DNA of 64,000 nt, from the NCBI GenBank assembly GCA_001899315.1, contig MOYA01000003.1, forward strand, positions 272,369 through 336,368, in the 5' to 3' direction. Shown here piece by piece: positions 1 through 64,000 of the stretch (positions are counted from its first letter, which is position 1; each line of letters begins with the position of its first letter). The stretch comes from Candidatus Obscuribacter phosphatis. GTDB taxonomy: Bacteria > Cyanobacteriota > Vampirovibrionia > Obscuribacterales > Obscuribacteraceae. The translations under genes were made by a program, and so were the position numbers. The notes beneath the pieces are model-generated. The model was not told the origin of the DNA. It saw nothing but the letters and a program-made list of their open reading frames with translations, and made no database searches.

Positions 1-384
1 GAAGGCGATTGTTTTCGTATAGACGTGCTCTATGGCAGCCCTATACCCAAGGAAGCAGCACTGAAGCTGGCCCGGACTCTTTTGCCGCCCGACGCACCGC
101 CGCAATCGCGGGTAGACGAAGGCAAACAGACAGAGCAAGGAAAGCAACCGAAAGAAGTCTATTATTTCGGCAATGACTTTGCCGTCGAGCTTTCATTCAA
201 AGACGACAAAGACCATTCAGCCAACCAAGTGAGCGAAATAGCAGCAGTCAATCTTGAGCTTTTAGGCAATATCAGCTCTGATCAGATAGCAGCTAAAGAA
301 GTGCAGGCTCTATTAGACAAAGAAAAAGAAGAGAAAGAGAAAGAAGAAAAGGCCAAAGCTAGCCGGACCAAATCAGATCAATAA
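1..384 (+). CDS. hypothetical protein, 3' part only
   Basis: The reading frame is open from base 1, so the first GTG at base 25 is probably internal and the gene begins before the window. The visible ~127 residues are soluble. A proline-rich stretch near residues 33-40 is followed by a mixed region and a highly charged Lys/Glu C-terminal tail (about residues 108-121) that could form a short helix or coiled coil. I recognise no family. The downstream transport gene lies on the same strand about 40-110 bases away, depending on its start, so co-transcription is possible. Function unknown. Confidence 0.6.
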   Translation, partial: EGDCFRIDVLYGSPIPKEAALKLARTLLPPDAPPQSRVDEGKQTEQGKQPKEVYYFGNDFAVELSFKDDKDHSANQVSEIAAVNLELLGNISSDQIAAKEVQALLDKEKEEKEKEEKAKASRTKSDQ

Positions 385-426
385 GGCGGAGCAATTATTA
401 CTGTCTCATGAGGCAGAAGACCGCCT

Positions 427-1398
427 GTGCTACCATCTTGGCATCATTCGTATGGATGTATGGAAAATTTCACCCCAAACTCTGCAGAAGACGAAGCAAT
501 GGCGACCGGGCTCGAAGAAAAAGCCAAAATAAAGACTCTGGCTATTAATCAAAACGACCATAGGCAAAATGCCAACAAGGCTCATGCGGCCGGTGTAAAT
601 ATGGAAGTCGGCGGTCTCGCCGGTCTTTGGTGCAACCGTCACATATTAAGAATGATGGTGCAAAGAGACAGCCTGGGTAAATACAAAGGCTCCTTGTTGG
701 GCATGCTCTGGCCCTTGATCAATCCTCTCGGGCATTTGCTTCTATATACTTTTCTTTTCTGCTTAGTATTGAATGTCAAATTCAATGAAACCGGCGGTGT
801 CGGCAATTTCGCCCTCTATCTCATGACCGGCTTATTGCCTTGGGGTGCCTTTTCCGAAGCGCTTTCGCGCTCTTCCACAATCGTGCTTGAGTATCCTAAC
901 TTTGTCAAAAGAGTGGTTTTTCCTCTGCCGATACTACCCCTGGTTACAGTTCTTTCGCCTTTGGTCACCGAAACCATGGCCTTCACCATGCTCATCGCCG
1001 CAGTGGTGGTCACGACTCAAAAACTACACGCCACCGTTGCCTATTTGCCCCTCATTGCCTTCTCTCAGCTTTTGCTGACCGCCGGTATAACTTGGGTGCT
1101 GGCCAGCTTAGGCGTTTATATTCGCGATATCAAACATATGATGGCTCTCGCCCTTGCCGCCTGGATGTACGCAACCCCGATTGTTTACCCGGCTTCTAGA
1201 CTACCGAGCCAGTTTCAGTTCCTCTTGTGGATCAACCCCATGGCCGGCATCATCACCGACTACAGACGTGTGGTTTTAGAAGGACTGCCGCCCGATTGGT
1301 CGCACTACGCCTGCTATACAACCCTGGGTGTAATTGTCTTTTATCTTGGCTTCAAGTTTTTCGACAAGACTAAAAAGAGTTTTGCAGACGTCATGTAG
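427..1398 (+). CDS. ABC-2 type polysaccharide export permease
   Basis: Membrane subunit of an ABC exporter of the Wzm/TagG type, which moves polysaccharide or lipid-linked glycan across the inner membrane. After a ~75-residue hydrophilic N-terminus comes the family hallmark region (RDSLGKYKGSLLGMLWPLINP), then about six hydrophobic segments. The 'RDIKHMMALALAAWMYATPIVYP' region is typical of ABC-2 permeases near the fifth and sixth helices. The start is uncertain: GTG 427, ATG 460 and ATG 499 are all in frame and none has a strong Shine-Dalgarno sequence. The long N-terminus suggests a later start. No ATPase (Wzt-like) gene is adjacent downstream; the partner may lie upstream of the window. 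Family confident, substrate inferred. Confidence 0.85.
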   Translation: MLPSWHHSYGCMENFTPNSAEDEAMATGLEEKAKIKTLAINQNDHRQNANKAHAAGVNMEVGGLAGLWCNRHILRMMVQRDSLGKYKGSLLGMLWPLINPLGHLLLYTFLFCLVLNVKFNETGGVGNFALYLMTGLLPWGAFSEALSRSSTIVLEYPNFVKRVVFPLPILPLVTVLSPLVTETMAFTMLIAAVVVTTQKLHATVAYLPLIAFSQLLLTAGITWVLASLGVYIRDIKHMMALALAAWMYATPIVYPASRLPSQFQFLLWINPMAGIITDYRRVVLEGLPPDWSHYACYTTLGVIVFYLGFKFFDKTKKSFADVM

Positions 1399-1487
1399 TA
1401 TCATCTCAAAGCCTCGCTCGGTAAAAAGGCGAGATGCGCAAAGCAAGCTATACTCAAGATATACAGCAATGTGGAGAACACACTTAA

Positions 1488-2858
1488 ATGTCTCAGCTGG
1501 GCAGCAATAAAACCAATAAGAAACTCTTCGGCGCCTATGATATTCGCGGCATATACGGAGAGGGATTGGATGAAGCCTTTGCCGCCAAGGTAGGTAAAGC
1601 CTACGGCAGCTATCTAAAGAACGCCGGCGGAGGCAAAGTGCTGGTCGGACACGACGCCAGAACATCTTCGCCATCTCTGCATCAGTCATTTATAGAAGGC
1701 ATTTTGGCCAGCGGCAATGACGTTGTTGATATTGGCCTAGCCTCTACGCCGATGGCTGTCTGGTACGCCGCTTCGATGGGTTTTGACGGCGGCGCCGTGG
1801 TCACAGCTTCGCACCTGGGCAAAGCCCATAACGGTCTCAAACTATATGCCGCCAAGGCTAAACCTCTGGGCGCCAACAACGGTTTGGGCGAAATCAAAAG
1901 AGCCGTCGAAGGCGGTGAATTGACCGAAAACAAAGAAGGCGGCAGAGTAATCAAAGAAGAGATCGTCGCCACTTATATTCGCTGCATGCTCGAGCATCTA
2001 AGCCCTTCTCGCCGTCTAAAAATAGCCATTGACGCCGGTCACGGTGCTGCCGGCCCCGAGATTATCGAACTAGCTTCCCAGGCTAAAGACAAGGTGGAAA
2101 TTCTCTATCTCAACTGCAGCCCCGACGGCACCTTCCCCAAACGCAGCCCTAATCCGCTAGACGAAGGCTCGCTCGACGAACTGGTGGCCCTGGTAAGAGC
2201 GGAAAAATGTGATTTTGGTGTCTCGCTTGACGGTGACGCCGATAGAGCTGTCTTTATCGATGAAGAAGGACAACTGGTACCGACCGATTTGATGATCGGT
2301 CTTATCGGCGCTGAACTAGTGAGAAGAAACGGCGGCGGCAGCGTCGTCTACGATCTAAGAGCAAGCAGAGCCGTTCCCGAGTATATTTCGGAAGCCGGTG
2401 GCGAAGCGATTCGCACCGGGGTTGGTACCAACTTTATGATGAACAGCATCAAAGACTCAGGAGCGCTCTTTGCCGGCGAACTTTCCGGTCACTATTATTA
2501 TGGTGATATGTACGCTTCCGACAACGCTCTGCGCACCGCCCTCGAAGCTATCAATGTAGTAGCCAATGCCGGCGGCACAAGCCTCTCTAAACTAATTAAG
2601 CCGCTCTGCCGCTATGCTTTGAGTGGTGAAATCAATCTCAAAGTAAATGAAATTCAAAGCACTTTGCAAAAGCTGGAAGAAGCCGTAGCCGGCGGCACCA
2701 AAGAACATATCGACGGACTTTCAGTCAGCTTCAACGAATGGTGGTTTGCCGCCCGTGGTTCTCAAACCGAGCCGGTCTTGAGATTGACAGTCGGTGCCGT
2801 TTCACCTTCCATTTTGGAAGACCGCACCAGACATCTGATTGAGATTATCGAGAAATAG
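1488..2858 (+). CDS. phosphomannomutase/phosphoglucomutase family
   Basis: Alpha-D-phosphohexomutase, which interconverts hexose 6-phosphate and hexose 1-phosphate for nucleotide-sugar synthesis in the cytosol. The 456 residues match the family length. Visible features are an N-terminal 'FGAYDIRGIYG', the substrate/phosphate loop 'GHDARTSSP' (54-62), the phosphoserine loop TASH with Ser108, the metal loop 'DGDADR' (about 247) and the sugar-binding 'GELSGHYYY'. The phosphoserine loop reads TASHLGKAHNG instead of the common TASHNPxxxNG. The catalytic Ser and His are kept, but the Asn-Pro after them is replaced. The 3' end overlaps the convergent broken gene by 14 bases. It probably supplies Man-1-P or Glc-1-P for the surrounding glycan genes; specificity cannot be read from sequence. 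Confidence 0.9.
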   Translation: MSQLGSNKTNKKLFGAYDIRGIYGEGLDEAFAAKVGKAYGSYLKNAGGGKVLVGHDARTSSPSLHQSFIEGILASGNDVVDIGLASTPMAVWYAASMGFDGGAVVTASHLGKAHNGLKLYAAKAKPLGANNGLGEIKRAVEGGELTENKEGGRVIKEEIVATYIRCMLEHLSPSRRLKIAIDAGHGAAGPEIIELASQAKDKVEILYLNCSPDGTFPKRSPNPLDEGSLDELVALVRAEKCDFGVSLDGDADRAVFIDEEGQLVPTDLMIGLIGAELVRRNGGGSVVYDLRASRAVPEYISEAGGEAIRTGVGTNFMMNSIKDSGALFAGELSGHYYYGDMYASDNALRTALEAINVVANAGGTSLSKLIKPLCRYALSGEINLKVNEIQSTLQKLEEAVAGGTKEHIDGLSVSFNEWWFAARGSQTEPVLRLTVGAVSPSILEDRTRHLIEIIEK

Positions 2859-3960
2859 CAGTCTGCTCTTTCAGACACTGCCAGAATTTCTTAGCCCCCT
2901 CGGCATTCAAGTGCACTGAGTCTTCAAAATCACTGTCTTGGAAATCTTTGCCGGGCGGAAATTCATATAGAGCAACTTTTCTGGCTTGAGTAAGCGAGCG
3001 CAGTCTTTGCCAGAATTGTTCTTGAAAGGCTCCAGGCAAGAGCCCGGCATTCCGACTAGAAACCGGCATAAACACCACTTTGGACTCTATGCCGGAGCGG
3101 GCGCAGAGGTCGAGCAAACTTTCAAAAGACTGCATCTCTCTATCAAGTTTGGCGCTATCAATCGGCAAATAACGTTTCCGATAAGCCACCAGATCAGACT
3201 GCATATCGTTACGAAATCGTCTCTTCATAAGACCAACACGCTTCTCTTCGGCAAGATTGAATTGCACCAGACGGTCAAATTCTAGTTTTGCAAATCACCA
3301 TCTGCCTGCAATTGAGGCGGTCTGCGCAGTATCTGACAGGCATAATAAAGAAAAACGGTCTTCAACTCTTCATGATGTTCCAAAAGATAATTGCCGGCAA
3401 CACCAGGCAGATATCTTGTCAGCGGCGTTGAACGTCCATCAAAAAAAACACTGACATGGGAGCCGGCTCCATCAAGCCGAAAATTGTCTATAAAATCACG
3501 GAAGCCAACAAAAATATAGACCGATTGCGGACGGCGCCCAGCCTCTAAAAGCTCAGCCAATAGCCGCTAATAATCGCTAACCAGAAGTCCTGACAAGGCA
3601 AGGTTATAGGTGACAATTTTGTCTTGAGCAATCTTTTCGTCAAAAGTGCGGGCAAATCGATAGTCTTCAAGTTGGTGGGGAGAGTCGCTGTCTGTGCCGA
3701 TATCAGCCCGGCGGGTGGCACATAACAACAAGGACGAACCTAGAAACAGTCGCTTTGGTTCGCTGGCAACCGCCTCATCAAACTTCTTTCGAATATACTC
3801 TTGTTCGCCTAAAGCAGCGCCTCTGACGATGAAATAGCGCAACGGCGCAATTTGATTGATCAATAAAATAGTGGCAAAAAGAAGAACGGTTGTTAGTATC
3901 GCCGTACTGCTCAAGACACGTATAATTAGCTTCGTCGTTGTCTCTAAAGAGTGATTCATT
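2845..3960 (-). pseudogene. broken SGNH/DUF1574-like membrane-anchored protein
   Basis: Three consecutive minus-strand pieces form one protein. Piece 1 (ATG at 3960) has an N-terminal membrane segment and a 'LGSS' block-I-like motif. An in-frame TAG at 3567-3569 separates it from piece 2, which continues in the same frame ('...LLVSDY', TAG, 'RLLAELL...'). Near 3265-3300 the frame shifts into piece 3, which ends with 'DSVHLNAEGAKKFW', a typical SGNH-hydrolase final block with Asp and His. In intact relatives such proteins are secreted or membrane-anchored esterase-like proteins of envelope glycan loci. Two separate lesions point to a pseudogene; assembly errors or readthrough of the TAG are alternatives. 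It starts divergently from the GT-C gene at 4093. Confidence 0.7.
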
Positions 3961-4092
3961 TCCAAAGCCGAATCGGCGAAGCTTGATTCAACCGAAATAA
4001 GAGACAACCAAAACGCCCTACAGCACTGCCTTTTGGGCGACTGAAACAGTCTAGCACTCCAGTCTAACTCTAGGGCTGAAGGGAATAACAAA

Positions 4093-5688
4093 ATGACTAC
4101 AAGTGAAAACCGAAACAAAATGCTCTCGGCAGTGGCATTGTTCTTGGCGGTCTACAGCGCTTTCGGCATCAATCTCTCAAAAATTGGCGTCTATCTAGAT
4201 GAATGGATCAGTTTCGGCAAACTGCATTTTATGGATCACAGTCTTGTCAATTTGATCTATTCATACTTGCTCGATGCCAAAGTTATTGTCAGGCCGCTTG
4301 AGGCTCTGCACTATCCAGTGCTCTTCTATTTCTTCGGCATCAATCCCTTTCCCTATCACTTAGTCAATACAGTAAGCGAGTATCTAGCCGCTCTCTTTTT
4401 CTTCCTCTTCTTAGAAAAACTAAGCAAGAACAGCTCGTTGGCTCTGGCAGCAGCCCTGCTCTATCTGCTTATGCCCAACCATGACGCTACTCACTATTCG
4501 ATTGTCGCTTCTTCAATTGCAGTGGCGGCAGCCTTTCTCACCCTCTCGCTCTATCTCTTTGTTCTGAGTTTTGAGCGCAAGAAAACTCTCTTTCTGAGCT
4601 TGGCGACAGCATCTTTTGCTTGCAGCATTTATCACTACGAATTCGCCTTGCCTTTCTTAGCCCTCTTTCCCCTGGTAAGCCTTTATAAAAATCAGACAAG
4701 CTCTATTAAAGATAGACTGATCAAAGATAGGCTACTCAAAGTTTTGATCGAGAACCTGCCCTTTCTTTTTGTGGCACTATCTATGGTGCTATTTCGCACC
4801 AAATTTCTCCCGACAATTCAAAAAGGTTTGAGCTATTCTGTTGTCTGCGACAGCTCCCATTTCTTTGATGTAATTGCTCAGGGACTTGCCGTCAACTTTG
4901 CCCCCGCAGCCCAAGCCTTTTACTGGTCCTTACTAAGCCAGCCAATCTCTATGGGCTTAGCCGGCTATATCTGGCTCTTCGCCACAGTATTAGTCTCATT
5001 CAAATTAATGGCTAAAGCAGAGGCGGGCGATAAAAAAACAACAGCCCTTGCTTTATTTGGGTTGGGTCTCTTGCTTGTTCCCATTTCTTACACCATATAT
5101 GGTTTCAGTCCCGAACACATGCCCGTGCTCGAAACCGGCATGAACAGGGTCAATGCCGGTGCAGCGCTGGGCGTTTCATTAGTTTTGTCCTCAGCCGTTT
5201 ATCTTTTCGCCTCAGTCTTTGGCAATCTATCAAAGAAAGTCTTTGCCGCTCTAATTAGCCTTTTGGTCGCCGCCTTTATACTAATCGACTGGCAGTTTGC
5301 CACACCTTGGATAGTGTCCTGGCAGGCCCAAAAACAAATTCAACAAGCTATAAAAAACAATGCCGCCAAGTTTGAAAGTGGCGACGGCATCTTATTGGTT
5401 GGTATCGGCCGCTTTATCAGATGGGCGCCTGTATTAGACGGCACCTGGGACTTTCAAAATTCAGTCCGCATAATTCTCGCAAACCCAAAGATAAACGCCA
5501 CTGTCCTTTCAGATCGCATTAAGGCAGGCAATGAAGGGCTGATAGACAGCTTCGGCAATCTCACCCTGACAGAGCTTAAGTACGACAGACTCTGGCTCTT
5601 CTTTTGTCAAAAGGGTCTGCTTTTAAAAGTACAAAGCAAAGCCGAACTAGAAGAGAAGCTCAGAGAAAACGGTGTTGAAATCAAATAA
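4093..5688 (+). CDS. multi-pass membrane protein, GT-C glycosyltransferase-like
   Basis: A 531-residue integral membrane protein with about ten or more hydrophobic segments. The acidic 'YLDEWISF' motif falls just after the first transmembrane segment, where GT-C lipid-sugar-dependent glycosyltransferases carry their catalytic Asp/Glu. A second loop has 'MPNHDATHYSIVASS', resembling the His-rich loop of the TMTC-like protein at 13676. A soluble ~100-residue C-terminus follows the last membrane segment. It likely transfers a sugar from a polyprenyl-phosphate donor on the outer face of the inner membrane. It is divergent from the broken SGNH gene (132-base gap) and convergent with the GT2 gene. 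Exact family not recognised. Confidence 0.65.
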   Translation: MTTSENRNKMLSAVALFLAVYSAFGINLSKIGVYLDEWISFGKLHFMDHSLVNLIYSYLLDAKVIVRPLEALHYPVLFYFFGINPFPYHLVNTVSEYLAALFFFLFLEKLSKNSSLALAAALLYLLMPNHDATHYSIVASSIAVAAAFLTLSLYLFVLSFERKKTLFLSLATASFACSIYHYEFALPFLALFPLVSLYKNQTSSIKDRLIKDRLLKVLIENLPFLFVALSMVLFRTKFLPTIQKGLSYSVVCDSSHFFDVIAQGLAVNFAPAAQAFYWSLLSQPISMGLAGYIWLFATVLVSFKLMAKAEAGDKKTTALALFGLGLLLVPISYTIYGFSPEHMPVLETGMNRVNAGAALGVSLVLSSAVYLFASVFGNLSKKVFAALISLLVAAFILIDWQFATPWIVSWQAQKQIQQAIKNNAAKFESGDGILLVGIGRFIRWAPVLDGTWDFQNSVRIILANPKINATVLSDRIKAGNEGLIDSFGNLTLTELKYDRLWLFFCQKGLLLKVQSKAELEEKLRENGVEIK

Positions 5689-5713
5689 AGACTGGTCTAG
5701 AGATAATTTCAGT

Positions 5714-6763
5714 CTAGAGATTGCGTTCTGACTCGGCAAACTGAGCCAGTGAAGACTTAACAGCCGCCTGAGGCTTACTATCGGCTCGCTCGCTCTGGGC
5801 AAGACCAAAAGCGTTAGCCACTATATAAGTCGGACGAGCCCGTGTCTCATCAAGCACTTTAGCCAGGTAAGCAGCCACTACGCCGGTGCAAAAAACTTGA
5901 ATGCCCGAGAAAACACCCAAACAACTAACAATAAAGAGTTGGCCGCGCAACGCTTCGCTTAGATAAGCACCCAAGCCCACCACCAGCACCAGGGCCAGCA
6001 AAGACAAAGCCAAAAGCACACCGCCGACAACCGAGATGAAATAGAGTGGGGCAATGCTAAGAGCAAGCAGACCATCGAGGGCAAGGGTAATCAGCTTGCG
6101 TAATGTGTAGGTAGACTCACCGACTTCTCGGGCGCCTCTGTCGATGGCAATGCCGCACTGCTTAAAGCCCAACCAAGGAATCATGCCGCGCAAGAAACGT
6201 GTTTTTTCGGGCAGCTGCTGCAGGGCATTTACAACCTTGCGATCCATCAAGCGAAAATCACCGGTATCCCACGGAATTTCCACAGTGGAAAGGGCGCCCA
6301 AAAGGCGATAAAACCAATAGGCAGTGAAACGCTTAGCCCATCTATCGCGCCTGGTGGAACGCTGGGCATAAACGACGTCATAGCCCTCTTTCCACTTCTT
6401 GATCATGTCGAGGATCAACTCAGGCGGATCTTGCAAATCAGAATCGATATTGACCACTACCTGACCCGAACTATTATCTAGCCCGCAAGTTATTGCCGCT
6501 TGCTGACCAAAGTTGCGGGACAACTCGAAAAGTTTGACGTGGTCGTGCTCAGCTGCAATTTGTCTGAGCGCGTTTGATGTGGGCGGTCTTGAGCCGTCAT
6601 TGACGAACAAGACTTCATAGGTTGAACCAGAGGGAGCGATTACCGACTCCAGTCGGTCGAGAAGCGCAACCAGGTTGCGCGGATCCTCATTGTAGACCGC
6701 CACTATGACCGAAACGTCAACAGCTTGGGTTCTATCAATATTAGTATTGCCAGCCAGGACCAC
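5714..6763 (-). CDS. family 2 glycosyltransferase (GtrB/DPM1-like) with two C-terminal TM helices
   Basis: The protein resembles polyprenyl-phosphate glycosyltransferases, which make the lipid-linked sugar donors used by GT-C enzymes. The GT-A core starts with 'VSVIVAVYNE' (about 18-27) and has 'VLFVNDGSRP', the 'NFGQQAAITCGLD' loop, the metal-binding 'NIDSDLQDPPE' and the 'DTGDFRLMDRKVV' loop. Two hydrophobic segments lie at about residues 235-265 and 275-300, as in GtrB/ArnC. The 349-residue length fits. The same-strand epimerase ends 134 bases upstream. It would supply polyprenyl-P-hexose to the several GT-C proteins nearby; the sugar is unknown. Confidence 0.88.
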   Translation of the reverse strand: MVLAGNTNIDRTQAVDVSVIVAVYNEDPRNLVALLDRLESVIAPSGSTYEVLFVNDGSRPPTSNALRQIAAEHDHVKLFELSRNFGQQAAITCGLDNSSGQVVVNIDSDLQDPPELILDMIKKWKEGYDVVYAQRSTRRDRWAKRFTAYWFYRLLGALSTVEIPWDTGDFRLMDRKVVNALQQLPEKTRFLRGMIPWLGFKQCGIAIDRGAREVGESTYTLRKLITLALDGLLALSIAPLYFISVVGGVLLALSLLALVLVVGLGAYLSEALRGQLFIVSCLGVFSGIQVFCTGVVAAYLAKVLDETRARPTYIVANAFGLAQSERADSKPQAAVKSSLAQFAESERNL

Positions 6764-6787
6764 AGATTTACTCTTATTTTGTTTATT

Positions 6788-6802
6788 ACCGGCAAAGCCG
6801 GT
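6788..6802. other. 6-bp hairpin between epimerase and GT2 genes
   Basis: ACCGGC and GCCGGT flank a three-base loop, giving a perfect six-pair stem. It lies 25 bases upstream of the GT2 start and about 95 bases after the epimerase stop on the same strand. No T-run follows on the minus strand, so it is a weak terminator at best; it could instead be a leader hairpin of the GT2 mRNA. Confidence 0.35.
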
Positions 6803-6896
6803 TTCTCGACCTAACTCTTACACCCGGTTCATAGGTTGTAAGCAATTGCAGATTGTCTAACAGTTGGGCGTTTGTTTCAACTTGGCAATTCTAATT

Positions 6897-7835
6897 TTAA
6901 ATTAGTTGCAATGAGTTAATCCAGTTCCAGCTCCTGGTTATTCCTTCTTTCAAACCGGTCTGTGGGGTCCAGTTTAAATAGCGCTCAGCCCTCTTGATAT
7001 CAAGCACGTTGACCGGCACATCCACCGGACGAGCCGGTGTGTACTTGACTTCGACCTGAGGACCGACCACTTCCTTAATTACTTCTACAATTTCATTGAG
7101 GGTATGGCCTTCGCCATGACCGATGTTGAAAATGCGCGGCGAATTTTCTTTGGCCTTGTATTCAGCGCAAGATAAAAGAGCTTTAACAGTGTCACCGATG
7201 TATATGTAGTCGCGAATTACTTCGCCATCACCCCAGATGGTTATGGGCTGCTTACGGGCGACATTGCCCAAGAAGACACCGATTGCCCCTTGCTTGGCAT
7301 TGGGGTTCTGCAATTCTCCATAAGGATTAGAAATGCGAGCCACCACATAGTCGAGACCATAGAGCTTCTCAAACAAATGCAAATATTTTTCGATAGAAAG
7401 CTTGCTGATGCCATAAGAGCAAATGGGCTCGGTGGGATGGTCTTCTTTAATGGGGCAAACAGTCGGCACACCATATACGGTACCACCGCTTGAGATAAAG
7501 ACAAACTTTTTCACCTTGGTCTTGACGCATTCAGTCAAGAGTTGCACTGTATCGGCAATGTTTGACCTGATGTCATAGACCGGGTCGTCATTTGAAGTCT
7601 GAGGCAGGGTGGTATAGGCCAGATGAAAGACCCAGTCCATGCCCTTGACGGCTTCTTCCATTTCACCATGATTGCCGATATCACCAGAAAGATACTCGAC
7701 CTGGGGCAAAGGCGCCTGAAAACGACTGGGGTAGCGGTCGAAAACCCTGACTTGATGGCCGCTGTCGACAAGAAGTTGAACGAGATTGGTGCCTATAAAG
7801 CCGTTCCCGCCAATCACTAAAGCTTTTGCTTTCAT
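6897..7835 (-). CDS. NAD-dependent sugar-nucleotide epimerase/dehydratase
   Basis: Extended short-chain dehydrogenase of the UDP-glucose 4-epimerase type. The 312 residues begin with the NAD-binding 'GGNGFIGTNL' (9-18). The 'DRYPSRF' stretch follows beta-2, 'ISSGGTVYG' carries the catalytic Ser/Thr region, and 'YGISKLSIEKY' is the catalytic YxxxK. 'ISNPYGELQNPN' is the usual substrate loop. It lies downstream of a same-strand GT4 gene (54-base gap), so the two are probably one unit. It makes or epimerises a UDP-hexose (4-epimerase or reductase) for the glycan; specificity undetermined. Confidence 0.88.
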   Translation of the reverse strand: MKAKALVIGGNGFIGTNLVQLLVDSGHQVRVFDRYPSRFQAPLPQVEYLSGDIGNHGEMEEAVKGMDWVFHLAYTTLPQTSNDDPVYDIRSNIADTVQLLTECVKTKVKKFVFISSGGTVYGVPTVCPIKEDHPTEPICSYGISKLSIEKYLHLFEKLYGLDYVVARISNPYGELQNPNAKQGAIGVFLGNVARKQPITIWGDGEVIRDYIYIGDTVKALLSCAEYKAKENSPRIFNIGHGEGHTLNEIVEVIKEVVGPQVEVKYTPARPVDVPVNVLDIKRAERYLNWTPQTGLKEGITRSWNWINSLQLI

Positions 7836-7889
7836 TCTTCTAATTAATATCCGTTGTGCTGTTCTATCTTTTGTTAGCTCTGGTCTCGT

Positions 7890-9371
7890 CTATTTTAGCC
7901 GCTTAGCCAGCACTTTTGCATAGATTGATTCTATATCATCGACCATATCACCAACGGTCCGCTCGGGCTTGATATTGGCAGCGAACTGCTTGAGCTTGGC
8001 GGGGCTTTTCAAAAGCTCGGCCAGCTGCTTTGAGAGATGTTTGAAATCATTAAGCTTGAAAAGAAGGCCATTGACGCCCTCTTGCACCAGTTCAGCCATG
8101 CCGCCCAGGTCTGTGACAATTAGAGGAGTCGCCGTGGCCAGAGCCGACTGCATAACCAAAGGTGTGTTTTCGTACCATCTTGATGGCACCACCAAAACAT
8201 CGATTTCTTCAAAAATTTCGCCCAATTTGTCATTAGGGAAAGTGCCGAGAAAGTGTACATGCTCAGCCATCGGTCCGCCTTTATCGACTATCTCTTTGAG
8301 CTTGGCAAAATATTCTGGAAACTGCCCCGGGTCACCGTAAAGCTTCAGCTCAGCCCCGGCAAACTGCTCGGGATAAATCTCTCCAGGCTTTATTTGCAGC
8401 TGCTTCTCGTCTTTCACCGGCGCTACAGACAAAGCCAGAAAAGCCTTGAGCAACAAATCGACACCTTTGTGCTCAAAGAAAGTACCGACAAAACCTATAC
8501 GCAATACTTGCGAAGGCTTCTTTTGCCTGTGATTGACCAGCTTGCTGGTGTCTATTCCAAAACCGACCTTTTCGATCAAATCTTTTTTGATGCCGTTTTC
8601 GACAAAGATATCGCGCATCAAACCGGTGGGGACAAAAATAGCGTCGAGTTGGTTGGCAAGCCGCCTCAAGACAGAGGGACGCTCGAGCGTTGCCGCCACC
8701 GCTGGTGGCGCCTTTAAAGCATTAAAGGCGGTAGAGAGACAAAAGGCGGCGCTGTCATAAACAATAGCTGGACTGCCGGAAAGCGCCCCGGCCAAAGCCG
8801 GATAACGCCCCTCGATAGCTTGCATCACTTCTTTGGCAGGGGGCAAGAGTTTTGGTGTATAACAATCTAGACATTTGAGAGCCAAGGGACCGGGACCACG
8901 ACAAACCTGACCATCAGGGCGCTTCAGCTGTACAATCGGACAGACGAACCAAAAGTCGGTACTGTAAAAAACCACCGGCACAGACTGAGCCTGAGCCGCT
9001 TCGATAATGCTTGCCGAAAGATTTTGAGCATGAACAATCTGCACTAGGTCTGGCTTAAAATCGGCAATGACACCACTAAAATGGCTTTTGATGAGCGGGT
9101 GATAATACTCATAGCTAAACTCGTAATCCCTCAGCCGGAGCGCCTCTGAGACTATATGAACGGGCACGCCTTCATAGTCGTACTGATAAGAATCACCTTG
9201 CTGCTCGTGCTCTTCTTTCCTTCTGGCATCTAGATCTGGCGGACAAGCCGAAACCACCTTAACGACATAGCCGCGCCGCTGCAATTCTTGCGCAATCTTG
9301 AGAGTCAAGACTTCGGTGCCGGCTCTATGCTCTGGAAAAAATTTATGAGAAGTAAGTAAAACTCTTTTCAT
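7890..9371 (-). CDS. family 4 (GT-B) glycosyltransferase
   Basis: A 493-residue GT-B protein. The N-terminal domain begins 'VLLTSHKFFPEHRAGTEVL', with the glycine/acidic turn that binds the acceptor side. The C-terminal domain starts near 'RIGFVGTFFEHKGVDLLL'. It carries the donor-binding 'VLVVPSRWYENTPLVMQSALATATPLIVTDLGGMAELV' block, holding the E-x7-E-like acidic positions of GT4. A Cys-rich insertion (about 155-185; 'FWFVCPIVQLK', 'LKCLDCYTP') interrupts the N-domain; such Cys insertions occur in some GT4 proteins and may bind metal. It is divergent from the GT4 gene at 9432 and shares a unit with the epimerase downstream. Sugar and acceptor unknown. Confidence 0.88.
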   Translation of the reverse strand: MKRVLLTSHKFFPEHRAGTEVLTLKIAQELQRRGYVVKVVSACPPDLDARRKEEHEQQGDSYQYDYEGVPVHIVSEALRLRDYEFSYEYYHPLIKSHFSGVIADFKPDLVQIVHAQNLSASIIEAAQAQSVPVVFYSTDFWFVCPIVQLKRPDGQVCRGPGPLALKCLDCYTPKLLPPAKEVMQAIEGRYPALAGALSGSPAIVYDSAAFCLSTAFNALKAPPAVAATLERPSVLRRLANQLDAIFVPTGLMRDIFVENGIKKDLIEKVGFGIDTSKLVNHRQKKPSQVLRIGFVGTFFEHKGVDLLLKAFLALSVAPVKDEKQLQIKPGEIYPEQFAGAELKLYGDPGQFPEYFAKLKEIVDKGGPMAEHVHFLGTFPNDKLGEIFEEIDVLVVPSRWYENTPLVMQSALATATPLIVTDLGGMAELVQEGVNGLLFKLNDFKHLSKQLAELLKSPAKLKQFAANIKPERTVGDMVDDIESIYAKVLAKRLK

Positions 9372-9431
9372 AAGAGCCTCTATGTTACCAGGATTTTAGA
9401 GATGAGAAGAGAGCCACTCTATAATTGTGTT

Positions 9432-10994
9432 ATGCGAATTTGTCTTATCTCGCGAGAGTATCCGCCGGAGACAGGCTTCGGCGGGATTGCTACATTTACC
9501 AAGCATCTTGCCCATGGTCTGGCTTTGAACGGTCACGATGTGGAAGTAGTCACTCTCGCCAAAGAACAAGAAAGAACCTATGTTGAAGCCGTTGGCGAGA
9601 GTGCCGACGGTGGCAAAAGCATCACCATCCACAGAGTTTTGCCCTACAACTTTCATACCGGCTTAGATTGCGTCAATATGGCTATGCCCTACAGCCGCTA
9701 TCTCATTTGCACATCCACGGCACTCTGGCGCAAATTCGCCGAACGACATGCTTTTAAGCCCTTTGATGCAGTAGACACCCCCGAGCTTCTAGCCGAGGGC
9801 ATTTATCCGGCGCTGACCAAAGTCGCCCCCATGGTGGTCAGACTCTATACGCCCCATTCAAAATTTATCGCCGAAAAGTTGCACAATGTCCGCCCCTCCT
9901 TCGACCATCAGTTTGTCGCCATGGTGGAAAGAGTGGCTATGCTCTCTTGTGATGTGATTACCTCGCCCTCAGACGACTTAGCCGAATTTGTGGCCAACGA
10001 CCTGGGCATAAAGCAAGAATCAATTTGCATCGTGCGCAACCCCATTAATACGGCAGTCTTTTCCCCCGAGGGTGAAAAGGCTCTGCCCGACCCAGCCGAC
10101 GGCAAACTAAGAGTGCTTTTCGTAGGCAGACTGGAAGAGCGCAAAGGCATCAACTATTTGGTTGCAGCTATTCCCGAAGTGATCAAAGAATTTCCCGCGG
10201 TGGAATTCGTCATCATCGGGGATGATACCAACACGGCTCAAGGTCAGACTTCGGTATTAAAGGGTCTGAAAGAAACTCTCAGCCAGACACGCACCCTCGA
10301 CAAAGTAACTTTCATAGACAGAGTGCCGCTCGACGCCCTACCAAGCTATTATCGCAGCGCCGATATTTGCATCGTGCCCTCGGTCTACGACAACTCACCC
10401 TATACCTGCCTTGAGTCTATGTCCTGCGGCAGAGCCGTTATCGGCACCTCGGCCGGCGGCACCAAAGAATACATGATCCATCAAGAGTCGGGCTTGATTA
10501 TTCCAGCTAGAGACACGGGCGCCATCAAAGAAGCCCTCCTTACTCTTTTGCAAGACCCGCAAGAAAGAGCGCGTCTAGCCCAGGGCGCCAGAAAGAGAGC
10601 AGTGGAAAAATTCGATCGTTGCGAAATCGCCAGACAAACCGCCGAGCTTTACAAACTGGCTCAGGCCAATCATCGCGACCAGACCGATCTAAAGCAGCTC
10701 TACCGGCATCAGTATCAACAGGCACTTACCGACGCAGAAGATTTTCTCAATGCCATGGACCGCATGCTCTACGACATGCTCTTCCAATATTCATACCGCT
10801 TTCGAATCAACCACTGGTGGAATTACTTCAAGGTCCGTCCGCGTTACTTTCTTTGCAAGTTCTTGTTGAAAGCGCTGAAAATCGCTCATTTGCCGCTAGG
10901 CAAAAAAGCGGCGACCGGCTCACCTCTCATTCGCAAACTGGAAGAGAAAATAAGGGAGCGGAGCTTCAAGAGTGATGTAAATGGCGACCACTGA
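9432..10994 (+). CDS. family 4 glycosyltransferase with lineage-specific C-terminal extension
   Basis: GT-B enzyme. The start at ATG 9432 is chosen over 9402 because two paralogues in the window (32286, 41066) begin identically with 'MRICLISRE[YF]PP'. The C-domain has 'VLFVGRLEERKGINYLV', 'DICIVPSVYDNSPYTCLESMSCG' and 'GTSAGGTKEYM', the GT4 donor-binding elements. After the GT core (about residue 415) comes a ~105-residue helical, basic/aromatic extension ('YDMLFQYSYRFRINHWW') shared by all three paralogues. The gene overlaps the next one by 14 bases and heads a three-gene unit with two GT-C proteins. It is presumably a cytosolic glycan-assembling transferase. Confidence 0.88.
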   Translation: MRICLISREYPPETGFGGIATFTKHLAHGLALNGHDVEVVTLAKEQERTYVEAVGESADGGKSITIHRVLPYNFHTGLDCVNMAMPYSRYLICTSTALWRKFAERHAFKPFDAVDTPELLAEGIYPALTKVAPMVVRLYTPHSKFIAEKLHNVRPSFDHQFVAMVERVAMLSCDVITSPSDDLAEFVANDLGIKQESICIVRNPINTAVFSPEGEKALPDPADGKLRVLFVGRLEERKGINYLVAAIPEVIKEFPAVEFVIIGDDTNTAQGQTSVLKGLKETLSQTRTLDKVTFIDRVPLDALPSYYRSADICIVPSVYDNSPYTCLESMSCGRAVIGTSAGGTKEYMIHQESGLIIPARDTGAIKEALLTLLQDPQERARLAQGARKRAVEKFDRCEIARQTAELYKLAQANHRDQTDLKQLYRHQYQQALTDAEDFLNAMDRMLYDMLFQYSYRFRINHWWNYFKVRPRYFLCKFLLKALKIAHLPLGKKAATGSPLIRKLEEKIRERSFKSDVNGDH

Positions 10995-13689
10995 AGAAAA
11001 GAAAGAAGAGAAGACTAAAGACCTCACTCACCGTCTGGATTGCTTCGGCGAGTTTCTATTTTTTACGGCGGCGGCTCTAATAATCTTGCTCTGGTTTAAT
11101 TTCGCCACTAGCCATGTCAATGCTTTTTCTGCCGCCGACGCCTCAGAGTATCTGCGCTATGCCACGGCCTTGAGCCAGGTCAATTGGCTCAGTCCTAATT
11201 TTGCCCAAGAAGCCTTCAAAGAATTCATCATCACCGGCCCGACTTTTCCCCTAGTTCTGGTCGCTTTCAACTGGCTCACTACATTTAGATCCTTCGACCC
11301 GGCTAATTCCACCACACCTCTCATCTTGCAGTCACTGGTAGCGGCTCTTACCACAGGCTTTATCTATGTCACGGCGCGCCAACTCTACAATCAAAGCATA
11401 GGCAGACTGGCTGCGCTAATGTCGCTTTTTTATCCGGCTTTTATTGTCAACAGCGGCCGCCTCTATAGCGAAGTTTTCGCTACGTTTCTTGAATGTGCCT
11501 GTTTTGCTCTCTTTGCGGCTTTGCCGCAGTCTGCCAGAAAAAAATATATTTTTCTGGCACTACTGGGTGCCACCCTGGTGGCCCTGCAGCTCACCCGATC
11601 TTCCATGCTGCTTTTCACCTTCGCAAGCATGGTCTTTGTCTTACTTGCCAATTTCAACAAACTCGATCTCAAGGGCTCTCTAAAGACATGCGACAAAAGC
11701 TTGCTGGCCTTTCTCTTGGGCGCCTCGGCCTTGCTTGCCCCCTGGCTCTTGTACGAAAAGACCGTCTATAACAAACTCAGCCTAGTTGTAGACCGAGTCG
11801 GTCACTACAACCTATTTATAGGCACCAATGCCGAAATTCAAGGCTTTCTATCGTATCCCTATCCTGACGGCCACGGCATCGAACAAAAATCATTTTTAGA
11901 GCTTATCGAAAGCGCCCAAAAGAAAAGCCCAAACGGCTTCATTCGCTTGCTGCTCGATAAACCGGCAAGGCTCTATAAATTTCCTTGGAACGACTATCGC
12001 GCCCCTATCGGCCCCGTCGATTTTCAATGGCAGGTTTTATATCACCAAATAATTATTGCCGGGGCCCTGCTTGGTCTAGCCATGGCTCTCGGTTTTGCTC
12101 TCAATAACGAGCTTGCCGCCAAGAAAAAACTATTGGGCAGGCTCTATCTGTTCTCAGGCTTTGTGCTCAATTTGCCCTACTTGCTCTTTATCACCGTCCC
12201 CCGTTACAACCTAGCTGCCATGCCGGTTTTGCTTATATTTGCCGCGGCCGGGTTTTATATAACTAGCGACCTAATCAAAAATCATCAGTTGAAATGGGCG
12301 AAAGTCTGCGCCGGCGCTTGGCTCTTTCTCTTTCTTTATTTGCGCGACGACTTCAGCTCTCTATCGGCTAGTCTGGCGCCCTATTCTCTTTATATAGTGC
12401 AAGGCACTGACCTTTTCAGCAAAGGTCTCATCGCCTGCCTTGCCGCCTTAGCGGCTTTCTTGGCCATGGCCAAGTGCCTAGCTGTGTTTGTCAAAAAAGA
12501 ATATCAAGGCTTTGCCCTCCTACCTCTTATCGGCACAGGCTTAGCCGTCTGCCTGCTTACAGCCTTGCCGCAAAGAGCGAACGGACGCATGGGCGAAAGC
12601 CTGATCAAATTTCAAGGCGGCACTATCAGTAATACCACTTCCGCGCCGGCAGAAATAATACAAAAGCAAGGACGCGACTGCTATCTTCTCATCGATAGCG
12701 ATCAAGGGCAGATTTTGCGCAATGCCACCCATATAAAAATCAATGGAGTTACCTGCCGCGGCCCCTTCATACCGGGTCTGGCTGCAGTCGACAATTGGTA
12801 CTATCTCAAATCGAGAAAAGACAACTCAGCTTATCTCGAATGTACCTATATCTTTGACTGCATGACCCAAGCAAGCGGATTAAGCAATCTCGACATCAGA
12901 CAGTGGTATATGCTGCCGGTGCCGCCGGCCGTGCTGGCTGACGCGCCGGTGCAGGACGGCAAGATCAAGCTTCAGGTAGAAATTGGAAGCAGCGAAAGCC
13001 TCACCCTTTTTGCCGAGAAAATTAGTGGCGATAGAAAGGGGCAAAGCTTTGCCAACAAACCAAGCCTAAACATCTATAGCTGGGAGAAAGCCTTTTATGG
13101 CGTGGAAAACGATCGCGCCTTGACCGACAGCCGCTTTGATTGGAAATTGCCGGTCAATACGAAGGAAAACCAAGCGACAATCAAGCTTCAGAACCAGAAT
13201 TTACCACTTTCTCAGACAGATTTGAACTTGCATATAGTGGCCGGACCACCTTCTCAGAGTTTGGACAAGAATGCTATTTCTGACTCTCTTATTGAAGAAT
13301 TCAAAGAAAAGATAGAGTGCAGCGGCAGCAAAGAAGTGGTTTTGCAATTCAACCCCGCCGAAAAGAGCGCTAAGTCGCCGGCCCGACTGGATGAAACTTA
13401 CAAGCTATTGGAATTGGAGATAAGTAAAGCCGGTTCTGCACCATATAAGGTGGCAACAGCCCAAATGATTTTTGAACAGAAAGATGGTCGAACCCTGACC
13501 ATGGACCTTCCTTATTTCAAAAAACCAGCCAATCATCTCTGCCTTGGTATACCGCTGCCGGTCTCGGTTATAGCCAGAGAGAGCAAACTTGTGACGGTGA
13601 GATTAATGAGCGATGAAGACTGCCGCCTTCGCCTTGCTCTCAAAGAACTGTGCGGGCACCCATTAGGTTCAGGTCATGAAATTTATTAA
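10981..13689 (+). CDS. GT39/ArnT-like GT-C glycosyltransferase, large
   Basis: A 902-residue protein. The first ~520 residues hold about ten to twelve membrane segments. After the first segment lies the acidic loop 'SAADASEYLRYATAL', and later 'LVAALTTGFIYVTARQLYNQSIGRLAALMSLFYPAFIV', typical of the PMT_2 (ArnT/GT39-type) domain. Residues ~550-902 are soluble and probably extracytoplasmic; I do not recognise that domain. The start overlaps the GT4 gene by 14 bases and the stop overlaps the next gene by 14 bases, indicating translational coupling. It likely transfers sugars from polyprenyl phosphate outside the inner membrane. Confidence 0.75.
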   Translation: MATTEEKKEEKTKDLTHRLDCFGEFLFFTAAALIILLWFNFATSHVNAFSAADASEYLRYATALSQVNWLSPNFAQEAFKEFIITGPTFPLVLVAFNWLTTFRSFDPANSTTPLILQSLVAALTTGFIYVTARQLYNQSIGRLAALMSLFYPAFIVNSGRLYSEVFATFLECACFALFAALPQSARKKYIFLALLGATLVALQLTRSSMLLFTFASMVFVLLANFNKLDLKGSLKTCDKSLLAFLLGASALLAPWLLYEKTVYNKLSLVVDRVGHYNLFIGTNAEIQGFLSYPYPDGHGIEQKSFLELIESAQKKSPNGFIRLLLDKPARLYKFPWNDYRAPIGPVDFQWQVLYHQIIIAGALLGLAMALGFALNNELAAKKKLLGRLYLFSGFVLNLPYLLFITVPRYNLAAMPVLLIFAAAGFYITSDLIKNHQLKWAKVCAGAWLFLFLYLRDDFSSLSASLAPYSLYIVQGTDLFSKGLIACLAALAAFLAMAKCLAVFVKKEYQGFALLPLIGTGLAVCLLTALPQRANGRMGESLIKFQGGTISNTTSAPAEIIQKQGRDCYLLIDSDQGQILRNATHIKINGVTCRGPFIPGLAAVDNWYYLKSRKDNSAYLECTYIFDCMTQASGLSNLDIRQWYMLPVPPAVLADAPVQDGKIKLQVEIGSSESLTLFAEKISGDRKGQSFANKPSLNIYSWEKAFYGVENDRALTDSRFDWKLPVNTKENQATIKLQNQNLPLSQTDLNLHIVAGPPSQSLDKNAISDSLIEEFKEKIECSGSKEVVLQFNPAEKSAKSPARLDETYKLLELEISKAGSAPYKVATAQMIFEQKDGRTLTMDLPYFKKPANHLCLGIPLPVSVIARESKLVTVRLMSDEDCRLRLALKELCGHPLGSGHEIY

Positions 13690-16012
13690 GAGCCCTATCT
13701 TGCACGTCATTTTACTGACGGCCCTAACCTGGCTGGTCTTCAACCGCACTCTCGGCAGCTATTTCTTAGCCGACGATTTCGGTGAAGTGGCTTATATATC
13801 GCGTATTAAAGACGGCGGCGAAATCGCTCTAATTTGGGCCAACTTTACCGGCAATTATATGCAGATACCCAGCATGGCAGTCTGGCGTCCGTGGCTTCTA
13901 ATAAGCCTCTTAGCCGACTATTTTGTCTGGGGAGCCAATCCCTTTGGCTTCTATCTCACCAATCTCTTGAGCTATAACCTAGGTATTGTTCTTTACTATT
14001 TCTTTCTGCGAAAGCTCACCGAGTCTTTCTCGCCTTTGCGCTCCGGCCTAAGTTCTTTGCTATGCGCCGCCCTCTTTGCCGTTTCACCGCTGCACTGCGA
14101 GAGTATCTCTTGGGTGGTGGGGAGAGTGGATATCGTCTCTTCGGTTTTCTATCTAGCAGCCCTCAATCTATTATTTGCTGCAACCGCCCATTTTGACGAT
14201 AGAGAACCTAAGAAATACCGCAGCTTGATGGGCTTCAGCCTGCTTTCTTTTGTAATCGCCATGTGGACCAAAGAAATGCCCATTGGTCTGCCGGTTCTTG
14301 CTCCGCTGCTTTTCTATTTATTCAAGCCAGGAAGCAAGCCGGGCTTAAGAGATGTACTGCGTTTTTGCCTGCCCCTCTGGACCACCACTGTGGTTTATTT
14401 TATTGGCCGCTATCTAGCCCTCAAGACCATATTAGGGGGCTATGTGCAGGGCATAGGCGACGCCCAAGCCGCCCAAGCCTTGAGCCGCTGGCTTGACTTG
14501 GACACGCTAAAGAGACTTTTCTATCCCTTTGCCTTTCATATATTTGGAAGCGACCATCTATACCACAAAATCTTCACAGTCTTGTTTGCAGTACTACTAG
14601 TGGTGGCAGTACTGAGGTTAACTGCTTTTCGCCCTCCTCTAAAGTTACTTGTTTTTCTTCCGATCTGGATTGTTACTACTCTTTTGCCCATCTATAAACT
14701 CTGGGGTCTGGGCTATGAATTAGAAGGCGCCCGTTTCTGCTATTTCCTCACCTTGCCCCTCTGTGCCTTGCCTCTAATCTTGCTTGCCCCGGCAAGACCG
14801 ACAAGCAAAAGACTTCTGCCTTTACAGGTTTTGACCGCCCTTGCCAGTCTCACTCTGCTCATCATGCTCGCAGTTTTGCTTAAGGCGGCGCAGCTATCAA
14901 ACCTGGCTTGGGTGCAAACCGGTAAAGAAGTAAGAGAGTTCTGCGAAAAATCACGCCAACTGTCTAATGCCGTCATCTTGGGTATTCCGAAAAGACGGGG
15001 CGGCGCCCATATGATCTTGAACAGTATTACTTTTGCCGTGGTCAACTCGCCGCCCTTCAGCAAAGCTTCGAGGCTTGACCAGGTCTATCTATTTGACCCG
15101 GTCATCTTTGGTAATGACTGGTATCTCAATACAGCCAGACTGCGAAAGCTACTGCGAGAGCATCCCGACTGCCGTATCAAGGTATGGAACAGCGCCACTA
15201 GAGACTTTATCGAGCTTAAGCAGGCGACACAAGACTCAGCAGAGACGGCAAAACAAAGCGACCTAGCCATACTTAGTAAAGCCAGGCTGAAGGGTGAACT
15301 GCGGGCAAGAACAACCAAAGAGGGTCTCTTGCTGCAAGACATCAAGCCCGGCGACGCACTTGTTTTTGACGAACTCGACATAGAAACTCTCAGAGGCGGG
15401 CGCGATGCTCTCTGGCTCAAAATCAAGCCCCTGGACAAAGCAGGCAAAAGCCTAGCCGACGGCAAGTTTAAGGTGCGACTTTCCAGTGCCGACGATCAAG
15501 CTGCAGTATTGAATCAATATGAAATCGAAGCTGCCGCCGCCGATGCAGTGATTCTGCCCTTAGGCGAGAACTGGCGATATTTTGCCGTGCCCAAGATTTC
15601 TCGCCTGACTCTAGAGCTACCGGTTGGGACCGACCTGCTTTTGCAAGATGCCGCTCTAATAGACGAAGAAACAATTAGACCGACGATCACCGTGGCAGAC
15701 CTGAAAATAGACGAACGTGGCGTCTACTCTCGCAGCAAAGGGCCGGTAGATTTAAAAATAGATTGCCAGAAACTGCGCTTTCAACCAAGCGGTCTGGTTC
15801 TTGAAATCACCAAACCCAATTCTTTCTTTCAAAATATGGAGCAAGGCCGTCTGGATCTTGCCGAAAGCATAGACATAAGCGGTAAAGACCAGATCCAAAT
15901 CGCCCCAGAAAAGCTTGAAACCGGTGTCTACCAAGAAGTCCGAGTCAGACCTCTCTATAAGAAAGGCGAGCCGCTTTTGCCTTCAGCTCCTGTCAACCTC
16001 AGACTAGATTGA
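13676..16012 (+). CDS. TMTC-like GT-C membrane glycosyltransferase
   Basis: A 778-residue protein with about ten membrane segments up to residue ~410 and a soluble C-terminal half. After the first segment it has 'YFLADDFGEVAYIS', the acidic pair expected of GT-C enzymes. Later 'SPLHCESISWVVGRVDIVSS' closely resembles the conserved loop of TMTC-type O-mannosyltransferases (P-x-H-x-E-...-G-R-x-D). Unlike eukaryotic TMTCs it has no TPR tail; the C-terminus is a beta-rich domain I do not recognise. It is the last gene of the GT4/GT-C/GT-C unit, overlapping its neighbour by 14 bases. Acceptor (protein or lipid-glycan) unknown. Confidence 0.75.
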   Translation: MKFIKSPILHVILLTALTWLVFNRTLGSYFLADDFGEVAYISRIKDGGEIALIWANFTGNYMQIPSMAVWRPWLLISLLADYFVWGANPFGFYLTNLLSYNLGIVLYYFFLRKLTESFSPLRSGLSSLLCAALFAVSPLHCESISWVVGRVDIVSSVFYLAALNLLFAATAHFDDREPKKYRSLMGFSLLSFVIAMWTKEMPIGLPVLAPLLFYLFKPGSKPGLRDVLRFCLPLWTTTVVYFIGRYLALKTILGGYVQGIGDAQAAQALSRWLDLDTLKRLFYPFAFHIFGSDHLYHKIFTVLFAVLLVVAVLRLTAFRPPLKLLVFLPIWIVTTLLPIYKLWGLGYELEGARFCYFLTLPLCALPLILLAPARPTSKRLLPLQVLTALASLTLLIMLAVLLKAAQLSNLAWVQTGKEVREFCEKSRQLSNAVILGIPKRRGGAHMILNSITFAVVNSPPFSKASRLDQVYLFDPVIFGNDWYLNTARLRKLLREHPDCRIKVWNSATRDFIELKQATQDSAETAKQSDLAILSKARLKGELRARTTKEGLLLQDIKPGDALVFDELDIETLRGGRDALWLKIKPLDKAGKSLADGKFKVRLSSADDQAAVLNQYEIEAAAADAVILPLGENWRYFAVPKISRLTLELPVGTDLLLQDAALIDEETIRPTITVADLKIDERGVYSRSKGPVDLKIDCQKLRFQPSGLVLEITKPNSFFQNMEQGRLDLAESIDISGKDQIQIAPEKLETGVYQEVRVRPLYKKGEPLLPSAPVNLRLD

Positions 16013-16062
16013 TCGCCGGGGCACATAATGAGAAAATAGCAAGCGAAAGCGGTGCGTGAAAA

Positions 16063-16746
16063 ATGTCCAAAATACTCTTAGTAGAAGACGACCCACTATT
16101 TGCCCAAATGATTGTCGACTATCTCTCTGCTCAGCAGTTTAGAGTCGAACTTACCGACAATGGCAAAGACGCGCAAAATCTTCTCAGAGATTTCCAATAC
16201 GAAGTGGTGATACTCGATTGGGGTCTGCCCGATATGAGTGGTATCGAAATTCTGCGGGATTTTCGCGGTCGCGGCGGCATAACACCAGTCTTGATGCTGA
16301 CAGGCAGAGACAAGGTAGAAGAGAAAGAACACGGTCTAGACTCAGGCGCAGACGACTATCTCACCAAACCTTTCAATATGAGGGAACTGACCGCCCGGGT
16401 AAGAGCCCTGATTAGAAGAACCGGTCCCAGCCCCACAGGTATTCTCACCGCCGGTGCCATTGCCCTTAACCCCACCACCCATGTGGTCACCAAGAACGGC
16501 GAAGAAGTGCGGCTTTTGCCCAAGGAATTTTCCTTATTAGAATATTTGATGCGCCATCCCAACCAAGTCTTTACCGCCGAGATGCTGCTCGACCGGGTCT
16601 GGAACTCAGAATCGGATGCCGGTACCGAAGCTGTGCGCACCTGCCTGAAGCGGCTGCGTAAGAAAATAGACGACGACACCGAAGAGTCGCTAATTCAAAC
16701 TTTGCACGGCGTCGGCTACAAGATCAATCCTAAGTTTGTCAGCTGA
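16063..16746 (+). CDS. OmpR-family response regulator
   Basis: A 227-residue two-component transcription regulator. The receiver domain (1-120) has the acidic pair in 'LLVEDDP', the phosphoacceptor Asp52 in 'VVILDWGLPD', Thr in 'LMLTGR' and Lys in 'YLTKPF'. The winged-helix DNA-binding domain (about 130-225) has 'LLPKEFSLLEYLMRHPNQVFTAEMLLDRVW' and ends in 'LHGVGYKI', as in OmpR/PhoB. It lies convergent to, and 7 bases from, the histidine kinase gene at 16754-18556, its likely partner despite opposite strands. It could regulate the glycan genes; targets are unknown. Confidence 0.93.
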   Translation: MSKILLVEDDPLFAQMIVDYLSAQQFRVELTDNGKDAQNLLRDFQYEVVILDWGLPDMSGIEILRDFRGRGGITPVLMLTGRDKVEEKEHGLDSGADDYLTKPFNMRELTARVRALIRRTGPSPTGILTAGAIALNPTTHVVTKNGEEVRLLPKEFSLLEYLMRHPNQVFTAEMLLDRVWNSESDAGTEAVRTCLKRLRKKIDDDTEESLIQTLHGVGYKINPKFVS

Positions 16747-16753
16747 GCTTCAA

Positions 16754-18556
16754 TTAGGCGACAGGCAACTTGAACCAAAATGTGCTGCCGGCGCCCTCCT
16801 GGCTTTCGACACCGATCTTGCCGCCATGCTGCTCGATGATGGTGCGACAAATGGCCAGACCCAAGCCTGTGCCACCTTTTCTGGTGGCATCGCTTTTACG
16901 CACTTGCTTGAAGCGCTCAAAGATTACCGCTTGCGCCTCAATAGGTATACCGCGGCCGCGATCGAGCACCTTAAAAATGGCTTGACTGCCCTGCCTGACC
17001 ACAGAAACAGTAATTGTTGAATAATCGGGAGAAAACTTGATGGCGTTGGAAAGCAGGTTGACCAGTACTTGAATAATTTTGTCGGCATCGGCTTTCACCG
17101 ATAAGGGGCTGCCTAAAACTTCGATTTCAATGCCGCGGCTATCGGCAAGACTGCGCACCGAGTTGACCGAAGCTTCCACCAGAGAAGCCACCTCGATATT
17201 CTGAATACTAAGTTTGACCGCCCCAGACTGCAGACGATCAAGGTCTAAGAGCTGTTGAATCAAACGCATCAAGCGCCCCACTTCCGCCTCCAGCAAGCTC
17301 ACTTTCTTGCTGCCGGCTTCGTTGAGGTCGCCATAGATACCATCGGCGACAAGCTCAAAAAAGGCTTGAATAGAATTGAGAGGAGTGCGCAAGTCATGGC
17401 TGACCATAGAGAGAAATTCTTGTTTCAAGCGCTCCACTTCGCGCCTTTGTGTGATATCAACCATGATGGCAAGCACTTTCTCCCCATCGGGCGTCTCGAT
17501 ATTGCGCAGACCCAATTCCACCGGCACAGAGTTGCCGTCTCGGCTGATGGCGTCAGTCTCACACCAAACTTTCTCATCTTCGCCGTCGGGCATTTTTACA
17601 GGCTTACCAGTGGCATCGGTGAGATAGACAAGATCACGTACATTTTTCTTGACCGGTGAGTCTTCATAGCCGAGCATATTAGAAAGAGCCAGGTTAGCCA
17701 GTTCTACTTCACCATCGCGCTTAAGTAAAAGCACACCGACCGGCAAACTTTCCAACAGCAAGACAAAGTTGGCTAAAATAGCTTGTTCTTTGCGCTTAGC
17801 GGCTTTCAGCTTAGAGACCATGTCTTTAAAGGCGCGGTCTACCTCAGAGAGTTCATCGCTGCCTGAAAGCTGAGTGAGGGGCAGATTGGCACCATGCCGC
17901 CTAATATTATCGAGCAAAACAGCCAATCTATTGGTGATGCCCCGGTTGAAATAAAGAGCTAGAAAGAGGGCAAGAGCGATATTAAAGACGATACCGCCCA
18001 CCAAAACACCCTTAATCAGTTCACGCTGCTTACGCTGAATAATCGGGCTCTCTCGCTCGATACGTTCTTCTACCGCCACCAAACCGTCGATGTCTCGCAC
18101 TATCGCCCTAAAGGTCGGCTTCACTTTCTTTATATAGGCAAGCGAAGCCACGGCTCCAGCTTCTTTCCACTCCACTCTGATTTTCTGCATTTCCACCCAA
18201 GTGTCGAACAAGCGCGACTTGACTTGATTCAACTCGTGTTGTTCTTCCGGGTGACCGGCGACCAATTTTTCTATATCGGCGAACTCTTGTCTAAACATGT
18301 CGCCAAAACTAGACTTACGCGGTGTACCGTCAGGCTCTTCCCCCGAAATCACTTCGGAAGAATCATAGGCAATAGCAGTAAGTAAAATCTGATGCACCCG
18401 GTTTAGATGCTTACTGAGATCGCGGGCATGGGCCTCACGGGCTCTTTCTTGCTCGGTTTGATCCAACAAATAATAGAGGGCGCCCACAAATACCAGCTCA
18501 AAGAAGAGCGGCACGGTAACCAATAGCAAGAGTTTGTGGGATATCTTCAAATTCAT
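16754..18556 (-). CDS. membrane sensor histidine kinase with PAS domain
   Basis: A 600-residue kinase. Transmembrane segments at about 8-30 and 182-203 flank a ~150-residue helical, four-helix-bundle-like sensor region. A HAMP-like linker (~204-256), a PAS domain (~262-370; 'LPVGVLLLKRDGEVELANLAL', ending 'VDITQRREVE'), the HisKA box 'SMVSHDLRTPLNS' with His387, and the ATPase with N box ('LLSNAIKFS'), 'DRGRGI' and 'KGGTGLGLAI' follow. The architecture is complete. It lies tail-to-tail with the response regulator at 16063, its probable partner. The signal is unknown; the periplasmic helical domain resembles chemoreceptor-type sensors. Confidence 0.93.
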   Translation of the reverse strand: MNLKISHKLLLLVTVPLFFELVFVGALYYLLDQTEQERAREAHARDLSKHLNRVHQILLTAIAYDSSEVISGEEPDGTPRKSSFGDMFRQEFADIEKLVAGHPEEQHELNQVKSRLFDTWVEMQKIRVEWKEAGAVASLAYIKKVKPTFRAIVRDIDGLVAVEERIERESPIIQRKQRELIKGVLVGGIVFNIALALFLALYFNRGITNRLAVLLDNIRRHGANLPLTQLSGSDELSEVDRAFKDMVSKLKAAKRKEQAILANFVLLLESLPVGVLLLKRDGEVELANLALSNMLGYEDSPVKKNVRDLVYLTDATGKPVKMPDGEDEKVWCETDAISRDGNSVPVELGLRNIETPDGEKVLAIMVDITQRREVERLKQEFLSMVSHDLRTPLNSIQAFFELVADGIYGDLNEAGSKKVSLLEAEVGRLMRLIQQLLDLDRLQSGAVKLSIQNIEVASLVEASVNSVRSLADSRGIEIEVLGSPLSVKADADKIIQVLVNLLSNAIKFSPDYSTITVSVVRQGSQAIFKVLDRGRGIPIEAQAVIFERFKQVRKSDATRKGGTGLGLAICRTIIEQHGGKIGVESQEGAGSTFWFKLPVA

Positions 18557-18566
18557 TTTCTAGATT

Positions 18567-18593
18567 ATTATATTAATCATACGCACTCGACAA
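18567..18593 (-). promoter_or_regulatory. candidate sigma70-type promoter of the histidine kinase gene
   Basis: Reading the minus strand, TTGTCG (18593-18588) is followed after 15 bases by a perfect TATAAT (18572-18567), about 10 bases before the ATG at 18556. The spacer is shorter than the usual 16-18. The position would give a very short or leaderless mRNA. Weak call. Confidence 0.3.
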
Positions 18594-18609
18594 TAAATAG
18601 GATCAACTC

Positions 18610-19317
18610 ATGCCGATTATGCCGAAGCAAACTGGGCGCAATTTTCTCAAGATACTCCTGCTTTTAGGTACATATACCCTATCGCTGCCTCTCCCTCTCC
18701 AGGCGCAAAGTACGGCTCAAATGAGCGAAGCCATGCAGCTTTATCAAAGCAGAAATTATAATCAGGCGCTGGAGCGCTTCAAAGCCATTACCCAGGCTAA
18801 TCCAAGACTAGCCATGGGGCACTATTATTTAGCTCTTTGTCATCAGGCTGTCGGTCATATAAGCCAGGCTCAGGGTGAATATCAACTGGTCATGCAACTG
18901 GACAGAGGACAACTTTATAACTATGCCGCAGCCGGTCTCAGACAACTAGGCAGCGCCCGCGGCATGAGCGGCAGTGGCAGCAATACATCTATAGTGAGCG
19001 GACAAAGCCTAGCCGCTGCACCTTCCGGCTCAGAGAGGCGGGAGAAAGCCGATAAAGTCATCTACTTCCACTTAGACGGCTGAGTGCCTTGCCAACAATT
19101 TGCGCCCGTGTTTGACGCAGCTAAAAGAAAAGTTTCAGGTATTAGGTTCGAAAGAGTGGGAGCTGAAGAAGACAGCTTCCAAGAACTTAGCCAACGTTAT
19201 GGAGTAAGAAGTTTTCCCCGCATTGCCATAGTCGATAGAAACGGCAATGCTCTTTATTGCGGCAGCCCGCCTCGAGAAGAAGAGTCACTGGTGCAGCTTG
19301 TCTCGCAGTATCGCTAA
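18610..19317 (+). CDS. secreted TPR-thioredoxin protein with in-frame TGA at the first CxxC position (candidate selenoprotein or broken gene)
   Basis: The frame is open from ATG 18610 to TAA 19317 except for one TGA at 19081-19083. The N-terminus has a signal peptide ('FLKILLLLGTYTLSLPLPLQAQS'), then two TPR repeats (about 38-110), a Ser/Gly linker and a full thioredoxin fold. That fold has beta strand 'KVIYFHLDG', then TGA, then 'VPCQQFAPVFDAA', the cis-Pro segment 'VRSFPRIAIVDRNG' and a C-terminal helix. TGA sits exactly where the first Cys of CxxC belongs, giving UxxC if read as selenocysteine. A weak hairpin (TGCG/CGCA, 19101-19104 with 19116-19119) follows at SECIS-like distance. Alternatives are a Cys-to-stop mutation or a sequencing error. 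No sel genes are in the window. Confidence 0.6.
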
Positions 19318-19345
19318 GACAAACAGCGCTATCAAAGTTGAGTTT

Positions 19346-20953
19346 TCAGTCGGCTGCTTTCAGCCTCAGGGTGACGGCAAGACCGCCCTGGGCACCATTT
19401 TCAATACTAACTTTGCCGCCGGAGGCTTCGGTGCAAGATTTGACTATGGCTAAACCAAGACCAACACCTCCCAAGCTGCGGCTGCGCGACGATTCGGGAC
19501 GATAAAAGGGCTCGGTAAGATAAGGCAGAGCCTCAGGACTGACCCCCGGTCCTTGATCTTGGATAGTGAGCAGGCCTTCTTCGCCGTTTCTTTTGTAGCT
19601 GACAAAAATAAGACTGTCAGAACCGGCATAACGCACAGCATTGCGCAAAATATTTGATATAGCCCGCTCGAGCAGATTGCTATCGCCGCAGACCAAGGCA
19701 TCGCTGCCAAAATCGAGACGCACCCTATCTTTTAGTGATAGACGTTGCACCACCGACTGCACCGACTGCAGCAAATCAAAGTTCTTCAGACTGGGAGTGT
19801 TGCCCTTCAGGCCAGCCTTAGAAAAGGCCAGCAACTCGCTGACCAATTGAGTCATTTCGGTTATTTCTTCGCGAATATCTGCCACTAGCTTGCGATCGTC
19901 ATCGCTTAAATTATCCGACTCGGAAAGCAGTTCTAGAGCCATCTGCAAACGCGCAATGGGAGTGCGCAATTCATGCGAAATATCGCCGAGGAAGCGTTTC
20001 TGCCCCGAGACATAGCCATCTAGACGAGTGGCCAGAACATTGACCCCCTCAGCCAAACGGCCTAACTCGTCTTTGTGCCGGGACTGCACCCGCACATCGA
20101 AATTGCCTTCGGCAATATGCTCGGTGGCGGCAGTAAGCTCACTGAGAGCGCGCACAAGCTTGTAGACCACTGGATACCAGAAAGCCAGCGAAAAGAGCAA
20201 GACACAAACGACAATAATGACCGGCGTCTTGAGGTCGAGCAAGAGACTGCTCTGCCATATATTATCGCTGGCAGCCAAAAGCACAGCCGGGCGAAAGCCC
20301 CTATCTCCAGCAAGGGGCATTCTGGTGCCGATCCAAAAGCGCCCGTCCAAACCACCGGCGATAATAAAGCGTCCGCTATTAAAGCCTTTCATGCCTCGCT
20401 CGGCAAAATCAGGCCCAGCAACGAAATCGGGGGCAAAATGAGGATGAGGACCAAAATTTGGGTTAGGTCCTAAATTAGGGTTAGGTCCAAAATTTGGGTT
20501 AGGTCCAAAACTTGGGTTAGGTCCAAAATCAGCATTTGGCGGAAACCCAGGTCCGACTAAAAAATCAGGCGGAAAATTACGCTTATGGAGGGGGAAGCTA
20601 TGAGGGGGCAAGAGCATTTTCACCCGGCTAAGCACTGCCGCCGGAGGCTCAGATTTGGCGCCGCAGACCTGTCCATCTTGATCAAAGACATAAAATTGCA
20701 CATTGTAGATACTGCCGAAATCTTTTAAGACTGTCTCCCATTGGTCGCTAGGTAAACCGCGTAGTCGCCCGGCCACGGCACTGGCAACGATGTCAACCCG
20801 CTCACCAAGCGGGCTGGCGATGAAAGTATCCCAACCAAAACCAAAGGCCGAATTGAAGAAGACAAAGCCCAGACCAAATAACAGCAAGACATAAATAACC
20901 AAAAGATTGAAAACTTTGAGATAAAGAGTGCCGGCCTTAAATGCGCTCTTCAT
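19346..20953 (-). CDS. CpxA-like sensor histidine kinase with Gly-Pro-Asn repeat in the sensor domain
   Basis: A 535-residue kinase. Transmembrane segments at about 15-35 and 243-262 bracket a ~205-residue extracytoplasmic domain. That domain contains five six-residue repeats of the FGPNPN type (about 143-173), encoded by an exact 18-base tandem repeat. HAMP (~263-315), the HisKA box 'LGDISHELRTPIARLQ' with His327, the N box 'ILRNAVRYA', 'DQGPGV' and 'GVGLGLAI' follow. It lies 2 bases downstream of its response regulator gene, giving an RR-HK operon. Envelope-stress sensing is likely by architecture; the ligand is unknown. Confidence 0.93.
   Translation of the reverse strand: MKSAFKAGTLYLKVFNLLVIYVLLLFGLGFVFFNSAFGFGWDTFIASPLGERVDIVASAVAGRLRGLPSDQWETVLKDFGSIYNVQFYVFDQDGQVCGAKSEPPAAVLSRVKMLLPPHSFPLHKRNFPPDFLVGPGFPPNADFGPNPSFGPNPNFGPNPNLGPNPNFGPHPHFAPDFVAGPDFAERGMKGFNSGRFIIAGGLDGRFWIGTRMPLAGDRGFRPAVLLAASDNIWQSSLLLDLKTPVIIVVCVLLFSLAFWYPVVYKLVRALSELTAATEHIAEGNFDVRVQSRHKDELGRLAEGVNVLATRLDGYVSGQKRFLGDISHELRTPIARLQMALELLSESDNLSDDDRKLVADIREEITEMTQLVSELLAFSKAGLKGNTPSLKNFDLLQSVQSVVQRLSLKDRVRLDFGSDALVCGDSNLLERAISNILRNAVRYAGSDSLIFVSYKRNGEEGLLTIQDQGPGVSPEALPYLTEPFYRPESSRSRSLGGVGLGLAIVKSCTEASGGKVSIENGAQGGLAVTLRLKAAD
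20448..20537. repeat. 18-bp tandem repeat, five copies, inside kinase gene
   Basis: Five adjacent 18-base units start at 20448, 20466, 20484, 20502 and 20520, the last divergent. The consensus on the plus strand is ggtccaaaatttgggtta. The unit is a multiple of three, so copy-number change keeps the frame and only lengthens or shortens the FGPNPN stretch of the kinase sensor domain. Confidence 0.9.
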
Positions 20954-20955
20954 AA

Positions 20956-21699
<744 letters not shown>

Positions 21700-21736
21700 G
21701 CTTCAAAATATGCCCCGAGAGCCTAAAGCCAAATCA

Positions 21737-21761
21737 ACCGGCAGGGGCATCTTCTGCCGGT
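21737..21761 (-). terminator. probable rho-independent-like hairpin after the GGDEF-like gene
   Basis: ACCGGCAG and CTGCCGGT form a perfect 8-pair stem with a nine-base loop, 22 bases downstream of the stop at 21783 on the minus strand. The following minus-strand bases (TTGATTTGG) are T-rich but not a clean T-run. It separates the gene at 21783-22916 from the RR-HK operon. Confidence 0.45.
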
Positions 21762-21782
21762 GCAGCCAGATCAACGCAGTCC

Positions 21783-22916
21783 TCATGCAGGATAAATTAG
21801 AGCCGGTAAACCGCTCTTGTCGGCCAGTTCGCAGGCAGCACGGGCGGCCGCCAAGGCTGTGCCGGGCTCGCTGCCGTTTTGCTGAGGCAAGACCGCTATG
21901 CCTAAGTTGACCTTGAGTGACACTTCAGGCGGCAACAAAGGACTGGCTTCTATGACGTCGCTCACCGCTCTGGCTACATTCATCGCCCCTTGTCCGTCCA
22001 GACAATAACGCATCAAACCAAAATTGCCTTGGCCAAAATAAGCCAATACATCATAAGGAGCGCAAAGCCGCTTGAGAGATTTAGCCACAGCTTGCAGATG
22101 CTCTAAAGCCGGCACTTGACCGCGATGACGCACTCTTACATAGATGAGCGAAAGCGGCGCCTGTGACCCTGCCCGCGGTGCACACCAAGCCAGCAAAAAC
22201 AAACAAAAGCCATGATAAGAAAGCAATTCACATTCATCTTCCCTCAAGTGTTCAAGCAGCTGATTGACCTTCTGTCGATCGATCTCCATAGGCTCAGGCG
22301 GCACTGTGGCATTCTTCCACTGAGCAGCGAAGACATCGAAAGGGGCAGAGCTCGCTTCGCTCTGAGAACCGGCACAAGAATCTGAAGCAAGCGGCAGACA
22401 AGATTGAGAGCTAGACTGAGCCACACTAGACTCTGGGCTCGCCATATCTAATCGGCTGAATTGACCAGTTTGGCTCAGACTGGGACTCTCTGGGGAAGAA
22501 ACGCTCTCCAGATTCTCCTCAGTCTGCTCCAGTTGCAGACTGTCCACGATAGGTAAATTCTGCACAGTGTCGCCTGTACGCTGATAGAGCGATTCCACTT
22601 TGATCCGCCCTTGAATCATGATTATTTCGCTAGTCTCGCGAGTCCAGAGCCTTACCTTGCTGTCCCCCTCCAAACGGTAAAAGGTCCAGCGCGGCGGAAT
22701 GACGCCCGAGGCAGGCGAAACAGTGACCATAAAGACTGTCCCACCCTGGTTGAGCGGATTGACGAAGGGCAACTCCACCACTCTAATATTGCCCTGAGCC
22801 GGGCGAGAAGCTTCGGTGAGGGCGTATTTCAAGTCTTCAGTCGTAGGCACGCTATTCATTTTGTTGAGAGTGAGCGTGCCTGACTGCCTGGAATTAAAAG
22901 CATCGGCTAAAGGCAT
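21783..22916 (-). CDS. hypothetical protein with degenerate C-terminal GGDEF-like domain
   Basis: A 377-residue soluble protein. The N-terminal ~115 residues ('SRQSGTLTLNKMN', 'GVIPPRWTFYRLEG') form an unassigned beta-rich domain, possibly DUF4388/PATAN-like. A Ser/Glu-rich low-complexity linker runs from about 120 to 195. The C-terminal ~130 residues follow the diguanylate cyclase fold order: 'DVLAYFGQGNFGLM' sits where GG(D/E)EF should be, then 'VSLKVNLGIAVLP' and 'AARAACELADKSG'. The catalytic GGDEF residues are absent, so cyclase activity is unlikely; a regulatory or binding role is inferred. It follows the TPR gene on the same strand (102-base gap). Confidence 0.6.
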   Translation of the reverse strand: MPLADAFNSRQSGTLTLNKMNSVPTTEDLKYALTEASRPAQGNIRVVELPFVNPLNQGGTVFMVTVSPASGVIPPRWTFYRLEGDSKVRLWTRETSEIIMIQGRIKVESLYQRTGDTVQNLPIVDSLQLEQTEENLESVSSPESPSLSQTGQFSRLDMASPESSVAQSSSQSCLPLASDSCAGSQSEASSAPFDVFAAQWKNATVPPEPMEIDRQKVNQLLEHLREDECELLSYHGFCLFLLAWCAPRAGSQAPLSLIYVRVRHRGQVPALEHLQAVAKSLKRLCAPYDVLAYFGQGNFGLMRYCLDGQGAMNVARAVSDVIEASPLLPPEVSLKVNLGIAVLPQQNGSEPGTALAAARAACELADKSGLPALIYPA

Positions 22917-23018
22917 AGAAAATTCCTGAAAATGGCTGACATACCAATTTCAACAAGATGCTGTTAAGCAATTATTTTGCTTCTAGCCCATATTTAAAGC
23001 TTTTGTAAAGGCGCCGGC

Positions 23019-23954
23019 TTAATTGGCTGTACCGCCAGCCGGAGCCGGGCTAACAGCGGGACTTACAGCCGGGCTGCCGGCCGCAGGTTGAGCAGCTGGC
23101 GCCTTAGGCTGAACTTTCTTCTTAGGCTTGGGCTTGGGAGCCAGTTTCTTCTTGCAGTCCTTAATCATGGCATTGAGTGACTTAGAACGCTCGGGATCTT
23201 TTGCTTCGGGCATACGCGAGCATTCTTGTAGAGCCTTAAGAGCTTCGCGGTATGAGCCTTTCTTGTAATAGGTCTCAGCCAAGCCTATTTTGGGTGAATA
23301 AGCCTTGCCATCTATTTTGATAGCCTCTTTGAAGGCCCGTTCAGCCTCTTTATAGTTCTTGAGAAACTCCAACTGGGTGCCGCCCAGGTTATTCCAGAGC
23401 ATTAGCTCTTTAGGGCAATACTTAAGGGCCTCGTTATATACCTCGACAGCCTGTTTGGGACCATCCACAGCCTGGGTGACCAGGGCCAGTTCGGTCCATG
23501 GTTCAGGATTAGCCGGGCTCACCTTGGTGGCTTTACGGAAAAGCGGCTTGGCCTTGGCAAGGTCGTTCTGCTCTTCGTACAAAAGCCCCAAATAATACGG
23601 ACAATGGTCGTCATTGGGGTCTAGCTGCATAGCTTTTTCAAACTCGGGGATGGCGGCTTTGGCATTACCTGTCTTCTGATGCGCCATGGCCATCAAAAAG
23701 TGATAAAAACTGTCACCCGGATAAATCTTGATCGCCCTATCCAAGATAGGCATCGCCTCTTTCCACTTTTCTTGCTGAGTGAGCGGGTAGGCTTGTTTGA
23801 TCACCAGGTTCCAAGATTTTTCCCAGTCGGCACGACTGCCCTTGCCGGGAAATTTCTCCCAGCGGTCGGCTTGCGCCGGCATAGCCAGGCCAAGGGTGAG
23901 GGCAAGCATATTGAGGGATACCAGGGCAAGTTTCAGGCCTTTAGCTAGTCTCAA
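23019..23954 (-). CDS. secreted TPR repeat protein with Pro/Ala-rich tail
   Basis: 311 residues. The TTG start at 23954 is supported by a strong GGAGG five bases upstream. A signal peptide (about 1-29, ending 'GLAMPAQA') precedes five to six TPR units ('SFYHFLMAMAHQKTGNAKAAIPEFEKA', 'CPYYLGLLYEEQNDLAKAKPL' and so on) to about residue 255. A Lys-rich segment and a Pro/Ala/Gly-rich low-complexity tail follow. It probably acts as a periplasmic or surface scaffold for protein-protein interaction. No enzymatic domain is seen. Confidence 0.85.
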   Translation of the reverse strand: MRLAKGLKLALVSLNMLALTLGLAMPAQADRWEKFPGKGSRADWEKSWNLVIKQAYPLTQQEKWKEAMPILDRAIKIYPGDSFYHFLMAMAHQKTGNAKAAIPEFEKAMQLDPNDDHCPYYLGLLYEEQNDLAKAKPLFRKATKVSPANPEPWTELALVTQAVDGPKQAVEVYNEALKYCPKELMLWNNLGGTQLEFLKNYKEAERAFKEAIKIDGKAYSPKIGLAETYYKKGSYREALKALQECSRMPEAKDPERSKSLNAMIKDCKKKLAPKPKPKKKVQPKAPAAQPAAGSPAVSPAVSPAPAGGTAN

Positions 23955-24057
23955 GGTCGCCTCCGAAAATTAAGAGCAGTTAGGAAATAAGCTTAAGTAT
24001 AAACAAAAAGCCGACTGCGGTCTCTTCTGCCCAAAACTAAATCTGCCTTTGTCTTGC

Positions 24058-24741
24058 TTACTTTCTAGCAGCCAGCTCGGTCTGAAACGCCGGGTTGGCT
24101 GTGGTCTCTTCACCCAAGAAGCGAGCCAAGAGCTTCAAACCGGCTAGTCCGCTCTTTTCGGGGTGGAACTGACAACCAAGAATATTCTCAGAGCCGACCA
24201 CGGCGGTCACCTCGAAACCATCATAATCGCAATAGGCGAGACGATGTTCGGGCTTGGCGGTCTCGGCGGCAAAGGAATGAACGAAATAGCCCCAGAAATT
24301 ATCACCAAGGGCATTGGCTATGGCTCCGTCTTTGGCGGCGCCGTACAAAAGGCGGTTCCAGCCAATATGAGGAATACGCCGCAAGCTGCCGTCGGCTTTG
24401 CGATCCGGTATTTGCTTGACCATACCAGGCAAGATACCAAGGCCTTCATGAAAGCCGAACTCTTCAGTCGACTGAAAAAACATCTGCATACCCAGACAAA
24501 TACCCAAAAAGGGCTTGCCGCTGCGGGCATAACGACGCAAGGGCTCAACCAGTCCACGCCCGGAAAGTTCTTGCATGCCGTCGGGGAAAGCCCCTACACC
24601 GGGCAAGATCAAATACTGCGCCGCTTCGATTACGGCAGCATCAGCCGAAAGCACGGCTTCGGCGCCGCAGAACTCTAAAGCGCGGGAGACGCTGAAGACA
24701 TTGCCCATGCCATAATCAACAATGACTACTTGTTTTTTCAT
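24058..24741 (-). CDS. HisH-like glutamine amidotransferase of sugar amidination (WbuY type)
   Basis: A class I glutaminase subunit that releases ammonia from glutamine. The 227 residues contain 'LPGVGAFPDGM', the nucleophile Cys in 'GKPFLGICLGMQMFF' (about Cys81-85) and the His-Glu pair in 'GCQFHPEKSG'. It overlaps the HisF-like gene by 26 bases and sits behind an N-acetyl sugar amidotransferase gene. That trio (WbuX-WbuY-WbuZ) is known from polysaccharide loci. No other histidine-biosynthesis gene is present, so the role is ammonia supply for converting an N-acetyl into an acetamidino group, not histidine synthesis. Confidence 0.9.
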   Translation of the reverse strand: MKKQVVIVDYGMGNVFSVSRALEFCGAEAVLSADAAVIEAAQYLILPGVGAFPDGMQELSGRGLVEPLRRYARSGKPFLGICLGMQMFFQSTEEFGFHEGLGILPGMVKQIPDRKADGSLRRIPHIGWNRLLYGAAKDGAIANALGDNFWGYFVHSFAAETAKPEHRLAYCDYDGFEVTAVVGSENILGCQFHPEKSGLAGLKLLARFLGEETTANPAFQTELAARK

Positions 24742-25492
24742 AATCTCTCAACACCATATTGCGTTCACGACAAGCCGATCTAATCTGAGGCAAGGTCAAT
24801 TGACCATAATGCAAAACTGAAGCCATGGCCACTGCATTGGCATGACCTTTTTCCACGGCATCAAAAAGATGGTCGAGATTGCCCATGCCACCACTGGCAA
24901 TGACAGGCACATTGACTAATTCTGATATAGCGCTCAAAAGTGGAATATCAAAGCCCTTCTTGGTGCCCTCTTTATCTACCGAAGTAAGCAAGACCTCACC
25001 AGCGCCGAGCTTAACCGCCTCGCTCACCCATTCCACCACATCAAGACCGGTCTTCTCGCGGCCATTATCCGTATAAGCTTCCCACTTGCCAGGGGCGGCT
25101 TGCTTGGCTTCCACCGAAAGAACCATACACTGCGAACCGAAGCGTCGACTGACCTCGCTAATCAGACCAGGATTCTTTACCGCGGCGGTATTAATCGCCA
25201 CTTTATCCGCTCCCGATGCCAGCAAATGACGCACATCTTCGACACTTCTGACGCCACCACCGACGGTGAGGGGCACAAAAATATCTTTAGCAGTACGCCT
25301 GACTATTTCAGTCAAATTATTGCGGCCATAAAGGCTGGCCACCGAGTCTATATAAATCAGCTCGTCGGCACCGTCCAGATAATATTTCTGCGAGAAAGCC
25401 TGGGGGTCGCCCATGACGCGCAGCCCTTCAAGATGTACACCCTTGATGAGATTCTCGCCCTTAATATCCAACCTGGCTATCAGTCTGATCAT
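24716..25492 (-). CDS. HisF-like cyclase paralogue of sugar amidination (WbuZ type)
   Basis: A 258-residue (beta/alpha)8-barrel like imidazole glycerol phosphate synthase subunit HisF. It keeps the first catalytic Asp in 'ARLDIKGENLIKGV', the phosphate loops 'TVGGGVRS' and 'PVIASGGMG', and 'VAINTAAV'. The position of the second HisF catalytic Asp ('VVAIDA' in true HisF) reads 'VLSVEA', a Glu. That change and the neighbours place it with the WbuZ glycosyl-amidation proteins, which pair with the HisH-like subunit and channel ammonia to the amidotransferase. The gene begins 18 bases after the amidotransferase stop. Confidence 0.88.
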   Translation of the reverse strand: MIRLIARLDIKGENLIKGVHLEGLRVMGDPQAFSQKYYLDGADELIYIDSVASLYGRNNLTEIVRRTAKDIFVPLTVGGGVRSVEDVRHLLASGADKVAINTAAVKNPGLISEVSRRFGSQCMVLSVEAKQAAPGKWEAYTDNGREKTGLDVVEWVSEAVKLGAGEVLLTSVDKEGTKKGFDIPLLSAISELVNVPVIASGGMGNLDHLFDAVEKGHANAVAMASVLHYGQLTLPQIRSACRERNMVLRDYEKTSSHC

Positions 25493-25510
25493 TACTCTAG
25501 CGCCCGATCC

Positions 25511-26818
25511 TTAACTGACTTGGTGCCGCAAGGTCCAAACGCCATTTTTGTACTGCCACAAATGAGGCGAGCGGAACTTATCGGCTAAAGCCATAAAGTA
25601 AGGACGAGTCATCTGCCATTCTTCAAAGCGCTTAGAGGCTTCGGGGAACTCTTTCTCGGGGATGCTCAGATACTTGAAAATATCTTCTTCGAAGCGCTCG
25701 GGATATTCACCATCGAAACGCTTGACCAGAGCCACACCTTCATCGCGGGTTATGTCTTTGGAGCGAATTTCTTGGGCAGCATCGTAAGTGGCACGGCCGA
25801 TGCCAAACTTGATATAGGTCGTGTAATAGTGATAGTCGTCTATCTTGTCGTCGATACTGTTGTACTTGCTGTAAGTGCCTGGGGTGCGCTCGGGTGAAGC
25901 TTCAAAACCACCATGTTCGACGGCATAGTAGTAGCAGCTTTGCGGATGCCATTTCAGGTAATAGCCGAGATAATGCACTTCAATACCCAACTTCTCAACC
26001 ACAGCCGGGTCGGAAGGCAAATAGGGCTGCAGATCTGATTCGTCGATGCCATAGTCTTCGATTAGCTCGGAAACAGCTGTACCGGCGATATGAATCTTAG
26101 ACTTATCGGTAGCGGTGAAATAAGACCAGTCACGCTTAGCCGACTCGGTATCACCGATGGGGTTGCCATACTCGGCTTCGTTCTCACCATAAAAAATGAG
26201 TGGAATATTGAACAGTGCAGCCATGCGAGGGGCCAGGTTTTTCTGCCCGATGATGAAAGGCTGAAAGGGGTGAAAAATGTTCTCGACGGCAAGTCTGGTC
26301 AAAAGACGATGCACGCGACCATTGGGGGTGCAAAGATAATTATCGAAGCCGGCGTGAATCCAGCTTTGCAAATTGCGCCAGCCCCATGGAGTATAAAGAT
26401 GCGGCGCCCAAGTGACTGTGAGCGGGTGCATGCCGTAAACGGTCTTAAGTATATGCGCCGCATAGAAGCTGTCCTTGCCGCCCGAGCCGGGCACCAGGCA
26501 GTCATAGCTGCCATCGTTCTTACGATAGCGATCGCATAGCTCACGCAATTCCAAATCGCGCTGGTTCCAATCTATGCTCTGATGCTTGCGCTCGCCAAAG
26601 CGGCAGGCATCGCAAACACCGTCTTCATCAAAAAAGATGGTTGTCTTCTTAGAATCGGCAGTGTGGTTGTACTCCACCGCCGAATTCGGTCTCTGGTTTG
26701 AAATAACGCATTTCTTGCAGAACTTAACTTCAGACGGTAGACCATATTTAACTCTTTCCCGATCGGGAACGTCACTTTGAAAACCAGCCAGTTCTGCACT
26801 TGTAAGACCCAGAGCCAT
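25511..26818 (-). CDS. N-acetyl sugar amidotransferase (WbuX/WbpG/PseA/PtmG family)
   Basis: A 435-residue ATP-dependent amidotransferase that uses ammonia to convert a sugar N-acetyl group into an acetamidino group. It has a CxxC pair in 'VKFCKKCVISNQRP', a second pair in 'DGVCDACRFG' (zinc ribbon-like) and the PP-loop ATP-binding motif 'CLVPGSGGKDSFYAA'. Family members start close to 'KYGLP'; here about 22 extra residues precede it from ATG 26818, which has an AGAGG-type ribosome site. It is followed by the hisF- and hisH-like partners and preceded by a ptmE-like gene, so the substrate is probably legionaminic acid or an intermediate, as for PtmG in Campylobacter. Confidence 0.9.
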   Translation of the reverse strand: MALGLTSAELAGFQSDVPDRERVKYGLPSEVKFCKKCVISNQRPNSAVEYNHTADSKKTTIFFDEDGVCDACRFGERKHQSIDWNQRDLELRELCDRYRKNDGSYDCLVPGSGGKDSFYAAHILKTVYGMHPLTVTWAPHLYTPWGWRNLQSWIHAGFDNYLCTPNGRVHRLLTRLAVENIFHPFQPFIIGQKNLAPRMAALFNIPLIFYGENEAEYGNPIGDTESAKRDWSYFTATDKSKIHIAGTAVSELIEDYGIDESDLQPYLPSDPAVVEKLGIEVHYLGYYLKWHPQSCYYYAVEHGGFEASPERTPGTYSKYNSIDDKIDDYHYYTTYIKFGIGRATYDAAQEIRSKDITRDEGVALVKRFDGEYPERFEEDIFKYLSIPEKEFPEASKRFEEWQMTRPYFMALADKFRSPHLWQYKNGVWTLRHQVS

Positions 26819-26920
26819 AGACTACCTCTGCTCGATAATTAGCCACAACCGGCATAGGATAGCCTGTTTAATCTGATTTCGCTTGAAAAGCAGCTAAGTC
26901 TTGCTCTTAATTTTTTGGCT

Positions 26921-27982
26921 TCAGTTCTTGACGTAGAGGCTTTGCGCCCTCTTGAAATCTTCCATGCGCCCGACATCGAGCCATTCTTCTCTGACTGGAA
27001 ACGCCGCTGTTTTTGACTTTGAAGCAATGAGACGATTGAAAAGGTCGGGCATATCAAGATTTTCATGACGGCCGATATGCTCCAGCACCTCGGGCTCCAT
27101 CACGTAAACACCGGCGTTTACAAAATACTCAGTGATTGGCTTTTCTTCAATCCCTCTAATGATATGACCGTCTAAATTGACCACACCAAAGGGTATCTGG
27201 GTGCTTTGCTTGTGTACACACATAGTTGCCGCCGCCGCCTGTTCCTGATGAAAATGCAGAAGCTGTCTGAAATTTATCTTGGTGAGCAGATCGGCATTCA
27301 TGACAAAGAAGCTTTCATCAAGACGCTCCTTCACTAGAGCCAGAGCGCCGGCAGTGCCCAAGGGGGCTTCTTCGTGGAAATAATCTATCTCAACCCCTTC
27401 ACCAAAACGAGCGCCATCGCCGAAATAATCAACGATCATCTCGCCGCGGTAGTGCAATATCATAGAAAAGCGGTTGAAGCCACAATCGATGAAGCCCCTG
27501 ACAATATGCTCTAGTATAGGTTTGTCGCCCACCTTGAGCATAGGCTTGGGGCAGTCATCGGTGAGGGGACTGAGTCTCTTTCCCAAGCCCCCGGCCATAA
27601 GTACAACCCGGGTCTGGAACTGTACTTCAGCCACCAAGTCTTTTAAGAAGCGAACCCCGACAAGCTTGCCGACTTCGTTCACCACTGGAATCTGCAAGAC
27701 CTCGGTACTGCGCATCTGCTTCAAAATTTCACGATGCGACTGGTTTGCCCTAGCCACGGTCGGCTTGGCATTCATAATGCGAGAAACCGGCTCATCGAGT
27801 GCTATACCAGCTAAAATTCCCCGCCGAACATCGCCGTCGGTGACAGTGCCGACCAAGATATTGCCTTCTTTAGCCACTAGGGCTATCTGCACCGAGCCCT
27901 TATCGATTATGCGGATTGCTTCGATGATGGGCGTCTCGGGAGCGACTAGAATTTCTTCAAAGCGCATAGAGACAAGACTCAT
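26921..27982 (-). CDS. ptmE: PtmE-like sugar-1-phosphate guanylyltransferase with CBS pair
   Basis: 353 residues. Two N-terminal CBS motifs (about 1-118; 'GTVTDGDVRRGIL', 'IPVVNEVGKLVGV') are fused to a nucleotidyltransferase (about 123-350). The latter has the signature 'LMAGGLGKRLSPLTDDCPKPML' and metal/substrate motifs 'FFVMNADLL' and 'EWLDVGR'. This architecture is that of Campylobacter PtmE, which makes GDP-GlcN (then GDP-GlcNAc) for legionaminic acid. It is divergent from the ptmF-like gene (101-base gap to TTG 28084) and leads the amidotransferase unit. The nucleotide (GDP) is inferred from the family. Confidence 0.85.
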   Translation of the reverse strand: MSLVSMRFEEILVAPETPIIEAIRIIDKGSVQIALVAKEGNILVGTVTDGDVRRGILAGIALDEPVSRIMNAKPTVARANQSHREILKQMRSTEVLQIPVVNEVGKLVGVRFLKDLVAEVQFQTRVVLMAGGLGKRLSPLTDDCPKPMLKVGDKPILEHIVRGFIDCGFNRFSMILHYRGEMIVDYFGDGARFGEGVEIDYFHEEAPLGTAGALALVKERLDESFFVMNADLLTKINFRQLLHFHQEQAAAATMCVHKQSTQIPFGVVNLDGHIIRGIEEKPITEYFVNAGVYVMEPEVLEHIGRHENLDMPDLFNRLIASKSKTAAFPVREEWLDVGRMEDFKRAQSLYVKN

Positions 27983-28083
27983 GACATGGGAATTTGCCTA
28001 TATTAACTGCTTTTGCTGCAATCGATGGGGCACAGGTTCTAAGATATGTCTCATTGATAGACGTCTTTTTATTGGAGCATGAG

Positions 28084-29061
28084 TTGCAAGCGGCAGTAGT
28101 AGGCTTAGGGTCAATCGGCGAACTACACGCCAGGATTCTCATTGAGCTTGGTTACAAAGTACAGATAGTGACAGCGAGAAAAGACACAGTTTTTCTGCCG
28201 AACCAGGTGGAAATCTTTGAAAGTCTCGACCAGACAGTCTCGAAAGAGGGAAAAACACTCGATATCAAAGCCCTCGAATATATCGTCATTGCCAACGAGA
28301 CCAGTCGGCACGGCGAGACTCTAGCCAAACTCTCCGAGCTTGGCTTCAAGGGTAAAGTGCTGGTGGAAAAACCACTCTATACAAATGCCCCCGATGCCCC
28401 AGAAAAGGTCAAAGACAGCCGACGAGAATACCCTTTCACAGTCTATGTCGGCTATAACCTGCGCTATCATCCGGTCATCGAAAGATTTAAAGAAGAAGCT
28501 GAAAAAGATACAGACCGCCTAGTTTCAGCCCATTGCTATGTCGGTCAAAATCTCAATACTTGGCGCAAGGGACGACCAATTCAAGACTGCTATTCTGTCT
28601 CGAAAGCCATGGGCGGCGGGGTCTTGCGCGATCTTTCCCATGAATTAGACCTGGCCCTGCATTTGTTTGGCAAAGCACAAAAAATCAAAGCTTTGGGCGG
28701 GCGTTTCACCAATCTAACCAAAGACAGCGACGATGTCTTCGCCTTACTTTTAGAGACCGAAAACTGTCCCATTGTCTCGATGCAAATGAACTATATCGAT
28801 CATATAGCGCAGCGCACCATCACAGTTAATCGAGAAAAAAGCACCTATATCTTGAATGTCAAAGAAGGCCTTTTCAACAAGAACGGGGTTATCGAAAAAT
28901 TCACAGTGGCGAGAGAAGACACCTATCGAAAGATGCACCAAGACGTGCTCGCCAAGGGCGAAAAGGTCGCCACCTTAGAAGATGGTCTCAGGGTCATGCA
29001 CATGATTAAAGAAGCAGAAAGAGAAGCAGAAAGAGAAGTAAATAAGGACAGCGCCGGCTAA
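28084..29061 (+). CDS. ptmF: PtmF-like Gfo/Idh/MocA oxidoreductase
   Basis: NAD(P)-dependent sugar oxidoreductase. The start at TTG 28084 is chosen because GGAG lies 6 bases upstream and the Rossmann motif 'AAVVGLGSIGELHARIL' follows at once. The frame is open further upstream to 27994, but that would add 30 residues with no family match. The 'VLVEKPLY' motif with the family Lys and 'GYNLRYHPVI' with the His region are present. It sits upstream of legF/ptmB (8-base gap) and ptmA, the same order as Cj1330-Cj1332 in Campylobacter jejuni. There PtmF takes part in making the glucosamine precursor; the exact reaction is not certain. Confidence 0.82.
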   Translation: MQAAVVGLGSIGELHARILIELGYKVQIVTARKDTVFLPNQVEIFESLDQTVSKEGKTLDIKALEYIVIANETSRHGETLAKLSELGFKGKVLVEKPLYTNAPDAPEKVKDSRREYPFTVYVGYNLRYHPVIERFKEEAEKDTDRLVSAHCYVGQNLNTWRKGRPIQDCYSVSKAMGGGVLRDLSHELDLALHLFGKAQKIKALGGRFTNLTKDSDDVFALLLETENCPIVSMQMNYIDHIAQRTITVNREKSTYILNVKEGLFNKNGVIEKFTVAREDTYRKMHQDVLAKGEKVATLEDGLRVMHMIKEAEREAEREVNKDSAG

Positions 29062-29069
29062 ATATTAAT

Positions 29070-29804
29070 ATGAAGAAGAAAAGACTATGCAGTATCTGCG
29101 CCCGCGGCGGCTCTAAAGGCGTGCCCGGGAAAAATTGGCGCTCCCTACTGGGCAAACCTCTAATCTTGCATTCAATCGAACAGGCTCGTCAAACCAAGCT
29201 TTTTGATGCTCTTTGCGTCAGTTCTGATTCGCCCGAAGTTTTGAATATAGCCAGAGAAGCCGGTGTGGAAGTGGTGGTGGATCGCCCGAAAGAAATGGCT
29301 ACCGACAATGCCGGCAAATTAGAGGTGATCGTGCATGCCCTCAAATGTGCCGAAAGCGAGCTGGGCATCACATTTGATACCACAGTCGATCTCGATGCCA
29401 CCGCCCCGGTGCGCCTGCCTGCCGATATCGAGCTGGCTGTGGCTATTTTAGAGAGCAGCGGTGCCAGCAACTTGATCACAGCTTGCAAGGCAAGAAGATC
29501 GCCTTACTTTAACTTAGTCGAACTAAAAGACGGCAAAATCGACCTGGCTAAGCGCTTGCCCAATCAAAAGGTCATACGCCGCCAAGATGCGCCACCCTGC
29601 TTTGATATGAATGCCTCTATCTATGTTTGGCAACGCGATATCTTGCTCAAAGAGCCTTCTGTTTTTTACGAAGACACAAGACTGATGGTCATGCCCGAAT
29701 TACGCTCTCACGATATTGACTGCGAATTCGACTGGTTCATCGTCGAACAAATTTTGCAAAGCCAAGACTATGGAAAGGAAGCCAGCTATGACGCAGTCGA
29801 TTAG
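29070..29804 (+). CDS. legF: CMP-legionaminic acid synthetase-like cytidylyltransferase
   Basis: 244 residues of the NeuA/PtmB family, which activates a nonulosonic acid with CTP. It starts with the CTP-binding 'CARGGSKGVPGKNWRSLLG', then 'LCVSSDSPEV', 'VDRPKEMATDNAGK' and 'TVDLDATAPVR', all typical of CMP-sialic/legionaminic synthetases. Genes on both sides (ptmF, ptmA) and the legI/legG/legC/legB locus at 58-63 kb favour legionaminic acid over sialic acid. It overlaps ptmA by 17 bases. Confidence 0.88.
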   Translation: MKKKRLCSICARGGSKGVPGKNWRSLLGKPLILHSIEQARQTKLFDALCVSSDSPEVLNIAREAGVEVVVDRPKEMATDNAGKLEVIVHALKCAESELGITFDTTVDLDATAPVRLPADIELAVAILESSGASNLITACKARRSPYFNLVELKDGKIDLAKRLPNQKVIRRQDAPPCFDMNASIYVWQRDILLKEPSVFYEDTRLMVMPELRSHDIDCEFDWFIVEQILQSQDYGKEASYDAVD

Positions 29805-30621
29805 AGATATGAGCGCTTGTTTCAGCCTCAAAGACAAAGTAGCGATAGTGACCGGTGGAGGCGGTATATTGGGGCGTCATTTTGCAGCCGGTCTGGCTCA
29901 GCACGGCGCCACCGTCGTAGCCGCCGATCTTAACTTGGCCAATGCCGAAGCCACAGTGGCCGCCATCGAAGAAAGTTTTCAAATTAAAACCTATGCCATG
30001 CCCCTCGACCTCACCGACGAAGACTCGGTGAAAGAAGTGGTGGCAAAAACCAAGGAAAAATTCGGCAAAATAGATATCTTGCACAATAATGCTGCTTCCA
30101 AATCAAGCCGTCTGGTCAAGTTCTTCGACACAGTAGAAGACTTTGACATGGAAATATGGCAAGAGGTTATGAGAGTGAATGTGGACGGCATGTTTCTCAT
30201 GGCCAGACAAACCGGCAAGATAATGTGCAGCCAAGCCAGCGGTGGCTCGATCATCCAAACCGCCTCTATATACGGTATCATGGCGCCGGATCAACGCATT
30301 TATCAAGGCTCGGAATATATGGGCATACCAATCAATACGCCCGCTGTCTATTCGGTTTCAAAGGCGGCGGTGGTAGGGCTGACAAAATATCTCAGCACTT
30401 ATTGGGCGCAAAATAAAGTCAGGGTCAATACCATCACCCCCGGTGGTGTATCAAGCGGCCAAAACGGCGTCTTTCAAGACCTCTATGCCAATCGGGTGCC
30501 TCTGGGACGTATGGCTGAAGCCCATGAAATGGTGGGCGCCCTCGTCTTTCTAGCCGGCGATGCAGCAAGCTATATCACCGGTCAGAACATAGTCATAGAC
30601 GGCGGTCTGTCGGTCTGGTAA
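29788..30621 (+). CDS. ptmA: PtmA-like short-chain dehydrogenase
   Basis: Classical SDR. The start is ATG 29788, preceded by AAGGAAG, rather than the longer open frame from 29716. About 277 residues include the coenzyme motif 'VTGGGGILGRHFA' (TGxxxGxG), 'HNNAASKS' in place of NNAG, catalytic Ser in 'QTASIYG' and the YxxxK 'YSVSKAA'. It overlaps legF/ptmB by 17 bases. PtmA works with PtmF upstream of PtmE in the Campylobacter legionaminic route. It is the last gene before the IS island, which begins directly after its stop. Confidence 0.85.
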   Translation: MTQSIRDMSACFSLKDKVAIVTGGGGILGRHFAAGLAQHGATVVAADLNLANAEATVAAIEESFQIKTYAMPLDLTDEDSVKEVVAKTKEKFGKIDILHNNAASKSSRLVKFFDTVEDFDMEIWQEVMRVNVDGMFLMARQTGKIMCSQASGGSIIQTASIYGIMAPDQRIYQGSEYMGIPINTPAVYSVSKAAVVGLTKYLSTYWAQNKVRVNTITPGGVSSGQNGVFQDLYANRVPLGRMAEAHEMVGALVFLAGDAASYITGQNIVIDGGLSVW

Positions 30622-30643
30622 GACTTATCGGACTTAGAGGACT

Positions 30644-30790
30644 TTAGACTTTTTGAAACGTTGGAACTCTCCAGCGAGTTTCTGCCAGAAGTTGGTTGCG
30701 AACCCAAGACCGCACCGGCCAGTCCTTCAACCCAAGCTCTCTGGCCACAGCTGCGGATGACCTTCCGCCTGTCAGCACTAGATGGAATGC
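30644..30790 (-). pseudogene. fragment of an IS3/IS911-type transposase OrfA
   Basis: On the minus strand about 45 residues ('AFHLVLTGGRSSAAVARELG', 'VRSWVRNQLLAE') resemble the helix-turn-helix of IS3-family OrfA proteins. The similarity stops exactly where an IS left end begins (30793), so this older transposase gene was cut by a later insertion. Both ends of the gene are missing. Confidence 0.5.
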
Positions 30791-30792
30791 TC

Positions 30793-30848
30793 TGACCCTA
30801 CCCCCCAAAACTTCTACCAAGCCAAGTAGACTATTGAACAGATTTGAG
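30793..30848 (+). repeat. isolated left end of an IS3-family element
   Basis: 56 bases beginning TGACCCTACCCCCCAAAACT are nearly identical, in the opposite orientation, to 35073 down to 35018, the start of the truncated IS copy there. They stop directly before the terminal TGACC of the intact element at 30850. It is an orphan terminal sequence, abutting the OrfA fragment on its left. Confidence 0.75.
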
Positions 30849-30935
30849 TTGACCCCACCCCCAAAACTTGAACCAAGCCAAATAGACAAATGGACAAATA
30901 TTAGTCATGCTTTCAATTAGTCAAGGAAAGGTCCA

Positions 30936-31202
30936 ATGAAAAAGAGCAGATTCACGGACGAGCAGATTGTAGCCATACTTAGGGATTCGGAAACAGGCTC
31001 GACCAAGGCCGAGCTTTGCCGCAAACACGGAGTCTCCAACAACACGCTGTATAACTGGAGAGCTAAATTCGGCGGCATGCAATCTACTGACGTTAAGCGC
31101 CACAGTCCGCTAAAAGAAGGGAAGATGCAGATGAAAAAGCTACTCGGCGAACAGGCACTTCTGATCGACGGCTATAAGAATGCACTCTCAAAAAAGTATT
31201 GA
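30936..31202 (+). CDS. IS3-family transposase OrfA
   Basis: An 88-residue DNA-binding subunit. The helix-turn-helix ('[20 protein letters not shown]', '[21 protein letters not shown]') recognises IS ends, and a leucine-zipper-like helix follows. AGGAAAGG lies before ATG 30936. The last codons, TCA AAA AAG TAT TGA, contain the slippery heptamer in the phase needed for -1 frameshifting into orfB. Confidence 0.9.
31190..31196 (+). other. A6G programmed -1 frameshift site
   Basis: AAAAAAG lies with 0-frame phase A-AAA-AAG, two codons before the OrfA stop. A -1 slip continues in the orfB frame (GTA TTG ACC ...), giving the OrfAB transposase as in IS911 and other IS3-family elements. Confidence 0.8.
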
Positions 31203-32029
31203 CCACCACTCAGAAAAGAGCCGTTGCCGCAGCGTTTGAAGAGGTGGGAGTTAGTGAGCGCAAAGCCTGCATTGCCGTGGGCTTGCCCCGGGGCACTCAT
31301 CGACACAAAAGCACCAAGAAGGATAAATCTGAACTGCGTGAACAGATAAAGGAGATTGCGCATGCTCGAAAACGATTTGGCTACCAGCGAATAACCTGGC
31401 TGTTTCAACGTGACGGTCTGCGCATCAATAAGAAGCGCGTTTACCGAATATACAAACAAGAAGGACTTCAGGTGCGCAAGCGATGCCGCAAGAGAGAACG
31501 CCGACTTTGCAAACCACCTGAACCAGCCACATATCCGTGTCAAAGATGGTCGCTAGATTTCATTAGCGACAGCTTATCCAGCGGCAGAAGATTAAGAACG
31601 CTGAACGTCATCGACGAATTTACGCGCGAATGCCAGGCGATAGAGGTGGATTTCAGTTTGCCTGGAGAGCGTGTTGTGAGAGTCTTGGAGCGTCTCGCCT
31701 GGTGCTATGGGAAGCCCGATAGCCTCGTGCTAGACAATGGTCCTGAATTCACCGGCAAGGCACTCTTTGACTGGTCGCAACGGCACAGCGTCAGTCTAGA
31801 TTTCATTCGCCCAGGAAAACCAATGGAGAATGGAATCTGCGAATCATTTAACGGTCGATTTAGAGACGAATGCCTGAACGAAACTTGGTTTCGTTCAATA
31901 GATGAAGCGCGCACAATCACTGAGGAATGGAGGCACGACTACAACACGATAAGATTGCATGGGTCGCTGGGAAGAATTGCACCGTCGGAATTCGCTCAGC
32001 AATTTCGAGAACAGAAATTGTCCGCTTGA
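31199..32029 (+). CDS. IS3-family transposase OrfB (integrase catalytic part)
   Basis: A 276-residue rve/integrase domain. A DDE triad is visible: Asp in 'RWSLDFISD', Asp in 'LVLDNGPEF' and Glu in '[14 protein letters not shown]', with 35 residues between the last two (DD35E). The N-terminal HTH_21-like part ('[15 protein letters not shown]') is present, and '[15 protein letters not shown]' near the C-terminus is typical of IS3-family OrfB. It overlaps OrfA by 4 bases and is likely translated mainly as the OrfAB frameshift product (30936-32029). The TTG at 31199 would be a poor independent start. Confidence 0.9.
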
Positions 32030-32065
32030 TGTGGTACAAGAAAATGGGTGGGGTCAGTTTTGGCA

Positions 32066-32091
32066 CAAGTTTTGGGGGGGGGGTGGGGTCA
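32066..32091 (-). repeat. inverted orphan IS left end with a G10 run
   Basis: Read on the minus strand this is TGACCCCACC, a run of C, then AAAACTTG: the left-end sequence of the IS at 30850, in reverse and only 9 bases beyond its right end. The homopolymer is ten bases long against five in the intact copy. It is probably a leftover of another copy or of an aberrant transposition. Confidence 0.65.
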
Positions 32092-32285
32092 GTGGCATGA
32101 CAGTGCATCCATGCAGTTAAAGCTAGGGCTGGTAGGAGTCCTTGCCCTTTCATAAGAGAAGTTTGTTATCCTGAAGAACGCTAGTCCCTAGAGTTTATTT
32201 TATCCGCATTTCTCAACCGGTCTGAGAAAATCAAAATCTGTCAGCGCTTACATTATTCGCCAAGCAAGAAAATGGAATCCAGAAC

Positions 32286-33905
32286 ATGCGCATCTGTCTG
32301 ATCTCTAGAGAATTTCCTCCTGATACGGGCTGGGGAGGGGTAGGAGCCTACACCTACCAAACATCTAGAGCTCTTGCAAAAAAGGGTCATGAAGTAGAAG
32401 TAATCGCGCTAAAGGGCAGCTCCGGCGGAAATCCGAGTCGTGAGACTGTTATCGAGAACGGCGTAACTGTGCATCGCGTCGACTGGGAAAGCGCTCTGGA
32501 TGAGCTTAACCTGATGCTAGTCGGGGTCCCTTCGAGCCACTATGTGTTGAAGTCTGGAATTGCCCTCTGGAGACGTTTTTTGGAGATCCACTCTGCGAAA
32601 CCCTTTGATATAGTTGAGGCTCCGGAGCATTTGGGTGCGGGAGTCTTCCACGCCTCGACGAAAGTGGCACCACTTCTAACCACGCTCCATACGCCGCATT
32701 CAAAGTTTGTGACTCAGAATCTTCATTCGGCAGCACCATCTTTCGACAACAGAATCATCTGCCTTCTCGAGCGGCTGAGCATTTTGCACTCGGATGTGGT
32801 AGCCTCCCCAAGCAATGATCTTGCCAGATTTGTATCTAACGACTGTGGCTATGCTTTCGAATCGATTGAGTTGATTCGAAATCCCGTAGACACGACGATT
32901 TTTCGACCCGAAGGTCCAAATTCTATCGAGAGTGACCGCACCAAGGTTCTTTTTGTTGGGCGTCTCGAAGAGCGTAAAGGTGTTCAACACCTGGCGCAGG
33001 CGATACCAATTGTGCTGAACCGAATTAATGATGTGGAGTTTATCTTTGTAGGCGCTGACACGAACACAGCACCGCAACTTCGGTCTATGAAGTCTTACAT
33101 TCAGTCACTGCTCAAAGGACATGAAGATTGTATTCGGTTCATCCCGCATGTTGAGCTTTCTGATATGCCAAATTATTATCGCTCGGCGGACATATGCGTA
33201 ATCCCCTCTCTCTACGATAATGCGCCATATACGTGTATTGAAGCACTAGCTTCAGGAAAGCCGGTGATTGTCTCATCTGCTGGAGGCACCAAGGAATACG
33301 TTGTCGAGGGCGAGACCGGTATCATGGTCGAGGCGGGCAATTCTGAGGATCTTGCAAATGCTATCCTGAAGCTTGCTAGCCAGAAAGAGCTCCGCACCGC
33401 TTTTGGCACCAGGGCACGTGAGTTTGCGGAGACTAATCTAGGACTGGACCTGTATGCAGAGGAAAAGCTCAGACTATACCAACTGGCAATCCAGCGATTC
33501 GCAAGCAGGAAGTCTGACGCGCTTTACCGGCATAAGCCAGAGCAAACTACCATGGATTCAATCGAGCTATTGTGTGCATTCGATTCGATGATCTTTGATA
33601 TTTGCTACAAGTTATCTTTAGACTTCAGGATTAGATACTGGCTCAGACTATTGCGAAGCCGTCCAAAATTTGCTCTTGCCAAATTGCTTCTTGCCTCAGC
33701 AACCGGCCTGGGTTTCCGCCCAGAGCAAATAAGTTTTCTCGGCTGGCTCTCTAATGATGTAAATCTGCGATCTGCCAATCCGTACGAGTCGACCAAGAAG
33801 TGGTCTTTATCATTGTCAAAGCTGGATCCGGATCTTCCGGACTTGAGTGAATCGCTAAGAGCCCTGGAAACCGTGGAGTCAGAAGATCTGGACAGCAGGG
33901 TCTAG
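32286..33905 (+). CDS. family 4 glycosyltransferase, IS-flanked paralogue
   Basis: 539 residues. It begins 'MRICLISREFPPDTGWGGVG' like the transferases at 9432 and 41066. It has the GT-B donor domain 'VLFVGRLEERKGVQHLA', 'DICVIPSLYDNAPYTCIEAL' and 'SSAGGTKEYVVEGETG', and the same C-terminal extension ('MIFDICYKLSLDFRIRYW'). Codon choice differs from the resident genes, with more CGA, GCG, TCG and AT-ending codons. The gene is enclosed by IS sequences on both sides (30793-32091 and 33959-35199). It looks like an acquired alternative to the resident GT4 at 41066. Sugar specificity unknown. Confidence 0.88.
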   Translation: MRICLISREFPPDTGWGGVGAYTYQTSRALAKKGHEVEVIALKGSSGGNPSRETVIENGVTVHRVDWESALDELNLMLVGVPSSHYVLKSGIALWRRFLEIHSAKPFDIVEAPEHLGAGVFHASTKVAPLLTTLHTPHSKFVTQNLHSAAPSFDNRIICLLERLSILHSDVVASPSNDLARFVSNDCGYAFESIELIRNPVDTTIFRPEGPNSIESDRTKVLFVGRLEERKGVQHLAQAIPIVLNRINDVEFIFVGADTNTAPQLRSMKSYIQSLLKGHEDCIRFIPHVELSDMPNYYRSADICVIPSLYDNAPYTCIEALASGKPVIVSSAGGTKEYVVEGETGIMVEAGNSEDLANAILKLASQKELRTAFGTRAREFAETNLGLDLYAEEKLRLYQLAIQRFASRKSDALYRHKPEQTTMDSIELLCAFDSMIFDICYKLSLDFRIRYWLRLLRSRPKFALAKLLLASATGLGFRPEQISFLGWLSNDVNLRSANPYESTKKWSLSLSKLDPDLPDLSESLRALETVESEDLDSRV

Positions 33906-33958
33906 ATTAGAGGGATCCTGGCACCAAGGACTTACCCGGGCTCGAAATGTTTATGCTG

Positions 33959-33983
33959 TGACCTTACCCCCAGAAGTTGGGCC
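33959..33983 (+). repeat. weak match to the IS left end
   Basis: TGACCTTACCCCCAGAAGTT and the next five bases match the IS left end at most positions, with a few mismatches, in the plus orientation. It lies 54 bases after the GT4 stop and upstream of the IS66-type genes. It may be a decayed IS end or part of the IS66 element's flank. Confidence 0.4.
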
Positions 33984-34108
33984 GTTGTTAGATGACATCT
34001 GCGCTTAAACTAGAGCCTAGAGAGAGCGTCACAGCAACCCCATACTTGAAGTGAAGAAAGGCGTGTCGTTAAATGCTTCGATTAGCTGAGTAAGCGGGGT
34101 TAGGATTA

Positions 34109-34486
34109 GTGGCAAAATCGAAGTCGAGGAGAGACAAAACGAAAGAGACTTTCTGGAGGAAGGTACTTGCTGCGCAGATTGGGAGCGGATTGAACCAGAA
34201 TGCCTTTTGCATGCGAGAAGGTTTGAATCCTAATAATTTTTCTTCTTGGAAGAAAGTTATTCAGCGGCGAGATCAGGAAAAGAGCGCGAAGCCTGAGATC
34301 GATAGCATTCCTGTCTTCATGCCGGTGGCTCAGCTGCAGCATCCAGTGAAGATATGCGCAGAGACAAATTCGCAGCCAGCTGTTGCTGAATTAGATCTTG
34401 CGGCACGAACTGTAAAAATCTTTGCCGGCATCGATAGAGAGTCTTTGAAAGAAATCGTTCTGGTTCTTCGAGAGGTGGCATTGTGA
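34109..34486 (+). CDS. IS66-family accessory protein TnpA
   Basis: 125 residues resembling IS66 TnpA (IS66 Orf1). The N-terminal helix-turn-helix region ('KETFWRKVLAAQIGSGLNQN' onward, with 'SSWKK') precedes a linker and the C-terminal 'LDLAARTVKIFAGIDRESL' segment common to these proteins. GTG start at 34109. It overlaps tnpB by 4 bases, as in IS66 elements. The transposase gene tnpC is missing, so this is a remnant. Confidence 0.75.
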   Translation: MAKSKSRRDKTKETFWRKVLAAQIGSGLNQNAFCMREGLNPNNFSSWKKVIQRRDQEKSAKPEIDSIPVFMPVAQLQHPVKICAETNSQPAVAELDLAARTVKIFAGIDRESLKEIVLVLREVAL

Positions 34487-34884
34487 TTAGCTTACCAAGT
34501 CAAACGCGAGTCTTTCTTTGCACTCAGGATACCGACATGCGCAAGTCATTTAATTCTCTGCAATCAGTGATCAGATCAGCCATGCACCTTAATCCGCTGA
34601 GCGGGTATCTCTTCGTGTTCAAGAATAAGAGGGCAGATAGAATCAAGTGCGTCTTCTGGGACAACAGTGGCTACGCCATGTTCTACAAAGTGCTCCAGAA
34701 AGGCACCTTCCAGTTTCCAGACCTAGAGCACGTGAGTTCTGCAGGGCTAGAAATTGAGCCTGCTACTTTGCATTTGAATCTTGATGGCATCGACTTGAGC
34801 AGTGTTAGGCACCGGCAGCGGTATCGATTACCCCATAGCCTTGACCAAAGCAATAGCTTCGTCTCTGGAGCGATACAGTCATAG
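34483..34884 (+). pseudogene. IS66-family TnpB, truncated 3' end
   Basis: The protein starts 'MISLPSQTRVFLCTQDTDMRKSFNSL', the standard IS66 Orf2/TnpB opening (the DMRKSF motif). It continues through 'NPLSGYLFVFKNKRADRIKC' to 'LDGIDLSSVRHRQRYRLP' near the normal C-terminus. From about 34830 the sequence departs from the family and the reading frame runs into unrelated DNA that joins an IS3 fragment. The element is broken here, and no tnpC follows. Confidence 0.7.
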
Positions 34885-34904
34885 AGGGGTTTTCTTTGAT
34901 TTTG

Positions 34905-35073
34905 GCAAAGCTTGGCGTTAGTCGAGCCTGTCTCCGACTCCCTAAGTATGGCTACAATCTGCTCATCCGTGAATCTGCTCTTTTTCATTAGACCTTCTCC
35001 TGACTAATTGAAACTATGACTCAAATCTGCTCAATCGTCTACTTGGCTTGGTACAAGTTTTGGGGGTAGGGTC
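34905..35073 (-). mobile_element. truncated IS3-family copy: left end plus start of orfA
   Basis: On the minus strand the element starts at 35073 with TGACCCTACCCCCAAAACTT. It carries the same leader as the intact IS and encodes the first ~28 residues of OrfA ('[20 protein letters not shown]', ATG at 34988). Similarity to the intact orfA ends near 34908, where unrelated sequence follows. It is inverted relative to the element at 30850. Confidence 0.75.
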
Positions 35074-35186
35074 AAATGGTTCGAATTCTTAATTAGGCAA
35101 TTCGGACCCGCAATTTTAATTGTCGTCGATCAACCTTCCCTAATCTAAAAATCAAATCTGTCTCAAAGTCGTTGACAAATTCCAAG

Positions 35187-35199
35187 ATGGGTGGGGTCA
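35187..35199 (+). repeat. orphan IS right end abutting acyltransferase gene
   Basis: ATGGGTGGGGTCA is identical to the right terminus of the intact IS (32044-32056) and in the same orientation. It ends one base before the stop codon of the acyltransferase gene at 35201, marking the right edge of the IS-dense segment. Confidence 0.6.
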
Positions 35200-35200
35200 A

Positions 35201-36865
35201 TTATTCCAAACAGTTCCTAAGGGCTATCAATAATCTGCTTCCATTGTCGTCTCTGAAGCCATTTTGAGGGTATAGAGGTTTTCCGTTTCTTCTGACGATT
35301 TTGAGCGAAATGTAAGATGAATTGCTAAGTTGATCAATGCTGGCTGGTACTTTGAGATCAAATAATTCTCCAGCAGATATTGCTTCTGGTTTTGCAGATA
35401 GAGCTTGTCGAAGGAACATTTTTGCATGCAGATCTTTATCAAGTAACTGACATTCCACCAGTTCAGAAAGAAGGAGTCCCTTAATTGCTCTAAAGCGACA
35501 GTAAATCGCCTTGTTCGACCTATATAGTTCAAGAATCTCAATTCTTCTATCGAAATTTACTGGTTTCATCACAATAGGAACCGTATCAACCATCTCATTT
35601 TCGTACGTTTGCTTTCCCGGAATAGTTATGTAGATGAGCAGAACTACAAGACTTGCCTTAAGTAGCACTCTAGAAAGGCTTTTCACGACAACTCTTATCT
35701 CTGTATTGTTATCCCTTTTCTTTTCCGATTTGAAGATTCTTCTAGTTGGTGTCTCAATGAAAGAGAATACAAAGAAACTTGCAGCGATCAGTACTAAAAG
35801 AAAAACTGCAAAGTCGGCAAAAGTATTCGCTAAAGGCAGACATTCGAACTTATAGCAAAGGAATATGTAGTGAAGCATGTACATTGCAAAACTAATCTCT
35901 CCCAATAGAACTAGGGGTTGGTGCTGCAATATCTTAGATACAAGTCCTTTTTCTTGTTGGAAAACAAGGATCAATAAGGCTGAAGAGAAACCTGATAGTC
36001 CACCGTGACTTGCCCAGAGAATAGAGTACTCTGGCAGTCTTATAGTGTTTATTGCGCTCAGTTTGGTTGAGATGTGGCACACTGCAACCATCAGAGAAAG
36101 AGTGAGTAATTCCAAAAGAGTTGGAAACTTAGCATTTGGGATCTTCTCCCTTGTTAATGCTATAGAGATTCCTAGAGCAAACTCAAAAATACGTGCAAGT
36201 GGATTGATGTAGAGCAATCCATGGCTGCTTGCACCTTGTAGTGAGTCTTGCGGAATCTTGGTGATAGCTGCAACCAGAAAGCAACCAGCGAGGCTGCATA
36301 GAGTAATGAGAACCGGAAATACAAGTCTCTTGCGGCCGGCGATCAATAAGACCGGTAAGCAAATATAGAAAAACCATTCCGCTGATATGCTCCAAGACGG
36401 CGAATTCCATGCAAAATAGAATTTTTGAACTGGTATCCATCCGTGGGTCATTGTGAGATATGCTGAAGAAACTTGCCAGTCTCTAAACAGTTGTGTATGC
36501 CCGGGTAGCAGGACGAAAAGCGTTCCAAGTGCAAAAATATGAACTGGATAAATTCTCCAAAATCTCGAAATCAGGTATTGTTTGGCGTTTCTCAAGCTAA
36601 GATCTTGGTGAGCGTATGTAAGAATGAAGCCCGAGAGCACGAAGAAAAACGAAACGGCCTGCTCAAGTTCGAACTCTTTAGTTAGACTAACCAAGAAGGG
36701 GAATTGAGCTTGAGCATGGTATACAACAATTGAGAACGCTGCAAAGAAACGCAGCGAAGTCAGGCTATTTATGCTCTTTCTATCGTTTTTCAAGGATTGA
36801 GTCGTTGTTAGCAGTTTTTGTTTCCTACTTTTCGATATCTGAAAGAACAAGCTCCACTCTTCCAA
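35201..36865 (-). CDS. acyltransferase family 3 (OafA-like), acquired paralogue
   Basis: An integral membrane acyltransferase that O-acylates (usually acetylates) exported glycans. About ten membrane segments include the family motifs 'LRFFAAFSIVVYHAQ' with catalytic His, 'FFFVLSGFILTY' and 'RFWRIYPVH'. A soluble ~140-residue C-terminus follows. It is strikingly similar along its length to the acyltransferase at 39217. The DNA is visibly AT-richer, with ATA/AGA/TTA-type codons unlike resident genes. The called start overlaps the upstream gene by 41 bases, so the true start may be an internal TTG near 'LKNDRKS'. Downstream an IS end touches its stop. Confidence 0.88.
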   Translation of the reverse strand: MEEWSLFFQISKSRKQKLLTTTQSLKNDRKSINSLTSLRFFAAFSIVVYHAQAQFPFLVSLTKEFELEQAVSFFFVLSGFILTYAHQDLSLRNAKQYLISRFWRIYPVHIFALGTLFVLLPGHTQLFRDWQVSSAYLTMTHGWIPVQKFYFAWNSPSWSISAEWFFYICLPVLLIAGRKRLVFPVLITLCSLAGCFLVAAITKIPQDSLQGASSHGLLYINPLARIFEFALGISIALTREKIPNAKFPTLLELLTLSLMVAVCHISTKLSAINTIRLPEYSILWASHGGLSGFSSALLILVFQQEKGLVSKILQHQPLVLLGEISFAMYMLHYIFLCYKFECLPLANTFADFAVFLLVLIAASFFVFSFIETPTRRIFKSEKKRDNNTEIRVVVKSLSRVLLKASLVVLLIYITIPGKQTYENEMVDTVPIVMKPVNFDRRIEILELYRSNKAIYCRFRAIKGLLLSELVECQLLDKDLHAKMFLRQALSAKPEAISAGELFDLKVPASIDQLSNSSYISLKIVRRNGKPLYPQNGFRDDNGSRLLIALRNCLE

Positions 36866-39098
36866 TTTCCAGCGTATCGGAAGCGCTATCTACAAATATT
36901 GGCATGATTTGCAGACCAGTTAGTATGTCTTCTTTAGAGGGGTGGAAGAACTTCGTGTCGAAATCGTAAGTATGCATTTCTCCGTCTTCTAGCACTGCCG
37001 TCGCCATTGTCTCGAGTCTATATCCGTTTGCGATGATGTGGATACAGCTCCGGGGAATAGCAATGCTCCGCGGCATTTTCAAGCTAAATCTTAGGCTTTC
37101 TATTTTTGAAAGTGGCAGAGATAGGGCGTTTTTGAGAATAAGTTTGGGACTTGAGCCAGTTACCTTGAAGATCTTGATGCCGTCCTTTTCAGCCAATTCA
37201 ACGAGATTTTCGTAGTCGAAGTTAACTTTATTTATCTCTATCTCTTTTATTCTTCTTGACGCGCCAAAAATAGGTCTGTCTACATTGTTTGGTCTAAGAT
37301 GCCTAGAATGAACTGGTGCATCTCTGCTTTGATATTCCAAGCCTAGGTTCATCTCATCAATTAAACTTTCAGCCAAGGCCGTAATTTTGATGGTTGATTT
37401 ACCGTTTGCTGGTAGATCCAGCGCAATCTCCAATTGGGGAAACTGCAAAATTTTCTCCTCAACTAATTTATTGCCGTGGAGCACTTCAACTTTTAAACCA
37501 GCTGGATTTGATTTTGTCTTGACTCTAAAGCTCTTTATCATGCAGTGTTCATCCACCGGCGTCCAATAAACCGCTGCCCCTTTTGAAAGGGAAAAACTAA
37601 GTTGTTCAGGGCAGGATGGCAGAACTTTCTTTTGTGGCTTAGTCCTAAACCAGGTTATACCGCCAACGCCATCTGGTCCGCGGACCATAACCTCTGGTTG
37701 AGCGTAACAAGATTGCATGCTTTTGATTCGGCTTGCACTCTTCCTAAAAGTTATCCATTTGTTTTTCTCTGCTATAGAAATGGCCTTATGGACTTTACTC
37801 AATGGTAGGATTTCTCCACCATTCAGGAACTGGAAGTTGTATGTTGGTGTTATTCTGTACTGACGAACGAAGGTCTCAGCCGAAAGATTCCTCGCTCTGT
37901 AGGTATAGTCGTACGGAGCTAAATTTAGATTCGCCTTGACGAGGCAAACCGACATGAACGCCAGCATAGAAGCACAGGCAACTTTCTTCTTTCTTGTTAT
38001 TCCTTCAGTTTGGCTGAACAAAGCTTGTAGAAAGAGAGAAACCAGGCCAATCCAAAAGAATGATGTTAGAGATACATGCCACTGTGAAACTGCATTGCGA
38101 AATGCGCCTAGAATGACTGCACTAGAAAGACCGAAAATCATCAAAGTTACCGCTACGGGCGCAGCCTTGAAGTCTTGTCTTGCATTGATGTTTTCGGCAC
38201 TTTTTGCTATCAAACCTAGTGTTGGCTGCACCAGGTAGATAAAAACAAGAGCAAAAGATATTCCCAAGAGTCCTTGCGATGTGTATGTCCATATCGACTT
38301 CAAGCATATTTGAGATAGGTCTGAAGCGGTCAAACTCCCAAGCATGTCCAGAACTCTTACAGGATTAACGGTTGAAAGAGTGTTAGAGGACGCTTTATTG
38401 AAATTGAATAGTATTGCCAAATAAGGAAAGGATGAAGTTATTGCTGCTACCATCCAGCACTTTAGCAAACTAAAACGGCGAGTTATAAGAATTAGGGCTA
38501 GATAACTACTGAAAGCCGGTATAAGAATTCCGGCACAGAGGCATGACAAAAAACTGCTAAGAATGAACAGCAATTGCTCGCCACTGGAGGCAGTCTTTTT
38601 GTTGCATGCAGAATTTAGAAACCAGATTCCTAATACGTAAAAAAGGGTGGCTGAACCAAAAACAGTAGATGCTACAGGATAGACATACACTGTAATTTGC
38701 GTGATGCTGAAACTTAGAATAAACAAAACAGACACTGTCAGCAATTTGTTTCTGGTTAACGGCGAAAGGAGCGCAGAAATGACTCCTATTCTGGCTAGAG
38801 AAAGAAATAAGCCGAGAGCTCTTTCCGCAAAGAGATTCCAATGAAGAAACTTCGCGTTCAAAATCCATACCATTAGAGGAATGATTGCTACGTGGCTACC
38901 ATAAGCACAATCTGTCCAGCCCTTTGGATCGCCGGAAAGTATTTTGTCTACTGTTGGTACCCATTCGAAATAGTCGTCGGAAATTACTTCAGGACTATTG
39001 AACAGTGCTTCTTGCGCCACTCTAGAGAAGAGAATAACTGCAACTATGCCTAAAACAGAGGTGAGAAGCTTTCGCCCATGATTTCTTAAGAAGAACAT
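36825..39098 (-). CDS. large membrane protein, GT-C-like, AT-rich
   Basis: 757 residues. About ten to twelve membrane segments fill the first ~400 residues; the first extracytoplasmic loop has acidic 'DDYFEWVPTVDK', the usual catalytic location of GT-C transferases. The C-terminal ~330 residues are soluble and beta-rich and may bind carbohydrate. I recognise no specific family. Its composition is AT-rich like the acyltransferase it precedes and overlaps, so both were probably gained together. It is divergent from the resident acyltransferase at 39217. A glycan polymerising or transfer role is inferred only. Confidence 0.6.
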   Translation of the reverse strand: MFFLRNHGRKLLTSVLGIVAVILFSRVAQEALFNSPEVISDDYFEWVPTVDKILSGDPKGWTDCAYGSHVAIIPLMVWILNAKFLHWNLFAERALGLFLSLARIGVISALLSPLTRNKLLTVSVLFILSFSITQITVYVYPVASTVFGSATLFYVLGIWFLNSACNKKTASSGEQLLFILSSFLSCLCAGILIPAFSSYLALILITRRFSLLKCWMVAAITSSFPYLAILFNFNKASSNTLSTVNPVRVLDMLGSLTASDLSQICLKSIWTYTSQGLLGISFALVFIYLVQPTLGLIAKSAENINARQDFKAAPVAVTLMIFGLSSAVILGAFRNAVSQWHVSLTSFFWIGLVSLFLQALFSQTEGITRKKKVACASMLAFMSVCLVKANLNLAPYDYTYRARNLSAETFVRQYRITPTYNFQFLNGGEILPLSKVHKAISIAEKNKWITFRKSASRIKSMQSCYAQPEVMVRGPDGVGGITWFRTKPQKKVLPSCPEQLSFSLSKGAAVYWTPVDEHCMIKSFRVKTKSNPAGLKVEVLHGNKLVEEKILQFPQLEIALDLPANGKSTIKITALAESLIDEMNLGLEYQSRDAPVHSRHLRPNNVDRPIFGASRRIKEIEINKVNFDYENLVELAEKDGIKIFKVTGSSPKLILKNALSLPLSKIESLRFSLKMPRSIAIPRSCIHIIANGYRLETMATAVLEDGEMHTYDFDTKFFHPSKEDILTGLQIMPIFVDSASDTLEIGRVELVLSDIEK

Positions 39099-39216
39099 AA
39101 GTTCACTTCTCTTTACTTCTCTGGCAAGATAAGACCACTGGCATCTTACGTCAAAGCTTTTTATCCTTGCGTGATCCAGAATAGCATCCGCTTAACGGAA
39201 ATGGCTACTACCTATC

Positions 39217-41034
39217 TTGGAGCTAGAATATACTTTACTTTTGAAATGCAAACCCAATAGTCTGAACCTTAGATTAGGTTTAGATCTTTCAAAGCTTTTA
39301 GCGTGCAGCATATCGAATCTTCCTTGTAATCAATCGACACACAAAGAATTTGGAATCAATAGAACTATTTTGAGCATCTCAGCCCCAATCGAGACAAATA
39401 GCACGAGCACGAACGCAAGCCTGAATGCCGAAATTGGGGCGCCACCGTTAGCGGTCGCCAACCCAAATAACCGCAAAAGTCTCGACAGTCTTACTGCTCT
39501 TCGCTTCTTTGCGGCCTTTTCGATAGTGGTCTACCATGCCAAAGACCAGTTTCCCTTTCTTTCGGGGCTAGCTGCTAACTTTGCCCTAGAACAGGCAGTT
39601 TCTTTCTTTTTTGTTTTGTCCGGCTTTATTCTTACCTATGCCCACAGCAACTTGGGTCTAGATAACTGCAAGCCTTATATAATCTCGCGCTTCATGCGCA
39701 TTTATCCGGTTCACTTGGCGGCGCTGGCCACGCTTCTTTTCTTGCTGCCGCAAAATCTAGCGCACTGCAAAGACTGGCCGGCCAGTCTTGCCTATTTGAC
39801 TATGACCCATGCCTGGGTGCCTATACAAGACTATTACTTTGCCTGGAACTCTCCCTCTTGGAGTGTTTCAACCGAGTGGTTCTTTTATCTATCACTACCC
39901 CTTCTGCTCACCTTAGGTCGCAAAAGACTGCTAGCTCCGCTGACTTTTACAGCCCTTGCTTTCGCCTTTGTATTCTGGCTTTCCGCCTGGCAGCAGCTGC
40001 CCACCGATAGTACCACCGGCAGTGCAGTGAGCGCCCACGGACTTTTGTATATCAATCCACTGGCCCGTTTAATTGAGTTTGCCCTGGGCATCACCCTTGG
40101 TCTCACTTATACACGCATCAAACCCTTGCCCCTGCCGACCTTACTAGAATTTCTCAGCTTAGCCGGCTTTCTTTTCACCTGTCATCTATCAACAAAACTA
40201 GAAAGCTTTTCGGCCTGGCATCCATACTTTTTGCTGTGGGCAAGCCACGCTGGCTTTTCAGCCCTATCTGCCGCCTTTGTCATTATTGTTTTCAGCCAAG
40301 AAAGAGGACTTCTCTCAAAAGCGCTGCGCTTCAAACCCTTGGTCTTGCTTGGCGAAGTCAGTTTTGCCATGTATATGCTGCACTATATCTTGCTTTGTTA
40401 TAAGTTTGAGACAGTGCCCCTAATCTATAACCAAACGGGCTTTTGGCGATTTACAGCCATACTTGTTTTAGCAAGCTATTTCACTTTCACCTATATAGAA
40501 AAGCCAACCCGCTCGCTTTTCAAAGCCAAGAAAAATGAGAAAAATAGCTCACAGCGCAAATGGCTATTGAGCCGCTCAGAGTTAATTGGACTTTTGGCCG
40601 TACCGGCTCTGATTTATGCCCTCACCCCGGGTACAAGCCTTTATCAGAAAGAATTGTCACAAGGTACAAAAATAGCCAGCCCCAACTGCCTCTTTAACGG
40701 GGGCATCGCCCTTGAAACCGCTTGCTTGAGCAATAACGACATTGTTTTGCGCTTTAAGGCAGAAAAGCCGATCATCTTGTTTCAAACCGTTGAAACACGC
40801 TTGCTTAACGCCAAAGGTGAGACAATTTATTTCTTGCAGACGGCTCTAACCACCCGTCCCCAATTTGCCAGCCAAGGCAGCCACTTCGACTATAAAATGC
40901 CAAACTGCTCAAGCGCTTACCAACAAGCAAAATATCTGAGCATAAAGGTTATGAACCGTGACGGCAAAGCCCTGCCCCCGACTTCCACGCCTCAGCAAAG
41001 CAAACTTATGATCGCCCTCAAAGCTACAAATTGA
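39217..41034 (+). CDS. acyltransferase family 3 (OafA-like), resident paralogue
   Basis: A 605-residue membrane acyltransferase. It has 'LRFFAAFSIVVYHAKDQFPF' with catalytic His, 'FFFVLSGFILTYAH', 'RFMRIYPVH' and 'WNSPSWSVSTEWFFYLSLPL', then a soluble C-terminal domain as in the paralogue at 35201. The first ~95 residues before the family domain are dubious. The called TTG at 39217 has no clear ribosome site, and the DNA up to about 39430 is AT-rich like the acquired segment to the left. A later TTG (39370) is a plausible start. It is followed by the GT4 gene after 31 bases. Confidence 0.88.
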   Translation: MELEYTLLLKCKPNSLNLRLGLDLSKLLACSISNLPCNQSTHKEFGINRTILSISAPIETNSTSTNASLNAEIGAPPLAVANPNNRKSLDSLTALRFFAAFSIVVYHAKDQFPFLSGLAANFALEQAVSFFFVLSGFILTYAHSNLGLDNCKPYIISRFMRIYPVHLAALATLLFLLPQNLAHCKDWPASLAYLTMTHAWVPIQDYYFAWNSPSWSVSTEWFFYLSLPLLLTLGRKRLLAPLTFTALAFAFVFWLSAWQQLPTDSTTGSAVSAHGLLYINPLARLIEFALGITLGLTYTRIKPLPLPTLLEFLSLAGFLFTCHLSTKLESFSAWHPYFLLWASHAGFSALSAAFVIIVFSQERGLLSKALRFKPLVLLGEVSFAMYMLHYILLCYKFETVPLIYNQTGFWRFTAILVLASYFTFTYIEKPTRSLFKAKKNEKNSSQRKWLLSRSELIGLLAVPALIYALTPGTSLYQKELSQGTKIASPNCLFNGGIALETACLSNNDIVLRFKAEKPIILFQTVETRLLNAKGETIYFLQTALTTRPQFASQGSHFDYKMPNCSSAYQQAKYLSIKVMNRDGKALPPTSTPQQSKLMIALKATN

Positions 41035-41065
41035 ACATCAGTCCCTTCCACTTGGAGCAAAGAAA

Positions 41066-42583
41066 TTGCGCATCTGTCTAATTTCAAGAGAATTCCCGCC
41101 TGATACCGGCTGGAGCGGAATTGCAACCTTCGTTCACGATTTGGCCCTCGGTCTTGCCGAGATTGGCGCCGAAGTAGAAGTAATTGCGCTTTCTGCCGAC
41201 GGCAAAAATTCCACCGTCGACTATAAAGGCATAAAGCTTCACAGAGTGGCTCCGGTCGTCGACCTCGATAAGTATCAGATGCTGCTGTCGTTGATGCCCT
41301 ACAGTCACAGCCTTTTGAAGTCGCTTGTGGCACTGCATCTCAAATTTGTAGAACTGCATTCGGCAAAGCCATTTGATATTGTCGAAGTACCCGAAATGTT
41401 CGGCGAAGGCGTCTTTCTGGCTCTCACCAAGCTCTGCCCCTTGGTGATTAGACTTTACACCCCGCATTTTAAATTTATCGATGAAAAACTGCATTTGATT
41501 GACGAAGGCTTTGACCATCAACTATTGAGCATCATCGAAAAGCTCACCTTGCTTAATGCCGATGCCGTGGTCAGCCCTAGCCAAGACCTAGGCGACTATG
41601 TGGCTAATGCCATCGGCTTTAGCTCAGAAGAAATGCACATAATGAAAGGGCTGGTCGACACTAATCGCTTTACCCCTGAGGGTCCGCAAGGGCTCAAAAT
41701 AGACGAAGACGTCTTGAAAGTAATCTTGGTCGGCCGCTTAGAAGAGCGAAAAGGTGTTTACCAGTTGATCCGCGCCATTCCGCAAGTGGTGAAGAAATTC
41801 CCCAAGGTCAAGTTCTTCTTGATTGGCAAAGACACCAACACAGCCCATGGCGGCAAATCAGTGCAAGCCGAACTAGAAGCCGAACTGAAGCAGTCAGGCT
41901 GCGGGCAGCATGTGGTCTTTACCGGTCCGGTCCCCCATGCATCAATGCCTGATTATTTCCGCTCTGCCGATATCTTTGTCTTGCCCAGCCTTTACGACAA
42001 TGCACCGCTTACCTGCCTGGAAGCACTGTCGAGCGGCACAGCCATTATTGGCACCAGTGCCGGTGGCATGAAAGAATATGTTCAAAACGGCAAGAGTGGC
42101 ATTATCATTCCACCGAGCGATGTGCAAGCTTTAGCAGATGCCCTTTTAGAGCTGCTTTGCGACAAAGCAAAAAGAGAAGCTTTTGGCCGCGAAGCCCGCA
42201 AGAGCGCCCTGGAATTGTTCGATCGCAAAATCACTGCCCGTGCCACCTTGAAGCTGTATGAACAGGCAATTGTCGACTTCCAAAAGAACAAATTGAAAGC
42301 TCTGGTGCGCACAGATAAAGACTCTATTTTGCAAAGCTCGCAGCATTTAATGGCCAAGTTCGACGAGATGGTCTATGCATTCCTGTACAAAAGGTCCCTA
42401 ACCTTTAGGCTTAGCTATTGGTTTCATATGTGCAAAGACAGGCCCAAGCTCTTCTCTGCCACGGTCTTGGTCAATGCAGCCGACAAGCTAACCTCTGCCC
42501 TCAAGCTGAAGGACAAACCAGCTGTCATCAAGAAACTAGAAGCTGAAATTAAGCGCCAGCCTGTGGGAGCCGGCAGAACCTAA
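41066..42583 (+). CDS. family 4 glycosyltransferase, resident paralogue
   Basis: A 505-residue GT-B enzyme starting 'MRICLISREFPPDTGWSGIA'. The called start codon is TTG in 'AAATTGCGCATC'. GT4 motifs are 'VILVGRLEERKGVYQLI', 'DIFVLPSLYDNAPLTCLEAL' and 'GTSAGGMKEYVQ'. It shares the C-terminal extension ('MVYAFLYKRSLTFRLSYWF') with the GT4 proteins at 9432 and 32286. Together with the acyltransferase upstream it forms the resident version of the cassette whose second version lies in the IS island. Confidence 0.88.
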   Translation: MRICLISREFPPDTGWSGIATFVHDLALGLAEIGAEVEVIALSADGKNSTVDYKGIKLHRVAPVVDLDKYQMLLSLMPYSHSLLKSLVALHLKFVELHSAKPFDIVEVPEMFGEGVFLALTKLCPLVIRLYTPHFKFIDEKLHLIDEGFDHQLLSIIEKLTLLNADAVVSPSQDLGDYVANAIGFSSEEMHIMKGLVDTNRFTPEGPQGLKIDEDVLKVILVGRLEERKGVYQLIRAIPQVVKKFPKVKFFLIGKDTNTAHGGKSVQAELEAELKQSGCGQHVVFTGPVPHASMPDYFRSADIFVLPSLYDNAPLTCLEALSSGTAIIGTSAGGMKEYVQNGKSGIIIPPSDVQALADALLELLCDKAKREAFGREARKSALELFDRKITARATLKLYEQAIVDFQKNKLKALVRTDKDSILQSSQHLMAKFDEMVYAFLYKRSLTFRLSYWFHMCKDRPKLFSATVLVNAADKLTSALKLKDKPAVIKKLEAEIKRQPVGAGRT

Positions 42584-42602
42584 TTAGAACCCAAATTAGA
42601 AA

Positions 42603-42627
42603 ATGAGCCACCCCAAACTCGGCTCAT
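42603..42627. terminator. 7-bp hairpin after GT4 gene
   Basis: ATGAGCC and GGCTCAT form a perfect seven-pair stem around an 11-base loop, 20 bases after the GT4 stop. The sequence after it is not T-rich, so intrinsic termination is uncertain; it may be an mRNA 3'-end stabiliser. Confidence 0.4.
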
Positions 42628-42711
42628 GTCAACTTCATGTCAACCGGGCCAACTATAGTCTGTTCAGACAGGCAACAGTGACGCCCCATTTTCTTTGACC
42701 TGGAGATTACT

Positions 42712-43704
42712 ATGAACAGAGAACCCGCCGGCGATACAACCGGGCGCTTGCCGGAGCGCGCCGGTGAAAACATGCAGCAGGCTGAAAGACAAGCCACAGC
42801 TGCCATGCAAAACGAAGTCTCAGACCATCGCGCCCAGTCTATGCCCCAAACTAGAACAGCCGAAAGGGCAGCCACCGACTTTGACGGCAAACCCTGCGCC
42901 ACCCAGCCAAGTGCCGGACAATTCCCCAGCCTAGAGGCTGGACGCCGCTCTGATGGCTGCAGCTTTAGTGATTTTCAAACAAGAGATGCCGGCGCCCAGA
43001 TGCCCCCTCTCAATACTGGAGAACTATATAACAGGTCCAGAGAACAGACTGTGAGATTGGACGTGGGCGTGCCTTCGGAAAGAGGCGACAACAGAGTAAG
43101 AACAGAACCAAGCAGCGGCGTCATAGTGGCTAGAGACGGTGAGCGCTGTTTGATTGCCACAGCCAATCACAGCGTCAGCTCCATTCAAGGCGAACAAATA
43201 GTCTCTAGAGGGGCTACATTTGCCGATGGATCACGCTATCCGGTCTCGGTTGAAGCCCGAGATAGAAGCCGTGATCTGGCCATTGTCGCCGCCCATACAG
43301 GCAGAGATACCGAAAGAGTCTGCCAGCCCGCCACCATAGCCGAAAGAGGCGAAAGATCTGGGCAAGCCACAGCTCTAGGCTTCCCTGAACGCAGCCGCAC
43401 TCTGCAAGCTTCACCAGGAGTGGTCGAAAGAGAAATCGCCGCCACAAACTTGCGCTCAGCCAAAGACAGCCTCCCCGGCGAAAGAGCCAACCGCCCCCTT
43501 CTAGATATGAGCATGCATACAAGACCAGGCAATTCGGGCGGACCGGTCTTTAACGAAAGAGGTGCAGTGCAAGGTTTGGTCTATGGCGGACCACCCAGTG
43601 GTCGAGCCCATATCGAAAGAACCTGGGCCACCCCCATAGACCGCCCCCTGATCGACGGGATGATCAGCCGCGTGCAGCCAAGCAGACAAAGAGCAGCCTG
43701 GTAG
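42712..43704 (+). CDS. trypsin-like serine protease without signal peptide
   Basis: 330 residues. The N-terminal ~110 residues are hydrophilic and contain a Cys62...Cys83 motif (C-A-T-Q-P ... R-R-S-D-G-C). The protease domain has His153 in 'TANHSV', Asp188 in 'SRDLAIV' and Ser275 in 'RPGNSGGPVF', a full catalytic triad of the DegP/trypsin type. There is no PDZ domain and no export signal. A GGAG site precedes ATG 42712. A paralogue at 54819 shares the Cys spacing and two further Cys positions (146/134 and 204/192). The substrate is unknown. The gene ends 1 base from the convergent ABC transporter gene. Confidence 0.85.
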   Translation: MNREPAGDTTGRLPERAGENMQQAERQATAAMQNEVSDHRAQSMPQTRTAERAATDFDGKPCATQPSAGQFPSLEAGRRSDGCSFSDFQTRDAGAQMPPLNTGELYNRSREQTVRLDVGVPSERGDNRVRTEPSSGVIVARDGERCLIATANHSVSSIQGEQIVSRGATFADGSRYPVSVEARDRSRDLAIVAAHTGRDTERVCQPATIAERGERSGQATALGFPERSRTLQASPGVVEREIAATNLRSAKDSLPGERANRPLLDMSMHTRPGNSGGPVFNERGAVQGLVYGGPPSGRAHIERTWATPIDRPLIDGMISRVQPSRQRAAW

Positions 43705-43705
43705 T

Positions 43706-45523
43706 CTATGCATGCAGTGGCACAAGTTGATCAGCGCTCACCAATTGATAGTTCCGCCACATCGCCGCCAGTTGTCCATCTTTCGCCAAGAGCTGGCTGA
43801 AAGTACCCGACTCGACGACTCTGCCGTTATCTAAAACATAGATACAATCAAAGAGTTCAAGCAGATGCAATTTGTGTATCGACGAGACTAAACATCTATC
43901 GGCAAATTTCTTAAGCACGGCAGAATAGATGAGCCTTTCGTTGGCTGTATCGACACTGCTGGTTGGTTCATCCATCAATATGATGCTGCTCTCTCTGGCA
44001 AAGAATATGCCGCGAGCCAGCGCCAGCCGCTGCTTCTCGCCGCCGCTCAAGTTGACGCCTTTCTCGGCAATATTTGTCTCAAGCCCATCGGGCAAGCGAC
44101 CAAGCACCGAGGCAAAACGCGCCGCCTCAACAGCATCAAGCATTTCAGCCCGATCAGCCTCCATGCCAAAGGCAATATTGAAAGCAATGGTGTCGGCAAA
44201 GATTTCGGGATCTTGAGGCATCAAGGTGGTGGCTGCAGCTAGATGTCTTAGACCATAAGGCATGGTTACACCATCAACTGCAACAGATACACCCTGAGGC
44301 TTCTGCAAACCGCGAAGCAAATTGAGCAAGGTGCTCTTACCGCTGCCGCTTTCACCGACAAGGGCAATAGACTGACCTCGCACCAGGTCGATTGCCACAT
44401 CGTTCAAATGATGCAAGCGATGCTTGTCGTCTTCATAGGTAAAATTGAGGTTCTGCACCTGAATATTCTGCCAATCTAGAGCTAGAGGCTGTGCCTCATC
44501 GGCTGAATGATCTAAATCGTGATAAGCATCGCTAATGGTATCAACACCACGCAGATCGGCTGCCTGCCTAACGACCACGCCATAGTATCCGGCAAAGGTA
44601 TAGAAAGACTCGCCGATGCGGCGCAGATACTCAAAGAGAGTAAAGAAAGTACCGGCAAGAATCACCTGCTTGGCGAGCAAATTGCTTTGCACATACCAAA
44701 ACATAACAATTACTGTCATCGCCATCACTATGAAAGAGGTTAGCGCCCACTTTATCTCGTTTACTTTTGCATTTACCGTGAAAAGCGACTGCGAACGATA
44801 AATGCGCCGCAAAACTTCGGCAAGCGTGCGACTTTCGAGCCTCAATGTAATCACCGAGACGATATTGCTGACATAGTCGTGAATGGCTGCAGCCACATGG
44901 TTATCCATGATGTTCAACTGGTCATACTGCTTATCGAGAATGCGATCGAATAAAGCGATAATCAGAAGCGACAAAAGTGTGGCGGCAAGAGCGGCTAGGG
45001 CGGCAAGCGGCATAAAGTAAAAGAGAATGACCAGGGTGCCCAATAGACGCAAGACCATATAGACAATCTCAAAGGTGTCTTGAAAAAAGTTAGACATAGC
45101 CGTGGTAGCTCGATTGATTTTGTCTATTGTTTGACCTGAATGATGCCCGGTGTGCCATTGCACGGGTAAGGCAGTGACTTTTCTAAATAGCTCGGCTTTG
45201 AAGCTCGATCTAATTTGGAAAGCGACATAGCGCTCGATCACCCGGGCAGGACCATGAAAAGCCCAGAACCCAAGGGATACACCCAGGAGCATGAGCAGAT
45301 ATTTGCCCACGTCGGACAAGAGCTTGTCGCCGAGCTTGAGCCCGGAGGCCAAATCAATCTGCACGTCATTGAGCATGCGCCCAATCACAAAAGGTTCGAT
45401 TAGCTCAAAAGCCTGAGCCCCGACAAACATAAGCATATAAATCACAAAGAGTTTTCTATGAGAGCCGGCGTAATGCCAACCCCTAGAAAACAATAAAGCA
45501 AAAGCGTTATTTCCTAAATTCAT
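43706..45523 (-). CDS. ABC transporter, fused permease and ATPase (MsbA-like)
   Basis: A 605-residue half-transporter that would work as a homodimer exporter. The N-terminal membrane domain (about 20-310, six segments) precedes an ATPase domain with Walker A 'LVGESGSGKSTLLNLL', the Q-loop region 'LMPQDPEIF', signature 'NLSGGEKQRLALARG', Walker B 'IILMDEP' and H-loop 'LVSSIHKLHLL'. 'PVQWHTGHHSGQTIDKINRA' is a typical exporter coupling-helix region. The cargo (lipid, peptide or glycolipid) cannot be told from the sequence. It lies tail-to-tail with the protease at 42712. Confidence 0.92.
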   Translation of the reverse strand: MNLGNNAFALLFSRGWHYAGSHRKLFVIYMLMFVGAQAFELIEPFVIGRMLNDVQIDLASGLKLGDKLLSDVGKYLLMLLGVSLGFWAFHGPARVIERYVAFQIRSSFKAELFRKVTALPVQWHTGHHSGQTIDKINRATTAMSNFFQDTFEIVYMVLRLLGTLVILFYFMPLAALAALAATLLSLLIIALFDRILDKQYDQLNIMDNHVAAAIHDYVSNIVSVITLRLESRTLAEVLRRIYRSQSLFTVNAKVNEIKWALTSFIVMAMTVIVMFWYVQSNLLAKQVILAGTFFTLFEYLRRIGESFYTFAGYYGVVVRQAADLRGVDTISDAYHDLDHSADEAQPLALDWQNIQVQNLNFTYEDDKHRLHHLNDVAIDLVRGQSIALVGESGSGKSTLLNLLRGLQKPQGVSVAVDGVTMPYGLRHLAAATTLMPQDPEIFADTIAFNIAFGMEADRAEMLDAVEAARFASVLGRLPDGLETNIAEKGVNLSGGEKQRLALARGIFFARESSIILMDEPTSSVDTANERLIYSAVLKKFADRCLVSSIHKLHLLELFDCIYVLDNGRVVESGTFSQLLAKDGQLAAMWRNYQLVSADQLVPLHA

Positions 45524-46005
45524 AAATTATTTGATCTCGCAAAGGGAAAACACACACGCCACTTCCGGCGGTGCTCGCAGTCCTCTCCACGACACATGCA
45601 GATATAAAAATACAAGCAGAAACGGTGCCGGGAGGGGCTTAACCAGCTCCAGAATGCTCAAACAAGCAATAAGGCTGGTCGGTTTATCCGCCGACAGACC
45701 GCATTTGCAACTAATTAATTGTGAAAATCAATGACGATCGATTGATTTAACAACACAGAGCAGAGGCGGCGTGGCAGAGCAAAAAGGTCTGTTTGAAAAG
45801 ACTTTCGCTGCTGAAAAGCGGAGGCTATTAAATTTATTGTCTACCATTAGAACTCCTCCGGTGAGCTCCGCCTCTGAACTTAACGGACACACGCCGCAAG
45901 TTATTGATGCCGACTCTATACTTCGGTTTTATATTTCGATTTTTCGATTCTCGCACAAGAAGTTTTGTTTGCCAAGCAGACTTTTCTGGAAATTAATATC
46001 TGGTC
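45524..46005. other. 482-base region without a convincing gene
   Basis: The region lies between the start of the ABC exporter and the 3' end of a small membrane-protein gene, so it should contain the exporter's promoter. A plus-strand 81-codon frame (45771-46016, GTG start after an AGAGG-like site) begins plausibly ('MAEQKGLFEKTFAAEKRRLL') but degenerates, and I do not call it firmly. A nine-base inverted repeat, CAGAGGCGG (45761) and CCGCCTCTG (45868), encloses its first part. No RNA gene is recognised. Confidence 0.4.
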
Positions 46006-46389
46006 TCACAAAATAGTAATGCAAGAATAAATCAATATAGGGTAAATGATCACGATCAAAACAAAGCTTGCTGTAATTCCGCTTGGAACAGCCTTTGCGC
46101 CTTTACTCCTAAAGACGGGAGCGATGTAGAGGATCAAATAGAGAAATTTATACACCACCTGAAATATCAATATCGCTATAAACTTCTCTGGATAAATCAG
46201 ACCAAAACAAGAAAGCAATAAAATCGAAGACCAGAGACAGGCGACTAGAAGGCGCAAGCCTTCTGAATTATTCACACATCCCTGAAAAGCCCTTATGGGC
46301 TTGTCGCCGCTATCTGTGAACATTGAGTAAAGCACCGGCAGCAAAATCAAAATATTGGCTAAATATGCATACTGCAAAACACTGGTCAT
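46006..46389 (-). CDS. small membrane protein, unknown function
   Basis: 127 residues with four predicted membrane segments (about 5-25, 45-65, 70-92, 103-125) and few charged residues, so the frame is very likely real. ATG at 46389. I recognise no family. It lies 29 bases downstream of the YaiI-like gene on the same strand and is possibly co-transcribed with it. Confidence 0.6.
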   Translation of the reverse strand: MTSVLQYAYLANILILLPVLYSMFTDSGDKPIRAFQGCVNNSEGLRLLVACLWSSILLLSCFGLIYPEKFIAILIFQVVYKFLYLILYIAPVFRSKGAKAVPSGITASFVLIVIIYPILIYSCITIL

Positions 46390-46418
46390 AGATAAATACT
46401 CATAAAGTAAAGCAGACT

Positions 46419-46880
46419 CTATAAAGCTTTAGTACGCACAAGCTTTGTCAACTCTCGGTCAAAAGCGGCAGCAAACTGTCGCTTCTCTTTATCGCCAAAT
46501 GGTGCCGGACCGCCGCCAATCATGCCGCTATCGCGCAGCTCGGTCATCAAATCGCGCACACCAAGACGCTCACCGATGTTATCGGGGGTAAAGACCGTAC
46601 CGCGGGGATCTATGACAACGACGCCCCTGGGCACAAGTTCCGCCGCCAGCGGTATGTCCTGAGAAACGACCAAGTCACCGCGCTGGGCATGCTCAACAAT
46701 AAAAGCATCAGCCTGGTCTGGACCGGCTGGTACCAGATGAAAACTGTAGAGCGAATTTGCCGGTATGTTCAGTTGCTTATTGGCCACAAAAGCCACCGGC
46801 AAAGACAGCCTCAGTGCTGCTTTTGTCACTATATCGCGCACAGCCGTAGGGCAGGCGTCGGCATCTATCCAAATTTTCAC
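46419..46880 (-). CDS. YaiI/YqxD family (DUF188) protein
   Basis: A 153-residue cytosolic protein matching the whole family. It has the N-terminal 'IWIDADACPTAVRDIV', the central 'ADAFIVEHAQRGDLVVSQDIPLA' and the C-terminal 'FGDKEKRQFAAAFDRELT'. The conserved Asp residues (D6, D8, and D in 'VSQDIPLA') resemble PIN/FEN-type nuclease sites, and such a fold has been proposed. The cellular role is unknown. It probably forms a unit with the small membrane protein downstream. Confidence 0.93.
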   Translation of the reverse strand: MKIWIDADACPTAVRDIVTKAALRLSLPVAFVANKQLNIPANSLYSFHLVPAGPDQADAFIVEHAQRGDLVVSQDIPLAAELVPRGVVVIDPRGTVFTPDNIGERLGVRDLMTELRDSGMIGGGPAPFGDKEKRQFAAAFDRELTKLVRTKAL

Positions 46881-47040
46881 TGCCTAAATCTCACTAGCAA
46901 AAATCTCACTGCAAAATTCTCTTTCCCAATTTCTATTGCTCAGTATCTGGGCGCTTATCTTAGCAGTTTAGCCTCCACTTGCCCCGGAACTGTCACAAAA
47001 TAGCCCTAGACTAATTTATACGCAAAAGTGCTCCCCACCC

Positions 47041-48276
47041 ATGCATTTTCTTATGGACAATACAAACACAATAAGCTGCAAAGAAAACCAGGTGTTCTTA
47101 TCACTTGTCTCAAGAGTGGTAACACAGCTCTATGACGTTCCGGGCGCCCGCCAGGTAATGGACAAAGCCGACAAGCTGCAATGCAGCAAAGATGGTGAAG
47201 ACGCGGTAAAACAAGCTCAGCAAGCCACTCTTGTTCTTGATGATCCCTTTACAAAAGTGCTTGATGCCAAGCAAAAAGCCGACCTCGATGACCGCATGAA
47301 CGGCAAAGAAAAGGGCAACGGCCTGGAACTAGACCTGATTCTCAACCCTATGGGTTTGGCGGTGCGAGAAGTGCTGCCGGGTTCACCGGCAGCACTGGCG
47401 GGGCTAAAGCCAGGCGATAAAATCGAGAAACTAAATGGCAGACCCATCTCAGAATTTACTGTTAATGAGATTACCTCTCTGGTTAACAGCGCCAGCTTTA
47501 AAGTGGAAGCCTCAAGGGACGGCAAGCCGCTCTCTGCCGAAATCAAGCAAGCCGAACTGAAAGCGCCGAAAGTGCTTGATAGAGACTTGGGAGACGGAAT
47601 TGCCTATATTCGCATTAGAGACTTTGTTTCTCAAGACACAGACAAAGCAGTCGAACAGGCTCTGCGTCGCAATAAAGGAGCCAAAGCCTTTGTCCTTGAC
47701 TTGCGCAACAATCCAGGCGGCAGAGTGGTAGATTCTCTGAACATTGCCTCAATGCTTGTGGAAGAAGGCAAACTCGCCGTAGCAGAAGAAAGATTGCCAT
47801 CGAGCTTATCGTCGCCTCGTTTTGCCACCTGGCGCTTCAGCGTCAATAAAGACACTCAAATAATCGAAGGCGAAGCAAAAGAAGTAAGCCCACGCAAATT
47901 TCCTTATTTGCTTAACGGTCGCCCGCTCGTAGTTTTGGTCAATGGTCACAGTGCTTCCGCCTCAGAACTATTAACCGGCGCTCTTATGAGCAGACCAAAT
48001 ATTTTGATAGCCGGAGAAAAGACCTATGGCAAAGGCGTCGGTCAGATCATCAGCGAAAAGATGCCCGGCGGCAACGGAGTCAATGTCACCAATATCAAAT
48101 TCTTTGCCCCCAACGGGCTCAACGCCGGCGACGGACATAACAAAAGGTCAGGCTTCTCGGCTGATATTCCCTTGCCTAAGCGTATGCCCACACCAAACGA
48201 ACCAGATAGTCAAATAAACGATGCCAAAGACATGCTGAAAGGCTTGATGAAAGTGAGTGGTATTGCAGGCAGTTAG
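47041..48276 (+). CDS. S41 C-terminal processing protease with PDZ domain, no signal peptide
   Basis: 411 residues. A PDZ domain (about 100-175; 'AVREVLPGSPAALAGLKPGDKIEKLNG') is followed by the S41 core with 'AYIRIRDF', 'FVLDLRNNPGG', catalytic Ser in 'NGHSASASE' and catalytic Lys in 'TYGKGVGQ'. CtpA/Prc relatives are normally exported to the periplasm. Here the first ~90 residues are hydrophilic with no visible signal peptide or membrane anchor. The second Met (47053) does not change this. Either the protease acts in the cytosol or it is exported by another route. Monocistronic appearance. Confidence 0.9.
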   Translation: MHFLMDNTNTISCKENQVFLSLVSRVVTQLYDVPGARQVMDKADKLQCSKDGEDAVKQAQQATLVLDDPFTKVLDAKQKADLDDRMNGKEKGNGLELDLILNPMGLAVREVLPGSPAALAGLKPGDKIEKLNGRPISEFTVNEITSLVNSASFKVEASRDGKPLSAEIKQAELKAPKVLDRDLGDGIAYIRIRDFVSQDTDKAVEQALRRNKGAKAFVLDLRNNPGGRVVDSLNIASMLVEEGKLAVAEERLPSSLSSPRFATWRFSVNKDTQIIEGEAKEVSPRKFPYLLNGRPLVVLVNGHSASASELLTGALMSRPNILIAGEKTYGKGVGQIISEKMPGGNGVNVTNIKFFAPNGLNAGDGHNKRSGFSADIPLPKRMPTPNEPDSQINDAKDMLKGLMKVSGIAGS

Positions 48277-48509
48277 TTTAGTTCTTGCCTAGCGCTTGCC
48301 TCTGCCTCGTTCATAACAATGTCGTTACAGACCGCCCAAGAGCCTTTCGCGCCCAAGCCTCAAAAGCAATTAGTGACAACCCTTCTAGCGCCTATACACG
48401 TTTTCGTCCAAACGAACCTGCGAATATACGCCTGTGCCAGCTTTGCATAGTATCAAAACAGGCAGCCGCAAACTTACTAAATCATTCAACTCAAATACTG
48501 GAGAAACAC

Positions 48510-48686
48510 ATGTTTTACCTTTTGGCTTTGTGCGCTCTTATCATCAGCTTCGCGCCCCCCGCTCACGCTTACATAGATGCTTGCACCGGCAGTTATGCAG
48601 TGCAATTCTTCTTCGGCACAATTCTTACTTTTCTCTTGCCTTTGCAAAGAGTGGTTCGCAACTTCTTTAATAAAGCCGGCAAATAA
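48510..48686 (+). CDS. small exported membrane protein with YIDACTGS motif
   Basis: 58 residues. ATG at 48510 is preceded by TGGAGA at proper distance; the frame extends further upstream but without family support. Signal peptide (about 1-20, ending 'APPAHA'), then 'YIDACTGSYAVQFFFGTILT', a single hydrophobic segment and a basic tail. It resembles the small 'YIDPGTGS' proteins often encoded beside methyltransferase and sulfatase-like genes, with the Pro-Gly replaced by Ala-Cys. It lies 3 bases upstream of the methyltransferase gene. Function unknown. Confidence 0.75.
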   Translation: MFYLLALCALIISFAPPAHAYIDACTGSYAVQFFFGTILTFLLPLQRVVRNFFNKAGK

Positions 48687-48689
48687 ACT

Positions 48690-50090
48690 ATGCCGACAAC
48701 TTTCAAAAAACTCTCTTACCGTGACAAATGTGCCACGGTATATCGCAAGAACTCGCTGGTTTTTCGCTTTATCTCAAGCCAATACCAACCAGCCTACCGC
48801 AAGCTTATGCAAAGCGGGCTCTACAAGCATCTCAGCGAGGAAGGATTGCTCGTTTGCCACGAAGAAGTGGAAGCGCCGGAAGCCATGGGTGAAAGGCAAG
48901 ATGACTTTCAAACAGTGATCAAACCAAGCAAGATACCCTTCATTTCTTATCCTTACGAATGGTGCTTCTCGCAGCTCAAAGACGCCGCTCTCTTGACCTT
49001 GCGCATCGAAAAAATTGCTCTAGCCTACGGCATGACCCTCAAGGACGCCAATGCCTGGAATGTTCAGTTTCAGGGCGGCAAGCCGGTCTTTATCGATACC
49101 TCCAGTTTTGAAATACACCAAGATGGTTCGCCATGGAGCGCCTACGGGCAGTTCTGCCGCTTTTTTCTTTTGCCCCTGGTGCTAATGTCAAAATGCGAGC
49201 CTCGCCTCAACTCACTCTTGCTTGCCTATCCAGACGGTATCCCCTTAGACATCGGCATCAAGTTATTGCCCCTGAGCACCTGGCTAAACCCAAGCTTATT
49301 GGGACATCTGGGCGTCACAGCCCTGATGAATGCCCACTATAGAAAAAGTCAGGGAGGCGCTAGCGACAGCAAACAAAAAGTGAGTATCAAGCAACTGCTC
49401 AATGTTCTCAATGACCTTGAAGACACAATCGCCAATCTCAAACTGAAACAGGAAAACTCAGTATGGAGCGCTTACTATAAAGACAACGCCTACAGCTCGC
49501 AAGCTTTTGCCGCCAAAGAAGAAATAGTAAATAGAATTCTTGGTCAAGCGAAGCGCAAAAAAATCTGGGATCTCGGCGCCAATACCGGGCACTACAGCAG
49601 ACTGGCGGCGCCGCACGCTGACATGGTTCTAGCCATGGACTATGATGCTCTCTGCGTAGAGAATAACTATCTTGATCTAAAGAAACCAGGCAAAAGCAAT
49701 ATTCTGCCGCTGCTTATGGATTGCACGGCGCCCTCACCGGCCCTCGGTTGGGCTCTGATGGAAAGGTTGAGCTTACCAGAGCGCGGACCTTGCGACCTAA
49801 TTATGGCTCTAGCTCTGATTCATCATTTGGTTATCGGCCGCAGCATCAACCTCGAAGAAGTGGCTGCCTATATGGCAAAACTTGGACGAGAACTAATTAT
49901 TGAATTTGTTCCAGAAAACGATAGTCAGGTCGAACTCTTGCGCAAACAAAAAGCCGGCATCTGCCAAACCTATAATCAAGCAGCCTTTGAAGACGCTTTC
50001 TGCAGCCATTTTATGCTCATCGAAAAGCAAGAAATAAGCGACTCAAAGCGAGTGATCTATCACTTTGTGCGACTAAACGGAGACCGATAA
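48690..50090 (+). CDS. SAM-dependent methyltransferase (NoeA-like)
   Basis: 466 residues. The N-terminal ~250 residues ('FISYPYEWCFSQLKDAALLTL', 'NVQFQGGKPVFIDTSSFE') resemble the nodulation protein NoeA-type N-domain. A class I methyltransferase follows with motif I 'KKIWDLGANTGHYSRLAA', acidic 'VLAMDYDA' and 'DLIMALALIHHLV'. It would methylate a sugar or lipid-linked glycan. The gene is directly followed, with no gap, by the sulfatase-like transferase and preceded by the small YIDACTGS protein: a three-gene unit. Confidence 0.85.
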   Translation: MPTTFKKLSYRDKCATVYRKNSLVFRFISSQYQPAYRKLMQSGLYKHLSEEGLLVCHEEVEAPEAMGERQDDFQTVIKPSKIPFISYPYEWCFSQLKDAALLTLRIEKIALAYGMTLKDANAWNVQFQGGKPVFIDTSSFEIHQDGSPWSAYGQFCRFFLLPLVLMSKCEPRLNSLLLAYPDGIPLDIGIKLLPLSTWLNPSLLGHLGVTALMNAHYRKSQGGASDSKQKVSIKQLLNVLNDLEDTIANLKLKQENSVWSAYYKDNAYSSQAFAAKEEIVNRILGQAKRKKIWDLGANTGHYSRLAAPHADMVLAMDYDALCVENNYLDLKKPGKSNILPLLMDCTAPSPALGWALMERLSLPERGPCDLIMALALIHHLVIGRSINLEEVAAYMAKLGRELIIEFVPENDSQVELLRKQKAGICQTYNQAAFEDAFCSHFMLIEKQEISDSKRVIYHFVRLNGDR

Positions 50091-51686
50091 GTGCCAATGC
50101 CAAAAGAGATAAGAGAGATTCAGCTCTATCCGCTAGCAGCAGGGATATTGCCGGTGCTGGTCACATACAATATACGCGGCGCTAATCATGTGGCTCTGCA
50201 AAATCTACTGCCGCCGCTCTTAATCTCAGCCATTCTGAGCCTCATAGTTTATGCTCTCTTTTGGCGCCTCCGCAAGCAAATTGGCAATGCCGCCATTTGC
50301 ACCTGGCTTCTCCTCACGGCACTATTTGCTTTCACCTATGTGGTCATCGGCTTCGACTTTTGCCTGATGACCCTATCAATCAAAGATGCAGGCACAGCCA
50401 TTATTGTCGGGCAAATTTTCATTTCACTAGCGGCAGCACTGGCTCTGACAATTGTCTTTGCCCTCATCACTAAAAAATCTTGGCTAAGCAAAATTGAGAG
50501 CTTGCTCTGTCGTACCACCAGTTTCTTGCTTATTTTGCAGCTCATGGTGCTGTTTCAGCACGAATTCAACTACTTTTTTGTCATCGAGCCGCAAGTGGCA
50601 AAAGAGCAGGCTCGGCTGATGCCCAAAATAAGCAAGCTGGGCAAAACCCAAAGCGATCGTGACATCTACCTGATAGTGCTTGATGAGATGGCGAGTCCCG
50701 AGGTGCTATCGCGTGTATTTTCGTATGACAATTCAGACTTTGTCAGCCAGTTGCGCCGCCGCGGCTTTCTTATAGACGAGAGCAGCCTAAGTAATTACCC
50801 TCTCACCAGGCTATCTCTGGCTTCTATTTTGAACATGACTTATCTAGATTTTCTAGGTGACAGCAAAGCCAAAGAAACACAAAAGGACTATGCACCGACC
50901 ACTCGCCTTTTGCAGAGAAGCAATCTCGCCAAGTTTTTGCAACAGCAGGGCTACGACTACATACATATAGGCTCAGAAATGCCGCCCACTGACAGCACGG
51001 TCATGGCCAATCAAAATAGATATCCTCTCATTGACGAATTTTCTCTGCGTTTCTGGCAATCGACCACACTTGGTCAAACACCTGGTTTTTCCAAGTTTCT
51101 CGCTCATCTGCGCAGAAAATCGAGACTGGACGCACTGAAATATCTGGAACTGGCCGATGCCGGTCAAAAGCCTAAATTTGTGCTATGCCATATTCTCTGC
51201 CCTCATGAACCTTTCGATTTAAATGCCGATGGCAGCGCCCGCGACGAAATCATGCCCAATCGCATAGAAAGCGCCTGGGACGACGAAGCAAGAAGAGCTT
51301 ACCTCGGGCAAGTGCAATTTATCGAAAAGAGAATTATTGGCACCATAGACAAGATTATAGAGAAGAGCAAAAGCCAACCAATAATTGTTTTGCAAGGCGA
51401 CCACGGTACCTATGCCGAAGATGAAATGGCTAAAGACTATCCCAAAGAAGACCTCTATCAGGAGCGCTACGGTATTCTCAATGCCTATCTGGTGCCTGAT
51501 GATATGAAGGCTAAGATCTATCGCGGCATTACCCCGGTCAACTCTTTTAGAGTGATTCTTTCTGAACTCTTTGGTGCCGACTTGCCGGCGCTTGCCGACA
51601 AGCAAATTTATGCCACCTATGCTCAACCTTTTAAATTTCGCGACGTCAGCGATCGAGTGCGAAAGCTGCAAGCAGCTCTGAAATAG
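50091..51686 (+). CDS. sulfatase-like membrane protein (possible glycan phosphoglycerol/phospho-group transferase)
   Basis: 531 residues. Four to five membrane segments occupy the first ~165 residues. An alkaline-phosphatase-superfamily domain follows, with 'DIYLIVLDEMASPEVL' (metal Asp), 'NYPLTRLSLASILNM' where Thr would be the nucleophile, 'CHILCPHEPFDL' and 'IVLQGDHGTYAEDE' (metal Asp-His). The layout is that of LtaS/OpgB-like transferases that decorate polymers outside the membrane. GTG 50091 directly abuts the previous stop; ATG 50097 is an alternative start. The real substrate is unknown. Confidence 0.8.
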   Translation: MPMPKEIREIQLYPLAAGILPVLVTYNIRGANHVALQNLLPPLLISAILSLIVYALFWRLRKQIGNAAICTWLLLTALFAFTYVVIGFDFCLMTLSIKDAGTAIIVGQIFISLAAALALTIVFALITKKSWLSKIESLLCRTTSFLLILQLMVLFQHEFNYFFVIEPQVAKEQARLMPKISKLGKTQSDRDIYLIVLDEMASPEVLSRVFSYDNSDFVSQLRRRGFLIDESSLSNYPLTRLSLASILNMTYLDFLGDSKAKETQKDYAPTTRLLQRSNLAKFLQQQGYDYIHIGSEMPPTDSTVMANQNRYPLIDEFSLRFWQSTTLGQTPGFSKFLAHLRRKSRLDALKYLELADAGQKPKFVLCHILCPHEPFDLNADGSARDEIMPNRIESAWDDEARRAYLGQVQFIEKRIIGTIDKIIEKSKSQPIIVLQGDHGTYAEDEMAKDYPKEDLYQERYGILNAYLVPDDMKAKIYRGITPVNSFRVILSELFGADLPALADKQIYATYAQPFKFRDVSDRVRKLQAALK

Positions 51687-51770
51687 AGCTCGACTGACAT
51701 TTAAGCACAAAGCCTAATTCATAAGCAGCAAATGATCCACTTGCAACCAACTCTCATCCTCGCTTGAAAG

Positions 51771-52298
51771 CTAAGAGCCTCTAGGAGTCAATAGAAGCGA
51801 CTTGAGTTTGCCCGGCCCAAGGGTTTCGTTCAGTTCGCGCCAAATAAACATCAGATAGAAAACGAAGACTAGACAGAAAACTCTAGTGCAATCCATAAAT
51901 ACGCGCTGCTGCATGGCCACTTCGGCGGCATGCCTGGCAAATATTTTCTCTTCTATCTGACCGCCGATAAAGACAATAACAGCCAGGCACAAAGACTTCA
52001 CAAAGGCAGATATAACAATGGGGCGCCGGTCCAGAGTATTCTTCATAAAAGGCAGGTTATGACAAAGCAGAACTATTTTGCCCAGCCCCAAAGCTTCGAC
52101 TGCAGCTACTGTATAACCATGCACAAAGTCGTGAATACCTAGCTGAATAAGAATAAGCGATTTGATAGTGGCCAGAAAGGCAAAACAGATGCCCAAATAA
52201 GCCGCTATTACCGAAAACTCTTGAAGTTCCTCTTTCAGGCGAGCTTTGGCTTCCTTCTTCTTCTCATCTTTACTCTCATCTTTATTCTCAGGCTTCAA
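51771..52298 (-). CDS. membrane protein, unknown function
   Basis: 175 residues. TTG start at 52298 with AAGGAAG about eight bases upstream. A strongly charged Lys/Glu N-terminus (1-25) is followed by three to four membrane segments (about 28-50, 65-80, 95-115, 135-155). 'QLGIHDFVHGYTVAAVEALGLGKIVLL' lies between the first two. No family recognised. Convergent with the sulfatase-like gene; the region upstream (52299-52507) is shared with the divergent hydrolase gene. Confidence 0.6.
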   Translation of the reverse strand: MKPENKDESKDEKKKEAKARLKEELQEFSVIAAYLGICFAFLATIKSLILIQLGIHDFVHGYTVAAVEALGLGKIVLLCHNLPFMKNTLDRRPIVISAFVKSLCLAVIVFIGGQIEEKIFARHAAEVAMQQRVFMDCTRVFCLVFVFYLMFIWRELNETLGPGKLKSLLLTPRGS

Positions 52299-52507
52299 TT
52301 GACTGCCTTCCTTTACCTATCGAGCTAAACCGAGCCACAATTGTTTCAATGATACTACAGTCAGTGCAGTACCATAATTGAGACATTTAGCAGATGCTTT
52401 TACCCCCGCGGTTCAAACGAGCAAACAGTTTATTAACTGTTTAGCCCCTCCATTCAATTAGCAAGCCCTTTATATACTTACCAAATAGCCTTCCTAGCGG
52501 TGAAAAA

Positions 52508-53461
52508 ATGAGAGCTGTAACTCTAATGCAAGAATTTGCCGCCATGCTCTGGAATGATATAACAGGTGCATTCTCGGTCGCGCAGTGGAAAGACTGCCTG
52601 CAAAAGCTGTCAAAGGTGAACAGGAAAGTGCTTGTTTCAAATCTATTGGCAATAGTTCCACAAATAGCAGTGTTCTATGTTTTGCTGGCGCCGGCTGTTG
52701 CCAGTCCGCTCTATAACAAAATTCTTTTCTTTCCAAGCAAAGAACTAGCGCTCAATATAGACAGCATCAATGATACAGCCAAAGAAAATATCTTTATCGA
52801 GTCGGGCGGTGAGAAAATAAATGCCTGGCTCTTCGACAAAGCTGGCGCCAGAGGCACAGTGCTTATAAGTCACGGTAATGCCGGTAATATCTCACACCGC
52901 ATTCCTATTATTGAATACTTTCTCGGACAGAATTTTTCTGTGCTGGCCTATGACTATCAAGGTTATGGACTGAGCACAGGTGAGCCGGGCATCAACAAAA
53001 TCTGCCAAGACGGCTTAAGCGCTTACGATTACCTTACCAAAGAAAGGAAAATCGCCCCGACAAAAATTGTACTATTTGGTGAATCTCTGGGCGGCGCAGT
53101 CAGTGCCCATATCGCCGGCAATCGAGAAGTGGCTGCCATTATTTTGCAGTCGACATTTTCTTCTTTGCCCCATGTGGCGAGGGCCAAGATGCTGCTCATG
53201 AGAGCTTATCCAAACTTCCTCTTTCCAAAGAACAAAATGGACTCTGCCAAGACCCTGTCCTCCGAGCATGCACCGCTCTTAATCATCCACGGCAAAGCCG
53301 ATAATGTCATTCCCTACAGTGAGGGCGAGCTTCTTAATAGGAAGGCAGCTGAGCCCAAAACATTTGTTTCTATAGAGGGTGGCGGTCACAATGATCTCTT
53401 TTATGAATACAAAGAAGAAACACTCAAGGCTCTAAGCCAATTTCTCAATAACTGTCTGTGA
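52508..53461 (+). CDS. alpha/beta hydrolase (BEM46/FrsA-like), membrane anchored
   Basis: 317 residues. An N-terminal hydrophobic segment (about 45-65) anchors a serine hydrolase domain with 'LISHGNAGNISHR' (oxyanion loop), nucleophile Ser in 'LFGESLGGAV', Asp in 'IIHGKADNVIP' and His in 'EGGGHNDLF', a complete triad. The order matches the BEM46-type family. The ATG at 52508 has a weak GGTGA upstream. The substrate (ester or thioester) is unknown. Convergent with the small gene at 53484. Confidence 0.88.
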   Translation: MRAVTLMQEFAAMLWNDITGAFSVAQWKDCLQKLSKVNRKVLVSNLLAIVPQIAVFYVLLAPAVASPLYNKILFFPSKELALNIDSINDTAKENIFIESGGEKINAWLFDKAGARGTVLISHGNAGNISHRIPIIEYFLGQNFSVLAYDYQGYGLSTGEPGINKICQDGLSAYDYLTKERKIAPTKIVLFGESLGGAVSAHIAGNREVAAIILQSTFSSLPHVARAKMLLMRAYPNFLFPKNKMDSAKTLSSEHAPLLIIHGKADNVIPYSEGELLNRKAAEPKTFVSIEGGGHNDLFYEYKEETLKALSQFLNNCL

Positions 53462-53483
53462 ACCGACTCTCTCAAAACAGGCT

Positions 53484-53834
53484 CTAGATCTCGTCTGAAA
53501 TCCAGACCACTTCCTTCGCCAGAGGCTTAAATTCAGACATAAAGAGCTGATAAGCGCTGCGAGCATCAAGACTTTCAGCGGTGCCGCCAACGGCACAAAC
53601 GCAGGTGGTGCCTTTGCCTACCGAGCAGCCGGTATAAAGCTCAAAATACAAATCGGTACCAGCAAAGCAAACTGCGGCAAAACAATCCACCAAAGGCTCA
53701 TCGGCAATCTCAGCAAAGCTAATATTATAGCGCTGCGAAATCTGCTCGGGGGTTAGAGCCAATGTCAGCAAATACTCACGGGGCAAGCCTCGGGCTTTTA
53801 ACTCAGCAAAATCAACTTGACTGAATGCGCGCAA
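53484..53834 (-). CDS. hypothetical protein, cysteine-containing
   Basis: 116 residues. TTG start at 53834 is supported by GGGAGGG just upstream. It is soluble with no signal peptide; notable are six Cys in total, with 'VDCFAAVCFAG', 'TGCSVGKG' and 'TCVCAVGG' clustered in the middle. No family recognised. It follows the oxygenase-like gene (53-base gap) on the same strand, suggesting one transcript. Confidence 0.5.
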   Translation of the reverse strand: MRAFSQVDFAELKARGLPREYLLTLALTPEQISQRYNISFAEIADEPLVDCFAAVCFAGTDLYFELYTGCSVGKGTTCVCAVGGTAESLDARSAYQLFMSEFKPLAKEVVWISDEI

Positions 53835-53887
53835 TTTTCCCTCCCGACCGGACCAACAAAAGTAATCGAAAATACAAAGCTAGAATA

Positions 53888-54625
53888 TCAATAGTTGCTG
53901 CCAGCGAGGGCATCATCATACAAAAAACTGGACACAGCCTGCTCTTCGACGATGGCAAAGTCTCCGCGCGGCGCCACGCAAGTAGAGTTAATCACTCTAG
54001 AACCAGCTGAATTATCTACTACGGCGCTGTGCAAAACCCCCTGCCACCTTGGCATTTCTTTAGAATAAGCAGCGCAGCTATTATTGACCACCAATATCTG
54101 AAAGCTACCGGCATCAAACAAGTCAATATCACTGGCAACAGTAGCCAATTCAGCAAGCCCATTTTCATAGCTCTGCTCATGCATAGGATTAAACGCCTCC
54201 AGAAACTGCTCAGGCGTAATACCAAGGGCAAATGAACGCGCCGAATAGTCATACATAGCAAGATGACTTTTCACAGCACTAGGCTCATATCCAAGTATCA
54301 AAAGTGATTCGACAGGCGCAGCATCTCGATGCGGCTTGGTTGTATTTTTCTGGTCGAAACGCATCATATTGAACCATTCCAAAGGCGATCCACTAGCTTC
54401 GAAGTGAAGCGCAGAGAGACCTTCTTTTAGATCAACCATCAGACGTCGCTGCTCATGAGAAGTAAAATCAGCAGGAAGACTTACCAGGGCGAAGCCGCAA
54501 GAATTATGGTTGGTTCGACAAACCAGATTGAACACCCGAGCCGACAGCGCAGCCATATCAAACCCCCGCTCCCCCGGCTGCGGGGCTGCCGCATACAACT
54601 GCGACTCGACCAGATAAGCTGCCAT
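53888..54625 (-). CDS. possible 2-oxoglutarate/Fe(II)-dependent oxygenase-like protein
   Basis: 245 residues with ATG 54625 after AAGGGGGA. The central part has 'TTKPHRDAAPVESLLILGYE', an HxD pair, and 'WQGVLHSAVVDNSAGSRVIN', a distal His followed about 10 residues later by Arg. This is the His-x-Asp...His...Arg order of 2OG/Fe(II) oxygenases in a beta-rich protein of suitable size. The match is by motif order only, so the family is tentative. No signal peptide is visible. It is upstream of the small Cys-containing gene. Confidence 0.5.
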   Translation of the reverse strand: MAAYLVESQLYAAAPQPGERGFDMAALSARVFNLVCRTNHNSCGFALVSLPADFTSHEQRRLMVDLKEGLSALHFEASGSPLEWFNMMRFDQKNTTKPHRDAAPVESLLILGYEPSAVKSHLAMYDYSARSFALGITPEQFLEAFNPMHEQSYENGLAELATVASDIDLFDAGSFQILVVNNSCAAYSKEMPRWQGVLHSAVVDNSAGSRVINSTCVAPRGDFAIVEEQAVSSFLYDDALAGSNY

Positions 54626-54818
54626 GCTTCGTTGTCCCCCTTATCGCTATTCTATAGCTCAATTTCAGTTTAACGACCGGAGATATTAACGACTCGATTA
54701 CAAAATCCGACTATTCTAGCGTCTATACCACCTCACTTTTCCTACCACCCATAAAGCTCTAGAAAAAAGTACCCGCCAACCGGGTCGTCTTAAGCTGAGC
54801 ATTTACTAGGTAATTAAC

Positions 54819-55760
54819 ATGACTGAGAAGCAAAACATTGCAGAAAAGCCTGCCCACTCGGCTGACTCGCATAAAGAAAGCACTTCGAGAATTCTGTTTG
54901 ACGATATAGATAGCGGCAAAACAATCGGCAGATTCACCCATGCCGACGCAAAAGCCTGCAAAACCAATCCGGAAGAAGGCACCGTGCCTACCCTGATGCC
55001 CGGACAAAGGAGCAACGGCTGCGACTTTAAGGGCATGAAAGATCTGCCCAAAGACCTCAAACATTTGGACTTTCCCGACATCTATAGCAAGGCAGCCGAG
55101 AGCACTGTGCGTATAGACTCGACCATGACCGACCCACACGACAAAAAAGGACGGTACAAACAAGAAGGTCCCGCCGGCACCGGTGCAATCATCGGCAAAG
55201 ATGTGGAAAAGGGTGAATGCCTGGTCGCCACAGCCAATCATGTCATTAATGGTGGCAAGGAAGTGAATATCTCTAACGTCAAGGCAGTAAGCGCTGACGG
55301 CAAGAAATATGACACCGAAGTACGCTATACCGAACCCAAGAAAGATACCGCAGTTATCGCCATGAAGACCGGTGCAGATACCGAAAAGGTCTGCAAGCCG
55401 TTCACTGCCGTTCAAGACGTCAATGATGAAGCCGGTAAAGGCAAGAACGTAGTTGCACTAGGCTTTCCGCAAGGTTCTAGAGCCCTCTATGCCTCACCGG
55501 GCAAATCAGACGGCATAAGACCGATGCGTGAAGATATGAGCCCTCACAATATTAAAGAGCTAGGTCTGGAACCTGACGCCACGCAGCTCAAGGTGAAAAA
55601 TCATATCAAAGGCGGTCAATCGGGCGGACCTGTGGTCACTCCCGAAGGGCGTCTAGCAGGTCTCAATCAATCGGGACCAGACGGCTACACAAGAGACAGC
55701 TATGCCGTACCGCTTGATCAAAGGCGTGTTGATGAACTCTTGGCTAAAGCGCGCCGCTAA
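54819..55760 (+). CDS. trypsin-like serine protease without signal peptide (paralogue)
   Basis: 313 residues. A hydrophilic N-terminus carries Cys47...Cys68 with the same 21-residue spacing and flanking residues as the protease at 42712 (C-K-T-N-P ... Q-R-S-N-G-C). The catalytic triad is His141 in 'TANHVI', Asp176 in 'KKDTAVI' and Ser268 in 'GGQSGGPVV'. Two more Cys (134, 192) are shared. No PDZ domain or signal peptide is present. ATG 54819 follows a TAGGTAA site. It is convergent with the membrane protein at 55792. Function unknown; regulated proteolysis or stress response is possible. Confidence 0.85.
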   Translation: MTEKQNIAEKPAHSADSHKESTSRILFDDIDSGKTIGRFTHADAKACKTNPEEGTVPTLMPGQRSNGCDFKGMKDLPKDLKHLDFPDIYSKAAESTVRIDSTMTDPHDKKGRYKQEGPAGTGAIIGKDVEKGECLVATANHVINGGKEVNISNVKAVSADGKKYDTEVRYTEPKKDTAVIAMKTGADTEKVCKPFTAVQDVNDEAGKGKNVVALGFPQGSRALYASPGKSDGIRPMREDMSPHNIKELGLEPDATQLKVKNHIKGGQSGGPVVTPEGRLAGLNQSGPDGYTRDSYAVPLDQRRVDELLAKARR

Positions 55761-55791
55761 AACAAAAATCAACCATCAAACATCACCCAAG

Positions 55792-56691
55792 CTAAGGTGA
55801 GACAGGTCGGCAAGCCGCCGCTGCCGCACCTTCGTCATTTGACTGACTCTCGATATGCTGCAAAAAACGCACTCCGCGTGCAAGATAGAGACAATCGACA
55901 AAGGCAAGGATGATGTAGACAGGCACAGTAAAGACACTTTCAATGACAAAGTGCCAGAGCGGATTGAATTGAAACTGCAGATGCTCAAAAAACTGTTCCA
56001 ATACACTGAGGAAAAATCGAGACAGAAAAAATAAAGACCAAGCCGTACCGGCAAGCAAACTAAAGGTCCAGGCGAACTGTTTAGCGCGCCCCTGAGAATA
56101 AAGCAAGCTCTTCCACATGGCGCTAATTGGATTCATAGAGCGAGTAAAAATAAGTGCTAGAGTCAAATCGGCGCGAACGGCAAGCAAAACATAGAACATC
56201 GAAAAGAAGCCAAAGAACTGCGCCGAGCCCTTAGAACATAACATTGCAACCAGAGTCCATATAAAGGTCAAGACAAAGGAAGGGGTCGAATAAACCATTG
56301 ACCTGCACTGTTCAGTGCGCAATTCATCTTTCAAACACCAAAGAAAAGAGAAAGACAGCACCGGATATAACAACCTGTCCTCAAATGCAACCTCCTGCCA
56401 AAGCTCTGAATTTGCTATTTGAGGGACTGTCCAAAGGTAGTATCTTTGTAGCCAGAAAAAAACAAGAAAGACGAGAATGTGCCACCATCTTCTCCGAAAA
56501 ACAGAGCAAGCGACAAGCCAGCTTTCAGATTGCAATTCACCAATAAAGGCGGGAACAGACTTGTCGCGTTTTCTGGCATGCCAGAAAAAACAAAGCGGCA
56601 GCAAGATGGTCCCCATAGCAGTCCAGATTCTTACTATATCGCTGGCTGTATCATAGGCATAGTCTGCTAATAACAGAGTTTCAGATGGCAT
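55792..56691 (-). CDS. multi-pass membrane protein, unknown function
   Basis: 299 residues with about six membrane segments (about 20-38, 68-85, 110-125, 138-180, 205-230, 250-270) and a short hydrophilic C-terminus. No known family, catalytic motif or transporter signature is evident. ATG 56691. It is convergent with the protease at 54819; the acyltransferase at 56818 lies upstream on the same strand (126-base gap). Confidence 0.6.
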   Translation of the reverse strand: MPSETLLLADYAYDTASDIVRIWTAMGTILLPLCFFWHARKRDKSVPAFIGELQSESWLVACSVFRRRWWHILVFLVFFWLQRYYLWTVPQIANSELWQEVAFEDRLLYPVLSFSFLWCLKDELRTEQCRSMVYSTPSFVLTFIWTLVAMLCSKGSAQFFGFFSMFYVLLAVRADLTLALIFTRSMNPISAMWKSLLYSQGRAKQFAWTFSLLAGTAWSLFFLSRFFLSVLEQFFEHLQFQFNPLWHFVIESVFTVPVYIILAFVDCLYLARGVRFLQHIESQSNDEGAAAAACRPVSP

Positions 56692-56817
56692 TTATCAGCC
56701 CCAAAGCCCGAAATAAATACAGGTAAAGATCCAGATAAAGATACGGGTACTTTTATTGTTCCACGCGATAGCACTAACAAGCACCTGGGCCTAAACCACC
56801 TAGCAGTTGAATCACTG

Positions 56818-58107
56818 CTACGGCTTGAATTTCTCTTTCAGCCTCAAGAATGGCTTTTCAACAAGAAAATACGACGCACAGGCAAGCCCCAGACAAAGTG
56901 CATACTTAACCAGATCGACATGCTCGGTCAATTGCGGCTGCCAATTGATTAGAGACTCATAGATTTGCAGCGTAGCTATGCCATGCCACAAGTAGAGACT
57001 ATAAGAGAGCCTTCCGAAAAAAGCCATTAGCGGATTAGATAGAAGCCAGTGAACAGGCGAATTCTGATTGGAACACTTAAACAGAGAGACCAAAAGAAGA
57101 GTGGTGACAAGCGAATGCAAGGGCAACTTCAACATCCACCAGTTCAAAATACCATTAGGATTGCGACTGAAGATGCGCTCGGGGTGACCAATCTTCAAAG
57201 TCGAATATACAAAGCAGGCAAACAAGAGCGCGACCACAATCCAGTGCACGCTTAGCTTGGTAAAGCGAGGAAAGGCGTCTTTATACTGCAGCAAGACAGC
57301 GCCGACAGCGCCAAGCAAAAGCCCGTCAAGATGGGTGTCAAACCCGGCAAAGAGACGTACCGAGGAGGCAAAGCAAAGATAGTGGATAGACCGATAAGCG
57401 ATCATGCACAAAAACGCACTAACGAGCAAGACAAAAAGATTGCGAGCTTCCTGATTCTGTTGCGGACCAGTTAAACGAGAACGCCAAGCCAATAGCACCA
57501 GGGGCAGTATCAGATAGAACTTTTCTTCTATACCCAGTGTCCACGTATGAGCGAACGGCATAGCATCAGGATTAATAGGAATAAAATGCGTGACAAGCAA
57601 TATATCAAAGCAAGAAAATGCAGCTACTAGAGCGTAAGAAAGCCCGGCCCCAAAGGCACAAGCGACGCCAAGAAAAACGAGCAAAGCAGGGGCAATGCGC
57701 AGCAGGCGGCGAGCCCAGAAATACTTGAGATTGAGAGTACCTGCTTTACCTAGCTCAGACAATAGCAGCTTGGTAATCAGAAATCCGCTGATTACAAAAA
57801 AAGTCTCAACGCCGACCCAGCCACTCGAACCAAAAAAGGAATGAAGACTGTTGCTTACTTGATGAAAACCAAGTACAGGTAAAATAGCCAGAGCGCGAAG
57901 TCCATCCAAAAATAGAATCTTCTTATCAGAGCTTTTTGGACTCTGGCCTAAAGACGCTCTCGAGTCGTCTTTTCTCCTCAGCGAGGCGGCAGATGAATGA
58001 GAAGCAAGTCCAGAAGCCGCTCCAGAAGCTGCTTCTGTCGCTATAGAAGCTTGTCTATCACCTTGCGCCGTTAACACCTGAACCTCCAAGGAAGTCAAGG
58101 CTAACAC
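56818..58107 (-). CDS. acyltransferase family 3 (OafA/YrhL-like)
   Basis: A 429-residue membrane O-acyltransferase. A hydrophilic Ser/Ala-rich N-terminus (~60 residues, so the true start may be later) is followed by 'FLDGLRALAILPVLGFHQVS' with the catalytic His, 'VETFFVISGFLITKLL', 'WARRLLRIAPALL' and 'HTWTLGIEEKFYLILPLVLL', all hallmarks of the family. About ten membrane segments. It is more distant from the acyltransferases at 35201 and 39217 than these are from each other. It likely acetylates a glycan; its neighbours at 58-63 kb suggest the nonulosonic acid. Confidence 0.9.
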   Translation of the reverse strand: MLALTSLEVQVLTAQGDRQASIATEAASGAASGLASHSSAASLRRKDDSRASLGQSPKSSDKKILFLDGLRALAILPVLGFHQVSNSLHSFFGSSGWVGVETFFVISGFLITKLLLSELGKAGTLNLKYFWARRLLRIAPALLVFLGVACAFGAGLSYALVAAFSCFDILLVTHFIPINPDAMPFAHTWTLGIEEKFYLILPLVLLAWRSRLTGPQQNQEARNLFVLLVSAFLCMIAYRSIHYLCFASSVRLFAGFDTHLDGLLLGAVGAVLLQYKDAFPRFTKLSVHWIVVALLFACFVYSTLKIGHPERIFSRNPNGILNWWMLKLPLHSLVTTLLLVSLFKCSNQNSPVHWLLSNPLMAFFGRLSYSLYLWHGIATLQIYESLINWQPQLTEHVDLVKYALCLGLACASYFLVEKPFLRLKEKFKP

Positions 58108-58230
58108 GAACAGTCCAGCCGTACCTTTGAATCGATTAACTTGCCATCGCTACACCTAACTTGCAAAAGCTCACAGTAGCGGCAGTTTCGCCTCCAATTT
58201 CCAAGAAAAGTAAAAGAGTCAAACTACTGT

Positions 58231-59295
58231 CTAAACTAAAGACTCGTCTATGGGCGCTTCCAGCTCATAGTCTGCCTGTGCGGCACGGCCAAGCAAGACA
58301 CCAAATTGCCGAGGTGACATCTTACCGAGGGGACGTTTCACTACAATATTTTCTACACTAAGAATATCACCCTTCTTTATCGGCTTTCGAGCAAAGACTC
58401 CTTTGCGCACCAACCTGGCTGTCTCAGGCTCATTGGCCACCGGCTCCTTGGTTGGCGAACCCAAAGCCACTTCTACATTGCGAATCATCTGCACCAGGCG
58501 GGCAAAGTCGCCGGGTTCCATCGATGCCATATGATCGGGTCCGGGCAGATCTCTAGATGTAGTGACATGCTTTTCAATCACCCTCGCCCCCATAGCCACG
58601 GCGGCCAAAGCAACCTCTAAGCCGGCTGAATGATCAGACAAACCGGTGACAAGATTGAAACGATCCATCAAGGTTGTGATGCAACGCAAGTTGATAAACT
58701 CAAGCGGGCAAGGATAGATACTGGTACAGTGCAAGACCGACACCCTGTTTTGCAGATCTTTTCGTACCAAGTCATCATAGCTCAAGTCGCCACTACCAGC
58801 GATATCATGATACGAGGCATAAAGATCAAGCAAGGCCGACTCGACATCTTCTAATGTCGACATGCCGGTAGAGAGAATGCAGGGCTTACCGGTGCGGGCA
58901 ATGGCGTCCAGCAAGGGGGTATTGGTAATCTCACCCGAGGCTATCTTATAGCGCTTTACCCCACATGCTTCCAAAAGCCCCACAGCTTCTACATCAAAGG
59001 GGGTGGAAAGAAATTCGATCTCATTGATTCGGCAAAATTCAGCCAACTGCAGATGAGCCTCTTCACTAAGCTCTAAGCCCTTAAGCAGGGCATGCTGCGA
59101 AGCATCAGAACCGGTATTCTGTTTTTGATACTCAGCCCGCGAAGCCGCCTTGGTCACCAATCGATCGGCGCTAAAAGTCTGAAATTTAACAGCGTCGGCG
59201 CCGGCCTCTTTCGACCGCAAGACCAATTCTTTAGCCAACTCCATTGAGCCGTTATGGTTCACGCCTATTTCAGCAATGATAAAACACTCAGACAT
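58231..59295 (-). CDS. legI: N,N'-diacetyllegionaminate synthase (NeuB family)
   Basis: Condenses a 6-deoxy-mannosamine derivative with phosphoenolpyruvate to make legionaminic acid. 354 residues: NeuB barrel ('FIIAEIGVNHNGSMELAKEL', 'ADAVKFQTF', 'FLSTPFD', 'KIASGEITN', 'ILSTGM', 'GLSDHSAG') and a C-terminal SAF (antifreeze-like) domain from about residue 285 ('RKGVFARKPIKKGD'). It overlaps legG by 8 bases. LegI and sialic acid synthases are close; the LegB/LegC neighbours and the absence of a NanE-like route decide for legionaminate. Confidence 0.9.
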   Translation of the reverse strand: MSECFIIAEIGVNHNGSMELAKELVLRSKEAGADAVKFQTFSADRLVTKAASRAEYQKQNTGSDASQHALLKGLELSEEAHLQLAEFCRINEIEFLSTPFDVEAVGLLEACGVKRYKIASGEITNTPLLDAIARTGKPCILSTGMSTLEDVESALLDLYASYHDIAGSGDLSYDDLVRKDLQNRVSVLHCTSIYPCPLEFINLRCITTLMDRFNLVTGLSDHSAGLEVALAAVAMGARVIEKHVTTSRDLPGPDHMASMEPGDFARLVQMIRNVEVALGSPTKEPVANEPETARLVRKGVFARKPIKKGDILSVENIVVKRPLGKMSPRQFGVLLGRAAQADYELEAPIDESLV

Positions 59296-60451
59296 GATGA
59301 AACCTTTTCCTCAAGAGCTTGCCGAGATCATATTGTTCGGCGATGTTTGCTAATACGTCCATAATCCTCTGCGATGCGCTGCCGTCTCCGTAGGGGCTGA
59401 CTGTTTCTGAGCAATCTAAAGAGAGCGCCCTAGTTAAGCCCTGCCTAAGCGAATCGACATCGCCGGCAGCATTTACCACAGATGAAGCTGAAAGCCTGTC
59501 AGCTTGCCTGTCGCCAATATTTAAGGTAGCGACCTTCAAGGCCGGCGCCTCATACAATCCAGAGGAAGAATTGCCGACCACGCAGTTTGAAAGACTCATC
59601 AAGCTAAGATATCTGGTTGAACCGAGGTTTTCAAAGAGATGGGCATTGCTGCGCTCTGCCACAAAGGTCTCAATCAACTTGCGAGCTTCAGCGCCGCCTG
59701 GATCGTTATTAGGAGCAGTAAAAATGAGAGAATGGTCTTGGTCCAGCTCAGAAAGAACCTTGAGCAAATTGCTTAGAGAGTCAAGCCATTCCCCAGAAAG
59801 AGTCTCAGGATGGAAAGTAGTAAGCAGAATCTTCTTTCTGAGTTTGATGGACAATGACTCTTCCAATTGTTCTCGGTTGAGATAACGCATCGACTTGATG
59901 TAATCGATGCCTGGACTGCCAACCATATGCACTCTTTCAGGCTCTTCACCCATTTGCACAAGCAAGCGGGCGGCGCGCGCATTGGTGGGAAAATGAATAT
60001 GCGAAAGTTTGGTTATGGCATGACGAAAAGAATCATCGAAAGCACCAAGAGTGAGGTCGCCGCCGGCAATGTGGGCAATGGGAAGAGACATAATCAGGGC
60101 TGTCTGGCAAGCCGCGAGCACTTCAAAACGATCACCCAATACCAATAAAAGATCAGGCTTGAGCGCGCGATAGGCATCGGCATAACAGAGAGAGGCGCGA
60201 GCGGCGGCTTGGGCGGCAGCATGCGCACTGTCATCACCTTCCGGTTGCAAGGCTTCTATTTTATGGGCGACTTCAAAGCCATCCGCCTCGATTTTCTCTA
60301 AAGAATAGCCGTGTTGTCTAGAAAGATGCGCCCCGGCGGCAATAACCAAAAGCTCAAGCGTTGGGTGCGCTTCAATGGCTTTCATTGGATAGTAGAGCAA
60401 GCCATAATCGGCACGGTTAGTGGTGAGAACCGCCACTTTCAATTTTTTCAT
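59288..60451 (-). CDS. legG: hydrolysing NDP-sugar 2-epimerase (LegG/NeuC family)
   Basis: Converts GDP- (or UDP-) 2,4-diacetamido-trideoxyglucose to the free manno sugar used by LegI. 387 residues: 'LTTNRADYGLLYYPM' at the N-terminus, 'VLGDRFEVLAA', 'HIAGGDLTLGAFDDSFRHAI', 'VGSPGID' and 'VVGNSSSGLYEAP', the LegG/NeuC signature set. It lies 2 bases after legC and overlaps legI by 8 bases, in a compact legB-legC-legG-legI unit. Confidence 0.92.
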   Translation of the reverse strand: MKKLKVAVLTTNRADYGLLYYPMKAIEAHPTLELLVIAAGAHLSRQHGYSLEKIEADGFEVAHKIEALQPEGDDSAHAAAQAAARASLCYADAYRALKPDLLLVLGDRFEVLAACQTALIMSLPIAHIAGGDLTLGAFDDSFRHAITKLSHIHFPTNARAARLLVQMGEEPERVHMVGSPGIDYIKSMRYLNREQLEESLSIKLRKKILLTTFHPETLSGEWLDSLSNLLKVLSELDQDHSLIFTAPNNDPGGAEARKLIETFVAERSNAHLFENLGSTRYLSLMSLSNCVVGNSSSGLYEAPALKVATLNIGDRQADRLSASSVVNAAGDVDSLRQGLTRALSLDCSETVSPYGDGSASQRIMDVLANIAEQYDLGKLLRKRFHHV

Positions 60452-60453
60452 AG

Positions 60454-61662
60454 CTAGAGCCCAGGACCGCTAGGTATGCAAACCGTACGACTATTGAGAC
60501 TATCGCTAACGGCTAGGGGCATACTGGGGCATTTTTCATACATAGGCAATTTATGCATGGGCTCCCAGAATGGGCGGGTCTGAATGTCTTTCTCGGCCAA
60601 TCTCTCAAAGATTGACTCAAGACAAGCTTGGTCGAACAGCGACTGCTCGCCCTGCAAAATCAGACAATTAAGCCAATAATTGCTTTGTGCGTATGATGGT
60701 TCAATAAACAACCGACAATCGGCAAGATCGGCAAAGAGTTTCTTGTACTCTTCCACCAGTTGCCGCTTCCGCCCAAGAAAGCGTTCTAGATTTTCCATCT
60801 GGGCCACGCCGAGCGCCGCATTGATGTTGGGCATGCGATAGTTATAGCCGACATCGTCATGAATAAAGCGATAAGCATGTGGCTTCTTGGCTGTAGTGGT
60901 GAGATGTTTAGCTCGCTTAGCCAGTTCGGCATCTCTAATCAACAAGGCACCGCCGCCGCCTGTGGTAACAGTCTTATTGCCGTTGAAGCTCAAGGCGGCG
61001 ATACCACTAATAGTACCAGTGTGACGCCCCTTATAGAAAGACCCGAGCGACTCAGCAGCATCCTCCACCAAAGGAATGCCCCATTTATCAGCTATTTCTA
61101 AAAGCTCATCCAGTTGCACCGGATGCCCAAAGGCATGCATCGGCATGATGGCGCCGATAGCCCGCCCGCTTAGGCGATTGAAAACTTTGCCATCGCGCTT
61201 CTCGCCTATTTCATCGAGCCAATCACTTAACTTGACGGGGTCAAGACCGAGGGTGGTCTCACTGACATCACATAGATGCGGAATGCAGCCTGCATGGCTG
61301 ACAGCATTAGCAGTAGCCACAAAAGTGAGGGAGGGAATCAAGACTTCCTCACCCCGCTCTACACCGGCAAGCAACAATGCCATATGCAGCGCCACTGTGC
61401 CGTTTGTAACAGCCACGGCATACGGACTGCCGGTATACTCAGCAAGCATCTGCTCGAACTTACCGACAAAAGCGCCAGCCGAAGAGACCCAGCGCGTCAC
61501 CACACATTCACGCACATACTTTTCTTCGTTGCCGTCAAAAACCGGTCCGTGCAATTCGACCGGACGAGGATGGTCTTTAAAGAAACTATCCAGACGCTCG
61601 ACTATGCAGTCTGCAACCCGGCGATCTCTAGAAATAGTACTGTTTTTCATTTCGGACATCAT
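60454..61662 (-). CDS. legC: LegC-family PLP aminotransferase
   Basis: Adds the 4-amino group to the 4-keto-6-deoxy sugar nucleotide made by LegB. 402 residues of the DegT/DnrJ/EryC1 fold: 'VAVTNGTVALHMAL', 'LIPSLTFVATANAV', 'LVEDAAESLGSFYKG' and PLP-binding Lys in 'LSFNGNKTVTTGGGGALL'. The ~50-residue N-terminal helix region before 'GPVFDGNEEKYV' is typical of LegC. It lies 23 bases after legB and 2 bases before legG. Confidence 0.9.
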   Translation of the reverse strand: MMSEMKNSTISRDRRVADCIVERLDSFFKDHPRPVELHGPVFDGNEEKYVRECVVTRWVSSAGAFVGKFEQMLAEYTGSPYAVAVTNGTVALHMALLLAGVERGEEVLIPSLTFVATANAVSHAGCIPHLCDVSETTLGLDPVKLSDWLDEIGEKRDGKVFNRLSGRAIGAIMPMHAFGHPVQLDELLEIADKWGIPLVEDAAESLGSFYKGRHTGTISGIAALSFNGNKTVTTGGGGALLIRDAELAKRAKHLTTTAKKPHAYRFIHDDVGYNYRMPNINAALGVAQMENLERFLGRKRQLVEEYKKLFADLADCRLFIEPSYAQSNYWLNCLILQGEQSLFDQACLESIFERLAEKDIQTRPFWEPMHKLPMYEKCPSMPLAVSDSLNSRTVCIPSGPGL

Positions 61663-61685
61663 CTTTTTTGTTTCTGCCTGTCGAG

Positions 61686-62687
61686 TTAAAGTCTATAGCC
61701 GGAGCCATCATAATGAGACAAGTTCTCAGGACGCGAGAACCATTCGATGGTCGTCTGCAATTCTCGCTTAAAGTAGCCAACCGGGTCAGCAGGCATTTTG
61801 CCGCCAATCAGACTAAACAACTTCGAACTATCGCCGCATAAGCGATAAACTTCGCTGTCTTCGGGGCGCAGCCGCTCGGGATCAATTTTTAGCTTGACCG
61901 GCTTGCCTAAAATCTCACCGGCCATTTTGGCTGTCTCTTCTATAGATATCTCAAGCCCTGTACCAATATTGACAGTTTCGCCAATGGTGGCATCACAGGC
62001 GGCTATCTTGGTGAGCATCTCGGTGGTATAGCCGACATAGTTAAAATCGCGAGTGGCTTTGATATTGCCCAAATCGAGGCTGCCGTCGCCTCTAAGCAGT
62101 TGGACAATGATAGAAGGAATCACGGCACGCAAAGACTGACGAGGTCCAAAAGTATTGAAAGGTCTAGCCACGGTCACAGGTGTATGGAAAGCATAATAGA
62201 AAGACAGGGCAATCTGGTCGGCGCCAATCTTAGAAGCAGAGTAGGGAGACTGTCCTTTCAATGGATGCTTTTCATCGATGGGGACATATTGAGCCGTACC
62301 ATAAACTTCGCTGGTAGACATTTGAATAACGCGTACATTGCCGTTTTCTCTAGCGGCATGCACCACATTTAGTGCGCCGCTGATATTAGTCTCAACATAA
62401 GAATTGGGAGCATGGTAAGAATAAGGAATAGCGATCAAAGCAGCCAGATTGTAGACAACCGCTACATCTTTCATGCTCTCTTTGACATAGAAAGAATCTC
62501 TGATATCGCCGTCAAAAAATTCAATCTCAGAAGCAATCTCTGTCGGCACAGTGTCAAGCCAGCCGCGGCGTCCAGCACTGTTATAACGCACCAGAGCCTT
62601 GACCGAATGACCATCGCGAACTAGCCTTTCTGCCAGATGCGAGCCGATAAAGCCGGCCGCCCCGGTAACAAGGACTTTCTTTGACAT
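61686..62687 (-). CDS. legB: LegB-like NDP-GlcNAc 4,6-dehydratase
   Basis: First committed enzyme of the legionaminate pathway. It removes water from GDP- or UDP-GlcNAc to give the 4-keto-6-deoxy sugar. The start is ATG 62687, which has AAGGAGA seven bases upstream, instead of the longer frame from 62705. About 333 residues: 'LVTGAAGFIGSHLAERL', 'STSEVYGTAQYVPI', 'YSASKIGADQIALS' (YxxxK) and 'RPFNTFGPRQSLRAVIP'. It is the first gene of the minus-strand leg operon and divergent from the legH-like gene. Confidence 0.9.
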   Translation of the reverse strand: MSKKVLVTGAAGFIGSHLAERLVRDGHSVKALVRYNSAGRRGWLDTVPTEIASEIEFFDGDIRDSFYVKESMKDVAVVYNLAALIAIPYSYHAPNSYVETNISGALNVVHAARENGNVRVIQMSTSEVYGTAQYVPIDEKHPLKGQSPYSASKIGADQIALSFYYAFHTPVTVARPFNTFGPRQSLRAVIPSIIVQLLRGDGSLDLGNIKATRDFNYVGYTTEMLTKIAACDATIGETVNIGTGLEISIEETAKMAGEILGKPVKLKIDPERLRPEDSEVYRLCGDSSKLFSLIGGKMPADPVGYFKRELQTTIEWFSRPENLSHYDGSGYRL

Positions 62688-62782
62688 CCTCTGTCTCCTT
62701 AGCAAGCATGCAGATCATACAAGAGAACCAACAGGAACTGAAGCTCAGGGTAAAATCTAGTGACGATTTAGAGAGTGGTTCG

Positions 62783-63382
62783 ATGAAGATATACATTGCC
62801 GGTGCCGGTGGTCATGCCAAAGTAGTTACAGCCGCCGCCCAAAGCCAGGGGCTGGAAGTAGAAGCTTATCTGGATGATGCTAAAGCAGGCACAACCCTGC
62901 TGGGGCGCCCGGTGCTAAGAGAAGATGGACCCTTGAACCCGGAGATTGCTTTTGTTGTTGCCATAGGCAATAACAAAGTGCGAGAGACCTGCTTTAAGAG
63001 ACTTTTGCATAGGGGCTTGCAAGCTATCTTGGTAAAGCACGAAAGAGCGATCATCGACGGCGCCACATGCGATCTAGGCAGCCAAATAATCGCCGGTGCC
63101 ATTCTCAACCAAGATGCGAGAGTGGGGCGCAACTGCATTATCAATAGCGGCGCCATAGTGGAACATGACTGCCAGGTTGGGGACCATTGCCATGTTGCAC
63201 CAGGGGCAATCATGGGCGGGGGCAGCAGCTTGGGCGAAGGCAGCCTGCTTGGTCTGGGCGCAGTCTTGCTGCCCGGCGTCAAAATCGGGCAAAACGTTAC
63301 TATAGGCGCCGGCTCTGTGGTTATCAAGGACGTTGAAAGCGGCGCTAGAGTGGCCGGAGCGCCAGCGAGAAATCTTACATAA
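62783..63382 (+). CDS. sugar N-acyltransferase (LegH/PglD/NeuD family)
   Basis: Left-handed beta-helix acetyltransferase. The start is ATG 62783 ('MKIYIAGAGGHAKVV', the Rossmann-like N-domain with GxGGHxK) rather than the longer frame from 62681. About 199 residues; hexapeptide repeats run from about residue 90 to 190, with the catalytic His in 'GAIVEHDCQVGDHCHVAPGA'. Divergent from legB (95-base gap). The context suggests LegH, which acetylates the 4-amino group, but NeuD-type O-acetyltransferases look alike. Confidence 0.85.
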   Translation: MKIYIAGAGGHAKVVTAAAQSQGLEVEAYLDDAKAGTTLLGRPVLREDGPLNPEIAFVVAIGNNKVRETCFKRLLHRGLQAILVKHERAIIDGATCDLGSQIIAGAILNQDARVGRNCIINSGAIVEHDCQVGDHCHVAPGAIMGGGSSLGEGSLLGLGAVLLPGVKIGQNVTIGAGSVVIKDVESGARVAGAPARNLT

Positions 63383-63496
63383 CTCTTAATTTGCTTGGCT
63401 TGCCGGGGATTCTTTAACCAGCCTTAACCTGAGCAAAGGCAGAATCAAAATGTTGTCAAGCGTCGTTTTCTTCAAAAGCAAAAGCGGTAATGAACA

Positions 63497-64000
63497 ATGC
63501 AAAACAAACAAACCAGGCTCAGGGTTCTCTGCTTAGCCTTTCTTGCACCGTTTTATCTATTTGGCCTATTGGTTTGTTTCTGCGCTTTGGCTGAGAGCGC
63601 AGCTGCAGAAGAAGTGAAAGACTTCACCGTCATCGCCACTCTCGATAAAGAGGGAACACTGGCAGTAGAAGAAACTATCAGAGTCAATTTCACCGAACCG
63701 GACAAACACGGACTGCTGAGAAAAATTCCGCTAGATTTTGCGTCAAACGCCGCCAACCTAAGCATTCAAGCCGTGCAGTGCCCGCCCGGCATAGATGCTG
63801 AGTTTCAAAAGAGCGAGCTGAATAAGTCCTACCAAATCAAAATAGGCAATAAATACAAGAAAGTGAGCGGCAACAAGGCTTATTTCATTAAGTACACCCT
63901 GGCTAACATTTTCGACAAAACAGGCAAGACCAACTGGTCGCCCAACGGCAAAAACTGGCAGATGCCTATTGATCATATGACTGTGAAAATCAAAAGCGAG
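63497..64000 (+). CDS. DUF2207-domain membrane protein, 5' part only
   Basis: The frame is open from ATG 63497 to the end of the window (168 codons). A signal peptide or first membrane segment (about 9-36; 'LAFLAPFYLFGLLVCFCALA') is followed by 'EEVKDFTVIATLDKEGTLAV' and 'GLLRKIPLDF', the pattern of DUF2207 proteins, in which an extracytoplasmic beta-domain ends 'hGiyR.iP'. The family normally continues with transmembrane helices, here outside the window. Function unknown. Confidence 0.75.
   Translation, partial: MQNKQTRLRVLCLAFLAPFYLFGLLVCFCALAESAAAEEVKDFTVIATLDKEGTLAVEETIRVNFTEPDKHGLLRKIPLDFASNAANLSIQAVQCPPGIDAEFQKSELNKSYQIKIGNKYKKVSGNKAYFIKYTLANIFDKTGKTNWSPNGKNWQMPIDHMTVKIKSE

Follow-up and report, generated by a model that had tools for sequence, protein, structure and literature searches.

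A TPR-thioredoxin gene of the Obscuribacterales whose in-frame UGA is very probably read as selenocysteine

A single TGA interrupts a plus-strand reading frame at positions 18610-19317 of the window, the whole 64-kb stretch of Candidatus Obscuribacter phosphatis DNA analysed here. We propose that this UGA is read as selenocysteine (Sec), via SelB and a SECIS element, at residue 158 of a putatively exported TPR-thioredoxin. Judged from sequence comparison, this is almost certainly the case, because 24 related genomes keep the codon, the same RNA hairpin nearly always follows it, and the relatives that do without the codon have a cysteine instead. The observations on which the proposal is based are conservation of the codon, interchange of Sec and Cys, the presence of the Sec machinery, a covarying stem-loop, purifying selection and a predicted fold.

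Results

The TGA lies in the active site of a thioredoxin domain

The frame starts with an ATG at 18610, meets the TGA at 19081-19083 (residue 158) and then stays open up to a TAA at 19315-19317; the read-through product has 235 residues. The features are as follows.

18600..18603, plus strand: possible ribosome binding site, AGGA-like (aataaataGGATCAACTCATG), 5' of the ATG; read from the sequence, approximate
18610..19317, plus strand: candidate selenoprotein gene of 235 codons, UGA-Sec 158 among them, ended by a TAA
18610..18705, plus strand: putative N-terminal signal peptide (MPIMPKQTGRNFLKILLLLGTYTLSLPLPLQA), assigned by eye
18706..18972, plus strand: helical TPR region of five helices, about residues 30-120; TPR profiles below cut-off and AlphaFold2
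18973..19044, plus strand: Ser/Gly/Ala low-complexity linker, about residues 121-145; pLDDT below 50 at 121-142
19045..19308, plus strand: thioredoxin domain, residues 146-233; PF00085 profile, AlphaFold2 and Foldseek
19081..19083, plus strand: UGA, very probably read as selenocysteine, first UxxC position (U-V-P-C); alignment of 30 unselected homologues
19090..19092, plus strand: TGC, resolving cysteine C161 of the UxxC; invariant in the homologue alignment
19099..19122, plus strand: SECIS-like stem-loop, stem 19100-19106 with 19114-19120; comparison and covariance model
19107-19113, plus strand: apical loop CGUGUUU, starting 23 nt past the UGA

By eye, the N-terminus shows the features of a signal peptide, namely a basic n-region, a hydrophobic core and a small residue where cleavage would be expected. 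The region that follows matched the TPR_2, TPR_16 and TPR_19 profiles, each below its curated cut-off (23.5 bits against 27 for TPR_2, the remaining TPR models scoring lower), and the AlphaFold2 model, built with 26 homologues, folds it into five helices with a pLDDT of about 97. Residues 146-231 of the read-through product match Pfam Thioredoxin PF00085 (E 1.7e-8; 34.8 bits, cut-off 23.5). The model of this domain, with a pLDDT of about 97, arranges its strands and helices as thioredoxins do: strand 147-154, residue 158, then a helix (159-174) that starts directly after it. Foldseek and profile searches with the domain retrieved thioredoxins, including PDB thioredoxins, and PDI-type domains. 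Taken together, the PF00085 match, the modelled fold and the thioredoxin/PDI matches place the TGA where the CxxC motif has its attacking residue. The preliminary description had put the TGA at this first position, in a fold otherwise intact down to the cis-Pro of 'SFPRI'; the profile match, the model and the alignment confirm the position, and the proline (P203) is invariant among the homologues.

In the window's genus the gene is flanked by two-component kinase genes, and in genus g5 its neighbors encode an M13 peptidase and a protein kinase; no redox partner shared among the neighbors was seen in these two genera.

Related genomes keep the codon and the frame behind it

Each of the 50 genomes that we searched from this bacterial family contained matches, some of them to the TPR part only. 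Thirty loci, chosen by score with the codon disregarded, were aligned. At the catalytic codon, 19 had TGA and 11 had a Cys codon (6 TGC and 5 TGT); no other codon occurred, and the sequence downstream was not decayed in these orthologues. With the loci added afterwards, the total came to 25 TGA genes in 24 of the 50 genomes. For the two closest orthologues, whose SECIS codons are unchanged between them, dN/dS was 0.136 before the TGA and 0.142 after it (about 0.14 on both sides), and on this comparison purifying selection acts on the frame downstream of the TGA, in agreement with the initial remark that this frame continues without decay. A single-sequence search of genome contigs for related loci returned the sister species only, and tblastn against plasmids gave no match.

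An open frame on either side of a TGA is not in itself beyond chance, since a mechanical scan of the 64 kb found nine further TGAs preceded by 80 or more open codons and followed by 60 or more; the position of this TGA in the fold and its conservation in relatives are. The preliminary description had left the choice open between Sec and a very recent nonsense mutation. Chance open frames of this kind are all that would favor a loss-of-function mutation in the CxxC codon, that is, a pseudogene. The Sec alternative is upheld by the shared TGA, together with the covariation and the machinery described below, and the nonsense alternative was rejected, a TGA common to 25 genes and a constrained downstream frame making it extremely unlikely; the covarying stem-loop 3' of the codon and the complete Sec machinery also speak against it. 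Even less credible, to the point of being negligible, is a sequencing or assembly error at the codon. The window does derive from an assembled genome, but separately assembled relatives, including a MAG record (L050), carry the identical TGA, and an error was therefore rejected for the family.

As the frame continues, some residue must be inserted, and one might think of another amino acid, such as Trp or Gly, through a reassigned code or near-cognate read-through. Yet TGA is the stop of 11 of the 41 long ORFs in the window and of six orthologues of the TPR-Trx gene itself, meaning that it is a normal stop in this genome apart from codon 158. Moreover, the homologues without TGA carry Cys alone, and the genome encodes SelA, SelB and a tRNA specific for Sec. 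This alternative is thus very unlikely, and selenocysteine is the reading that we retain.

A SECIS-like stem-loop follows the codon

Of the 25 TGA genes, 22 have a stem-loop at a fixed distance 3' of the UGA, its apical loop starting 23 nt after that codon in every one of them. Their consensus is UUYGCSCCCGUGUUUGRSGCRRY, with CCCGUGUUUG invariant. The loop is CGUGUUU in these 22 genes and CGUGU or GGUGU in the three divergent ones; these three more distant Sec genes have different stems, with GUGU kept at the same distance. Codons +8 to +10 are CCC GTG TTT in 19 of 19 aligned Sec genes and are variable in the Cys homologues, and other invariant residues, the cis-Pro for example, use mixed codons even within the Sec genes. 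Compensatory changes were found at two pairs of the helix 19100-19106/19114-19120 (UA to CG and GC to CG), confined to a few clades and thus reflecting few events. The covariation score of the helix was 0.231, against 0.108 for shuffles (500 made, none reaching the observed score) and no more than 0.052 when the partners were slid.

In the window copy the hairpin has 5 bp and one additional C-G pair, with an A that is mismatched or bulged out. In isolation it is only weakly stable: the stem energy is -3.6 kcal/mol, compared with -10.5 for the GGC-type orthologues, whose upper stem has 7 bp. The published bSECIS model (PMC13188914, Fig. 2A) asks for 16-37 nt between the UGA and the apical loop, an upper stem of 4-16 bp and an MFE of at most -7.5 kcal/mol. 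The 23 nt spacing and the stem length lie within these ranges, and a loop with G at position 2 at this spacing fits the published geometry. The window copy misses the energy limit because an A faces a C; the covariation supports the same helix. Folded as a single 50-nt sequence (19081-19130), the region was no more stable than shuffles, and it is by comparison that a SECIS-like helix emerges there. The preliminary description, which considered the hairpin weak, was therefore right as to its energy in this copy, but it missed the comparative signal, which outweighs that weakness.

A search of Rfam over 18500-19500 at a loose threshold gave no match to a SECIS family and only matches at chance level. 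A covariance model of the stem-loop scored 40.1 bits at the gene and 14.8 at the next best place in the window. Run on the whole genome, it found this gene alone; the next scores, 15.7 and 13.6 bits, had E values above 2, so that no further selenoproteins are revealed there. When the codons of FAPVFDAT were resampled synonymously, the five pairs formed in 12% of the draws, and pairing within one gene thus proves little. The case for a SECIS-like stem-loop, comparative in nature, is built on conservation and covariation.

The genome encodes the selenocysteine machinery

The proposal made at the outset had been tied to the presence of selA, selB, selC and selD, and all four were found in the same genome: selA (430 bits with one model and 502 with another), selB (256.6 bits, above the cut-off; its product has a SelB-wing_3 winged helix domain), selC, a tRNA-Sec with anticodon TCA (73.7 bits), and selD (349 bits, without an in-frame TGA). 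The tRNA-Sec is on a different contig from the TPR-Trx gene in this genome; in two others it shares a contig with the TPR-Trx array, about 10-19 kb off (G039:C14:30266 and G041:C39:10554). As for the usual Sec clients, no in-frame TGA was present in the genome's own matches to FdhA-type, AhpC/TSA and SelD proteins.

Among family genomes at least 85% complete, selA was found in 18 of 18 with the TGA gene and in 11 of 17 without it (Fisher p 0.008, a test that counts related genomes as independent, phylogeny being uncorrected). Four genomes with the TGA gene lacked selA, all of them assemblies 66-84% complete; three of these had tRNA-Sec, and one (G037, 75% complete) had neither selA nor tRNA-Sec above the cut-offs. 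Conversely, five genomes more than 90% complete and without the TGA gene (G011, G017, G020, G024 and G029) had neither selA nor tRNA-Sec. Some family genomes, such as G013, G018, G019, G022 and G046-G049, have selA and no TGA TPR-Trx gene that we could see, and for this reason probably have other selenoproteins.

Sec and Cys have been exchanged several times

On a tree of 46 proteins, six changes between Sec and Cys are required, no fewer than four of which fall on well-supported branches; Sec is found in two subfamilies. The second, distant subfamily (GYPT/GYPR-type: L053, L054 and L055) has TGA at the same codon, different stems and a GUGU loop at the same distance; Sec may have been gained there independently.

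In genus g21, TPR-Trx genes of the Sec and the Cys type lie next to each other in tandem. A Sec gene stands beside one or two Cys paralogues at L056, L057, L060, L061 and L062 (genomes G037, G042, G039, G041 and G036, respectively). These Cys-type paralogues, direct tandem neighbors in five genomes, belong to the same family and share its architecture; they differ by TGC or TGT at the catalytic codon and by stem-loop nucleotides that are not conserved. In one genome, two adjacent TPR-Trx genes (L035 and L058, G001:C15:223952-225251) both have TGA at the CxxC codon and both have the same stem-loop.

We also searched 382 genomes of the class; among the matches listed, TGA forms occurred only in this Obscuribacterales family. 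In a sample of the phylum, selA was present in 8 of 386 genomes. Beyond the window's class, seven members of the phylum have selA (genomes G382, G386, G392, G398, G400, G410 and G416).

Discussion

Thioredoxin selenoproteins with UxxC are already established (PMC13188914, PMC9312934), as the preliminary description had noted. Like the window protein, the Trx selenoprotein (for example WP_010956703.1, PMC13188914) has a thioredoxin fold, a PF00085 match and Sec first in the CxxC, and its in-frame UGA has a SECIS directly downstream. The Trx of that inventory is, however, plain, with no mention of TPR, whereas in the window protein the Trx domain comes after a putative signal peptide, a helical TPR half and a linker, and the SECIS sequence is lineage-specific. 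SaoT (NF040730) and the HUIPC motif protein (NF047660) also have UxxC on a thioredoxin-like fold; neither matched the read-through protein in NCBIfam at E up to 1. TsoB, a rhodanese/DsbD fusion-like selenoprotein (NF045694), shows a weak profile similarity over the Trx part (E 0.043, 11.9 bits) but is far under its cut-off of 805 and has another architecture. The best profile and fold matches for the domain are PDI-type and TXNDC5/ERdj5 thioredoxin domains, whose disulfide exchange outside the cytosol is an analogous activity; these have Cys for Sec and no such TPR half, and the likeness is at domain level only.

A secreted TPR-Trx selenoprotein was not found in the selenoprotein reviews and inventories searched (PMC13188914, PMC9312934), and neither 'TPR' nor 'tetratricopeptide' occurs in the 2026 inventory (PMC13188914), so calling such a protein unusual was fair. 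The literature searched contained no paper connecting selenocysteine with Obscuribacter or Vampirovibrion-, nor one connecting selenium with Obscuribacterales. According to surveys, the Cyanobacteria are without Sec decoding (PMC1794560, PMC9312934); a proteome count made later lists a single Sec protein for a Melainabacteria record (PMC9529120).

As to mechanism, we infer Sec incorporation, export, the redox direction, the substrate and the TPR role from the data above. SelB with Sec-tRNA(Sec) would bind the stem-loop in the coding sequence, the apical loop starting 23 nt past the UGA, and selenocysteine would be inserted at residue 158. The thioredoxin fold would thereby receive a U-x-x-C active site made up of U158 and C161. 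Following its putative export, the Trx domain would most likely work outside the cytoplasm as a thiol-disulfide oxidoreductase, in which the U158 selenolate attacks a substrate disulfide and C161 then resolves the mixed selenenylsulfide. The TPR half would probably serve as a docking site for a partner or for the substrate.

Selenium status might also select between two products, a secreted TPR-only protein of 157 residues with a function of its own and the full selenoprotein. Such a dual output is compatible with Sec insertion rather than exclusive of it, and PMC4513850 describes bacterial UGA recoding as partial (30-40%) and selenium-dependent. The UGA does come after a complete TPR module and linker, near the start of the Trx domain, but its place is set by the active site, and its position after the TPR is therefore no evidence of design. 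Nothing indicates that the short form is retained, and the Cys paralogues beside Sec copies yield the long form only. We consider a dual output unlikely, although less so than the alternatives to Sec discussed above.

Taking selenocysteine at residue 158 as the reading, we think that these putatively exported TPR-thioredoxins of Obscuribacterales probably form a new selenoprotein family, in which Sec and Cys have been switched several times, partly in tandem arrays, and SECIS nucleotides override codon choice. In each of the 24 genomes found, standard annotation would end the gene at the UGA and miss the half that carries the catalytic site. The finding adds an exported TPR-Trx architecture, export being putative, to the UxxC selenoproteins, and it puts Sec decoding in Obscuribacterales, relatives of the photosynthetic Cyanobacteria. 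Arrays that contain both Sec and Cys copies offer a natural experiment on the benefit of selenium to enzymes that are similar in other respects. If the family is indeed new, there would be an extracytoplasmic, selenium-dependent thiol-disulfide system in a non-photosynthetic branch next to the Cyanobacteria.
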